Assembly (NCBI GenBank): GCA_040881685.1
Contig: JBBECS010000053.1
Span: 1-37,530 of the forward strand
Direction of reading: 5' to 3'
Source of the DNA: Acidimicrobiia bacterium
GTDB taxonomy: Bacteria; Actinomycetota; Acidimicrobiia; IMCC26256; PALSA-555
DNA length: 37,530 nucleotides
In this document: positions 1 through 37,530 of the stretch, one piece after another
Numbering within the stretch: position 1 is the first letter of the stretch
Layout: each line of letters begins with the position of its first letter
Notes under the pieces: model-generated
Told to the model about the DNA's origin: nothing
Database searches by the model: none
The model's input: only the letters and a program-made list of their open reading frames with translations
Position numbers and translations under genes: made by a program

Positions 1-2
1 CC

Positions 3-731
3 GACCCGCAACCGGCTGCGGAGCCGAGCGCCGACGATCGCATCCGGGCGCGGCGCGACCCGCTGCTCGAGTCGCTCACGGCCGACCTTTTGCGCACGGC
101 GAAGCGCCTGCTCCAAGACGAGCAGAACGTGCTGCTCGATGCCGCGCGCCGCGCGCGTTCGCGTGTCGACCCGGAGCGCTTGCTGCCCGATCCCGAGCAC
201 CACCGAGAGGCGTGGGCCGCGGTGCTCACGCCGGCGCTCGACGCGGCGTACGGAGGCGGTCGAATGGTCTCCGGCAAGAGCCGTAAGGCGTCGGACGCGC
301 CTGAGCGCGTCGTGAACGAGTTGGCCGCAGGCCTGATCGCGCCGCTGCGCGAGCGTTTGGTGACAACACTGGGAAGCGTCGTCGCGCGAGGGCCGTACGA
401 GTCGTCGGCCGAGCTGCACCGGGAGCTCGTGTCTGCGGTCGGTGCGCGCTACCGAGAGTGGCGGTCGGCCGATCTCGAGATCCGGCTCGGTGACGCGCTC
501 GCGGCCGCGTACACGAGAGGTGCCTACGACGGCGCGCCGTCGGGGGCGCAGCTGCGCTGGATCCCGGTCTCCGGCCAGCGGTGCCCCGACTGCGAAGACA
601 ACTCCCTCGAGCCGACCGTCAAGGGCCAACATTTCCCGACGGGACAGCCCCATCCACCCGCACACCCCGGTTGCCGATGCCTCGTCCTGCCGGTCGAGGC
701 TGACCGCGGCGACGACTCGGCGAGCACTTAG
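3..731 (+). CDS. C-terminal part of a protein with a phage-head-like Cys/His motif (5' end outside window)
   Basis: The frame is open to the window edge, so the true start lies upstream; a TTG at 90 is in frame, but the coding sense continues before it. The visible 242 residues are mostly charged helix. Near the C-terminus is a CPDC pair followed about 30 residues later by PAHPGCRC. This Cys/His arrangement resembles the C-terminal metal-binding tail of phage Mu F / SPP1 gp7-type head morphogenesis proteins. No other phage gene is nearby and the next gene is a chromosomal UPF0182 gene, so I read it as a cellular protein of unknown function. Its TAG stop forms the start of the likely -10 element of the next gene. 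Confidence 0.7.
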   Translation, partial: DPQPAAEPSADDRIRARRDPLLESLTADLLRTAKRLLQDEQNVLLDAARRARSRVDPERLLPDPEHHREAWAAVLTPALDAAYGGGRMVSGKSRKASDAPERVVNELAAGLIAPLRERLVTTLGSVVARGPYESSAELHRELVSAVGARYREWRSADLEIRLGDALAAAYTRGAYDGAPSGAQLRWIPVSGQRCPDCEDNSLEPTVKGQHFPTGQPHPPAHPGCRCLVLPVEADRGDDSAST

Positions 732-734
732 GCT
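729..734 (+). promoter_or_regulatory. Putative -10 element (TAGGCT) for the UPF0182 gene, leaderless geometry
   Basis: TAGGCT fits the actinobacterial TANNNT -10 pattern and ends 9 nt before the ATG at 744. Transcription would therefore start at or next to the start codon. It overlaps the stop codon of the upstream gene. No good -35 is visible. Confidence 0.4.
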
Positions 735-743
735 CTCCCCGGA

Positions 744-3629
744 ATGCGGGTCCCCACGCAAGAGCGTCGGCCGTTCAAGCTGCGCGGATGGATGATCGCG
801 ATCGTCGTCATCCTGCTCGTGCTGCTCTTCTCGTTGCGCGGGCTCGCGGTGTTCTACACCGACTACCTCTGGTTCGACTCGTTGGGTCAGTCCGGCACCT
901 GGAGTGGCTTGCTGGGCGCGAAGATCATCCCGTCGATCGTCTTCACGGTCGTGTTCCTGCTCATCCTCCTGGCGAACCTGCTCATCGCCGACCGCCTCGC
1001 ACCGAAGGTTCGAGGTCTCGGCCCGGCGACACCGGAGGACGAGATCGTCGTCCGATATCAGCAGTCGACCGCGCGCTACCAGGGTCGCATCCGGGTGGGG
1101 ATCGCCCTGTTCTTCGCGCTGATCGCCGGCATCGGCGTTGCCGCTCAATGGCGCGAGTGGGTCCTGTTCACGAACCGGGTGGACTTCCACATCGAGGATC
1201 CTCAGTTCCACCGCGATGTCGGCTTCTACGTGTTCCAGCTGCCCTTCATCAAGTTCATGATCGACTGGCTGTTCGCGGGCCTGGTGATCGTGCTGCTGGT
1301 GACCGCGGTGGCGCACTACCTCAACGGCGGGATCCGGTTCCAGAGCCCGCTCCAGCGGGTCACGCCTCAGGTCAAGGCGCACATCTCGGTGATCCTCGCC
1401 GTCATGGCGCTCGTCAAGACAGCTGACTACTTCTTCTCGCGCTACGAGCTGAACTTCTCCGATCGCGGCACGGTCGACGGGGCGACGTACACCGACATCA
1501 ACGCCCAGCTCCCGGCGCTCGAGTTCTTGACGATCGTGTCGGTCATCGCGGCACTGCTGTTCCTCTGGAACATCTGGCGTCGCGGCTGGGTGCTCCCGGT
1601 GATCGCCGTTGGGTTGTGGGCGTTCGTTTCACTCATCGTGGGGACGATCTATCCAGCCGCCATCCAGAACTTCAAGGTCAAGCCCGACGAGTTCGCCACG
1701 GAACGGAAGTTCATCAAGCGCAACATCGAAGCGACGCGCAACGCGTTCGGCCTTGCAAACGTCACCCCGGCGCAGTTCGACTTCACCGACCTCCAGCAAG
1801 AACAGGTCGCCACGAACCTCTCGACGATCGACAACGCTCGCATCTGGGACCCCGAGACGATTCTCTCTCCGTTCGAGGCGCTCCAGGGATTCCAGAGCTA
1901 CTACCGGATCAACGACGTCGATGTGGATCGCTACCTGGTCGACGGGCAGGTCTCCCAGGTCATGATCGCGTCACGCGACCTGAACAGTGGCGACCTGCCG
2001 AACCAGTCATGGGTGAACGAGCACTTGATCTTCACGCACGGCTACGGCGCGGTGGCGTCACCGAGCACACAGACGGATTCGGGGAATCCCACCTTCTACG
2101 TGAGCGACGTTCCCACGAAGAACGAGGGGATCGAACTTCGGGGAAAGGGTGCCGAGGTGTACTTCGCCGAGAAGCTCGACGAGTACGTGATCGTGAACGG
2201 CGATCAGTCGGAGTTCAACTACGCGCGCCAGGGCCAACGCGGTGACGCGCAGAATCGGTACAACGGGAAGGACGGCGTGGAGCTCTCGAACGTCATCCGT
2301 CGAGCTGCGTTCGCGCTGCGCTTCGGCGACCCGAACCCACTCATCTCCGGACAGGTCAACAGCGAATCCAAGGTGCTCATGGTCCGCGACGTGCGTGACC
2401 GCGCTCAGAAGCTGGCTCCTTTCCTCAAGTTCGACGACGACCCGTACCCCGTGGTCGTCGACAACAAGCTCCTGTGGATCCTCGACGGCTACACCACGTC
2501 GGACATGTACCCCTACTCGCAGCTCACACCGGGTGAAGGTGGGCTCGATGGGGAGTTCAACTACGCGCGCAACTCGGTCAAGGCCACGGTCGACGCCTAC
2601 AACGGTGACGTCACGTTCTACGTGATCGACCGCAAGGATCCCCTCATCCGTGCGTACGGACAGGCGTTCCCTGATCTCTTCACGCCCCAGGCTCAGATGC
2701 CCGACGCGGTGCGCGACCACCTTCGCTATCCCGAGGATCTCTTCACCGTGCAGACCGATGTCTTCGGGAAGTACCACGTCACCGATGCGCGCCGCTTCTA
2801 TCGACAGAGCGAGCGGTGGCTGCGATCGCCCGACCCGATCGTGACCTCACAGCTCACCGGCAATGGCAGTGGGCGTCGGAACGCGAACCGTTCGCCTGAG
2901 ATCAACGCGACGACGGAGCGTCAGGCTCCCTACTACCTGTACATCCGCCTGCCCGAGGACGACGAAGAGAGCTTCCTCCTCATGCAGCCCTTCGTCCCGG
3001 TCTCGGAGGGTCAGCAGACGCGGCTGAGCTCCTTCATGACCGCGAAGTCCGATCCGCAGAACTACGGCGAGCTCGAGCTGTTCGTCATGCCGCCGAGCAA
3101 GACCGTGCAAGGTCCCGCGCAGGTCGCGAACGCAATCGACAGCGACCAGAACCTCTCGCCGAAGTTCAGCCTCCTGAACCAGGAGGGCTCCACGCTCGTC
3201 AAAGGGAACCTCCAGCTCATCCCGGTCGGCGATTCGATCGTCTACATCCAGCCGATCTACGTGCAGCGCAAGTCGCTCGGGTACCCGCAGTTCCAGTTCG
3301 TCGTGGCGTTCACCGAGAACCGGGCGCCCACCTTCGGTGCCAATGTGGCCGAAGCCGTGAACAACCTGTTCGGCATCACCACGTCGGATCCAACGGAGCC
3401 AGGAGAGCCGACCACGGACAACCGCGATGCCGAGCAGCTGCTCGCGGACGCGGCCGAGAGGTTCGCAGCGGCCGAGGCGGCCCTGAAGGAAGGCGACCTG
3501 GAGGCCTACGCGCAGCTGGAGGCTGAGGGCCGCGACCTGGTCGCCCAGGCCCTGCGCCTCCTCCAGCAGGGCGACAGCGGGTCCGGGCCCACGACGGCAC
3601 CGACCGCCGAACAGGCCAGCGCACGCTGA
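744..3629 (+). CDS. UPF0182 family integral membrane protein
   Basis: This 961-residue protein has the full layout of the UPF0182 family (mycobacterial Rv0064 type): seven hydrophobic segments in the first third (about residues 16-38, 61-82, 115-136, 168-193, 212-232, 260-279, 281-306), then a long soluble domain. The C-terminus is an Ala/Glu-rich helical stretch (about 890-945) and a short Ser/Thr/Pro tail. The length matches the family. The family function is unknown; a membrane-anchored protein with a large extracytoplasmic domain is inferred. The ATG at 744 lacks a Shine-Dalgarno sequence but has TAGGCT 9 nt upstream, so it may be translated from a leaderless mRNA. Confidence 0.92.
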   Translation: MRVPTQERRPFKLRGWMIAIVVILLVLLFSLRGLAVFYTDYLWFDSLGQSGTWSGLLGAKIIPSIVFTVVFLLILLANLLIADRLAPKVRGLGPATPEDEIVVRYQQSTARYQGRIRVGIALFFALIAGIGVAAQWREWVLFTNRVDFHIEDPQFHRDVGFYVFQLPFIKFMIDWLFAGLVIVLLVTAVAHYLNGGIRFQSPLQRVTPQVKAHISVILAVMALVKTADYFFSRYELNFSDRGTVDGATYTDINAQLPALEFLTIVSVIAALLFLWNIWRRGWVLPVIAVGLWAFVSLIVGTIYPAAIQNFKVKPDEFATERKFIKRNIEATRNAFGLANVTPAQFDFTDLQQEQVATNLSTIDNARIWDPETILSPFEALQGFQSYYRINDVDVDRYLVDGQVSQVMIASRDLNSGDLPNQSWVNEHLIFTHGYGAVASPSTQTDSGNPTFYVSDVPTKNEGIELRGKGAEVYFAEKLDEYVIVNGDQSEFNYARQGQRGDAQNRYNGKDGVELSNVIRRAAFALRFGDPNPLISGQVNSESKVLMVRDVRDRAQKLAPFLKFDDDPYPVVVDNKLLWILDGYTTSDMYPYSQLTPGEGGLDGEFNYARNSVKATVDAYNGDVTFYVIDRKDPLIRAYGQAFPDLFTPQAQMPDAVRDHLRYPEDLFTVQTDVFGKYHVTDARRFYRQSERWLRSPDPIVTSQLTGNGSGRRNANRSPEINATTERQAPYYLYIRLPEDDEESFLLMQPFVPVSEGQQTRLSSFMTAKSDPQNYGELELFVMPPSKTVQGPAQVANAIDSDQNLSPKFSLLNQEGSTLVKGNLQLIPVGDSIVYIQPIYVQRKSLGYPQFQFVVAFTENRAPTFGANVAEAVNNLFGITTSDPTEPGEPTTDNRDAEQLLADAAERFAAAEAALKEGDLEAYAQLEAEGRDLVAQALRLLQQGDSGSGPTTAPTAEQASAR

Positions 3630-3677
3630 GCCGGCCCTCGCCCGCCGCCGTTCCCCTGAAAGGACGGATTGCCGGGA

Positions 3678-3706
3678 TTGTTGGGCGGGTAGGGGATTGT
3701 TACTAT
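3678..3706 (+). promoter_or_regulatory. sufB operon promoter (TTGTTG, 17 nt, TACTAT)
   Basis: A TTGTTG at 3678-3683 and a TACTAT at 3701-3706 are separated by 17 nt, a near-ideal housekeeping sigma layout and the best promoter in the window. The predicted start is near 3713, giving a leader of about 55 nt before the sufB ATG. Confidence 0.65.
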
Positions 3707-3715
3707 CTGCGTAGT
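3702..3715 (+). promoter_or_regulatory. Putative SufR/Rrf2-type operator over the sufB -10
   Basis: ACTA-TCTGCG-TAGT is an inverted repeat with 4-bp arms and a 6-nt spacer, lying on the -10 and start region of the sufB promoter. Streptomyces SufR is reported to bind a 4-N6-4 palindrome, so the geometry fits an iron-sulfur-sensing repressor. A 12/14 match lies in the sufC2 promoter at 15707-15720. The regulator gene is not in the window. Confidence 0.45.
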
Positions 3716-3726
3716 GGAAATACCTC

Positions 3727-3739
3727 GGGGGTGACCCCC
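3727..3739 (+). other. Small hairpin in the sufB 5' leader
   Basis: GGGGG-TGA-CCCCC can form a 5-bp stem in the leader mRNA, about 30 nt before the sufB ATG. It may only insulate the Shine-Dalgarno region (GGGAG just before the start). Confidence 0.3.
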
Positions 3740-3768
3740 ACCGCCCGGGCTTCTGCTGGGAGCGCCTC

Positions 3769-5175
3769 ATGGCGATCAAAGACGTCGATCTCGGCAAGTA
3801 CAAGCTCGGTTGGGCCGACTCCACGGCCGACTACGCCTATGTGCCGAAGAAGGGCCTGAACGAAGACATCGTGCGCGACATCTCGGGCATGAAGGAAGAG
3901 CCCGAGTGGATGTTGAAGTTCCGGCTCAACGCGCTGAAGCGCTTCGAGCGCAAGCCGATGCTCGAGTGGTTCGCCAAGAACATGCCCGACATCGACTTCG
4001 ACGACATCTACTACTACTTGAAGCCGACCTCGGGTGAGCAGGTCGACGACTGGGACATGCTCCCGCCCGAGATCAAGGACACCTACGAGAAGCTCGGCAT
4101 TCCCGAAGCCGAGCGCAAGTTCCTCGCGGGCGCGACCGCGCAGTACGAATCCGAGACGGTCTTCCACCGCAACCGCGAAGACCTCGAGCGACGCGGGATC
4201 ATCTTCACCGACATGGACACCGCGGTGCGTGAGCACCCCGAGATCGTGCAGCAGTACCTCGGCACGATCATCCCGCCGGGCGACAACAAGTTCGCCGCGC
4301 TCAACTCGTCGGTGTGGTCGGGTGGATCGTTCATCTACGTCCCCCCCGGTGTGCACGTCGACATGCCGCTCCAGGCGTACTTCCGCATCAACGCGGAGAA
4401 CGCCGGGCAGTTCGAGCGCACGTTGATCATCGCCGACGAAGGCTCGTCGGTTCACTACGTGGAGGGCTGCTCCGCGCCCGTGTACTCCACTGATTCGTTG
4501 CACTCCGCCGTGGTCGAGCTCATCGCCAAGCCCAGCGCGCGCATTCGCTACACGACGATCCAGAACTGGTCGCCGAACGTTTACAACCTGGTCACGAAGC
4601 GGGCGAAGGCGGAGACGGAAGCCACCGTCGAGTGGATCGACGGAAACATCGGTAGCAAGCTCACAATGAAGTACCCCGCCGTCGTGATGACCGGCCCCAA
4701 GGCGCACGGCGAGGTGCTGTCGGTCGCGTACGCCGGTGAGGGCATGCACCAGGACGCCGGGGCCAAGATGACGCACGTCGCGCCCGAGACCACGTCGATC
4801 ATCGATTCGAAGTCGATCTCGAAGGATGGTGGCCGCACCACGTATCGCGGTCTCGTGAAGGTCGAAGAGGGCGCCCACCACGTGAAGAGCCACGTGCGTT
4901 GCGACGCGCTGATCCTCGACGAGCAGAGCCGCTCCGACACCTACCCCTACATGGAGGTGGAGGAGAAGGACGCGCGCATCGGGCACGAGGCCACCGTGTC
5001 GAAGGTCGGTGACGACCAGATCTTCTACCTCATGTCCCGCGGGCTCACCCAGCAGCAAGCGACGGCGATGATCGTCAACGGCTTCATCGAGCCGATCGTC
5101 AAGACGCTGCCGATGGAGTACGCGGTCGAGCTCAGCCGGCTCATCGAGCTCAACATGGAGGGCGCGGTCGGGTAA
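3769..5175 (+). CDS. sufB: SufB, Fe-S cluster scaffold of the SUF system
   Basis: SufB is the scaffold of the SufBC2D complex, on which Fe-S clusters are assembled in the cytoplasm. The 468-residue length and N-terminus (KYKLGWAD..., GLNEDIVRDISGMKEEPEWM) are typical of bacterial SufB. The C-terminal beta-helix core carries the family hallmarks AYAGEGMHQDAGAKM, SKDGGRTTYRGLV and DEQSRSDTYPYMEV, ending in the SufBD signature GHEATVSKVGDDQIFYLMSRG. The ATG at 3769 has GGGAG upstream. Its TAA overlaps the ATG of sufD (TAATG), so the two are translationally coupled. Expression is probably controlled by the promoter and inverted repeat at 3678-3715. Confidence 0.98.
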   Translation: MAIKDVDLGKYKLGWADSTADYAYVPKKGLNEDIVRDISGMKEEPEWMLKFRLNALKRFERKPMLEWFAKNMPDIDFDDIYYYLKPTSGEQVDDWDMLPPEIKDTYEKLGIPEAERKFLAGATAQYESETVFHRNREDLERRGIIFTDMDTAVREHPEIVQQYLGTIIPPGDNKFAALNSSVWSGGSFIYVPPGVHVDMPLQAYFRINAENAGQFERTLIIADEGSSVHYVEGCSAPVYSTDSLHSAVVELIAKPSARIRYTTIQNWSPNVYNLVTKRAKAETEATVEWIDGNIGSKLTMKYPAVVMTGPKAHGEVLSVAYAGEGMHQDAGAKMTHVAPETTSIIDSKSISKDGGRTTYRGLVKVEEGAHHVKSHVRCDALILDEQSRSDTYPYMEVEEKDARIGHEATVSKVGDDQIFYLMSRGLTQQQATAMIVNGFIEPIVKTLPMEYAVELSRLIELNMEGAVG

Positions 5176-6473
5176 TGCCCGGCACGCACTTCACACCCAA
5201 CGCCGCGCGGGCGCTGGGCGGTCCCGACTGGCTCGTCCAGCGTCGGCTCGCGGCCGCAGAGCAGCTCGGCTCGATCACCTGGCCGACGCCGGCCGAGGAG
5301 ATCTGGCGCTACAGCCGCATCGACGAGCTCGACCTGGACAAGTACCGCCCGCTCGGCGACGACACCCTGGGGAAGGCCGGCACTGAACGCGCGCCCGGAG
5401 GGGGTCCGATCGCGGCCGAGGCCGGAGAGCGCGCTGCATTGGTGGTCGTTCGGGATGGGCGCGTCGTCCACCACGAGCTCGATGACGCGCTCGAGGCCAA
5501 GGGAGTAACGATCTGCGACCTCGCCACGTGCGCTGCCGACGACCTGCGCGACACGCTCGGCGCGTGCTCCGATGCCTCCCCCGACGCGTTCACGGTGCTG
5601 CACGACGCCTTCCTCGCCGGCGGCGCGTTGCTCAAGATCCCGGCCGGAGTGGTGGTCGATCGTCCGATCGTGGTGCTGCACTGGTCCGAGGGCGACGGGT
5701 GCGCGTCGTTCCCGCACACGCTCGTCGTGCTCGAAGAGGGCGCGGAGGCGACCGTCGTCGAGCGTTTCGGATCGCCGAACCACGACCATTTCGTGGACGC
5801 GGTCGTCGAGCTGCTCGTCGGTGATCGAGCGCATCTCCGCTATCTCTCGCTCCAGGAGCACGGGCCGCGCACGTGGCAGGTGGCACTCCAGCGCGCGCAC
5901 CTCGGTCGTGAAGCGACGCTCCGGTCATCTGCGGTCGCGTTAGGCGGCGACTACGCACGGCTGCGCAGCGAGTCACTGCTCGCGGGCGACTCGGCCGAGA
6001 GCGACCTAGTCGCCGTGTACTTCGGCGACGGGCACCAGATGCTCGACTTCCGTACGTTGCAAGATCACGACGCCCCGCACACGCGCAGCGACCTGCTCTT
6101 CAAGGGTGCGGTCGAGGACCAGGCACGCTCGGTGTACTCAGGCTTGGTGCACCTACGACCTTCGGCCACGAAGGCGAACGCCAGCCAGACCAACCGCAAC
6201 CTCGTGCTCACTGAAGGTGCCGGTGCGGAATCGATCCCCAACCTCGAGATCGAGGCGAACGACGTGCGCTGCTCGCACGCCAGCGCGGTCGGCCCGATCG
6301 ACGATGACCAGCTCTATTACCTCGAGAGCCGGGGCATACCGCCCGCCGAGGCCGAGCGGCTCATCGTGCTCGGCTTCTTCGACGACGTGTTCCACCGGCT
6401 TCCCGTGGCGTCGTTGGTCGGTCCCCTGCGGCGCACCGTGATCGAGAAGATCGAGCACCGGGGCGCGGCATGA
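5175..6473 (+). CDS. sufD: SufD, SUF complex subunit
   Basis: SufD partners SufB and SufC in the Fe-S assembly complex. The 432-residue protein has a helical N-terminal region (EEIWRYSRIDELDLDKYRP), a central beta-helix core and the C-terminal SufBD signature (CSHASAVGPIDDDQLYYLESRGI, residues approx. 375-397), where a His needed for cluster formation normally lies. It starts inside the sufB stop codon and its TGA overlaps the ATG of the Rieske gene (ATGA). The order sufB-sufD-Rieske-sufC is usual in Actinobacteria, except that sufS and sufU are absent here and lie 6 kb away on the other strand. Confidence 0.95.
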   Translation: MPGTHFTPNAARALGGPDWLVQRRLAAAEQLGSITWPTPAEEIWRYSRIDELDLDKYRPLGDDTLGKAGTERAPGGGPIAAEAGERAALVVVRDGRVVHHELDDALEAKGVTICDLATCAADDLRDTLGACSDASPDAFTVLHDAFLAGGALLKIPAGVVVDRPIVVLHWSEGDGCASFPHTLVVLEEGAEATVVERFGSPNHDHFVDAVVELLVGDRAHLRYLSLQEHGPRTWQVALQRAHLGREATLRSSAVALGGDYARLRSESLLAGDSAESDLVAVYFGDGHQMLDFRTLQDHDAPHTRSDLLFKGAVEDQARSVYSGLVHLRPSATKANASQTNRNLVLTEGAGAESIPNLEIEANDVRCSHASAVGPIDDDQLYYLESRGIPPAEAERLIVLGFFDDVFHRLPVASLVGPLRRTVIEKIEHRGAA

Positions 6474-6784
6474 GCGAGATCGCGGTCCTGAAGGTCGATG
6501 ACGTGAAGTCCGGCTCCGCCCGTCGCGTCGACGTCGACGGCCACCGCATCGCGATCGTGCGGATCGGCGACGACTGGTATGCGCTCGGCGACGAGTGCTC
6601 GCACGCCGACTACTCGCTCTCGGAGGGCGACGTGTGGGAGGACGAGCGCGAGATCGAGTGCCCCAAGCACGGCTCGACGTTCGCGCTCGACACCGGCGAC
6701 CCCCAGACGCTCCCCGCCACGCAGCCGGTCCCCGTCTACACGGTCCGCATCGACGGCGACGACGTCCTGGTGACCCTGCCGTGA
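6470..6784 (+). CDS. Rieske-type [2Fe-2S] ferredoxin of the suf operon
   Basis: This 104-residue soluble Rieske domain binds a [2Fe-2S] cluster through Cys43-x-His45 and Cys64-x2-His67 (DECSHADYSL and ECPKHGST). It resembles the small ferredoxin subunit of aromatic-ring dioxygenases, but in suf operons it probably supplies electrons or acts as a cluster carrier. That role is inferred from position. It starts within the sufD stop (ATGA overlap). A 41-nt inverted repeat follows its stop and separates it from sufC. Confidence 0.93.
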   Translation: MSEIAVLKVDDVKSGSARRVDVDGHRIAIVRIGDDWYALGDECSHADYSLSEGDVWEDEREIECPKHGSTFALDTGDPQTLPATQPVPVYTVRIDGDDVLVTLP

Positions 6785-6794
6785 GGGCACACTC

Positions 6795-6835
6795 TTGCGT
6801 CGCTGTCCCGGAACTATTCCGGAGCAACGACGCAA
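6795..6835 (+). other. Intercistronic stem-loop between Rieske gene and sufC
   Basis: The outer arms TTGCGTCG and CGACGCAA are perfectly complementary, and the inner arms CCGGAA and TTCCGG close on a CTA loop. The two arms of 19 nt pair with only two mismatches and one wobble. No U tract follows, so it may be an mRNA-processing or attenuation element, not a full terminator. Confidence 0.6.
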
Positions 6836-6854
6836 AACCGCGGGGTTGGTGGAC

Positions 6855-7655
6855 GTGAGCACGCTGACGATCCGGGATCTGCGCGCGGCGGTGGACGGGT
6901 TCGAGATCCTGCGCGGGGTGGACCTGGAGATCCGCTCGGGTGAGGTGCACGCGCTCATGGGGCCGAACGGCTCGGGCAAGTCGACCCTCGCCCACGTGCT
7001 CATGGGCCGCGGCGACTACGAAGTCACGGCGGGCTCGGTCACGGTCGACGACGTCGAGCTGCTCGGGTTGCCCACCTGGCAGCGCGCGGCGCACGGCGTC
7101 TTCCTCGCCATGCAGTACCCGGTCGAAGTGCCGGGGGTGACCGTCGGCGACCTCGTCACGGCCGCGTTCGCCGCGCGGGGCGGTCCCGCTCCGCCCGATC
7201 TGCCGACGCGGCTCCAAGAGGAGGCCACCCGTCTCGAGATCACCGACGAGTTCCTCACGCGCGGCGTGAACACCGAGTTCTCGGGCGGCGAGCAGAAGCG
7301 AATGGAGACGCTCCAGCTCGCCGTGCTCAAGCCCACGTTCGCCATCCTGGACGAGGTGGACTCCGGCCTCGACGTGGATGCGCTGCGCGATGTGGCGCGT
7401 CGGATCGAGACGATGACGAAAGACGACGACCTCGGTGTGCTCGCGATCACGCACTACGCGCAGTTGCTCACCGAGCTGCGCCCGGATCACGTGCACATCC
7501 TCATGGGCGGGCGCGTCGTGCGCAGCGGCGGTCCCGAGCTCGCGCAACAGCTCGAAGGCACGGGATACGAGGGGATCGCCGCCGAGCTCGGGATCGACGA
7601 GCTCGCCGTGTCCAAGCCCGAGGAGTCCGACCCCTTCGGCGAGCCAGGGTTCTAG
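6855..7655 (+). CDS. sufC: SufC-type ATPase (first copy, divergent)
   Basis: This cytoplasmic ABC ATPase of 266 residues energises Fe-S assembly on SufB/SufD. Walker A is GPNGSGKST (36-44), the Q-loop is AMQYPVEVPGV, the signature is FSGGEQKR, Walker B/D-loop is FAILDEVDSGLDVDAL, and the H-loop is ITHYAQLL, so it looks catalytically complete. The stretch after the Q-loop is compact, and the C-terminus has an extra acidic tail (about residues 250-266). The GTG at 6855 gives the normal N-terminus (STLTIRDLRAAV); an in-frame GTG at 6849 is the alternative. A second, more canonical sufC lies at 14917-15687. Confidence 0.93.
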   Translation: MSTLTIRDLRAAVDGFEILRGVDLEIRSGEVHALMGPNGSGKSTLAHVLMGRGDYEVTAGSVTVDDVELLGLPTWQRAAHGVFLAMQYPVEVPGVTVGDLVTAAFAARGGPAPPDLPTRLQEEATRLEITDEFLTRGVNTEFSGGEQKRMETLQLAVLKPTFAILDEVDSGLDVDALRDVARRIETMTKDDDLGVLAITHYAQLLTELRPDHVHILMGGRVVRSGGPELAQQLEGTGYEGIAAELGIDELAVSKPEESDPFGEPGF

Positions 7656-7747
7656 CCAGCTCCGCACTGACTCCGGCACGTCGGCGAGGGCTTCGGTCGG
7701 GAGGATGAACGCCGCGGTATGCGCGGTTCAGCGTGCCGAGAATCGCC

Positions 7748-8413
7748 TCAGGCGTAGAGGTTCACGCTCTCGTCGAGGCCGATCGTCGCTGGTGCCGCCC
7801 GCCCGGTCGCGGCGAGCGCGAATGCCAACGCGTCTCCCCGGACACGCGTGCCGCCACCGCCGTTCACGACGTACTCGGGCAGGCCGTCGAGCGCGATTGT
7901 GGCGGGACCCCACTTGCGCTTGGTGAGCTCGGTTGCGATGTGCGACGCGCTGGCGCGCAGCCCGTCGCCGTGCTCCGACGGACGACCGATCGCGGCGCGG
8001 ATGTCGTCGGCGTGCATGTAGAGGTCGAACCACAACGCTTCGACGCCGTCGCCGAGTGTGCCGTCGTAGCCGCCGGGGGCCGGTGACTCCCACGCGGCGT
8101 CGTCGAAGATCGTGAGCATGTCGCCTGCCTGCTTGCGCACGGCCGCGGCTTCGTCAGCGAGCTCCGAGGGGCTTCGGCCCGCGCGCTCGTCGACTTCGCG
8201 CTGGGTGACCTCGGGTGTTCCGAGCCCGTCGAGCTGACCGTTCACCACGTCGGCGATCCCACCCACGGCGTGCGAGGCAACACCGGCAACGTTCCACCCC
8301 TCGCAGCGGCTGGGCTTGGTCCAGTCGTCAGCGTCGAGCGAGCGGAGCAGGGCTTCCATGTTGTCGAGCTCAGTCAGCAGGCCGGCCGACACGTCTTCAC
8401 GCGGCAAGGGCAT
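7748..8413 (-). CDS. MDMPI/DinB-fold protein (mycothiol-dependent maleylpyruvate isomerase family)
   Basis: The 221-residue protein has the N-terminal four-helix DinB-like domain of the MDMPI_N family: SLDADDWTKPSRCEGWNVAGVASH near residues 25-50 and WFDLYMHADDIRAA near 130-145, which carry the His residues expected for metal binding. A short C-terminal SCP2-like half follows. Family members are thiol (mycothiol)-dependent enzymes in Actinobacteria; the substrate cannot be told. The ATG at 8413 (MPLPREDV) is preferred over 8440 because AGGATCAGG precedes it. It lies 49 nt downstream of the SMP-30 gene on the same strand and may be co-transcribed. Confidence 0.8.
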   Translation of the reverse strand: MPLPREDVSAGLLTELDNMEALLRSLDADDWTKPSRCEGWNVAGVASHAVGGIADVVNGQLDGLGTPEVTQREVDERAGRSPSELADEAAAVRKQAGDMLTIFDDAAWESPAPGGYDGTLGDGVEALWFDLYMHADDIRAAIGRPSEHGDGLRASASHIATELTKRKWGPATIALDGLPEYVVNGGGGTRVRGDALAFALAATGRAAPATIGLDESVNLYA

Positions 8414-8462
8414 GCGCCTGATCCTGCTCGTCGCGACCACCCGCCGTCAACGGTGACCCTCG

Positions 8463-9308
8463 TCACACGCGCGCCCCGACGCTGACTCGAATGGTCTCGA
8501 CCTTGGCGCCTCTCTCCGAGCGCGACGCGTCGGGTTCCCCGAGCGTGGGCGACGTGCAGCAGAACAGGGTGTGCCCGCCGTCCCCACCGATCGCACACGC
8601 GATGGCGTGGCGGCCCGGCACGGCGACGACGTCCGTGACCTTGCCGCCTTCGCGCACCCGCACGAAGCGGTCGCTCGCGGGTCCCGAGATCCACACAGCA
8701 TCCTCGTCGTCGATGCAGATGCCATCCGGGTAGTCCATCTCCGGGAGCTCGGCCCAGACGCGTTCGTTCGAGAGCATTCCGTCTTCGGCCAGGTCGAAGC
8801 CGAGTAAGCGCCGACCCGCGCTCTCGGCCACCACGAGCGTGCCCCCGTCGGCGGTGATCACCATGCCGTTGGCCATGCGGAGCGCGTCGGTGGCCTGGCT
8901 CACGGTCCCGTCGGGATCGACGCGCAGGACCGGCGCGCGGCGCAGCTTCGCTCCCGCATGATGGTCGTAGCCGAACTGACTCACGAACGCGTGCCCGAAG
9001 CGATCCACGACCATGTCGTTGATCTCATGTGGGGCGAACGCGGTGCAGTCGGCGTGCTCGACCAACGAGCCGTTCTCGAGCCGCAGCACACGCCGCTCGT
9101 CCATCGCCACGATCAACAACGGACCATCGGGGAGCCAGCCGAGACCCGAAGGTGGTCCGTCGAGCGCGGCCACGACCTCGACGGAACCATCCGTCGAGAC
9201 GCTCAGCACCTCGAAGCCGTGCATGTCACTCACCCAGAGTGCGCCGTCGTGCCACCGCGGCCCTTCGAGGAACGCCCGCCCATCGAGAAGGGTGTCGAGC
9301 TCGGCCAT
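8463..9308 (-). CDS. SMP-30/gluconolactonase/LRE-like beta-propeller hydrolase
   Basis: The 281-residue protein has the six-bladed propeller repeats and conserved metal ligands of the SMP-30 family: Glu15 in FLEGPRW, Asn/Asp in HEINDMVVDRFG, Asn in MANGMVITADGG and Asp in MDYPDGICID. Family enzymes hydrolyse lactones or esters with a divalent metal. There is no signal peptide, so it is cytoplasmic. The ATG at 9308 is chosen since the longer reading upstream is antisense to the L,D-transpeptidase. It begins 7 nt after the transpeptidase stop, so the two could share a transcript. Confidence 0.87.
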   Translation of the reverse strand: MAELDTLLDGRAFLEGPRWHDGALWVSDMHGFEVLSVSTDGSVEVVAALDGPPSGLGWLPDGPLLIVAMDERRVLRLENGSLVEHADCTAFAPHEINDMVVDRFGHAFVSQFGYDHHAGAKLRRAPVLRVDPDGTVSQATDALRMANGMVITADGGTLVVAESAGRRLLGFDLAEDGMLSNERVWAELPEMDYPDGICIDDEDAVWISGPASDRFVRVREGGKVTDVVAVPGRHAIACAIGGDGGHTLFCCTSPTLGEPDASRSERGAKVETIRVSVGARV

Positions 9309-9315
9309 TGCTCGC

Positions 9316-10215
9316 CTAGATCGGTGTGGAGGAGATGATCTGCTCACCGTCGCTGCCACCGTCGACATAGACGGCATCGCCCTCGTGCACGAGCGTGTGG
9401 AAGTACTCGGAGATGTGCATCGGGATGCGCGAACATCCATGCGACGCGGGCTCGACCGGCACGTCCTCGTAGCCGTGGATCGCGCGACCCTTGAAGAAGT
9501 AGTAGGGGTTGTACAGCGACCCGAGGTCGCCGTTCTGCCAGCCGTCGTAGAAGAAGTAGTAGGCGTACCGACCGTTCGGGGTGGTCGCGACCTCGCAGAT
9601 CCGCTGGGTCGGCGCACGCTTGGGCGTGATGTAGCAGAACTCCTCACCGCTGGCGGTCGACGTCGTCGTGATGAGCCGCACCTGGTAGTTCTCGTACAGG
9701 GTGATCACCTGCTTGGTGATGTCGATCTCGGTACGGTTGGGTTCGGCGGTGGAGTGCAGCGGCGCCGGGTATTGGAATGTCTCGAGGAACGTGCCCTCCG
9801 CAGGGTTGAGTCGGCCGACGCGCGGGAGCCCGGCAAGCTTTTCCACCGCTTGCAGCGCGTACACGGTGGCCTGGTCGACGCGGCCGTCCACGGCGCCGGG
9901 GTCGAAGTGCAGTTGGAGCATGCGCTGCTCGTAGGCCTGGATCCGCGCGTCGCTGCCGCCGATGCCCCAGCCGGTGAACGGCACGGTGGGCAGGTCGACG
10001 GCCGCCTCCTGCCTGAGCACGGTCGGGTTGGTCGTGGTCGTGGTGGGCGGCACCGTGGTGGTTGTCGGCGCGAGCGTGGTCGGCGTCCTCTCGGTCGAGG
10101 CAGCGTGATCGTCGTCATCGCGCAACGCCGCGCCCGCCACCACGACGCCGGCCATCGCGGCGAACGCCACGACAAGGCTGAGGACGACGCGCAGGGGGAA
10201 CAGCTTCTGGATCAC
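9316..10215 (-). CDS. Membrane-anchored L,D-transpeptidase with peptidoglycan-binding-like domain
   Basis: Cell-wall cross-linking enzyme of the YkuD family. Residues 8-31 form an N-terminal signal anchor; 41-64 is a Thr/Pro-rich wall-spanning linker; about 88-130 is a peptidoglycan-binding-1-like helix bundle (IQAYEQRMLQLHFDPGAVDGRVDQ, split here from DQATVYALQAV). The catalytic domain carries His247-Gly and Ser258-His-Gly-Cys261-Ser-Arg263, the active-site motif with nucleophile Cys261. Two further Cys (194, 207) may form a disulfide. The GTG start at 10215 has TACCAT 9 nt upstream, consistent with a leaderless mRNA diverging from the flavin oxidoreductase gene. Confidence 0.9.
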   Translation of the reverse strand: MIQKLFPLRVVLSLVVAFAAMAGVVVAGAALRDDDDHAASTERTPTTLAPTTTTVPPTTTTTNPTVLRQEAAVDLPTVPFTGWGIGGSDARIQAYEQRMLQLHFDPGAVDGRVDQATVYALQAVEKLAGLPRVGRLNPAEGTFLETFQYPAPLHSTAEPNRTEIDITKQVITLYENYQVRLITTTSTASGEEFCYITPKRAPTQRICEVATTPNGRYAYYFFYDGWQNGDLGSLYNPYYFFKGRAIHGYEDVPVEPASHGCSRIPMHISEYFHTLVHEGDAVYVDGGSDGEQIISSTPI

Positions 10216-10224
10216 GGACTGCTC

Positions 10225-10230
10225 ATGGTA
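10225..10230 (-). promoter_or_regulatory. Putative -10 (TACCAT) of the L,D-transpeptidase gene
   Basis: Read on the minus strand, TACCAT ends 9 nt before the GTG at 10215. It lies within the 47-nt divergent intergenic region, back to back with the -10 of the opposite gene. Confidence 0.4.
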
Positions 10231-10248
10231 CCGGTGGCGTTCTCCGCG

Positions 10249-10254
10249 TAGGTT
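10249..10254 (+). promoter_or_regulatory. Putative -10 (TAGGTT) of the LLM oxidoreductase gene
   Basis: TAGGTT ends 8 nt before the GTG at 10263, again a leaderless arrangement. Confidence 0.4.
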
Positions 10255-10262
10255 GCGTCCCG

Positions 10263-11429
10263 GTGCGCTTCTTCTCGTTCCACCTCATGCCGTACATCGG
10301 GTTGGACCCCGCCTACGACGGGCCGGCGTGGGTCACCTGCCCCAACGCGCTCTACGACCCCAAGATCGGGAGTGATCTCTACAACCGGTACCTCGACGAG
10401 CTGGTCCTCGCCGAGGACCTGGATTTCGACGGCGTGTGCGTCAACGAGCACCACCAGAACGCGTACGGCAACATGCCGTCGCCGAACCTGATCGCCGCGG
10501 TCCTCGCCCGACAGACGACGCGCGTGAAGATCGCCGTGGTCGGCAACGCGCTTCCGCTCTACGACCCGCCGACGCGCGTCGCCGAGGAGTTCGCCATGAT
10601 CGACGTGATCAGTGGCGGGCGGCTCATTGCGGGCATGGTCGTCGGCGGAGGTCCTGAGTACTACTCGTTCTCGGTGAACCCGGCGCACGCCCGCGAGCGG
10701 TTCCAAGAGGCGCATGACCTGATCCTCAAGGCGTGGACCACGCCGGGACCGTTCGAATGGGTCAGCAAGCACTACCGCATCCGCTACGTGAACCCGTGGC
10801 CGCGGCCGATCCAGCAACCTCATCCCGAGATCTGGATCCCCGGTGCCGGGTCGCTCGAGACGATGGAGTTCGTCGCGCATCATCGCTACGCGTACATGGG
10901 CATCCCGTACTTCCACCTCGACGTGTTCAAGCGCACGTTCGGGATCTTCCGCGACGCGTGCGAAGCGGAGGGCTACGAAGCCGACCCGCTCCAGGCGGGG
11001 TGGCTGGTGCCGATCTACGTGGCCGAGACCGACGAGCAGGCCCGGCGGGAGTACGAGGAGCACCTCTGGTACTTCGTCAAGCGCCTCCTGCCAGGGATCA
11101 CCATCCAGCCGCCGGGCTACACGTCGGTGCGTTCGCTCGGGAACATCCTCAAGGGCGCGGGCAGCTTCATGCTCAACGTGACGGACTGGCGCGAGATCGT
11201 GGATGGTCGGTACGCGATCGTCGGCTCGCCGGAGACGGTCACCGAGCAGCTCGTCGAGTGCGTCGGCGCGCTCGGTACCGGCAACCTGCTCGGTCTGTTC
11301 CAGCTCGGGAGCCTTCCGGCCGACCTCACGCGCGCGAACCTCACGCTCTTCGCCGAGCAGGTGATGCCCCGATTGCGCGCCGAGTTCCCCGATGGTGCGC
11401 CCGTGCTCCGTACCTCCGCTGCCGCCTGA
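10263..11429 (+). CDS. LLM-class flavin-dependent oxidoreductase
   Basis: The 388-residue protein belongs to the bacterial luciferase-like family (TIM barrel, reduced FMN/F420-dependent oxidation). Evidence is the N-terminal strand RFFSFHLMPYIG, the substrate/flavin motif GVCVNEHHQNAYG near residues 58-70, and DVISGGRLIAGMVVGGG, a classic luciferase-family turn, near 115-131. The substrate is unknown. Its TGA overlaps the ATG of an alpha/beta hydrolase (TGATG). This suggests a two-step route such as oxygenation to an ester or acid derivative and then hydrolysis, which is inference. Confidence 0.88.
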   Translation: MRFFSFHLMPYIGLDPAYDGPAWVTCPNALYDPKIGSDLYNRYLDELVLAEDLDFDGVCVNEHHQNAYGNMPSPNLIAAVLARQTTRVKIAVVGNALPLYDPPTRVAEEFAMIDVISGGRLIAGMVVGGGPEYYSFSVNPAHARERFQEAHDLILKAWTTPGPFEWVSKHYRIRYVNPWPRPIQQPHPEIWIPGAGSLETMEFVAHHRYAYMGIPYFHLDVFKRTFGIFRDACEAEGYEADPLQAGWLVPIYVAETDEQARREYEEHLWYFVKRLLPGITIQPPGYTSVRSLGNILKGAGSFMLNVTDWREIVDGRYAIVGSPETVTEQLVECVGALGTGNLLGLFQLGSLPADLTRANLTLFAEQVMPRLRAEFPDGAPVLRTSAAA

Positions 11430-12244
11430 TGCCCACCGACCTCACCGAGGCACGCGTCGACGCGCCCGTCGGGTCGATCCAGGTGTACCGCGGTGGCGCC
11501 GGTCCGCAGCTCGTGTACCTCCACTCAGCCGGCGGCGAGACGCCGTTCGAGCTCCTGACCGACCTCGCCGATGACTTCGACGTCATCGCGCCCGTGTTCC
11601 CCGGGTTCGGCGAGTCGGAGGGCATCGAGGCGATCGACACGATGGAGGACGCCGTCTTCCATCTGCTCGACCTGTGGGAACGGCTCGAGCTGTCGCAACC
11701 GGTCGTGATGGGCGTGTCGCTCGGCGGTTGGATGGCGCTCGAGCTCTCGACGCGGTACCCCGACCATGCGCGTGCGCTCGTCCTCATCAACGCGGTCGGT
11801 CTCTACCTCGAGGACGCGCCGATCGCCGAGCTGTTCGGCCGGCCTCCGAACGAGCTCGCCGAGATGCTCTTCGCCGATCAGTCGCACCCGATCGCGCAGG
11901 CCATGCACTCGATGGCCGAGTTCGTCGGCGACGTCGGAATCAAGATGGAGATCCCGCTCGAGCTCGTGGTCCCGATGTGGAAGGCGCTCGGCGCGACCGC
12001 ACGCCTCGGATGGGATCCCTATATGCACAGCCCGAAGCTGCGCGGCCGGCTGCGACGGGTCACGTGCCCGGTGCTCGTGGTCGCAGGAGAGCAGGATGGT
12101 TTCGTGCCGATCGAGCACGCGCGCGTGTACGCGGCGGAGCTCCCCGATGCTCGGCTCGAGTTGATGGCCGATGGTGCCCACTGGCTCCACATGGAGCTGC
12201 CGGCCGAGCTCGCTGCGCTGACCCGCGGGTTCCTCGGAGCGTAA
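11429..12244 (+). CDS. Alpha/beta hydrolase
   Basis: The 271-residue protein has a complete catalytic triad: nucleophile Ser97 in GVSLGGWMA, Asp223 in GEQDGFVP and His251 in GAHWLHME. The oxyanion-hole region is near LHSAGGETPF (31-40), and a cap domain spans about residues 128-195. Likely an esterase or C-C hydrolase acting with the preceding flavin enzyme, to which it is translationally coupled. It has no signal peptide. Confidence 0.88.
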   Translation: MPTDLTEARVDAPVGSIQVYRGGAGPQLVYLHSAGGETPFELLTDLADDFDVIAPVFPGFGESEGIEAIDTMEDAVFHLLDLWERLELSQPVVMGVSLGGWMALELSTRYPDHARALVLINAVGLYLEDAPIAELFGRPPNELAEMLFADQSHPIAQAMHSMAEFVGDVGIKMEIPLELVVPMWKALGATARLGWDPYMHSPKLRGRLRRVTCPVLVVAGEQDGFVPIEHARVYAAELPDARLELMADGAHWLHMELPAELAALTRGFLGA

Positions 12245-12261
12245 GCGGCACCCAGATCCAG

Positions 12262-12298
12262 CCGTCAGGCCACCGAGTGCCGGATCGGGCACTGACGG
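12262..12298. terminator. Hairpin region after the alpha/beta hydrolase gene
   Basis: AGTGCC-GGATCG-GGCACT (12276-12293) forms a 6-bp stem. The wider arms CCGTCAG and CTGACGG can pair as an alternative. It sits 30 nt past the hydrolase stop and lacks a U tract, so a terminator role is only likely. Confidence 0.4.
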
Positions 12299-12337
12299 AC
12301 TCACGCCCGCCGAAGTCGGCGAGGTGGCCGGGTTGAG

Positions 12338-12352
12338 GGCGGCGAAGCCGCC
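12338..12352. repeat. GAA-loop hairpin GGCGGC-GAA-GCCGCC
   Basis: A perfect 6-bp stem closed by GAA, the same design as stems at 27908-27920 and 32145-32157. It lies just past the 3' end of the 51-residue minus-strand gene. Confidence 0.4.
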
Positions 12353-12375
12353 GAGAACGGAACGGCTGACGAGCC

Positions 12376-12531
12376 CTACGAGGCGGTGGAGCGAGCTTCT
12401 TCGTCGGCGGCGAGGAGCATGAGGCGCAGGTCGAGGAGAAGGTCGACAATCTCCGAGGCGGCGACGAGGTCGCGGCTGCGGAACTGCTCGAGCGCCTCGT
12501 CGATCCGGCTGGTGAGTGCCTGCTCGTCCAT
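12376..12531 (-). CDS. Small hypothetical protein, 51 residues
   Basis: A short, helix-forming, acidic protein (MDEQALTSRIDEALEQF at the start, then EIVDLLLDLRLMLLAADEE). It has a strong Shine-Dalgarno sequence, GGGAGGAC, 6 nt before the ATG at 12531 and a TACGTT -10 candidate at 12555-12560 on the same strand. The heptad-like Leu/Ile pattern suggests a small coiled coil or helical hairpin. I do not recognise a family. It diverges from the thioredoxin-like gene. Confidence 0.65.
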   Translation of the reverse strand: MDEQALTSRIDEALEQFRSRDLVAASEIVDLLLDLRLMLLAADEEARSTAS

Positions 12532-12623
12532 GGTCCTGTCCTCCCGGTCACTGCAACGTAGCCGCTGCCGGGTTCCTTCCCATGTCACGTTCTTACGCCA
12601 AGGGTGTCGGCACGTTGTACCCG

Positions 12624-12629
12624 TAGGCT
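12624..12629 (+). promoter_or_regulatory. Putative -10 (TAGGCT) of the thioredoxin-like gene
   Basis: TAGGCT ends 8 nt before the ATG at 12638, so the transcript would be leaderless; no Shine-Dalgarno sequence is visible. Confidence 0.4.
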
Positions 12630-12637
12630 GAGAAGCC

Positions 12638-13090
12638 ATGCTCGGCACCGGTGCGGCGGCCCCCACGTTCACGCTGTCGCAGCTCGGCGGCGGTGAGGTG
12701 AGCGATCCGTGGCGTGACGGCCCGCTGGTGCTGGCGTTCTTCAAGACGTCGTGTCCGGTGTGCCGAATGTCGGCGCCGATGATGCAGGCGATGGCCGAGA
12801 GCGGTGCCCGGGTGGTCGCCATCGGCGAGGATCCGCCCGCGGAGCTCGAGGAGTTCGCGGGCGAGGAGGGCCTTGCGGTTCCGATCCTCACTGAGCCCGT
12901 GCCCTATCCGGTGTCGGACGCATACGACCTCGACACGGTGCCGAGCCTCTTTCTCGTCGACCGCGACGGCACGGTGCTCGACACGACCGTGTCGTGGGAT
13001 CGCGTGGGGTGGAACCGGCTGTCGACGGCGGCCGGCGGGGCCGAGGTGTCACACGACGGCGACGGACGCCCACCGCAGCGCCCGGGCTGA
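12638..13090 (+). CDS. Thioredoxin-fold (AhpC/TSA/TlpA-like) protein
   Basis: The 150-residue protein has a redox-active Cys39-Pro-Val-Cys42 in the strand-helix context FFKTSCPVCRM and the cis-Pro region TVPSLFLVDRDG. There is no signal peptide or membrane anchor, unlike secreted TlpA/ResA, so a cytoplasmic thiol-disulfide or peroxide role is likely. The C-terminal 15 residues are a polar Pro/Gly tail. It converges on sufU, and a perfect inverted repeat at the junction may terminate both. Confidence 0.82.
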   Translation: MLGTGAAAPTFTLSQLGGGEVSDPWRDGPLVLAFFKTSCPVCRMSAPMMQAMAESGARVVAIGEDPPAELEEFAGEEGLAVPILTEPVPYPVSDAYDLDTVPSLFLVDRDGTVLDTTVSWDRVGWNRLSTAAGGAEVSHDGDGRPPQRPG

Positions 13091-13107
13091 AGCAGCCGCA
13101 ACGCAGA

Positions 13108-13125
13108 CTGACCCGGTCGGGTCAG
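13108..13125. terminator. Bidirectional hairpin between thioredoxin-like gene and sufU
   Basis: CTGACCC-GGTC-GGGTCAG is a perfect 7-bp stem between the convergent stops at 13090 (plus) and 13122 (minus), and it includes the sufU stop codon. There is no U tract. Confidence 0.5.
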
Positions 13126-13601
13126 GTCGCTTCGTCGAGGCCCTGCTGGAGCGTGTACCAGGCCAACGTCGCGCACTTGATGCGCACCGGGAACTTCACG
13201 ACACCCTGGAGCGCCTCGAGGTCTCCAAGCCGCACGTCGGCGTCGGCACCGTCCCCACCCTCCGTCCCTTCGAGCCCGGTCCCCTCGAGATGCGACTCGT
13301 GGATTGACATCAGGGTCTCGAATGCGCGGACGAGCTGACGGGCCTCGTCGACCGACTTGCCTTTCACGGCCGCGCTCATCATCGAGGTCGACGCCTGACT
13401 GATCGAGCAGCCCTGGCCGGCCGTGCGAACGTCGGTGACGTGACCGTTGTCGAGCTCGAGATAGAGGATCACCTCGTCTCCACACAGCGGGTTGAAGCCC
13501 TCGACCCGGTGTGCTGGCGGCACCGGGAGCTCGCCCCGGTTCCGTGGCGCGCGGTAGTGGTCGAGGATGATCTCCCGGTAGAGGTCTTCGAGGCCGGCCA
13601 T
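13122..13601 (-). CDS. sufU: SufU, zinc-dependent sulfur acceptor for SufS
   Basis: SufU takes persulfide sulfur from SufS for Fe-S assembly and is the Gram-positive counterpart of SufE. The 159-residue protein shows the conserved Cys40 and Asp42 in FNPLCGDE, Cys65 in GQGCSISQAS and Cys143 in KCATLAW, the zinc/sulfur ligands. The insertion at about residues 103-125 that separates SufU from IscU is present but unusually Gly/Asp/Glu-rich. It starts 24 nt after sufS and is the last gene of the sufC2-sufS-sufU unit. No sufT is present downstream. Confidence 0.95.
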   Translation of the reverse strand: MAGLEDLYREIILDHYRAPRNRGELPVPPAHRVEGFNPLCGDEVILYLELDNGHVTDVRTAGQGCSISQASTSMMSAAVKGKSVDEARQLVRAFETLMSIHESHLEGTGLEGTEGGDGADADVRLGDLEALQGVVKFPVRIKCATLAWYTLQQGLDEAT

Positions 13602-13625
13602 CGTCCTTAGTTTCCCATGAGGTTG

Positions 13626-14861
13626 TTAGATCGCGAAGAACCGCTGGGCGGTTGCGAGCGCCTCGATCAGCGCGTCGACGTCGGCCTCGTCGTTGTACAC
13701 GTAGAAGGACGCACGGGTCGTCGCGGGCACACCCAGCACGCGCATCAACGGTTTGGCGCAATGGTGCCCGGCTCGTACGCAGACGCCTGCCTCGTCGACG
13801 ACCTGGGAGATGTCGTGCGCGTGGATGCCCTCGAAGAGGAAGGACACCGCGCCGCCGCGGCCCTCGACGTCGCGCGGCCCGTAGATGGTGAGGTCGTCGC
13901 CGAAGCGCTCCGTGAGGCGATCGAGGGCATAGCCGGTGAGCTGCTTCTCGTGCTCACGCACCGCGTCGAGCCCCAGCGCGGTGAGGTAGTCGACGGCCGC
14001 GCCCAGCCCGATCGCCTCGACGATGGGCATGGTGCCCGCCTCGAACTTCCACGGCACGTCGTTCGGTGTGAAGCCGGTCGTGGTGACGTCGCGGATCATC
14101 TCGCCACCGCCGAGGAACGGCGGCATCGCTTCGAGCAGCTCGGGTCGAGCCCACAACCCACCAATCCCGCTCGGGCCGAGCATCTTGTGGCCGGTGAAGC
14201 CCACGAAGTCGGCGTCCCATTCGGTGACGTCGACCGGGAGATGCGGGACGGCCTGCGCCGCGTCGACGAGCACGAGCGCGCCGGAGGCGTGCGCCGCGGC
14301 CGTGAGGCGCGGGATGTCATTGATGGTGCCGAGCACATTGGAAGCCGCCGACACCGAGAGCAACTTGGCGCCGTCGAGCAGACGGTCGAGATCGTTCAGA
14401 TCCAGGCGGAAGTCGTCGGTGAGCGGGATCCAGCGCAGCTCGACGCCGCGTTCGGTCGCCAGGATGTGCCAGGGGACCACGTTGGCGTGGTGCTCCATCT
14501 CGGTGAGCACGATCGCGTCGCCCTCGCGCAGGTTGGCGCGGGCCCACGTGTACGCGACGAGGTTGATCGCCTCGGTGACATTCTTGGTGAACACGATCTC
14601 GTTGGCTGAGCCGGCATTGAGAAGTCGGGCGACCTTGGCTCGTGCTCCCTCGTATGCCGCAGTGGTCTCTTCCGCGATCGTGTAGACGCCGCGGTGCACG
14701 TTGGCGTAGGACTCGCGGTACGCGCGGTCCATCGCGTCGAGCACTTGGATCGGCTTCTGCGACGAGGACGCCGAGTCGAGGTACACGAGGCGCTTGCCGT
14801 GCACCTGGCGCTTCAGGATCGGGAAGTCGGCCTGGATGCGTGCCACATCGAGCTCTTTCAT
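13626..14861 (-). CDS. sufS: SufS, group II cysteine desulfurase
   Basis: PLP enzyme that removes sulfur from cysteine and hands it to SufU. The 411-residue protein shows the PLP Lys226 in GFTGHKMLGP, PLP-ring Asp200 in VLVDAAQ, His125 in EMEHHAN and the persulfide-forming Cys368 in RAGHHCAKPLM. The length is standard. The ATG at 14861 (MKELDVARIQADFPIL) is the canonical start; an in-frame ATG at 14894 would add 11 basic residues. The gap to sufC2 is 55 nt, and sufU follows after 24 nt. Confidence 0.97.
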   Translation of the reverse strand: MKELDVARIQADFPILKRQVHGKRLVYLDSASSSQKPIQVLDAMDRAYRESYANVHRGVYTIAEETTAAYEGARAKVARLLNAGSANEIVFTKNVTEAINLVAYTWARANLREGDAIVLTEMEHHANVVPWHILATERGVELRWIPLTDDFRLDLNDLDRLLDGAKLLSVSAASNVLGTINDIPRLTAAAHASGALVLVDAAQAVPHLPVDVTEWDADFVGFTGHKMLGPSGIGGLWARPELLEAMPPFLGGGEMIRDVTTTGFTPNDVPWKFEAGTMPIVEAIGLGAAVDYLTALGLDAVREHEKQLTGYALDRLTERFGDDLTIYGPRDVEGRGGAVSFLFEGIHAHDISQVVDEAGVCVRAGHHCAKPLMRVLGVPATTRASFYVYNDEADVDALIEALATAQRFFAI

Positions 14862-14916
14862 GCCTGGTCGCTTCCGCTGCGCCGTCCCGGCCATCCGGCC
14901 ACGGCTCCGCTGCAGC

Positions 14917-15687
<771 letters not shown>

Positions 15688-15695
15688 AAGGCCCG

Positions 15696-15701
15696 ATTGT
15701 A
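15696..15701 (-). promoter_or_regulatory. -10 element (TACAAT) of the sufC2-sufS-sufU operon
   Basis: On the minus strand TACAAT ends 8 nt before the GTG at 15687. A weak TTTCAC lies 17 nt upstream. The operator-like repeat sits between the two. Confidence 0.5.
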
Positions 15702-15706
15702 TTCTC

Positions 15707-15720
15707 CCTATCCGCGTAGT
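15707..15720 (-). promoter_or_regulatory. Putative SufR/Rrf2-type operator in the sufC2 promoter
   Basis: Read on the plus strand, CCTA-TCCGCG-TAGT matches 12 of 14 positions of the repeat over the sufB promoter, and both are followed by G(G)AAA. It lies between the -35 and -10 of the sufC2 operon, a position suited to repression. The likely shared regulator is not encoded in the window. Confidence 0.45.
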
Positions 15721-15827
15721 GAAAACCCCACTCCCGCTCTCGGCCCCGTGGCCCGGGCCGCTTGGGCCCGGCTCGGGCGCCGCCCGATACGTGCGGCGCT
15801 GGTCCTCGCCTCCTACGTTCGATGGCA

Positions 15828-16628
15828 ATGGCCCACGACCGGCACCGCGCTGCGTGGGAGGACTGGGGTCGCGTGGACCCGTTCTGGGCCGTGCTCAGCG
15901 AAGCCGACGCCCGCCATGGCAAATGGGACCACGGTCGGTTCTTCGCCACCGGCATCGACATGGTCGCGACGATGCTCCAGCACGTGTCCAATTACGGCCG
16001 GCCGTCGCCGCGAGGTACTGCGCTCGACTTCGGGTGCGGGCTCGGGCGGATCACGCGTGCCCTGGCGCCGCACTTCGAGCACACGTACGGGCTCGATGTT
16101 GCGTCGACGATGATCGACGAGGCGCGCCGCCTCGATGTCGGGCTGAAGAGCTCGGGGGCCGAGTACCTCTTGCACGATCGGGATGATCTGTCCCAGTTCT
16201 CCGACGGCACGGTCGACTTCCTCTCGTGCTTGCTCGTGCTCCAGCACCTCCCGTCGCGCGAGCTGATCGAGACGTACCTGCGCGAGTTCGTACGCGTACT
16301 GTCACTCGGAGGTGTCGCGGTCGTGCAGCTGCCGGTGCTCGTGCCGAGGGTCGAATCCGGGTCGCGCGTGCGTCGGTGGCTCCAGCTGCGGACCCGCGGC
16401 GCCCGACTGCTGCGGGCGCTCGGCGTCAGCCCCATGTTCCTCTACGAGCGGTTGGGTTGGCGGCCGGAGATGCGGATGTCGGGCATCCCCTACGAGGAGA
16501 CCCTCGCGGTGTTCGAGGCCGCCGGTGGCGACGTGCTCGACACGTCGCCCGAGAGCGTCGATCCCGGGGGCGTGGTGAGCCGGCTCTACTTCGTCGCCCC
16601 GAGCGGCGCGGCCGGCTCAGGCTCCTGA
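15828..16628 (+). CDS. Class I SAM-dependent methyltransferase
   Basis: The 266-residue protein has Rossmann methyltransferase motifs: motif I LDFGCGLGRITRAL, then HTYGLDVASTMIDEAR, SDGTVDFLSCLLVLQHLPS as motif II/post-II and VLSLGGVAVVQLPV as motif III. The substrate is unknown; proximity to glycosyltransferases suggests a sugar or glycolipid. The ATG at 15828 is preferred over 15822 because TACGTT (15813-15818) then lies 9 nt upstream, the spacing seen for other leaderless genes here. Its 3' end overlaps the convergent glycosyltransferase by 12 nt. Confidence 0.85.
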   Translation: MAHDRHRAAWEDWGRVDPFWAVLSEADARHGKWDHGRFFATGIDMVATMLQHVSNYGRPSPRGTALDFGCGLGRITRALAPHFEHTYGLDVASTMIDEARRLDVGLKSSGAEYLLHDRDDLSQFSDGTVDFLSCLLVLQHLPSRELIETYLREFVRVLSLGGVAVVQLPVLVPRVESGSRVRRWLQLRTRGARLLRALGVSPMFLYERLGWRPEMRMSGIPYEETLAVFEAAGGDVLDTSPESVDPGGVVSRLYFVAPSGAAGSGS

Positions 16629-17753
16629 CGGCTTCCTGACGGCCGCCCGGAACACGCCCGCAAGGTCGCCCATCGGGATCGAGACGAGCGACGGTCGGGC
16701 AGCGCGTGCCGCGGTCGCGGTCGGTCCGGCACGCTCGACCACCGTGACGATCGCGTCGGCCAGCGCGTCGGCATCGCCCGGGGGAACGAGCTGGCCGGCG
16801 CCAGACGACGCCAGCCCGACGATCTCTCGGGGCCCGCCCGCGTCGGTCGCCACCACCGGCGTTCCGCTCATGAGCGCCTCGACCAGCACGAAGCCGTACG
16901 GCTCTGGCTCGGTGGACGGCAAGGTCAACACGTCGAGATCTGCGAGCACATCCGCGACGCCCTCCTCGTCGAGCTCACCAAGCCAATGCACGTCGGTCAG
17001 CTCGCTCGCTCGCACGGCCAGCTCGTGAGCGTGGCCCTCTTTGCCCTCCACTGCCGCACCGGCGATCAGGAGGTGCACGCCGGCGATGGCGTGCGTGACG
17101 CTCGGCCATGCGTCGAGGAGCACATCGACGCCCTTCCAGGTGTCGAGCCGCCCGACCACGCCGACGAGCGGGGCGTCGTCGGGAACACCCGCTCGGACCC
17201 GCATGCGGCCGGCACGTGTGGGGTTGAACACGGCGCGTTCCGGCGCGTCGTAGACAACGACAGCGTTGCGCGCGTCGAGCTGATCGGCGATGGCCTGCGA
17301 TCCGCAGACGACGCGCGTCGCGAAATGGCGAGCGAGGAAGCGCTCGACCCGGAGAGCCGCACCTGACTGCACGACGATCTCGCGTGCGTGCCATACGTGC
17401 GGGCGTCGAGCCAGCCGTGCCGCCGCCCATCCGTACCAGGAATGCAGCGAGTTCGAGTGCACGACGTCGATGTCGAGCTCGCGCACGAGGCGGTGGAGGC
17501 GGATCACGGCTCGCGGCCATCCGAGCACGTACGCCGTCCAGTCCCAGAATCGATGACTCATCGAGATTCGGCGCATCGCCACGATGTGGACGGTGGCTCC
17601 GGCGGCTTCGTACTCGGAGCGCAACGGCGGTTCCGTGGGCACCACGACGTGACACTCGAACTCGTTGGGTGGCAGGCTGCGCACCATCCTCAGGAGCGCC
17701 TGATCCGAGCCGCCGCGCTCCGCGACGGGCTGGATCGAGCAGAGCCGGATCAT
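16617..17753 (-). CDS. GT4-family (group 1) glycosyltransferase
   Basis: The 378-residue protein has a GT-B fold. The N-terminal acceptor half includes DIDVVHSNSLHSWYGWAAARL and VWHAREIV. The donor half includes GVVGRLDTWKGVDVLL and the nucleotide-sugar motif EPEPYGFVLVEALMSGTPVVATDAGGPREIV. Cytoplasmic; it probably adds a sugar to a surface polysaccharide or lipid. The ATG at 17753 is part of a CATG shared with the start of the divergent gene, so its Shine-Dalgarno sequence (GAGG) lies inside that gene. Confidence 0.88.
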   Translation of the reverse strand: MIRLCSIQPVAERGGSDQALLRMVRSLPPNEFECHVVVPTEPPLRSEYEAAGATVHIVAMRRISMSHRFWDWTAYVLGWPRAVIRLHRLVRELDIDVVHSNSLHSWYGWAAARLARRPHVWHAREIVVQSGAALRVERFLARHFATRVVCGSQAIADQLDARNAVVVYDAPERAVFNPTRAGRMRVRAGVPDDAPLVGVVGRLDTWKGVDVLLDAWPSVTHAIAGVHLLIAGAAVEGKEGHAHELAVRASELTDVHWLGELDEEGVADVLADLDVLTLPSTEPEPYGFVLVEALMSGTPVVATDAGGPREIVGLASSGAGQLVPPGDADALADAIVTVVERAGPTATAARAARPSLVSIPMGDLAGVFRAAVRKPSGA

Positions 17754-18912
17754 GCGTGTCGCCCTCAACGTCGAGCAGCTGTTGCAACGTCCCCCGGGGG
17801 GGATCGGTCGGTACACCGCGGAATTGGCGAGGCTACTCCCGGCGGCGAACGACGAAGGCGAGCCCATCGACGTGGTGCCGTTCGTGGCGCGTCACAGCCG
17901 CGCCAAGATCGAGCGGGCGCTCGGCTTGTTCGGCTTGCGCGACGCCGACCCGGTACGGCTGTTCCTGCCACGGCCGTTGCTGTACGACACGTGGAACCTG
18001 CTCGGCTTCCCGCCGCTCGGGTTGCTGCACCGATCGCTGCGTAACGTCGATCTCGTGCACGCGCCGTCGCTCGCGGTGCCGCCTCACAGCGGCGTCCCGC
18101 TGGTCGTAACGGTCCACGACGCGGCCGCGATCGTGTTCCCAGAGACGTACCCGCGGCGCGGCAGGTGGTTCCACCACCGGGGCAGCATCACCGCGGCGCG
18201 CCGAGCCGACGTGGTGATCGCCCCCACGATGGCTGCGGCCGAGGAGATCAGCGCGCGCACGCCAATCCCGCGGGAGCGCATCCGCGTCATCCCGCACGGG
18301 GTGACGCAGCTCCCCGTTGGCGAGGGTGTAGTCGCCGCCACACGAGCGACGGTCGGCGTCGGGGACGACCCGTACGTGCTGTGGGTCGGGACGCTCGAGC
18401 CGCGCAAGAACCTGCCCGTGCTCGTGGACGCGTTCCGCATCCTCGTTGAGCAGAAGGATCTGCCGCACCGGCTCGTGATCGTCGGCCCGACGGGTTGGCT
18501 CGACACCGAGTCTGCGATCCGCGGTCCGGCCGAGGCGCTCGGCGAGCGCATCCACTTCACCGGGCCGTTGCGCGCAGACCGTCTGCTCGCGCTCTACCGC
18601 GGTGCCGAGCTGTTCGCGTTCCCGAGCTTGCACGAGGGGTTCGGGCTACCGGTGCTCGAGGCGATGGCCCAATCGACGGCGGTGCTGTGCGCCGACATCC
18701 CCGTGCTTCGCGAGGTCGGTGGTGACGCCGCCGCGTTCGTCAGTGCGAACGACTCAGAGGCGTGGGCGCACTCGATCTCCGAGCTGTTGCGTGACGACTT
18801 CGCCCGAGAATCGCTCGCGCGCGCCGGACGCGTCCGCGCCGCGAGCTTCACGTGGGAGCGCTGCGTGAACCGAACGAGGGCCGTGTACCGAGACGTCCTC
18901 GGCCTGAGCTAA
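17752..18912 (+). CDS. GT4-family (group 1) glycosyltransferase
   Basis: The 386-residue GT-B protein starts with MRVALNVEQLLQ and the flexible Gly loop PPGGIGRYTAEL. It has WVGTLEPRKNLPVLVDAF, the typical donor-domain entry of mannosyl/glucosyltransferases, and the E-x7-E type motif HEGFGLPVLEAMAQ. It diverges from the neighbouring glycosyltransferase with the two ATGs overlapping in one CATG, leaving no intergenic promoter space. A weak inverted repeat (AACCCC 18911-18916, GGGGTT 18928-18933) lies at its 3' end. Confidence 0.9.
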   Translation: MRVALNVEQLLQRPPGGIGRYTAELARLLPAANDEGEPIDVVPFVARHSRAKIERALGLFGLRDADPVRLFLPRPLLYDTWNLLGFPPLGLLHRSLRNVDLVHAPSLAVPPHSGVPLVVTVHDAAAIVFPETYPRRGRWFHHRGSITAARRADVVIAPTMAAAEEISARTPIPRERIRVIPHGVTQLPVGEGVVAATRATVGVGDDPYVLWVGTLEPRKNLPVLVDAFRILVEQKDLPHRLVIVGPTGWLDTESAIRGPAEALGERIHFTGPLRADRLLALYRGAELFAFPSLHEGFGLPVLEAMAQSTAVLCADIPVLREVGGDAAAFVSANDSEAWAHSISELLRDDFARESLARAGRVRAASFTWERCVNRTRAVYRDVLGLS

Positions 18913-18935
18913 CCCCGGGACAAGGATGGGGTTCC

Positions 18936-19547
18936 CTACCAGCCGCGGTCGGCCCACTCTTGGAGGTGGGGACGCTCTTCGCCGATGGTGGTGTCGAGGC
19001 CGTGACCGGGGAGCACGAGCATGTCGGTCGGGAGCGTGAAGAGGCGCCGATCGATCGACTGGAGGATCGTCTCGAAGCTGGCGCCCGGGGTGCTCGTGTT
19101 GCCGGGACCGCCAGGGAAGAGCGTGTCGCCGGTGAAGATCAGCGGCTCGTCCTCGAGCACGAACGACGTGGAGCCCGCGGTGTGGCCCGGGGTGTGGATC
19201 GACCGCAGGCGCAGGTCGCCGATCGCGTACACCTCGTCGTCGGCGATCACGAAGTCGTACGCCGGGAGCATCTCGGCGTCGGCGGCCGCGATCCCAACGT
19301 CGATCCCCGCGTCACGCACGGCCTCGACCGCCTGGATGTGGTCCCAGTGGCCATGGGTGGTGAGCACCTTGCGCACCCCCGTCTCGCGGCAGACCTCGAG
19401 GAGCAGCTCGTGCTCGTTCGCCGCGTCGAGCAGCACGGCGTCACCGGTGCTCTTGCACCGCACGATGAACACGTTGTTCTCGAACGGGCCGACGATCAGC
19501 TTTTCGACGCGCACACGGGCGTCTTCGAAGTGTGCGGGGCGGGCCAC
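18936..19547 (-). CDS. MBL-fold metallohydrolase (glyoxalase II-like)
   Basis: The 203-residue single-domain metallo-beta-lactamase-fold protein has the dinuclear metal motif T-H65-G-H67-W-D69-H70, then HTPGHTAGST, GDTLF and the terminal VLPGHG. This matches compact glyoxalase II-like thioester hydrolases, but substrate and physiological role are unknown. The GTG at 19547 is preceded by TAGGGT 6 nt upstream, so it is probably leaderless. It diverges from the Mur-ligase-like gene across 53 nt. Confidence 0.87.
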   Translation of the reverse strand: MARPAHFEDARVRVEKLIVGPFENNVFIVRCKSTGDAVLLDAANEHELLLEVCRETGVRKVLTTHGHWDHIQAVEAVRDAGIDVGIAAADAEMLPAYDFVIADDEVYAIGDLRLRSIHTPGHTAGSTSFVLEDEPLIFTGDTLFPGGPGNTSTPGASFETILQSIDRRLFTLPTDMLVLPGHGLDTTIGEERPHLQEWADRGW

Positions 19548-19553
19548 GGGAAC

Positions 19554-19559
19554 ACCCTA
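19554..19559 (-). promoter_or_regulatory. Putative -10 (TAGGGT) of the MBL-fold gene
   Basis: On the minus strand TAGGGT ends 6 nt before the GTG at 19547, giving a leaderless start. Confidence 0.35.
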
Positions 19560-19586
19560 CGCGTCGGTGCCGGCGGTGGTGACGCC

Positions 19587-19592
19587 TACCAT
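19587..19592 (+). promoter_or_regulatory. Putative -10 (TACCAT) of the Mur-ligase-like gene
   Basis: TACCAT ends 8 nt before the GTG at 19601. Together with the opposite -10 at 19554-19559 it makes a compact divergent promoter. Confidence 0.4.
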
Positions 19593-19600
19593 CCACGGCT

Positions 19601-20983
19601 GTGCCACTGCGGTCGGACGTGCTGGTTCCACCCGAGAACCCGCTGCCGCCGCTCGAGGGCCTGGCGTTGCACGTGCTCGGCGTGCGCGGGCGCGGGATGA
19701 CGCCGCCGGCGCTCGCGGCGGCGGCCGCGGGGGCCTACGTCGACGGCTGTGACCTCGCGCTCGCCGGGGGTCGCGACGTGCTGGCCGACGCCTGCATCCG
19801 CGTGGCGCAGCGTCACGACCGCGCGCACGTGGACGGACGGCATCTCGTGGTGACGACCATCGCCTCCCCCGATCTGCCCGAGGTCACCGCGGCGGCCGCC
19901 GCCGGGCGTCTCCATCATCGGGCCGATCTGCTCGCCGCGGTCGTGCGCGGTCGCACCACCATCGCGGTGACGGGAACCCACGGGAAGGGAACGGTTGCGG
20001 CTCTGGTCGGGAGTGCGCTCCAGCAACTGGGGGCCGACCCGCTCGTGCTGCTCGGTGTCGCGGCGCGGGTGCTCGGCGGCTCGTTCCGCGGTGGCGCCGG
20101 CCCCGCGGTTGTAGAAGCCGACGACGCCGACGGCACCATCGCCCGGATCCCGGCCACCGTCAGCGTGGTCACGAACTCGTGGTTCGACCACCCGATGCTC
20201 GGTCGCACACGCGGCGAGGTCCTGGACGACGTCTGCGTCCACGTCGCAGCGGTCGCCTCCGACGGCCTCGTGGTGATCGGTCGCGGAAGGAATCTCGCGC
20301 CGGTCGCGGCCGCCGCCCGGGCGCCGGTGTGGAAGCTCGGGAGAGACTTCGACGTCGAGACCGTCGAGGTCGACGACGACGGTCGGCTGCTGAGGTTCCG
20401 CGACCCCGAGACCGAGGCGGTGGTCTCGGGGCGCGTGTCCCTGCATGGCGGGCGAATCGCCGACAATGCGGCGCTTGCGTACGCAGCCCTTCGTGGTCGC
20501 GGCATCGAGCCCGAGGAGGCGGCCGGTGCACTCGCCGCCCTCGACGCCCTCGACCGCCGCCTCCACCTCGTGGGTGTGGCCCGTGGCGTCCGCGTGTTCG
20601 ACGACTACGGCAAGCACCCCGAGGCCACGGCGGCCAGCCTCGATGCGGTGCGCGAGCTGCGTCCCAAACGCGTGCACGTCGTGTACGAGCCGCACCTCCA
20701 TGCAGACGTGCGGCGCTGGGGTCGACAATGGGCTCGCGCACTTGCCCGCGCGGACTCGTGCATCGTGTTGCCCGTCGACATGCGCACGCGCCTGGCACCG
20801 ACGCGCCTCGCCGCGCCGACCTGGCCGACCGACGTCGGTCTGCGCGCCGACCTGCCCGAGCGCCGGGACGAGGCGCTCGCCCTCCTCGTGGAGCGCTGTG
20901 CGTCGGGTGACGTGGTGGTGATCAGCGGGGCGCACCCGGACCTGACGACGCTCGCCGAGTCGCTCGTGGCCCGACTGGAGTAG
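19601..20983 (+). CDS. Divergent Mur-ligase (MurC/Mpl-like) ATP-dependent ligase
   Basis: The 460-residue protein keeps the three-domain Mur ligase plan: N-terminal HVLGVRGRGMTP (24-35) resembles the MurC nucleotide loop; P-loop GTHGKGT (125-131); metal-site Glu172 in VVEADDADGT; NSWFDHPM (192-199) in place of the usual N-x-D-HLD; ADNAALAYAAL (287-297) for the N-x2-N-ALAA motif; RRLHLVG (319-325) and DDYGKHPEAT (334-343), where MurC has DDYGHHPTE. The core ATP-binding residues are therefore present while substrate-contact motifs differ. No cell-wall cluster surrounds it; the neighbours are glycosyltransferases. I infer a peptide-recycling or secondary-polymer ligase and not the housekeeping MurC. 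Confidence 0.8.
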   Translation: MPLRSDVLVPPENPLPPLEGLALHVLGVRGRGMTPPALAAAAAGAYVDGCDLALAGGRDVLADACIRVAQRHDRAHVDGRHLVVTTIASPDLPEVTAAAAAGRLHHRADLLAAVVRGRTTIAVTGTHGKGTVAALVGSALQQLGADPLVLLGVAARVLGGSFRGGAGPAVVEADDADGTIARIPATVSVVTNSWFDHPMLGRTRGEVLDDVCVHVAAVASDGLVVIGRGRNLAPVAAAARAPVWKLGRDFDVETVEVDDDGRLLRFRDPETEAVVSGRVSLHGGRIADNAALAYAALRGRGIEPEEAAGALAALDALDRRLHLVGVARGVRVFDDYGKHPEATAASLDAVRELRPKRVHVVYEPHLHADVRRWGRQWARALARADSCIVLPVDMRTRLAPTRLAAPTWPTDVGLRADLPERRDEALALLVERCASGDVVVISGAHPDLTTLAESLVARLE

Positions 20984-20995
20984 GACCGGCCGGTC
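20984..20995. terminator. 12-nt palindrome between convergent genes
   Basis: GACCGGCCGGTC begins right after the Mur-ligase-like stop and runs into the stop of the opposing glycosyltransferase. It may help end both transcripts; there is no U tract. Confidence 0.35.
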
Positions 20996-22109
20996 AGGGC
21001 CGCTCGCGTCGGACGCGCCGCAGGGCGCGCAGCGGTCGGGTCAGCTTCCACGACGCGGACGCCCAGATCTTGAACAGCTCGCGCTGGACACGGGCGCGCT
21101 CCCATTCCGCCTGTCGGCCGCGTTGCTCGAGCTCGAAGTTGCGCTGCTCGAGGGCGGCGAGCGTCCTGGCAACGTCGGGCTCCAAGGTCATGAGCGGTCG
21201 TTGCCCGAGCACGGATCGGTACAACGCCACGAGCTGCGTCGCATGGGCGCGGGCCGCGTGATGGCGACCGACCAGCTCTCGGCCGAGCTGACCGAGCGTC
21301 CGGTCGTAGCGGGAGAGCTCCTCCACGACGCTTTCGAGCGTGGTGGCCGCGCCCGCCGCGGGTGTGAAGCCGCACGCCTCGAGCTCGGGATAGCGCTCGG
21401 CGGTGACGAAGCCGGCGCCCCCCGACTCGTCGAGCACGAACGTGGCGCGGGCCAGGGCCATGGACTCGAGCGCCGTGCGGCCGACTCCGAAGACGATGTC
21501 GGCGCGCATCATGGCCTCGATGTGGTCGGCCGTGGGCTCGATCCCCGCGTGCACCTCCAGGCGCGTGCCGTGCCGGCGACACGCGTCCTCGAGCACCCCG
21601 ACACGTGACGAGAGGTTGCGGGCGATGGCGACCGCAAGGAGCGGGCGCTCGTTGATCGGCACCCGGTGGAGCTCCGCCGCGCTCATCTCCACCGGTTGGT
21701 GGAGGCGGTGCACCGGCACCCGGTCAGCCAGCTGCGACGCTCGCAGCCGCGACGTCACGGAGTCGTTCAGGCCCACCAGCGCGGCCGGCGCGGCGAGCTC
21801 GGGGGGATCCTCGATGTCGATCGTCCACGAATGGGACACGAACACCATCGGCGTGTCGGGAAGCTGCGCCCGTGCCGCCAGCGCGGCAGATGCGTGTTGT
21901 GCATGGATGACATCGACGGGTCCGACCGACGACAGGTCCTCGTGGATCCGGCAGCCGAGCCCGGCGAGGCGATCCGCCACCCTCCCGACCTGGAAGGCCC
22001 ACGCATGCACCTCGTGCCCGAGCTCGAGGAGCTCGTCCACGACCGTCTCGAGGTAGCTCTCGCTGCCACCGCGGACGTCGAGGGACTGGTTCGTGCAGAG
22101 GATGCGCAC
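20994..22109 (-). CDS. GT-B glycosyltransferase at the end of the RiPP-type operon
   Basis: The 371-residue protein has an N-terminal GT4-like acceptor domain (RGGSESYLETVVDELLELGHEV, GPVDVIHAQHASAA) and a donor domain with FGVGRTALESMALARATFVLDESGG. The C-terminal 70 residues are a charged coiled coil (LAALEQRNFELEQRGRQAEW) ending in SWKLTRPLRALRRVRRERP, a membrane-associating tail seen on polysaccharide glycosyltransferases. The GTG at 22109 is the first start giving the normal N-terminus. It lies 28 nt after the upstream gene on the same strand and is likely co-transcribed with the radical SAM genes; whether it glycosylates the peptide is open. Confidence 0.8.
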   Translation of the reverse strand: MRILCTNQSLDVRGGSESYLETVVDELLELGHEVHAWAFQVGRVADRLAGLGCRIHEDLSSVGPVDVIHAQHASAALAARAQLPDTPMVFVSHSWTIDIEDPPELAAPAALVGLNDSVTSRLRASQLADRVPVHRLHQPVEMSAAELHRVPINERPLLAVAIARNLSSRVGVLEDACRRHGTRLEVHAGIEPTADHIEAMMRADIVFGVGRTALESMALARATFVLDESGGAGFVTAERYPELEACGFTPAAGAATTLESVVEELSRYDRTLGQLGRELVGRHHAARAHATQLVALYRSVLGQRPLMTLEPDVARTLAALEQRNFELEQRGRQAEWERARVQRELFKIWASASWKLTRPLRALRRVRRERP

Positions 22110-22137
22110 CGGCGAGATCGTAGAGACGGCCGCGCGC

Positions 22138-22755
22138 TCAGATCTCGAGGGCTGGAACCGGCCACCGGCGCATGCGGTACGGCAGCAGCGTGGCCAGGCC
22201 ACCGAGCTGCAGCGCGAGGTGCTCGGTCGTCAGGTCCTCGAGCGCGCCCTTCGCGTCGTCGGCGAGCGTCGCACTGTCGGCGACCGTCTCGAGCTCGGCG
22301 ACGATGCGTTCGATGCCCTCGAGCTCGAAGCGATACCGGGCGGCGTGCTCGCCCTCCCAACGCACGTCCTTGATGAACACGAACCCGGGTCCGAGGCGGT
22401 AGTAGCAGAGGCCCGGCTGGTGGAAGTGCCTCCACTCGGCGAGGTTCACCGAGGTCTGCTCACCCGGCACCGGTCCGGGTGGCGCGAGGTGGATGAGCAG
22501 ACGCGCGTCGAGGCCCTCGTCGATGATGCCGTGCCACGCGACCGGGACGCCGAAGGACGCGGCGTCGCGCAGCAGGCGTACGAAGGCCAGCGTCGCTCGA
22601 GGCTCGTCGCCGGAGAGCCGGACCGCGTCGCGAAGGCGGAAGCCGCGCGCACCACCGTCGATGGCAGCAGCGACGTCGTAGCCGACCGCCGCTTCGGGAC
22701 CGCCGAGCTCGAGGACCTTCCCGACCGATGCGCTGGCGCTATCGCCAGTGGTCAA
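22138..22755 (-). CDS. Partner protein of the radical SAM RiPP enzyme (DUF5825-like)
   Basis: About 205 residues, no membrane segment. It includes AAIDGGARGFRLRDAVRL, FVRLLRDAASFGVPVAWHGII and LCYYRLGPGFVFIKDVR. Position after, and overlap with, a RiPP radical SAM C-methyltransferase matches the small proteins of the DUF5825 type that I recall beside such enzymes in actinobacteria; the family name is from memory and unverified. No ATG or GTG lies in a suitable place. TTG at 22755 is the likely start, overlapping the radical SAM stop by 17 nt; TTG 22794 is the alternative. Function unknown; substrate delivery or peptide binding is possible. Confidence 0.65.
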   Translation of the reverse strand: MTTGDSASASVGKVLELGGPEAAVGYDVAAAIDGGARGFRLRDAVRLSGDEPRATLAFVRLLRDAASFGVPVAWHGIIDEGLDARLLIHLAPPGPVPGEQTSVNLAEWRHFHQPGLCYYRLGPGFVFIKDVRWEGEHAARYRFELEGIERIVAELETVADSATLADDAKGALEDLTTEHLALQLGGLATLLPYRMRRWPVPALEI

Positions 22756-24601
22756 CGGGGACTCTCGCGGGGACGTCCGTCGTCGCCAGTGCAACGGCGC
22801 GGCCGGCGTCGACGAACACGAGCCCCTCCGCTGCGAGCCATCCGAGCCACTCTTCGATCTCGGCGGTGTTCGTGGGGAGGTCGAGGCGGGCGAGGCGGCG
22901 CGCCAGCGACTCGGCTCCGTGACCATCGGCGAGGAGCTGGTACCCGACGACGCGCCACGGCTCGCGCAACACGTGCTCGGTCTGTCGACGGTGCGCCCGC
23001 CGGTCGGAGATCACGAGCTCTTCGCCGACGACCTCGTGCGTGAGGGTGGAGCTGAAGTACGCGTCTTGCCAGGTCTTGACGCCGTCATGGACCGCCCGCT
23101 CGACGTCGGACCCGATGCCGGCGTTCGGCGTGTCGAACACGAACACGAGATCCATGAGCTCCCGTGTGGGCAGGTTGTAGACGTGGTGGTAGAACGACGC
23201 CGGCACTCGCAACCCGAACCCGAGCTCCGGCCGCTGGTGGTAGGGGCTGAAGCGCTCCAATGCGATGCGTGTCGCGACGCGGGGTGGCTGGAGGTGATGC
23301 AGGTTCGGCATCTGCTCGATGATCGGCAGGTAATCCGAGGGCTCCTCGTCCGGGAAGCCGTAGAGGAGGTTCCACGGTGCGGTGACACGGAAGTCCTCGC
23401 AGTCGCGCAGCAGCCGGACGTTGGACACGCCGTCCACTCCCTTGTCCATGATCTTGAGCACGCGCGTCGACAGGCTCTCGATGCCGGGCTGGATGTGCAC
23501 GACGCCGGCATCGGCCAGGGCGCGGACGTGCTCGCGGCGGAGGTTCGACTTGACCTCGTAGTGCACGCGCAGGTCCCAGCCGGTTTCGGCGAGGCTGGGC
23601 AAGAGCGTCGCGATGTACTCGGTGTCCATGATGTTGTCGACCATCACGACGTCGAGGATGCGATGACGCCGCACGTCGTCCTCGATCTCCGCGAACACCC
23701 GCTCCGGGGGCTTGCTGCGGAACTCCATCGTGGAGCCGTTGAGGCCGCAGAACGTGCAGTGCTTGCGCGCGCCCCACCAGCACCCCCGCGCGGCCTCGTG
23801 CACGAGCTTCGGCTCGAGGTACTCGCGCACCGGCCCGCCGTCGATGGCGGCGAAGAAGTCGTCGAAGCTTGCCCGCGGCACGCGGTCCATGGTGAGCGCA
23901 TCCGGCAACGGCGGGTTCGCAACGCTCTCGCCGGCGCGCCACCAGCTCAAGCCGCCGACCTTGCTCAGCGCATCCTCGGTCGCGCCGGCTTCGAGCGCGG
24001 CGAGGAGCCCGACAAGCGCCCGCTCCCCTTCACCGCTGACGACGTAGTCGAGCATGCGGAAGTTCCGGTGGAGCGCCGCACCCATGGGCCCGTCACAGTT
24101 GCCGCCGCCCATGACCACGACGACGTCGGGTCGACGGCGCTTCAGCTCGGCCGCGAGCGCGAGCGAGGGCACGTTCTGCATGAAGGTGCTTGTGAGGCCG
24201 ACGACGTCGGGCTCGAAGGCGAGCACCTCGTCGGCCGCGAAGCGGATGAAGCTCGGCGCGACCGCGCGCATCTTCTTGGCGGGGCCGTCGTTCACGAGCG
24301 GGGTCTTCGGATGGGCGAGATAGCGCTCCTCGGGCCACGACTCGTCCACGTAGAGCGCGGACGTGAACACGAAGTCGCCGAGACCGTGGAAGAGCCCGTC
24401 CTCGACGACATCGGAGTAGTCGTCGGGGGTGACGTCGCCCCCGGTGTGCTCGAGCACGTACTCCGCCCAGTGGATGTTGGCGTAGTAGGTGTCAACGTGG
24501 TCTTCAGGGCGCGCCGCACGCACCGCCTCGGACAGCAGGCTGAGCTGGAGCGACGGGAGGTCGAGTGACTGCCAGGGCATGCTCACAAGACACAGGCGCA
24601 T
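22739..24601 (-). CDS. B12-binding radical SAM protein, RiPP maturation C-methyltransferase family
   Basis: The 620-residue protein has an N-terminal cobalamin-binding Rossmann domain (about 1-200, with DVVGLTSTFMQNVPSLALAAEL split around residue 140 and VVVVMGGGNCDGPMG at 160-174). A radical SAM barrel follows, whose cluster motif is Cys274-x7-Cys282-x2-Cys285 in GCWWGARKHCTFCGLNG. This spaced CxxxxxxxCxxC is the hallmark of the TIGR03975 family (RiPP maturation radical SAM protein 1), as opposed to the ordinary CxxxCxxC. Later motifs are VKSNLRREHV, HIQPGIESLSTRVLKIMDKG and WNLLYGFPDE. The C-terminal about 120 residues form a winged-helix-like region. The expected reaction is methylation of unactivated carbons of a peptide. 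A 50-residue candidate substrate gene lies 89 nt upstream. Confidence 0.9.
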   Translation of the reverse strand: MRLCLVSMPWQSLDLPSLQLSLLSEAVRAARPEDHVDTYYANIHWAEYVLEHTGGDVTPDDYSDVVEDGLFHGLGDFVFTSALYVDESWPEERYLAHPKTPLVNDGPAKKMRAVAPSFIRFAADEVLAFEPDVVGLTSTFMQNVPSLALAAELKRRRPDVVVVMGGGNCDGPMGAALHRNFRMLDYVVSGEGERALVGLLAALEAGATEDALSKVGGLSWWRAGESVANPPLPDALTMDRVPRASFDDFFAAIDGGPVREYLEPKLVHEAARGCWWGARKHCTFCGLNGSTMEFRSKPPERVFAEIEDDVRRHRILDVVMVDNIMDTEYIATLLPSLAETGWDLRVHYEVKSNLRREHVRALADAGVVHIQPGIESLSTRVLKIMDKGVDGVSNVRLLRDCEDFRVTAPWNLLYGFPDEEPSDYLPIIEQMPNLHHLQPPRVATRIALERFSPYHQRPELGFGLRVPASFYHHVYNLPTRELMDLVFVFDTPNAGIGSDVERAVHDGVKTWQDAYFSSTLTHEVVGEELVISDRRAHRRQTEHVLREPWRVVGYQLLADGHGAESLARRLARLDLPTNTAEIEEWLGWLAAEGLVFVDAGRAVALATTDVPARVPVDHWR

Positions 24602-24630
24602 GGAGAGTCCTCGAGTACTGGTGGATGCCT

Positions 24631-24678
24631 ACCCGCGAGCAACCTGGCCCGGACGGTGCCGGGCCAGGTTACGCGGGT
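24631..24678 (-). other. Strong hairpin between candidate precursor gene and radical SAM gene
   Basis: On the minus strand, arms AACCTGGCCCGG and CCGGGCCAGGTT (12 bp, perfect) enclose a 6-nt loop. They are extended by ACCCGCG and CGCGGGT (7 bp, perfect) beyond a 1x3 internal loop. Hairpins in this place in RiPP operons often limit read-through or stabilise the upstream mRNA so that precursor exceeds enzyme. It lacks a U tract. Confidence 0.75.
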
Positions 24679-24690
24679 TTCGACCTGTGG

Positions 24691-24843
24691 CTAGCGGGAC
24701 TCGCTGGCCTCGGCGAGGATCTCGGTCTCCGTCGCGAGGAGCTCGTCCTCACGGGACGGGTCGTCCTCGTCGGGTGGGCGCAGGCCGGGCGTCACCATGA
24801 CACCTGGCCGCTGGTTCTTGACGGCGATCTTCTCAAGCGGCAT
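24691..24843 (-). CDS. Candidate RiPP precursor peptide, 50 residues
   Basis: A 50-residue ORF with a strong Shine-Dalgarno sequence (GGAGGAC) directly before its ATG at 24843. The N-terminal half is basic and aliphatic (MPLEKIAVKNQRPGVMVTPG); the C-terminal half is very acidic (PPDEDDPSREDELLATETEI, ending AEASESR). It has no Cys, Trp, Tyr, Phe or His. It immediately precedes a RiPP radical SAM C-methyltransferase, from which a strong hairpin separates it, so I infer the peptide is the enzyme's substrate. The usual leader-core order is unclear: the Val/Pro/Thr-rich segment at 14-24 is the most plausible site of C-methylation, with the acidic tail as recognition part. Its start overlaps the upstream ORF by 11 nt. 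Confidence 0.7.
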   Translation of the reverse strand: MPLEKIAVKNQRPGVMVTPGLRPPDEDDPSREDELLATETEILAEASESR

Positions 24844-25087
24844 GAGTCCTCCGGAGTCGGTGCTTGCTGGGGCGCACGCTAGTCGGTCGCCGCCGGGCCA
24901 TGCGATACCCCCCTTCCAGCGAACCGAGATCGGCCACGCGCACGCCGGAGAGATCCTCGCCATCGAACTCCGATTGGACTGCGCCGACGACCGCGCGACA
25001 GAGTCCCCGCTCCTCGAACACGATCTCGTCTGCGCTGATGGTGAACTTGCGGCCCGGGAGCTCGATGTTGTGCGCCGTGAAGTGCAT
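24833..25087 (-). pseudogene. N-terminal remnant of a class I methyltransferase (84 codons)
   Basis: The 84-residue ORF has GGAGGAC before its ATG at 25087 and a TACTCT -10 candidate further up. Residues 1-61 look like the start of a class I SAM methyltransferase: HNIELPGRKFTI, then GVRVADLGSLEGGY, which is motif I (normally DLG-C-LEGGY). After motif I the sequence turns into low-complexity Arg-rich residues (RMARRRPTSVRPSKHRLRRT) and stops inside the next gene, so the catalytic domain is missing. I read it as a truncated methyltransferase whose promoter and ribosome site now serve the RiPP operon. A small functional protein is the alternative. Confidence 0.6.
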
Positions 25088-25106
25088 CTACGTCCTCCGA
25101 GCCCGA

Positions 25107-25112
25107 GAGTAG
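25107..25112 (-). promoter_or_regulatory. Putative -10 (TACTCT) of the RiPP-type operon
   Basis: On the minus strand TACTCT lies 19 nt before the ATG at 25087, leaving a short leader that contains GGAGGA. Confidence 0.35.
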
Positions 25113-25141
25113 GCTGCCGGTGTCAGCCCTGGCCGGTCCTT

Positions 25142-25159
25142 GCTACCGACAAGTAGCGT
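25142..25159 (+). promoter_or_regulatory. Inverted repeat over the -10 of the acyl-CoA dehydrogenase gene
   Basis: GCTAC-CGACAA-GTAGC (25142-25157) overlaps the -10 candidate TAGCGT (25154-25159), which ends 10 nt before the ATG at 25170. This is a plausible repressor site, such as for a TetR-type fatty-acid regulator; no regulator gene is visible. Confidence 0.35.
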
Positions 25160-25169
25160 CGGTGGCGAG

Positions 25170-26357
25170 ATGGACTTCACGGACACCCCGGACGAGGCGC
25201 GCTTTCGCGCCGAAGTGCGTTCGTGGCTCGCGGTGCACCTGAGCGGCGAGTTCGCGGAGCTCGGAGGCCGGGGCGGACCGGCCGACGAGAGCGGTTGGGA
25301 CACGCGCGTCGAGTGGGAGAAGCTGCTCGGTCGGGATCGCTGGCTCGGCATCTCGTGGCCCGAGGAGTACGGCGGCCGCAACGCCTCCTTCGCCGAGCAG
25401 GTGATCTTCAACGAGGAGTACGCCAAGGCCGACGCCCCCGCGCGCGTGAGCTTCTTCGGCGAGGGCCTCTTTGCTCCCACGCTGCTCGCCTACGGCACCG
25501 ACGAGCAGAAGCGGCGGTTCCTCCCCAAGATCCAGTCGGTCGAGGAGTTGTGGTGCCAGGGCTACTCCGAGCCCAACGCCGGCTCCGACCTTGCCAACGT
25601 GGCCACGCGCGGCGTGCTCGACGGCGACCAGTGGGTCGTGAACGGGCAGAAGGTCTGGACCACGCTGGCGCATCGATCGCAGTGGTGCTTCTGCGTCACC
25701 CGCACCGATCCCGAGTCGCACGGGCACCACGGTCTCTCGTACCTCTTGATCCCGATGGACCAGCCCGGGATCGAGGTGCGTCCCCTCAAGCAGATGACGG
25801 GGACGGCGGAGTTCAACGAGGTCTTCTTCACCGACGCGCGTACCGACAAGGCGAACTTGCTCGGCGAGGTGAACGACGGGTGGAAGGTCGCGATGGCCAC
25901 GCTCGGCTTCGAGCGGGGCACAGCGTTCCTCTCGCAGCAACTCGCGTTCCAGCGCGAGCTCCAGGAGCTGATCGAAGTCGCGCAAAAACGCGGTGCAACC
26001 GCCGAACCGGTCATCCGTCAGGAGCTCGCCGACTCGTACATCGGTGTGCAGATCATGAAGTACAACGGCATGCGCATGCTCACGGGTCTCGTGAAGAAGG
26101 GCGTGCTCGGGCCGGAGTCGAGCATCGGCAAGCTCTACTGGAGCAACTGGCACCGCACGCTCGGGGAGCGCGCGATGCACGTGCTCGGTGCCGACGGAGC
26201 CATCATCGAGAAGTCTGAGCCGGGCGCGTACGAGCTCGACGAGCTCCAACGCAGCTTCATGTTCAGCCGCTCGGAGACCATCTATGCGGGCTCCAGCGAG
26301 ATCCAGCGCAACATCATCGGCGAGCGGGTGCTCGGGCTCCCGCGCGAACCGAAGTGA
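25170..26357 (+). CDS. Acyl-CoA dehydrogenase (first of a pair)
   Basis: The 395-residue FAD enzyme of fatty-acyl or sterol side-chain beta-oxidation has the family landmarks WCQGYSEPNAGSDLANV (FAD/substrate loop), GQKVWTTLAHRS, RPLKQMTGTAEFNEVFF and the C-terminal YAGSSEIQRNIIGERVLGLPR. The ATG at 25170 gives the standard N-terminus DFTDTPDEARFRAEVRSWL. A second acyl-CoA dehydrogenase follows on the same strand after 170 nt. The pair resembles the heteromeric (alpha2beta2) actinobacterial enzymes such as those of sterol catabolism, so they may form one enzyme; this is inferred. Confidence 0.93.
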   Translation: MDFTDTPDEARFRAEVRSWLAVHLSGEFAELGGRGGPADESGWDTRVEWEKLLGRDRWLGISWPEEYGGRNASFAEQVIFNEEYAKADAPARVSFFGEGLFAPTLLAYGTDEQKRRFLPKIQSVEELWCQGYSEPNAGSDLANVATRGVLDGDQWVVNGQKVWTTLAHRSQWCFCVTRTDPESHGHHGLSYLLIPMDQPGIEVRPLKQMTGTAEFNEVFFTDARTDKANLLGEVNDGWKVAMATLGFERGTAFLSQQLAFQRELQELIEVAQKRGATAEPVIRQELADSYIGVQIMKYNGMRMLTGLVKKGVLGPESSIGKLYWSNWHRTLGERAMHVLGADGAIIEKSEPGAYELDELQRSFMFSRSETIYAGSSEIQRNIIGERVLGLPREPK

Positions 26358-26376
26358 GAGAGTGATGAATCGTCGC

Positions 26377-26471
26377 GGCCGCGAGCGAAGCGAGCAGGGG
26401 AGCGAGTGGCCGCGGGACGAGCATCGGGCAGCTTTGCTGCTCGACGCTCACGAGACGGCGCCTGCGCCGTC
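26377..26471. repeat. Hairpin-rich intergenic segment between the acyl-CoA dehydrogenase genes
   Basis: The segment holds CGCGGCC and GGCCGCG arms around a run of GCGAGC direct repeats (26377-26417), then GCAGC-TTT-GCTGC (26428-26440) and GACGGCGC-CT-GCGCCGTC (26454-26471). There is no coding sense. Similar mosaic hairpins occur at 27862-27920 and 32104-32157. Confidence 0.5.
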
Positions 26472-26527
26472 GACCAAAGAGTTGGTTCCCGGCCCGCAAC
26501 GAGCGAGCCGATAGAGGAGGAGTTGTT

Positions 26528-27658
26528 GTGAACTTCGCGTTCTCGGAAGAGCAGGACCAGCTGCGTGACGCAGTGGGCAAGTTCATGGAGTCGAAGTCGC
26601 CCTCGAGTGAGGTGCGCCGGCTCATGGAGACCGGGGAGGGCTTCGACCCCGCCGTGTGGAAGCAGATGGCCCAGGAGCTCGGACTCCAGAGCCTGCACCT
26701 CCCCGAGGCGCACGGCGGACAGGGCTTCACGTTCGTCGAGCTCGGCATCGTGCTCGAAGAGATGGGCAAGGTGCTGCTCTGCGCGCCGTACTTCTCGACG
26801 GTGTGCCTCGCGGCCAACGCGATCATGAACGCAGGAACGGATGCGCAACAGGGTGAGCTGCTCCCTGGCATCGCGTCGGGCGACACGATCGCAGCGCTGG
26901 CGTTCACGGAGCCCAACGGCAAGTGGGACGCGGCCGGGATCACCATGGAGGCCAAGGGCAAGGGCGACGCCTGGACACTCGAGGGCACGAAGATGTTCGT
27001 GCTCGACGGCCACACCGCCAACACGATCGTCGTGGTTGCGCGTCAATCTGGGACCACCGGCGACGACGGCATCGGGTTCTTCGTGGTCGACGGCGACGCC
27101 AAGGGCTTGACGCGTACGCCGCTCGCGACGATGGACCAGACGCGCAAGCAAGCGCGTCTCGACTTCTCCGGCGTCGCCGCGCGTCCTCTCGGCGAGGTCG
27201 GCAAGGGGTGGGCCGCACTCTCGAAGACCCTCGACCAGGCCGCAGTGTGCCTGGCGAACGAGATGGTCGGCGGCGCGCAGCGGGTGCTCGACATGGCCGT
27301 CGAGTACGCCAAGGTGCGAGTGCAGTTCGGCCGGCCAATCGGATCCTTCCAAGCGATCAAGCACAAGTGCGCCGACATGCTGCTCGAGGTGGAGTCGGGC
27401 AAGTCAGCCGCGTACTACGCGGCGTGGGCGGCCGCCGAGGACAACGAGGAGCTGCCCGTCGTCGCGAGCCTGGCCAAGGCCTACTGCTCCGACGCCTACT
27501 TCCATGCCGCAGCCGAGAACATCCAGATCCACGGCGGGATCGGCTTCACGTGGGAGCACGACGCGCACCTCTACTTCAAGCGGGCCAAGAGCTCCGAGAT
27601 CCTGCTGGGAGACGCCACCTATCACCGGGAGCTGCTCGCACAGCGCATCGGCATCTAG
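26528..27658 (+). CDS. Acyl-CoA dehydrogenase (second of a pair)
   Basis: The 376-residue acyl-CoA dehydrogenase-fold protein starts NFAFSEEQDQLRDAVGKFM and has ALAFTEPNGKWDAAGI, TLDQAAVCLANEMVGGAQRVLDMAVEYAKVRVQFGRPIGSFQAIKHKCADM (in pieces), and IHGGIGFTWEHDAHLYFKRA at the C-terminus. The last region lacks the classical Y-x-G-[TS]-x-E base motif that its partner keeps, a pattern found in the non-catalytic or FAD-binding subunit of alpha2beta2 dehydrogenases. The GTG at 26528 has GGAGGAG upstream. Confidence 0.92.
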   Translation: MNFAFSEEQDQLRDAVGKFMESKSPSSEVRRLMETGEGFDPAVWKQMAQELGLQSLHLPEAHGGQGFTFVELGIVLEEMGKVLLCAPYFSTVCLAANAIMNAGTDAQQGELLPGIASGDTIAALAFTEPNGKWDAAGITMEAKGKGDAWTLEGTKMFVLDGHTANTIVVVARQSGTTGDDGIGFFVVDGDAKGLTRTPLATMDQTRKQARLDFSGVAARPLGEVGKGWAALSKTLDQAAVCLANEMVGGAQRVLDMAVEYAKVRVQFGRPIGSFQAIKHKCADMLLEVESGKSAAYYAAWAAAEDNEELPVVASLAKAYCSDAYFHAAAENIQIHGGIGFTWEHDAHLYFKRAKSSEILLGDATYHRELLAQRIGI

Positions 27659-27758
27659 CCCAGCCGAGATCCGGCCGCCGACGCCCAGGAAAGGTGGAAG
27701 CGCGGCTTCAGCCAAACCCTCTTTTCTCCGATGAATCTCGGGCATGGGAGGAGGGGTG

Positions 27759-27851
27759 ATGAGCGCATTCGCAGAGGACCTCGTGCGCCGGAGCGCCGTC
27801 GGTCTCGTGCTGACCGCGCTCGTGCTCGCGATCCACACTTCGCTGACTTGA
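27759..27851 (+). CDS. Small single-pass membrane peptide, 30 residues
   Basis: A short ORF (MSAFAEDLVRRSAVGLVLTA, then LVLAIHTSLT) with a strong Shine-Dalgarno sequence GGAGGGG just before the ATG. Residues 12-28 form one hydrophobic helix. It is below normal gene-calling size. It precedes the MauD/MauE/light-chain-like cluster on the same strand and may be its first member. Function unknown. Confidence 0.5.
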   Translation: MSAFAEDLVRRSAVGLVLTALVLAIHTSLT

Positions 27852-27861
27852 ACGAGCGTGA

Positions 27862-27920
27862 GCGCCGCGGGTACCCGCGGCGCAGCGAGTGGGGCCAAAG
27901 CGGCCCGGGCGCGAAGCGCC
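27862..27920. repeat. Three-stem intergenic element, copy 1
   Basis: Three consecutive stems: a perfect 22-nt palindrome (GCGCCGCGGGT and its complement, 27862-27883); GGGCC-AAAGC-GGCCC (27892-27906); GGCGC-GAA-GCGCC (27908-27920). A second copy at 32104-32157 has the same order and spacing with changed but still paired stems. It sits just before the MauD-like gene. Confidence 0.6.
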
Positions 27921-27959
27921 AGGAGCGGAGAGGTTGAGCACCTGGGCCGACTACAGCCG

Positions 27960-28742
27960 GTGACAGACTGGATCGCCATGGCCGTTCTCGTGACCGTGCT
28001 CGCTGTCGTCATGGCGCTGCTGGCTGTCCTCGTCGCCGGTCTGCTGCGAAGCCACGCGGAGATTCTGCGCGCACTGCACGGCCTCGGCGCGGGTCTCGAT
28101 CCCGATGCCGAGGGCGACGCCACGCCGACGCACCTCGGTGTCACCGTGCCCCGCCCACGCGCCGAGCCGCGCGCCGCGGCCGACGTGAGCGGTACCACGC
28201 CGTCAGGCGACGCGGTGAGCGTCTCGATCTCAGGCGCTCGCCACTCGACCCTGCTCGCATTCCTCACAACCGGTTGCACGACATGTGCCGACTTCTGGTC
28301 AGCGTTCGCGAACCCCGACGGGTTGCGTGTTCCTGGAGACGCGCGCCTGCTTGTCGTCACCAAGGGTGAAGAGGCGGAAAGTGTGACGCGCGTGCGCAAA
28401 TTCGCACCACGGGACCTCTCGGTGGTGATGTCGAGCGAGGCATGGGACGCGTACGACGTGCCGGTTGCTCCGTACTTCGCCTACGTGGACGGGCCGACGA
28501 GCGCCATCGTCGGCGAGGGGGCGGCGATGACGTGGGAGCACCTCGTCGGGATGATGGAGCAGGCCATCGCCGACGCAGGGCTCAGCACGAGCGGCCGCGG
28601 CGGGCGGCGGCGTCGGGCGGGCGGCCGGGCGCGGGAGGCGCGCGCGGATGCCGATCTGCTCCGCGCCGGCATCGAGCCCGGGCACCCGAGCCTCTATCCC
28701 ACGAGTGAGGACGATCTCCATGACTCGGGCGGTCCCGAGTGA
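27960..28742 (+). CDS. MauD-like membrane-anchored thioredoxin-fold protein
   Basis: The 260-residue protein has an N-terminal transmembrane anchor (about residues 6-29) and an extracytoplasmic thioredoxin-like domain with Cys106-Thr-Thr-Cys109 in TLLAFLTTGCTTCADFW, then VMSSEAWDAYDVPVAPYFAYVDG, the cis-Pro region. The C-terminus is Arg/Ala-rich. MauD proteins act with MauE in forming the many disulfides of the methylamine dehydrogenase light chain, and a MauE-like and a light-chain-like gene follow here. The GTG at 27960 is chosen; ATG 27978 is the alternative. Its stop overlaps the next start (GTGA). Confidence 0.75.
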   Translation: MTDWIAMAVLVTVLAVVMALLAVLVAGLLRSHAEILRALHGLGAGLDPDAEGDATPTHLGVTVPRPRAEPRAAADVSGTTPSGDAVSVSISGARHSTLLAFLTTGCTTCADFWSAFANPDGLRVPGDARLLVVTKGEEAESVTRVRKFAPRDLSVVMSSEAWDAYDVPVAPYFAYVDGPTSAIVGEGAAMTWEHLVGMMEQAIADAGLSTSGRGGRRRRAGGRAREARADADLLRAGIEPGHPSLYPTSEDDLHDSGGPE

Positions 28743-29242
28743 GCGAGATCGAGGCGCACGGCCTCGCCGTCGACCTCCCTGCTGGTTGGGAGGGTCGGGT
28801 GTTCCGCCGTGCCGAGGCCGGAGAAGTGCAGGCGGCAGGGGTCGTCGGAGCGTCTGCGCCGCCAGGGGAGCTGACCTTTCCCGTCGTGCACGTCGCATCG
28901 ATTCCGATCCCCAACGACGCGGCTGACTACGGCAGCGACCTGGTCGAGTCGCTCGGTCCTGACGACGCGTTCATCGTGCTCAAGGAGTTCGAGCCGGCCG
29001 ACGCCACACAACCGTTGTTCGCGCGAGCAGGCATGCCTGAGCTGGCGCCCGAGGACTTCGACCCTGCGGGTCTCCAACGCCAGCTGTCCGGCCAGGCGGG
29101 TCGGCAAGAGTTCTTCCACGAGGCCGGTCGCGCGTTCTGCGTGTATGTGGTTCTCGGGAGCTACAGCCGCCGGAACGAGGTGGTACCCGCCGTCAACGCG
29201 GTGCTCGCCGGCATCCGCATCGATCCAGGTGCCGCGGGGTGA
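28739..29242 (+). CDS. Hypothetical protein in the Mau-like cluster
   Basis: The 167-residue protein has no signal peptide or membrane segment. It starts HGLAVDLPAGWEGRVFRR and contains VVHVASIPIPNDAADYGSDLVESLGPDDAFIVLKEF (in pieces) and RAFCVYVVLGSYSRR. The beta-rich pattern resembles small PsbP/LpqN-like folds only loosely; I do not assign a family. The start overlaps the MauD-like stop by 4 nt and its stop overlaps the MauE-like start, so it is firmly part of this operon. Confidence 0.75.
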   Translation: MSEIEAHGLAVDLPAGWEGRVFRRAEAGEVQAAGVVGASAPPGELTFPVVHVASIPIPNDAADYGSDLVESLGPDDAFIVLKEFEPADATQPLFARAGMPELAPEDFDPAGLQRQLSGQAGRQEFFHEAGRAFCVYVVLGSYSRRNEVVPAVNAVLAGIRIDPGAAG

Positions 29243-29769
29243 ACGCCGCGGCCGGCCCGTTCATGATCGCGGCGACACTTCTCGGTCTCGCGGGAGCGTT
29301 CAAAGCGGCGTCGCCACGCGACACCGCCAACGCGCTTCGCGGCGTCGGGTTGCCCGGCGCGCCGTGGTTGGTCCGCGCCGGCGGCGCGTTCGAAGCGGCG
29401 GTTGGCGCGTACGCGATCGTCGAAGGCGACCGGCTCGGTGCCGCGCTGGTCGCGGTGTCCTACCTCCTCTTCGCCGGGTTCGTCGCGATCGCCCTTGGCC
29501 GAGGCGTTCCCATCGCGACGTGCGGGTGCTTCGGCAAGGCCGACACGCCACCGAGCCTCGTGCACGTGGGGTTCGACCTTGCTGCGGCGGGCGCAGCGAT
29601 CGCGGTCGTCGTCGACCCCACCGCCGGGATGGCTGACACCGTGGCGGATCAACCGCTCGCGGGTGTGCCGTACGTGCTGCTCGTGATCACCGGGACGTTC
29701 CTCGCCTTCCTTGCGCTCACGGCACTCCCACGCACGCTGGCACTTGTGCGCGAGGCTCGAACGGCATGA
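29239..29769 (+). CDS. MauE/DoxX-like redox-associated membrane protein
   Basis: The 176-residue integral membrane protein has about four helices (roughly 5-23, 66-88, 107-126, 142-164) and the redox motif Cys95-Gly-Cys97-Phe-Gly between helices, characteristic of MauE/MauE-like DoxX relatives. MauE together with MauD is required for the disulfides of the methylamine dehydrogenase light chain; here it probably supplies oxidising or reducing power to fold the Cys-rich protein encoded next. Start and stop both overlap neighbours by 4 nt. Confidence 0.85.
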   Translation: MNAAAGPFMIAATLLGLAGAFKAASPRDTANALRGVGLPGAPWLVRAGGAFEAAVGAYAIVEGDRLGAALVAVSYLLFAGFVAIALGRGVPIATCGCFGKADTPPSLVHVGFDLAAAGAAIAVVVDPTAGMADTVADQPLAGVPYVLLVITGTFLAFLALTALPRTLALVREARTA

Positions 29770-31361
29770 CCGAACGCAGCAGGGGCGTCGGCGTCGCCAA
29801 CTGGCTCGTCTCCAAGACGAGCGGCCTACTGGATTCCCGACTGTCGCGGCGCAGCTTCATCTCGCGTGCGACCCTCGTCGGCACCGCCGTTGCGGCCACC
29901 GGCTGCAAGGTGATCACGAAACAAGGTGCGCCGTACACGCGCATCACCGACTGTCCGGGCGGGACGCTGTGCCGTGACGGTTACACCGAGTTCTGCTGCG
30001 TCATCAACAAGGGAGTGAACGCGTGCCCGCCGAACACGATCTCCGCCGGATGGTGGCGCGCTGACTACTCGGTCTACTGCAACGGCACCCGCTACTACAT
30101 CGACTGCAACGAGGTGTGCTGTGGACCTCGGCGCGGTGACGGCTTCTGCGCCGGGTGCTCACCGTGCCGGTGCGCCGCCGGGTGTCACACCCGCAAGGTG
30201 CACTGCAACTACTTCCGATACGGCCAGTGCAACCAGCACGTCGGCAGCGTGGGCCCGATCGCCTGCCGCATGGTCACGTGCGTGCCGCCGTACAACCTCA
30301 ACATCGGGTGCAGCCCGTCGGGCGCCGTCGACAACTCGACCGCGGGCCACTACACCGACTGCAGCAAGTACACGCCTCCGCCACCTCCCCCGCCGGTACC
30401 CGTGCTCCTCGCGGTCGGTTCGGCCGCCACCGACGGTGCCGGCGCGATGGTCGTGGCCGCGAGAGGTTCCGACGCGGCCGTCTGGACGACGCGGTGGGAC
30501 GGCACGACGTTCGGTGCGTGGGAGTCCCTCGGGGGGACCGTGTCGTCTCGGGTCGCCATCGCCTTGATGGGCGGGACGACCCTCGCAGCCGCCAAGGACA
30601 ACGCGCGGCGCATGATCTGGGCGCTGCACGACGGCACCGCCTGGTCGGCCTGGCAGCCGTTCGACGGCGAGATCGCGTCCGATCCCCTGCTCGTCAACGT
30701 TGGCTCGGTCGTGGTCGCCGTCGCCCGCGGCGTGAACGGTGTCGTGCACTTCCGAGCCTGGGACGGGACGCAATGGGCGCCGTGGTCGGGTACGAGCGGC
30801 GTCACCCTCTCCGATCCGATGGCCACGCCGACAGGAACGAATGCCGCGCTCACGACCCGCGGAGTCAACGGCGTGCCGCACCATGCCGTGCTCACTGAGA
30901 CCGGTTGGGGGGGTTGGACCGGGCTGAGCGGTGTGATCTCGAGCGACCCGGTCGTCGTCACGAAGGGCTCGGGCGCGCTGCTCATCGCGCGTGGGCTGAA
31001 CTATCGGTTGTTCGCGCACGGCATCGCGACGACGCCGAATGGATGGGACACGCTCCCCAACATCATCGCCACCTCTGAGCCGGCAGGGTGCGAATTCGGC
31101 GGCGAGGTTCACGTGTTCGTCCGGGGGACCGACTACGCGGTCTGGTGGATCCACGGTGACGCCGGCGCATGGTCGGCGTGGACGAGTCTCGGCCTCGACG
31201 CGCGATCGAGCCCGGTCGTCGTCTTCGACGGGACCGCGATCAATGTGTTCGTGCTCGGGAGCGACTCCGAGCTCTGGTATCAACGCTGGGACGGCGCCAC
31301 GTGGACGGGCTGGGCGTCGGTGACCGGTCTGACGATCGCTCCGGCCAAGGGCTACGCGTAG
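29766..31361 (+). CDS. Tat-exported light-chain-like (MauA-type) Cys-rich domain fused to a W-rich beta-propeller
   Basis: 531 residues. Residues 25-47 are a Tat signal (SRRSFISRATLVGTAVAATGC) ending in a possible lipobox Cys47. Residues 60-200 hold 20 Cys and resemble the methylamine dehydrogenase light chain: CPPNTISAGWWRADYSVYC... and DCNEVCCG parallel CPPGT...SW...C and DCCG of MauA. Trp96 aligns with the TTQ quinone Trp (Trp57 in Paracoccus). There is no other Trp in the domain, so the second TTQ residue is missing. A Pro run (204-210) leads to about 320 residues of repeats with WDGTxWxxWxxLxG motifs, a PLL/DUF346-type lectin-like propeller. Co-encoded MauD/MauE-like proteins would form its disulfides. 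Secreted or lipid-anchored; activity unknown. Confidence 0.8.
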   Translation: MTERSRGVGVANWLVSKTSGLLDSRLSRRSFISRATLVGTAVAATGCKVITKQGAPYTRITDCPGGTLCRDGYTEFCCVINKGVNACPPNTISAGWWRADYSVYCNGTRYYIDCNEVCCGPRRGDGFCAGCSPCRCAAGCHTRKVHCNYFRYGQCNQHVGSVGPIACRMVTCVPPYNLNIGCSPSGAVDNSTAGHYTDCSKYTPPPPPPPVPVLLAVGSAATDGAGAMVVAARGSDAAVWTTRWDGTTFGAWESLGGTVSSRVAIALMGGTTLAAAKDNARRMIWALHDGTAWSAWQPFDGEIASDPLLVNVGSVVVAVARGVNGVVHFRAWDGTQWAPWSGTSGVTLSDPMATPTGTNAALTTRGVNGVPHHAVLTETGWGGWTGLSGVISSDPVVVTKGSGALLIARGLNYRLFAHGIATTPNGWDTLPNIIATSEPAGCEFGGEVHVFVRGTDYAVWWIHGDAGAWSAWTSLGLDARSSPVVVFDGTAINVFVLGSDSELWYQRWDGATWTGWASVTGLTIAPAKGYA

Positions 31362-31363
31362 GA

Positions 31364-31828
31364 GTGGAGCTCGTCGCCGCGTTCCTGGTGGTCGGGCTCG
31401 TCGTAGCGATCGCAGCGGTGTTCGTGGTGCGCGAGGCCGGTCGCCTGGCGCGCAAGCCCCCGCCGGCGTTGTTCGACGCCGAGGACGCGTACGAATGGAT
31501 CGTGGAGCATGTGCCTGACGATGTCGCGGCGACGCTCACAACCGGTGACGTGCGGCGCATCCTCGACCTCCAGATCGAGTTCTTCGAACGGCACGGGGTG
31601 TCTCCGAACGGTACGACTACCTCGCCCGACGGGCCTGTAGTCGTCGGTGGCGCCGAGCAGGTCGCGTACATCGTCGAGCGATCGGCCGAGACGGGCGAAG
31701 CGTTCATCCCCGAGCAGGTGCACGCGGTCGTCGAGACGCAGCTCGCCTATCTGCGTGAGATCGGCGCCATCGGGCCGCTGGCCACGCCTGCCGACCAGGA
31801 CGAGCCCCCAAGTCCACCGCGCGGCTGA
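31364..31828 (+). CDS. Hypothetical membrane-anchored protein
   Basis: The 154-residue protein has a hydrophobic N-terminus (ELVAAFLVVGLVVAIAAVFVV, in two parts, residues 2-22) followed by a cytoplasmic-like soluble domain with EDAYEWIVEHVPDDVAATLTTGDVRRILDLQIEFF (in pieces) and a short Pro-rich tail. It starts with GTG 2 nt after the preceding stop, so it belongs to the same operon. I do not recognise the family well; actinobacterial proteins of this shape are uncharacterised. Confidence 0.72.
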   Translation: MELVAAFLVVGLVVAIAAVFVVREAGRLARKPPPALFDAEDAYEWIVEHVPDDVAATLTTGDVRRILDLQIEFFERHGVSPNGTTTSPDGPVVVGGAEQVAYIVERSAETGEAFIPEQVHAVVETQLAYLREIGAIGPLATPADQDEPPSPPRG

Positions 31829-31876
31829 CGCCCGCGTGCTACAACCGCTTCACCAGAGAAGGGAGGTGGTCCACAC

Positions 31877-31918
31877 ATGCATGATCGTTACGGGACCCTG
31901 GAGGTGCGCGGCCGCTAG
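31877..31918 (+). CDS. Possible 13-residue leader peptide or microprotein
   Basis: MHDRYGTLEVRGR followed by TAG, preceded by GGGAGGTGG 8 nt before the ATG, one of the best ribosome sites in the window. The frame stays open after the TAG as far as 32374, but the downstream part is repetitive hairpin sequence. With the hairpin at 32037-32062 it looks like a short transcript or leader. Coding is unproven. Confidence 0.4.
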   Translation: MHDRYGTLEVRGR

Positions 31919-32036
31919 GCCACACACCGGCTGGACCGCTTGGCGGAGTTCCACCGCCGCACCGGCACCACATCCGGCGGGGACCGGTCCCTCCCGCGAA
32001 CACGGACGGTGCACACACAGCCTTCATCGAGTTGGG

Positions 32037-32062
32037 CGGGGCGTTCCAGCGCCCCGCCCGCT
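32037..32062 (+). terminator. Strong hairpin GGGCGGGGCG-TTCCAG-CGCCCCGCCC
   Basis: A perfect 10-bp GC stem with a 6-nt loop, about 120 nt after the 13-codon ORF. It is the most stable-looking simple hairpin in the window and a likely terminator despite having no U tract. Confidence 0.6.
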
Positions 32063-32103
32063 CGCGTCCGCCGCAGCGGAATGGCCAGAGCGAGCGACCG
32101 CGA

Positions 32104-32157
32104 GCCGGGTATCCCGGCGAGCAGCGAGCGTGGCCGAGCGGCCCGGCCCGAAGGGCC
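32104..32157. repeat. Three-stem intergenic element, copy 2
   Basis: GCCGGG-TAT-CCCGGC (32104-32118), GGCC-GAGC-GGCC (32132-32143) and GGCCC-GAA-GGGCC (32145-32157), followed by AAGAGCGGAATGTAGGTTG. This parallels copy 1 (27862-27920), which is followed by AGGAGCGGAGAGGTTG. The stems differ in sequence but remain paired. Confidence 0.6.
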
Positions 32158-32169
32158 AAGAGCGGAATG

Positions 32170-32175
32170 TAGGTT
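32170..32175 (+). promoter_or_regulatory. Putative -10 (TAGGTT) of the 63-residue protein gene
   Basis: TAGGTT ends 7 nt before the ATG at 32183; leaderless geometry. Confidence 0.35.
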
Positions 32176-32182
32176 GGGCGCG

Positions 32183-32374
32183 ATGGAGAAACCGGCGCGG
32201 TTCGAGCACGTTCGCTTTCTTGGTGACAAGCGCAACCAGCGGGTGCACGACCTCGACGCCCTCGACGATCCCGCGGTGGCCGAGAAGGTCCAAGACCTGC
32301 TCGCGTCCGAGCAGTTCGCCACGTTCGGCCCCGACACCCTCGCCGAGGCCCGCAACCGGGGCTATCGCCCCTAG
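32183..32374 (+). CDS. Small hypothetical protein, 63 residues
   Basis: The soluble protein starts MEKPARFEHVRFLGDKRNQR, followed by VHDLDALDDPAVAEKVQDLL and a C-terminus FGPDTLAEARNRGYRP. The composition and well-formed helices suggest a real gene; I do not know the family. It begins just after the three-stem element and its TAG shares the palindrome CTAG with the stop of the convergent DUF1802 gene. Confidence 0.65.
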   Translation: MEKPARFEHVRFLGDKRNQRVHDLDALDDPAVAEKVQDLLASEQFATFGPDTLAEARNRGYRP

Positions 32375-32958
32375 GGCGCTTTGAACATGCCGGGGAGCTC
32401 GTTCTCGGTGAGCTGGAGGCGGGCGGCGAACGACTCGTCGGTGAGCGCGGGCTCGCTCGCCGTCGCAGCAGGATCGGCCGGTAGACCCTCGAGTTCCACC
32501 CACGACGTACACCCGCCGTACTTCTCGCGCCACGGCACCGTGATGGGCTCGAGCAGGCGGTGCGCACGCAGCGCGAGCACCCACAGCGGATCACGGCGCT
32601 TCCAGCTCAACCGTGACTCTGCGTAGTCGACAGTCCAGATGAAGCGCGACGCAAGCTTGGCCAGGTCGTCGGGATCCGTGAGCGTGGCCATGGCAACCAC
32701 GTCGGCCCAGCCCTCCACTCGTATGCTCCGGTCGCTGGGTGCCACCGCGGTCGTCTCGTCGACCCAGTGTTGGTACGCAGGCTTGACGAGCTCGCGCTTC
32801 TGGTGCTCGGCCGTCGGATACAGCCACAGGCGCGTCGCGTGCAGGTCGAAATGGCGGCCGTCCTCGTGCAACCCGCCCTTGCGAACGTCGAGGATCTGCT
32901 CGCCCGAGAGCAGTGCGCGTACGACGACGGCCCACTCCTTGAATGCGGGGATCGTCAC
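32371..32958 (-). CDS. DUF1802 family protein
   Basis: The 195-residue protein begins KEWAVVVRALLSGEQILDVRKGGLHEDGRHF and continues to LWLYPTAEHQKRELV, the core of DUF1802 (short-chain, nuclease-like fold of unknown function). YAESRLSWKRRDPLWVLALRAHRLLEP is the conserved later region. The GTG at 32958 has TAGTCT (32966-32971 on the minus strand) 7 nt upstream, another leaderless start. It overlaps the convergent small gene by 4 nt. Confidence 0.85.
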   Translation of the reverse strand: MTIPAFKEWAVVVRALLSGEQILDVRKGGLHEDGRHFDLHATRLWLYPTAEHQKRELVKPAYQHWVDETTAVAPSDRSIRVEGWADVVAMATLTDPDDLAKLASRFIWTVDYAESRLSWKRRDPLWVLALRAHRLLEPITVPWREKYGGCTSWVELEGLPADPAATASEPALTDESFAARLQLTENELPGMFKAP

Positions 32959-32990
32959 ATGGTCGAGACTACTTTCCGTCCGGACGATCG

Positions 32991-34112
32991 CTACTTCTCC
33001 GCGACCCGACGGTAAAGGTCGGCCAGCTCGGCACCGGCGCGATCCCAGGTGTACCTCGTGACGCGCTCGCGCCCGCGGGCGATGAGCTGGGCGCGCACGT
33101 CGTCGTCAGCGAGGACCGTGCCCAACGCGTCGGCGAGCGCGTCGACGTCGGCTGGATCGGGCAGGAGGGCGGCGTCGCCCAGCACCTCGGGTAGCGCGCC
33201 GGCATTCGACGCGACCACCGGGATGCCAGCTTGCATGGCCTCGAGCGGGGGGTGACCGAAGCCCTCGTAGATCGACGGGTACGCGAGCACCGTCGCGCCA
33301 GCGAGAAGGTCGACGCGGTCGTCGTCGTCGACGTACCCGAGCCTGAGGATCCGGTCGCCGTGGCGCGCGTCCGCGACCGCAGCGTCGAACTCCTCGACGC
33401 CCCAACCATCCGGACCCGCGACCACCAGTACGAGACCTGCGTCGTTGCCCGCCGCCTCGTCGAACGCGCGCACGAGATTCGGGAGGTTCTTGCGGGGTTC
33501 CACCGTGCCGATCGTGAGCACGTAGCGCTCCGTGCCGGCCAAGCGGTGACCCCGGGCCGGATCACCCCCGGCCGACGGCACCAGCCCGCTGTAGACGCGT
33601 ACGAGACGATCGGGCTCGACGTCGAAGTGCTCTCGCACCTCGTTGGCGATGAAGTCGCTCACCACGTGGATCACCGCGCCGCGGTCGAGCGCCAGCCGGA
33701 TGTAGCGCGGGAACGTGAGGGTGTCAGGGGTGCTGAGCTCTGGGTACCACACGAAGGTGAGATCGTGAATCGTGGCGATGACCGGTGCGCGCGCGGGGGG
33801 CGCTACGAAGTTGGGTGCGTGCACCACGTCGACGTTCCCCGCCCAGAACTCGGCACGCGGAATTGGAGCGTGACGCCACAACATGCGCGTCAAACGAGCC
33901 GGAAGGTGGCGTGTCCGGGCGCGCACGTGCCGGGGCACCTCGTAGGCGAGCTGCTCGCGACCCCTCAGCGTGATGGCGAACGCGGTGACGTCGAGGTCCT
34001 CGCGCGCCGCGAGCGTCTCGAGGAGGTTCTCGACCATCTGGCCGACGCCGGTTCGGGGCCCGAGGAGCGCGGTGGCCTCGACGCCGACTCGGAGACGTCC
34101 AGGATCCCGCAC
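32991..34112 (-). CDS. GT4-family (group 1) glycosyltransferase
   Basis: The 373-residue GT-B glycosyltransferase starts RLRVGVEATALLGPRTGVGQMVENLL, has VDVVHAPNFVAPPARAPVIATIHDLTFVWYP (in pieces), the donor-domain entry LTIGTVEPRKNLPNLVRAF and YEGFGHPPLEAMQAGIPVVASNAGALPEV with the nucleotide-sugar Glu residues. This type acts in exopolysaccharide assembly. It begins 11 nt after the flippase stop on the same strand, so the two likely work together on one surface glycan. Confidence 0.9.
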   Translation of the reverse strand: MRDPGRLRVGVEATALLGPRTGVGQMVENLLETLAAREDLDVTAFAITLRGREQLAYEVPRHVRARTRHLPARLTRMLWRHAPIPRAEFWAGNVDVVHAPNFVAPPARAPVIATIHDLTFVWYPELSTPDTLTFPRYIRLALDRGAVIHVVSDFIANEVREHFDVEPDRLVRVYSGLVPSAGGDPARGHRLAGTERYVLTIGTVEPRKNLPNLVRAFDEAAGNDAGLVLVVAGPDGWGVEEFDAAVADARHGDRILRLGYVDDDDRVDLLAGATVLAYPSIYEGFGHPPLEAMQAGIPVVASNAGALPEVLGDAALLPDPADVDALADALGTVLADDDVRAQLIARGRERVTRYTWDRAGAELADLYRRVAEK

Positions 34113-34123
34113 GGCGTCAGGAT

Positions 34124-35470
34124 TCAGATCTCGAGCGGTTCGTGCTCGATCTGCTCCGCGAGTCGGGCGAAGGCCTCTTCGTCCGGGATGCCGGCTCGCA
34201 TGCGCGCGACGAGGAGCATGGCCATCGCGGCCGTCGAGGCCGACGCGCCCGCGATGAAGCCGAGCTCCACACGGGTGAAGACGTTGTCACTCGCGAGAGC
34301 GGCTACCGCCGCGAATGCGGCGATGCCGACCAGCCAAGCCAGCAGGACTCGTGAGTGACCCATCAATGCGATCAACGCCTGCGCGAGCGTGAGCGCCAGG
34401 ATGAACAGCCCGCTTCCTGCCGCGAGCAGGGCGAGGTCCTGATGACCGAGGTTGAACTTCTCGCCGAAGAGGATCTCGCCGACCGGTGGCCCGAGCGTGC
34501 CGCCCGCGACCACCCCTATCGCGCCGATGGCCACCACGATCACCACCAGCTTGCGCAGCCCGGTACGAAAGTCGTCATGACGGCCCGCGCCCGCGAGACC
34601 AGCGAGCTTGGGCAGCAGCGCGGCCTGCACGGCCTGGAACAGCAGGATCGGGATCCGCGCGAGGAACACGCCGGCAAGGAAGTTGGCGACCGCCTTGTCT
34701 TGTGAATCCTTCGCCAGGAGGAGCGCGCCGAGGAACGGCGCGTACCCCAGCACTTGCGCCGAGAGCGACCCGAAGAAGAGATACCCGAGGTTGGTCGAGA
34801 GCTCCGACCAGGGCGCGTCGGGACCCGGCGCGATCAGACCGTGTTCGCGCGACAGCGCAATGACTGCGGCAATCGCAGGCGGTACCGCAAGGCAGAGCCC
34901 GTACAACGCAGGGTCGTCGACGCCGGCCGCGGCCAGCCCGATGCACGGCACCAGACGAATGACGCCCTCCGCACCGATGATCAAGCTGTACGACCCGAAG
35001 CGTTCGTTGCCCGACAGCGTGCCGCGTGCGAGGTGCTGCACGCAGTAGGTGAACAACGCGATCACCAGACATGCGGCCAACCCGCTGCTGCCCTTGAACA
35101 GGTCGTCGACGAGCGGCGTACCCAGCGCCGCTGCACCAGCCAGAAGAGCGAGCGTGATCGTGAGGATGAGTGCGGCGAGCGCGGCCCGGCGCACCACCGG
35201 TCCACCACCAACTCCCTTGACCCGGCGGTCGGCGAGCGCGCGGCCGACCTCTTGTTCCAAGGGGAGGAAGAAACCGGGTGCGAGCACGAACACGAGCACC
35301 CACAGCGCGTTGACGGCCTTGTAATCGGAGTGACCGAGAGCTCGGAACGTAAGGATCTGGAAGCCGTACGCGCTGAGTCCGGCGATGAGCAGGCCCGCGC
35401 CGACCACGAACGTGCCCTCCGGCATGGGTCGCCGGGCCGCCTCGATCAGGCGCTGTGTGCGTTGTGCCAT
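34124..35470 (-). CDS. Polysaccharide flippase (Wzx/MATE-like)
   Basis: The 448-residue integral membrane protein has about 12-14 hydrophobic helices, the MOP-superfamily layout for moving lipid-linked sugars across the membrane. The first helix region is FVVGAGLLIAGLSAYGFQIL and the loop ALGHSDYKAVNALWVLVFVLAPGFFLPLEQEVGRA (in pieces) is typical of actinobacterial flippases. The ATG at 35470 is chosen over the longer frame. It heads a two-gene unit with the glycosyltransferase. Confidence 0.85.
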   Translation of the reverse strand: MAQRTQRLIEAARRPMPEGTFVVGAGLLIAGLSAYGFQILTFRALGHSDYKAVNALWVLVFVLAPGFFLPLEQEVGRALADRRVKGVGGGPVVRRAALAALILTITLALLAGAAALGTPLVDDLFKGSSGLAACLVIALFTYCVQHLARGTLSGNERFGSYSLIIGAEGVIRLVPCIGLAAAGVDDPALYGLCLAVPPAIAAVIALSREHGLIAPGPDAPWSELSTNLGYLFFGSLSAQVLGYAPFLGALLLAKDSQDKAVANFLAGVFLARIPILLFQAVQAALLPKLAGLAGAGRHDDFRTGLRKLVVIVVAIGAIGVVAGGTLGPPVGEILFGEKFNLGHQDLALLAAGSGLFILALTLAQALIALMGHSRVLLAWLVGIAAFAAVAALASDNVFTRVELGFIAGASASTAAMAMLLVARMRAGIPDEEAFARLAEQIEHEPLEI

Positions 35471-35519
35471 GTGATCAAAGCCGTTCCCGCAGCAGGGCCC
35501 AAAGGGCGATGCGAGCATA

Positions 35520-35627
35520 ATGGCCCGACCGATGAGCACCCGGATGCTGTTGATCCTCGCTGCGCTCTGCGCCGTGGCGATCCTGGTGGCGTCGGCAGTC
35601 AAGCTCTTCACGCTCTCCTCGCCCTGA
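35520..35627 (+). CDS. Small single-pass membrane peptide, 31-35 residues
   Basis: A short ORF with one hydrophobic helix (MLLILAALCAVAILVASAVK). Either ATG 35520 or, better, ATG 35532 may start it: CATAAT at 35516-35521 would then be a -10 placed 10 nt upstream, giving a leaderless mRNA. It lies in the gap between the divergent flippase and lpd. Function unknown. Confidence 0.45.
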   Translation: MARPMSTRMLLILAALCAVAILVASAVKLFTLSSP

Positions 35628-35700
35628 ATCCTCGTCGCAGCCCTCTTCGTGGCCGATACTTGCGGTGTCCACATGCCCCACCGACCGTGGAGAGGAGCCC

Positions 35701-37083
35701 TTGGCTGACCAGTTCGATGTCGTCGTCCTCGGCGGGGGACCGGGGGGCTATGCCGCCGCGCTCTACGGCGCGGCAGCCGGTCTTCGCATCGCGCTCGTCG
35801 AGGAGCAGCGGGTAGGAGGGACTTGCCTGCACCGCGGGTGCATCCCGGCGAAGGAGCTCCTCCAGACCGCCGAGGTGCTGCGCACGGTGCAGAGCGCGAA
35901 GGAGTTCGGCGTCGAATCGAGTGACCCGACGCTCGACCTGCGCACGAGCCAGGCGCGCAAGCAACAGGTGATCGACCGCCTGACCAAGGGCCTCGAGACG
36001 TCGTTGAAGGGGCGCGAGGTCACGGTGATCGCCGGCACCGGCACTGTGGCGGACGCCGCGGCGCGTCGCGTGTTGGCGTCAGACGGCACCGAGGTCGAAG
36101 GCAGAGCGCTCGTGCTCGCAACCGGATCGGCGGCGCGCTCGTTGTCGGGGCTCGACTTCGACGGGTCGCGCATTTTGTCGTCGGATCACGTGCTCGAGAT
36201 CGAAGAGACGCCGCAGCGCGTGGCGATCATCGGCGCCGGTGCCGTGGGATGTGAGTTCGCGTCGATGCTCGCCGACTACGGATCCGAGGTCACGCTGCTC
36301 GAGGCGCTGCCGCGCATCCTTCCGGGTGTGGACGCCGAAGTGTCGGTTGCCCTCGCCCGCGCGTTCCGCCGCCGCAGCATCGTCGCGCACGCCGGCGTTC
36401 GCGTCACGAGCATCGAGGGAACTCGCGAGCTCGCGCTGACCTTCGAGGGACCGGAAGGTGCTATGACAGCGACTGTCGATCAGGTGATCGTGAGCATCGG
36501 ACGAGGGCCGCGCACACAGGGGATCGGTCTCGAGAGCTCGGGCGTGGAGCTCGATGCGAACGAGTTCGTGCGCGTGAACGAACACATGCAGACCGCGGTA
36601 CCAGGGGTGTACGCCGTGGGCGACGTGGTCAACACGCCCCAGCTCGCGCATGTGGCGTTCGCCGAAGCGATCGTCGCGATCAAGACGGTGCTCGGCGAAG
36701 AGGTTCGGCCGATCGAATACGAGAAGGTGCCCTGGGGCATCTACTGCCACCCCGAGGTCGCCTTTGTCGGGTTGACCGAGGAGCAAGCACGGGAGCGCGG
36801 CCATGACGTGGTGACCGCGGTGCAACGCTTCGTTGGTTCGGGTCGTGCGCTGATCCTCGGCGAACCCGAGGGCATCGTGAAGGTCGTTTCTGAGCGCGAC
36901 GGCGCCATCCTCGGCGTGCACATCGTGGGGCCGTGGGCGACCGAGCTGATCGCCGAGGGCTACCTGGCGGTGAACTGGGAGGCGTCGGCCGACGAGATCG
37001 CGACGCTCATCCATCCGCACCCGACGCTGAGCGAGATGTTCGGCGAGGCGACGCTCGCCCTCACCGGACGGCCGCTGCATTGA
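35701..37083 (+). CDS. lpd: Dihydrolipoyl dehydrogenase (E3)
   Basis: FAD-dependent E3 that re-oxidises lipoamide of 2-oxoacid dehydrogenase complexes with NAD+. The 460-residue protein has the FAD motif [10 protein letters not shown] (11-20), the redox disulfide Cys42-x4-Cys47 in [13 protein letters not shown], the NAD motif [13 protein letters not shown] and the C-terminal His-Glu pair in [13 protein letters not shown]. The TTG at 35701 is chosen because GGAGAGGAG lies just upstream and the protein begins [16 protein letters not shown] 35665 would add 12 unusual residues. The E2 gene follows after 19 nt. Confidence 0.94.
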
Positions 37084-37102
37084 CTCGGGGAGGAGGAACC
37101 AC

Positions 37103-37530
37103 GTGGACGTGACGATGCCGCAGCTCGGTGAGACGGTCACCGAGGGCATGATCACGCGCTGGTTCAAGCAAGCCGGGCAAACGATCGAGGCCGACGAACC
37201 GCTGTTCGAGGTCTCGACCGACAAGGTCGATTCCGAAGTGCCGGCACCGATGAGCGGCGTCGTGACGGAGATCCGCGTCCCTGAGGGTGAGACGGTCGCG
37301 GTCGGCACCGTGCTCGCGGTGATCGAGGACGCCGACGCGGCGCCGTCGACGCCGAGCACCGCTGAGGCACCAGCGGCTCCGGTGGTGGTCACGCCGCCCG
37401 CGTCCGCGCCACCCCCGGAGCCGGTCATTCCCGCGCCACCGCCGGAGCCGATCGCGCCGGCGCCGACGCCCGTGGAGCCGGTCATTCCCGCGCCGCCGCC
37501 GGAGCCGATCGCGCCGGAGCCGATCGCGCC
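37103..37530 (+). CDS. 2-oxoacid dehydrogenase E2 acyltransferase, N-terminal part (3' end outside window)
   Basis: The start of a dihydrolipoyllysine acyltransferase: residues 1-76 are a lipoyl domain ([19 protein letters not shown]; lipoylated Lys41 in STDKVDSEV), followed by a long Pro/Ala linker. GTG 37103 has GGGGAGGAGG upstream. In actinobacteria this gene beside lpd is usually the 2-oxoglutarate or pyruvate dehydrogenase E2 (sucB/dlaT); the catalytic domain is outside the window so the substrate cannot be decided. The linker contains a 57-nt tandem repeat. Confidence 0.9.
37417..37517 (+). repeat. 57-nt tandem repeat in the E2 linker
   Basis: A 44-nt unit starting GGAGCCGGTCATTCCCGCGC at 37417 recurs at 37474 with one base changed, giving a 19-codon period in the Pro-rich linker. 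Shorter GAGCCGATCGCGCC units repeat again at the window edge. Confidence 0.75.

Follow-up and report, generated by a model that had tools for sequence, protein, structure and literature searches.

A compact set of minus-strand genes was identified in the window, the 37,530-nucleotide stretch of Acidimicrobiia DNA that was analysed here, in which a small peptide gene is followed by the genes of a B12-dependent radical SAM enzyme and of a DUF5825 partner protein. This cassette is genuine and belongs, as a divergent member, to the clavusporin-like kind of RiPP locus built on a B12-radical SAM/DUF5825 pair. The reading that we prefer, with a probability of roughly 0.7, is that the three genes make up a minimal clavusporin-type RiPP cassette in which a complex of the radical SAM enzyme and DUF5825 C-methylates the 50-residue peptide.

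The inserted gene block

The initial annotation had described five minus-strand open reading frames as one RiPP operon. Their positions were confirmed in the sequence, and the peptide, radical SAM and DUF5825 genes kept their place in the operon, whereas the glycosyltransferase gene probably does not belong to it and an 84-residue frame looks like a methyltransferase remnant. The block that holds these genes extends from 19550 to 25110 and comprises a Mur-ligase-like gene, the glycosyltransferase, DUF5825, radical SAM and peptide genes and the methyltransferase remnant. As initially noted, neither a protease nor an exporter is encoded in it. The flanking genes, one for a metallo-beta-lactamase-fold protein and the other for an acyl-CoA dehydrogenase, are separated by about 5.6 kb in the window, whereas they lie 110-145 bp apart in relatives of the same genus (G068), the same family (G060) and the same order (G048). 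The block is therefore an insertion; loss of the segment (~19.55-25.1 kb) from each of the three relatives would be a possible but less simple explanation. Contamination was rejected as the origin of the block, since both of its sides join genes that are conserved in relatives.

The 84-residue frame (24833-25087, minus strand) has coding composition only in its first ~62 codons, which end just past VRVADLGSLEGGY, a segment that we take to be motif I of a class I methyltransferase. It thus looks like a gene remnant, the truncated N-terminus of a class I SAM methyltransferase, and it was discarded as a pathway gene on the same grounds of composition. No homologue of this frame was found among 118 other genomes of the class.

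The block landed inside a polysaccharide-type region. Further glycosyltransferases, a methyltransferase and a probable flippase are encoded at 15762-18912 and 32991-35674 of the window, and these genes are mostly conserved in relatives.

The radical SAM enzyme

The radical SAM gene (22739-24601, minus strand) encodes a protein of 620 residues that scored 561.1 bits against TIGR03975, the family of RiPP maturation radical SAM C-methyltransferases, for which the curated cut-off is 281.85 bits. This bore out the family membership proposed by the initial annotation. The cysteine motif that it had read, C274-x7-C282-x2-C285 (CWWGARKHCTFC), is invariant across 22 aligned relatives. The B12-binding (PF02310) and Radical_SAM (PF04055) domains both exceeded their Pfam cut-offs. 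The AF2 model of the protein (pLDDT 89.7) matched OxsB (Z 20.4), TokK (19.4), CysS (18.5) and TsrM (17.2), and the predicted fold is that of B12-radical SAM methyltransferases. With these four enzymes the window protein has the fold and the domain order in common, a cobalamin-binding domain followed by the radical SAM domain, whereas sequence identity is just 13-19%. The substrates of TokK, CysS, OxsB and TsrM are small molecules, tryptophan or carrier-bound compounds, and not a ribosomal precursor handled together with a partner protein.

Scanning of genome contigs and viral contigs with the single radical SAM sequence gave no matches, nor did an alignment-based scan of the viral contigs. The alignment-based scan yielded 80 related loci, mostly from Streptomyces and also from Actinomadura, Micromonospora, Myxococcota and Alicyclobacillus. 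In a tree of 86 radical SAM proteins, the window enzyme sits on a long and deep branch and does not fall in the clade of the Streptomyces clavuligerus enzyme (50 rows, SH-aLRT 98), and its best identity in this set is 52%, to a protein of Actinomadura alba. Because of this position the cassette was not classed among the clavusporin clusters in the strict sense, and the reaction could differ from that of the clavusporin clade. An alternative in which the pair carries out another B12-radical SAM reaction on the peptide, such as C-C cross-linking, would agree with this divergence and has a parallel in PbsB, a B12-radical SAM enzyme of a RiPP pathway that cross-links hydroxylated aromatic residues (as described in PMC12257519). 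It is nevertheless rather improbable, as the family and its pairing with DUF5825 are associated with C-methylation and the 50-residue peptide contains no aromatic residues that could be cross-linked.

The genome gave no match to CobS, and cobalamin may therefore need an outside source or uptake. TIGR03975 was matched in only two of the 296 genomes of the class, and DUF5825 in one of the 58 genomes of the order. The other TIGR03975 match in the class (L019:3366-4484, genome G207) is a 372-residue frame that lacks the B12-binding half and has no clear DUF5825 gene beside it; it may be a truncated gene or a B12-free variant.

The precursor peptide

Directly upstream of the radical SAM gene, the initial annotation had placed a small open reading frame with a strong ribosome site. 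The gene (24691-24843, minus strand) encodes a peptide of 50 residues, MPLEKIAVKNQRPGVMVTPGLRPPDEDDPSREDELLATETEILAEASESR, and its ATG lies a few nucleotides past a perfect Shine-Dalgarno sequence, GGAGG (24848-24852, minus strand), that was read in the sequence. The GC content at the three codon positions (0.73/0.43/0.90) is coding-like and close to that of the radical SAM gene (0.71/0.43/0.91), whereas the composition of the in-frame extension 5' of the ATG is not coding-like. As a point that would speak against its proposal, the annotation had named the lack of a conserved small frame beside related radical SAM genes. The proposal held, with 71 of the 80 related loci carrying a small frame led by a Shine-Dalgarno sequence no more than 450 nt upstream of the radical SAM gene. 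Together with the TIGR03975 assignment, this conserved small frame supports the view that the gene of a RiPP-type C-methyltransferase is paired here with a precursor gene upstream of it.

Two motifs recur in the small frames of the relatives and are both present in the window peptide, as EKIAV and NQRPGV, in whose full view they were picked: the N-terminal motif [KREQ][KR]xx[IV] occurs in 61 of 71 relatives, compared with 28 of 3412 background frames led by a Shine-Dalgarno sequence, and the motif N[RQ][KR]P[GAST][VI] in 31 of 71 loci, compared with none of 3410. The window peptide (MPLEKIAVKNQRPGVMVTPGLRPPDEDDPSREDE...) continues after these motifs with an acidic stretch, as clavusporin-like precursors do (NRKPGIGITVTVPFRNAEDxxEE), and its gene occupies the same position as the precursor genes of the relatives. 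An HMM built from the clavusporin-like precursors ranked it first of 282 sequences, with a score of 2.3 bits that is not significant, and an HMM of the set nearest by radical SAM enzyme ranked it 21st, likewise without significance. Given this non-detection and the way in which the motifs were picked, homology between the window peptide and the precursors of the relatives is likely, judged from sequence, rather than proven. Overall, the sequence of the peptide is new. The cassette thus combines compactness, a host from an actinobacterial class in which the family is rare and a peptide unlike the clavusporin-like precursors examined, and it could thus broaden the set of substrates of enzymes that methylate unactivated carbons.

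The failure of the precursor HMM, the truncated methyltransferase at the edge of the block and the lack of a protease or exporter in the cluster would all fit a decaying passenger whose peptide frame is no functional precursor. This explanation is very improbable, since the radical SAM, DUF5825 and peptide frames are intact and have kept their coding composition, invariant residues and ribosome site.

The 89-nt stretch between the peptide and radical SAM genes has a folding energy of -44.0 kcal/mol (z -4.05). The RNA hairpin (24631-24678, minus strand), placed from folding energy and relatives, recurs at the same place with z below -2 in 40 of 49 relatives and is a probable partial terminator or stabiliser.

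DUF5825 and its relation to the radical SAM enzyme

The partner protein is encoded at 22138-22755 (minus strand), where 22755 is a candidate TTG start and the Pfam match begins at about 22674. With this TTG as the start, the gene overlaps the radical SAM gene by 17 nt, in line with the overlap initially annotated. The match to DUF5825 (PF19142) reaches 109.4 bits against a gathering score of 25 (E=2.4e-31).

Profile comparison with hhalign aligned DUF5825 residues 20-191 with residues 353-608 of the radical SAM enzyme (98.1%, score 102). In the controls, 60 column-shuffled DUF5825 profiles scored at most 22.6, the reversed DUF5825 profile 16.6 and the N-terminal half of the radical SAM enzyme 18.6. 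The two halves of DUF5825, taken separately, matched their collinear counterparts with scores of 54.5 and 53.1, and an independent search of the NCBIfam library returned TIGR03975 as the top family for 8 of 33 DUF5825 members (best E 2.1e-4). Furthermore, the invariant residues W74, H89, W108 and R132 of DUF5825 fall on the invariant W410, H436, W511 and R535 of the radical SAM enzyme. These profile scores, collinear halves, library matches and shared invariant residues lead, at the level of sequence, to the conclusion that DUF5825 and the C-terminal half of its own radical SAM partner are homologous. No mention of such an origin was found in the literature searched, which comprised sources other than the clavusporin paper. 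The Pfam family, listed as one of unknown function, has the look of a degenerate copy of one half of the enzyme that it accompanies, and this reading provides it with an origin and a testable role.

Comparison of the sequence of DUF5825 with solved structures gave no match, and Foldseek returned none with E <= 0.001 for its AF2 model (pLDDT 89). RiPP recognition elements (RREs), winged-helix domains that bind leader peptides, came to the top only in a second look with VIA, where the three best matches of the C-terminal part (~115-186) were PbtF (8t19) and TbiB1 (5v1v), with Z values of 5.6-5.9 that lie below the level that proves kinship, as a Z below 8 can mean a common arrangement only. These alignments cover 65-70 residues with 13-14% identity, and the end of the radical SAM model shows an order of elements that resembles that of DUF5825 (three strands, helices, two strands). 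By model only, the C-terminal domain of DUF5825 is thus suggestively RRE-like and a candidate for leader binding. It appears moderately likely that DUF5825 is a non-catalytic twin that arose by duplication of the C-terminal half of a TIGR03975 protein, namely the last barrel units and the RRE-like domain, and that it would make up an asymmetric complex together with the enzyme, with the leader of the precursor held by the dead half-copy. The homology of the two proteins suggests a way in which this enzyme pair could hold its peptide.

The glycosyltransferase and the Mur-ligase-like gene

The GT4-type glycosyltransferase gene (20994-22109, minus strand) has a GTG start at 22109, exactly 28 nt past the DUF5825 stop, as the initial annotation had stated. 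The Pfam match of the product is weak (22.7 bits, below the cut-off of 28.5), and a search against solved structures gave no match. Convergent with it is the Mur-ligase-like gene (19601-20983, plus strand). According to the initial annotation, all five genes form an operon whose peptide is C-methylated and perhaps then glycosylated by the product of this downstream gene. The co-directional arrangement, the short distance to DUF5825 and the common inserted block agree with this proposal. Against it, a homologue of the glycosyltransferase is present in none of the 80 related loci. Among the genomes sampled from the class, the Mur-like gene occurs in two, the window genome (G000) and G056, and these alone have a close glycosyltransferase (55% identity), a single distant match being found in a third genome. 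In both genomes the two genes form a convergent pair, and the searches gave neither a DUF5825 nor a TIGR03975 match for G056. Given that no related locus has the glycosyltransferase, and that in another genome it is paired with a Mur-ligase gene, glycosylation is unsupported and this reading is unlikely. The glycosyltransferase is probably a passenger outside the RiPP pathway and not a tailoring enzyme, and the simplest reading is that it forms with the Mur-like gene a separate module within the same inserted block.

The pair of G056 (contig C77, L118:3572-6305) is 55% and 61% identical to the glycosyltransferase and Mur-ligase-like proteins of the window, respectively. It adjoins a P450-like gene and a transposase-like frame, no RiPP genes were seen there, and the pair apparently moves as an independent module.

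Comparison with clavusporin and related loci

Clavusporins, the products of the mpc cluster, are said to be C-methylated peptide surfactants, an account ascribed to Zhang, Li, Overton and Seyedsayamdost in Nat Chem Biol in 2025. According to PMC12257519, a paper on biphenomycin-like RiPPs that cites this work, a homologous B12-radical SAM/DUF5825 pair C-methylates amino acids in these compounds, and the core trio of the window is for this reason of a known kind. The phrase 'apparently undescribed', used for the operon in the initial annotation, had to be given up in view of that report, though the window member is deeply divergent. Removal of the clavusporin leader is attributed to the prolyl oligopeptidase MpcP in PMC12951456.

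A locus of S. clavuligerus (L012), taken to be of the clavusporin kind, encodes a radical SAM enzyme 43% identical to that of the window, followed by DUF5825, and directly upstream a small precursor with an NRKP[GS][IV] segment and an acidic tail. The same order, radical SAM gene and then DUF5825 directly, is found at 22138-24601 of the window, and DUF5825 lies downstream of the radical SAM gene in 79 of the 80 related loci. The window cassette differs from clavusporin in that its radical SAM enzyme falls outside the S. clavuligerus clade, its precursor sequence is different, no prolyl-oligopeptidase-like hydrolase or MFS transporter is adjacent and the host belongs to a class that seldom has the family. 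Related clusters often include an MFS exporter, and those of the clavusporin clade also the hydrolase; homologues of the prolyl-oligopeptidase-like/S9 and MFS families are present elsewhere in the genome of the window.

Streptomyces loci of the 'MEIKKVVVREE..NRRPAVMEKRPTR' type (e.g. L032, L038 and L009) encode radical SAM enzymes ~48-52% identical to that of the window, and their DUF5825 start overlaps the radical SAM stop, as in the window. Their precursors, with a [EK]K[VIT]x[VI] start and an RPAVM segment, resemble the window peptide in these features, whereas they are ~27 residues long without an acidic tail, compared with 50 residues in the window. We know of no described product of these loci.

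Just 5' of the precursor gene, Myxococcal, Alicyclobacillus and Micromonospora relatives have in common a ferritin-like-looking protein of ~250-300 residues with DEARH and DE.RH motifs (L036:4553-5446, L039:5030-5776 and L044:6844-7791), which may be an additional tailoring enzyme in a different subtype. A pathway of the Pearlin type (PMC9303977) was considered and set aside, as the block showed no PEARL-like gene.

Proposed pathway

In the preferred reading, the hairpin 3' of the peptide gene would lead to an excess of the peptide over the enzymes. The N-terminal segment LEKIAVKN would act as the leader and, judging from the models, could bind to the RRE-like domain of DUF5825 and perhaps also to the domain of similar build at the C-terminus of the radical SAM enzyme. 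DUF5825 lacks both a cobalamin domain and an iron-sulphur cluster motif and is homologous to half of the radical SAM enzyme, so it would be a second subunit without catalytic activity, with the task of holding the peptide. The radical SAM enzyme, with methylcobalamin and a 5'-deoxyadenosyl radical, would then methylate unactivated carbons, for which the most likely segment is PGVMVTPGL, which occupies the same place as PGIGITVTVPF of clavusporin-type precursors. Removal of the leader and export may depend on S9 peptidases and MFS transporters whose genes lie outside the cluster.

Other genes in the window

A run of consecutive plus-strand genes at 27858-31361 includes one for a MauE-like protein (PF07291) and one for a Cys-rich protein with a Tat-like signal and repeats. 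These genes recall the maturation of the methylamine dehydrogenase light chain.

Follow-up and report, generated by a model that had tools for sequence, protein, structure and literature searches.

The closest described counterparts of the protein considered here are the light chains MauA and AauA (PF02975), disulfide-bonded subunits in which the classic TTQ cofactor is the cross-link between Trp57 and Trp108. The residues Trp57, Asp76, Trp108, Cys109 and Cys121 are cited throughout in the MauA numbering. Regarding the maturation partners, the statement on MauE in PMC7794033, which cites van der Palen 1997, is speculative and assigns to this protein the formation of the disulfides of the MADH beta-subunit.

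The window, i.e., the whole stretch of 37,530 nucleotides analysed here from an Acidimicrobiia bacterium (contig JBBECS010000053.1), encodes a protein that shares with MauA and AauA a Tat leader, a CPP-x-W motif, an Asp-Cys pair and many expected disulfides, as well as MauF, MauE and MauD partners and a weak fold match. In contrast to these light chains, it shows neither a PF02975 score nor a Trp108, contains more cysteines and belongs to a family with fused C-terminal modules that are likely anchors; MauB and MauG, moreover, are not located beside the Cys-domain gene. The protein is best filed as a variant on the MauA/MauFED theme. The explanation that we consider probable is that of a TTQ-less, wall-anchored MauA-fold protein which is oxidatively folded by MauF, MauE and MauD.

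Window gene and operon

The relevant features of the window are the following.

27858-28742, + strand: MauD-like membrane-anchored thioredoxin with a CTTC motif (TIGR02661, E = 3e-4, below the cut-off)
28739-29242, + strand: OrfB, an orphan with a predicted PsbP/Mog1-type fold (AlphaFold2 pLDDT 92.7)
29239-29769, + strand: MauE homologue (PF07291, 49.7 bits at a cut-off of 27)
29766-31361, + strand: Tat-exported Cys-rich (MauA-like) domain, Pro run and PLL-like propeller in a single reading frame of 531 residues
29847-29852, + strand: twin-Arg R28-R29 of the leader, read from the sequence (RR retained across a 22-member alignment)
29925-30368, + strand: Cys-rich domain, residues 54-201 (148 residues, 20 Cys; AlphaFold2 pLDDT 86.7, pTM 0.84)
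30051-30056, + strand: W96-W97 of the invariant GWW (62/62 in the alignment)
30102-30104, + strand: D113, invariant (62/62), the likely equivalent of MauA Asp76
30225-30227, + strand: Q154, the likeliest occupant of the Trp108 position, with the register deduced from Cys spacing and structure alignment
30375-30395, + strand: Pro run, residues 204-210
30396-31358, + strand: PLL/PHL-lectin-like propeller, residues 211-531 (phmmer against PDB 5mxe, E = 3.1e-39; W..W blade motifs)
31364-31828, + strand: downstream reading frame, possibly of the same operon, found elsewhere only in the close relative L092

The gene at 29766-31361 is indeed one frame of 531 codons with the R28-R29 leader and the Pro run at 204-210, as the sequence-only reading had it, and the 20 cysteines counted there for the exported domain all fall within residues 54-201; C47 is an additional Cys, located in the leader and outside this domain. 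Two of the original statements need adjustment. W96 and W97 are the sole tryptophans of the exported domain, but not of the whole protein, as Trp13 is also present in the leader. The CPP-x-W part of the MauA-type pattern is found, whereas the DCCG part is not contiguous, the actual arrangement being D113-C114-N-E-V-C118-C119-G120.

The Cys-domain gene is the fourth of a tight operon, in which all three junctions overlap by 4 bases. This gene set recurs in a sample of 20 loci of at most 12 kb, taken from genomes with a domain match and selected by the length of their contigs: each of the 20 contains MauE, the MauD-like protein, OrfB and the domain gene, in varying order. A separate search supplied six more loci, of which four have the complete set and the remaining two, L006 and L010, are cut by contig ends. 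No counterpart of Paracoccus MauB or MauG is found by tblastn in these 26 loci. Clustering of the reading frames of the 20 loci and the window reveals that, besides the cassette, only the MauF homologue is widely conserved; one cluster of five loci would be a frame that, in L096, overlaps the region of mauE. An Rfam search of the operon region gives no match. Outside the operon, a window reading frame at 22739-24601 (- strand) resembles, by eye, a B12-binding radical SAM protein.

For OrfB, no Pfam match, no meaningful profile match in the PDB and no export signal are observed. The best VIA Z score of its model, 7.1 to 3hlz, belongs to the range below 8 in which a match may mean only a common arrangement; the structures retrieved include Tsi3, PsbP, LpqN, Mog1p and Eag-type chaperones. 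Since no signal is seen, OrfB may act as a cytosolic escort. At L091:4803-5732, OrfB is extended by a C-terminal segment that appears fasciclin-like by eye.

Conservation of the Cys-rich domain and position of the tryptophans

No Pfam or NCBIfam model was found for the Cys domain, and a plasmid search with the window domain as query matched nothing. Relatives of the domain occur in 16 of the 58 genomes of the order, in 85 of the 395 of the class Acidimicrobiia and in 31 of the 396 of the phylum. The named contigs carrying it are mostly Acidimicrobiia, one of six being labelled Thermoanaerobacterales.

The family-wide alignment suggested for Trp96 and Trp97 is unambiguous: GWW is kept in 62 of 62 members. 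RY, D-C, FRYG and CR are equally invariant and, apart from Cys and Gly, the residues conserved in every member are N, W, W, R, Y, D, F, R, Y, R and T. The number of cysteines is even in 57 of the 62, as expected if all of them are paired. Strict invariance of W-W, R-Y, D, F-R-Y-G and R indicates a role of the Cys domain beyond that of a passive knot.

The first TTQ tryptophan appears to be retained. W97 is the likely equivalent of Trp57, because, when the Thermomicrobium protein P0001 is aligned with MauA, the second Trp of its WW pair falls on Trp57. For the second tryptophan, the spacing C155-C167 resembles that of Cys109-Cys121 and assigns the Trp108 place to Q154, where the 62 members have Q (57), N (4) or R (1), and never Trp. 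Other choices for Cys109 would shift this place to H146, with Trp in 1/62, or to A166, with Trp in 0/62. The opposing case, that of a Trp elsewhere taking the Trp108 position, is thus not encountered in the window protein. Further family tryptophans are located at domain positions 20, 123 and 125 (30, 49 and 31 of the 62 members, respectively), which in the window protein are Tyr, Tyr and Leu. Taking into account that no Trp occupies any Trp108 candidate and that Tyr, Tyr and Leu stand at the other sites, the window protein is unable to form the classic TTQ; the cross-link had been called impossible for this one protein, and the likely Trp108 place is devoid of Trp throughout the family.

Alternatively, the W-W pair, together with the neighbouring invariant Tyr, Asp and Arg, could carry a cofactor or redox centre of a new, protein-derived type in an envelope oxidoreductase. 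The full invariance of the residues listed above, the retention of the Trp57 and Asp76 places and a dedicated maturation kit kept in nearly all genomes with the domain are all consistent with such a centre. However, the conserved neighbours of the domain gene at the loci examined include none of the MauG, MauB, radical-SAM or flavin type, and this alternative is regarded as unlikely.

Relationship to MauA

Direct sequence comparison gives little indication of a kinship with MauA. None of 22 family members matches PF02975 at E 1, nor does any protein of the window genome, and across the phylum the model stays below its cut-off in all 296 genomes. The 22-member family profile finds nothing in the PDB, and hhalign of the family against MauA yields a probability of 1.7% (E = 0.029), which is not significant. 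In the shuffling tests, the window domain is matched in score against a MauA profile by 43-49 of its 1000 shuffled versions, a borderline result. Against the family profile, the real score is reached by 299 of 1000 full shuffles for Paracoccus MauA and by 3 of 1000 for each of two Thermomicrobium light chains.

The AlphaFold2 model of the Cys domain is confident (pLDDT 86.7, pTM 0.84), and a Foldseek search with it returns a best E of 2.2, which is not significant. Upon realignment of 161 chains to the model, only 3sle_C, a MADH light chain (Z 2.1), and 2agw_H, an AADH light chain (Z 2.0), reach Z 2, both values being weak. The superposition on 3sle_C comprises 69 residues with an rmsd of 3.3, and the aligned ends (model 19 with chain 31, and model 121 with chain 128) fit a register in which CPP lies on CPP and C167 on Cys121. 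This weak structural match of a predicted model is a lead and not a proof.

It is conceivable that the Cys domain is not homologous to MauA and represents a Cys-rich fold of separate origin that came to use the MauF/E/D oxidative folding kit, as might be suspected from the failure of every direct sequence test. In contrast, structural matches of any weight are confined to the TTQ light chains, the CPP-x-W motif, the Tyr/Asp-Cys spacing and the layout of the Tat leader match MauA, and in Thermomicrobium the same kit accompanies true light chains; an unrelated origin is considered improbable. The MauA likeness originally proposed is therefore not significant at the sequence level but becomes credible through three independent lines, namely the gene context, the predicted fold and the Thermomicrobium bridge. 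Similarly, the view of the protein as a repurposed MauA-type subunit gains support from the dedicated MauE, MauD and MauF partners and from the light-chain identity of the few structural matches. Membership in the TTQ light chain family proper was also considered and rejected, since a PF02975 score, a Trp108 and linked MauB or MauG were each looked for and none was found.

The bridge is provided by a plasmid locus of Thermomicrobium roseum (L081). Both of its light chains exceed the PF02975 cut-off; their Trp57 site is occupied by WW or W, and their Trp108 site by WC. They adjoin MauE, a MauF homologue with a UGA codon and a protein resembling thioredoxin. The combination of light chain, MauE, thioredoxin and UGA-MauF is analogous to that of the family cassette. 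The difference is that the Thermomicrobium proteins are true PF02975 members with both tryptophans and no fused anchor, while large neighbours of weak propeller likeness are encoded as separate genes. In the gene table of this locus, the second light chain (L081:5830-6312) is missing, and the MauF gene is annotated solely from the 3' side of its TGA (L081:8684-8755).

MauF homologue and its in-frame TGA

The MauF homologue corresponds to Paracoccus MauF over its whole length (hhalign 98.8%, E = 5.1e-17) and also to the Thermomicrobium protein (97.8%). It resembles the MauF/DsbD_2 proteins (PF13386) in its WSPCG motif and whole-length MauF similarity, with a weak DsbD_2 likeness, and differs from them in that the Cys codon is TGA, probably read as Sec, in most relatives. 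Its occurrence follows that of the Cys domain: among the 395 class genomes, a match of at least 146 bits is found in 83 of the 85 with the domain and in 5 of the 310 without it. In the window genome the homologue is located on contig C45 (L112:5629-6447), unlinked to the cassette, and has a Cys codon (TGC); SelA, SelB and tRNA-Sec are kept despite this Cys form.

In most relatives, an in-frame TGA falls exactly at the Cys of the WSPCG of Paracoccus MauF and other homologues. Among 88 genomes with a strong match (weaker ones being omitted, and the better of two taken for G377), the MauF frame contains TGA in 54, TAG in one (G246), TAA in none, and no stop in 33. A SECIS-like hairpin lies just 3' of the codon in L092:5120-5803, L093:5709-6392 (- strand), L081:8684-9346 and many more. 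SelA exceeds its cut-off in 49 of the 54 TGA genomes versus 11 of the 33 without a stop (Fisher p = 2.8e-8, only a guide as the genomes are related; TAG genome omitted), and two of the five exceptions contain SelA fragments. The bacterial SECIS model published in PMC13188914 fits 33 of the 35 copies with TGA and 3 of the 19 with Cys, the numbers expected from synonymous recoding being 11.7 and 3.0, respectively. Relative to synonymous recoding, the folding energy has a mean z of -1.29 for 34 TGA copies and -0.49 for 18 Cys copies, with the Thermomicrobium and Paracoccus copies omitted. The RNAalifold covariation term 3' of the TGA is zero, owing to the near absence of variation in the stem columns.

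Of 22 genomes, 15 have a SelB match that exceeds the cut-off; G006 and G124 have a UGA-MauF and no SelB over the cut-off, and in G124 a sub-cut-off piece adjoins selA. Since the tRNA-Sec model RF01852 also scores in control genomes, only values of about 58 bits and above are taken as real. The selA gene lies no further than about 1 kb from the Cys-domain match in G473 (C1:1777798-1779060) and no further than about 5 kb from it in G124 (C12:193959-196677), where tRNA-Sec and the selB piece are also close to the cassette.

Collectively, these findings indicate that the MauF homologue of most relatives is probably a selenoprotein, and a previously unlisted one. Neither a MauF nor a WSPU family appears in the part examined of the table of 119 selenoprotein families in PMC13188914; NCBIfam lacks a model for this homologue family, and a literature search on selenoproteins with MauF, in Acidimicrobi- taxa or in novel families showed nothing pertinent among the records listed. 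The probable Sec form would explain why annotation truncates or misses MauF and, if true, would add to the selenoproteins a new family, represented by a membrane protein of a thiol relay. A bolder proposal, in which Actinomycetota use selenium-dependent Mau maturation to produce a wall-anchored MauA-fold protein with a new protein-derived redox centre on the invariant Trp-Trp pair, distinct from an amine dehydrogenase, is decidedly unlikely.

Matches with one TAG or two TGA in frame are found at G246:C32:6182-6832, G247:C9:66164-66823 and G358:C3:3844-4500. Four genomes (G118, G129, G272 and G204) contain distant MauF-like matches with one TGA and no Cys-domain gene, perhaps a second type of cassette.

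Proposed folding pathway

In the explanation favoured here, that of an oxidatively folded MauA-fold protein, the N-terminal domain would be a divergent MauA relative that has retained the disulfide-rich scaffold and a Trp57-type tryptophan and lost Trp108. After export of the Cys domain through Tat, a MauF-MauE-MauD-type relay would oxidise it to the all-disulfide form: MauF, with Sec or Cys, and MauE would be in electron exchange, through the membrane, with the MauD-like thioredoxin, and this thioredoxin would oxidise or isomerise the 20-Cys domain. Such a relay is compatible with all of the observations. Its MauF would be the selenocysteine form in most relatives, and in the window genome the Cys form from the unlinked gene. 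The PsbP/Mog1-like OrfB would probably escort the Cys protein in the cytosol, and the C-terminal module, here a putative sugar-binding propeller, would hold it at the cell envelope.

This explanation is favoured by the constant presence of MauE, the MauD-like protein and OrfB in the 20 loci, by the distribution of MauF (83/85 vs 5/310), by the prevailing even Cys number, by the restriction of Z values of 2 or more to MADH and AADH light chains among the 161 chains, by the PF02975 chains beside UGA-MauF in Thermomicrobium, by the SLH, LGFP and CWB2 modules of relatives and by the missing Trp108. It is weakened by the non-significant sequence and profile tests to MauA, by the weak Foldseek and Z values, by the sub-cut-off TIGR02661 score of the MauD-like protein and by the unlinked MauF of the window genome. 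Were it correct, the Mau folding machine would be uncoupled from TTQ, with the same kit serving a light-chain-like protein devoid of the classic cofactor, and what MauF, MauE and MauD do, which is still obscure, would become testable without an enzyme assay.

C-terminal modules

The C-terminal parts of the relatives vary and include PLL-like propellers, SLH, LGFP, CWB2 and other repeats; in a Pfam scan of 10 chosen parts, 4 have matches over the cut-off. These modules are most likely envelope anchors, and it is from the relatives with SLH, LGFP and CWB2 that an anchoring role may be extended to the propeller. The surface location proposed at the outset is in line with the Tat leader of the window protein and with the wall-binding modules among relatives, through whose addition the Mau kit would have been transferred to the Gram-positive envelope.

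The lectin-like propeller might equally be taken as the sign of a plain adhesin or lectin, for which the Cys domain is merely a stalk. Contrary to this expectation, the C-terminal part is freely swapped and, in four divergent members (L076-L079), absent, the open frame stopping where the Cys domain ends. The Cys domain is the constant element, which points to it as the functional part, and a simple adhesin is very unlikely.

As part of the wall-anchored MauA-fold protein, the propeller may bind sugars and would serve for glycan anchoring. It is W-rich and matches the PHL/PLL lectins, as had been noticed, although the DUF346 assignment made at the same time finds no Pfam match. Compared with the seven-bladed PLL/PHL lectins of Photorhabdus, its repeats are alike (5mxe, E = 3.1e-39), with the difference that in the window they make up the C-terminal part of a Cys-rich protein that is exported.
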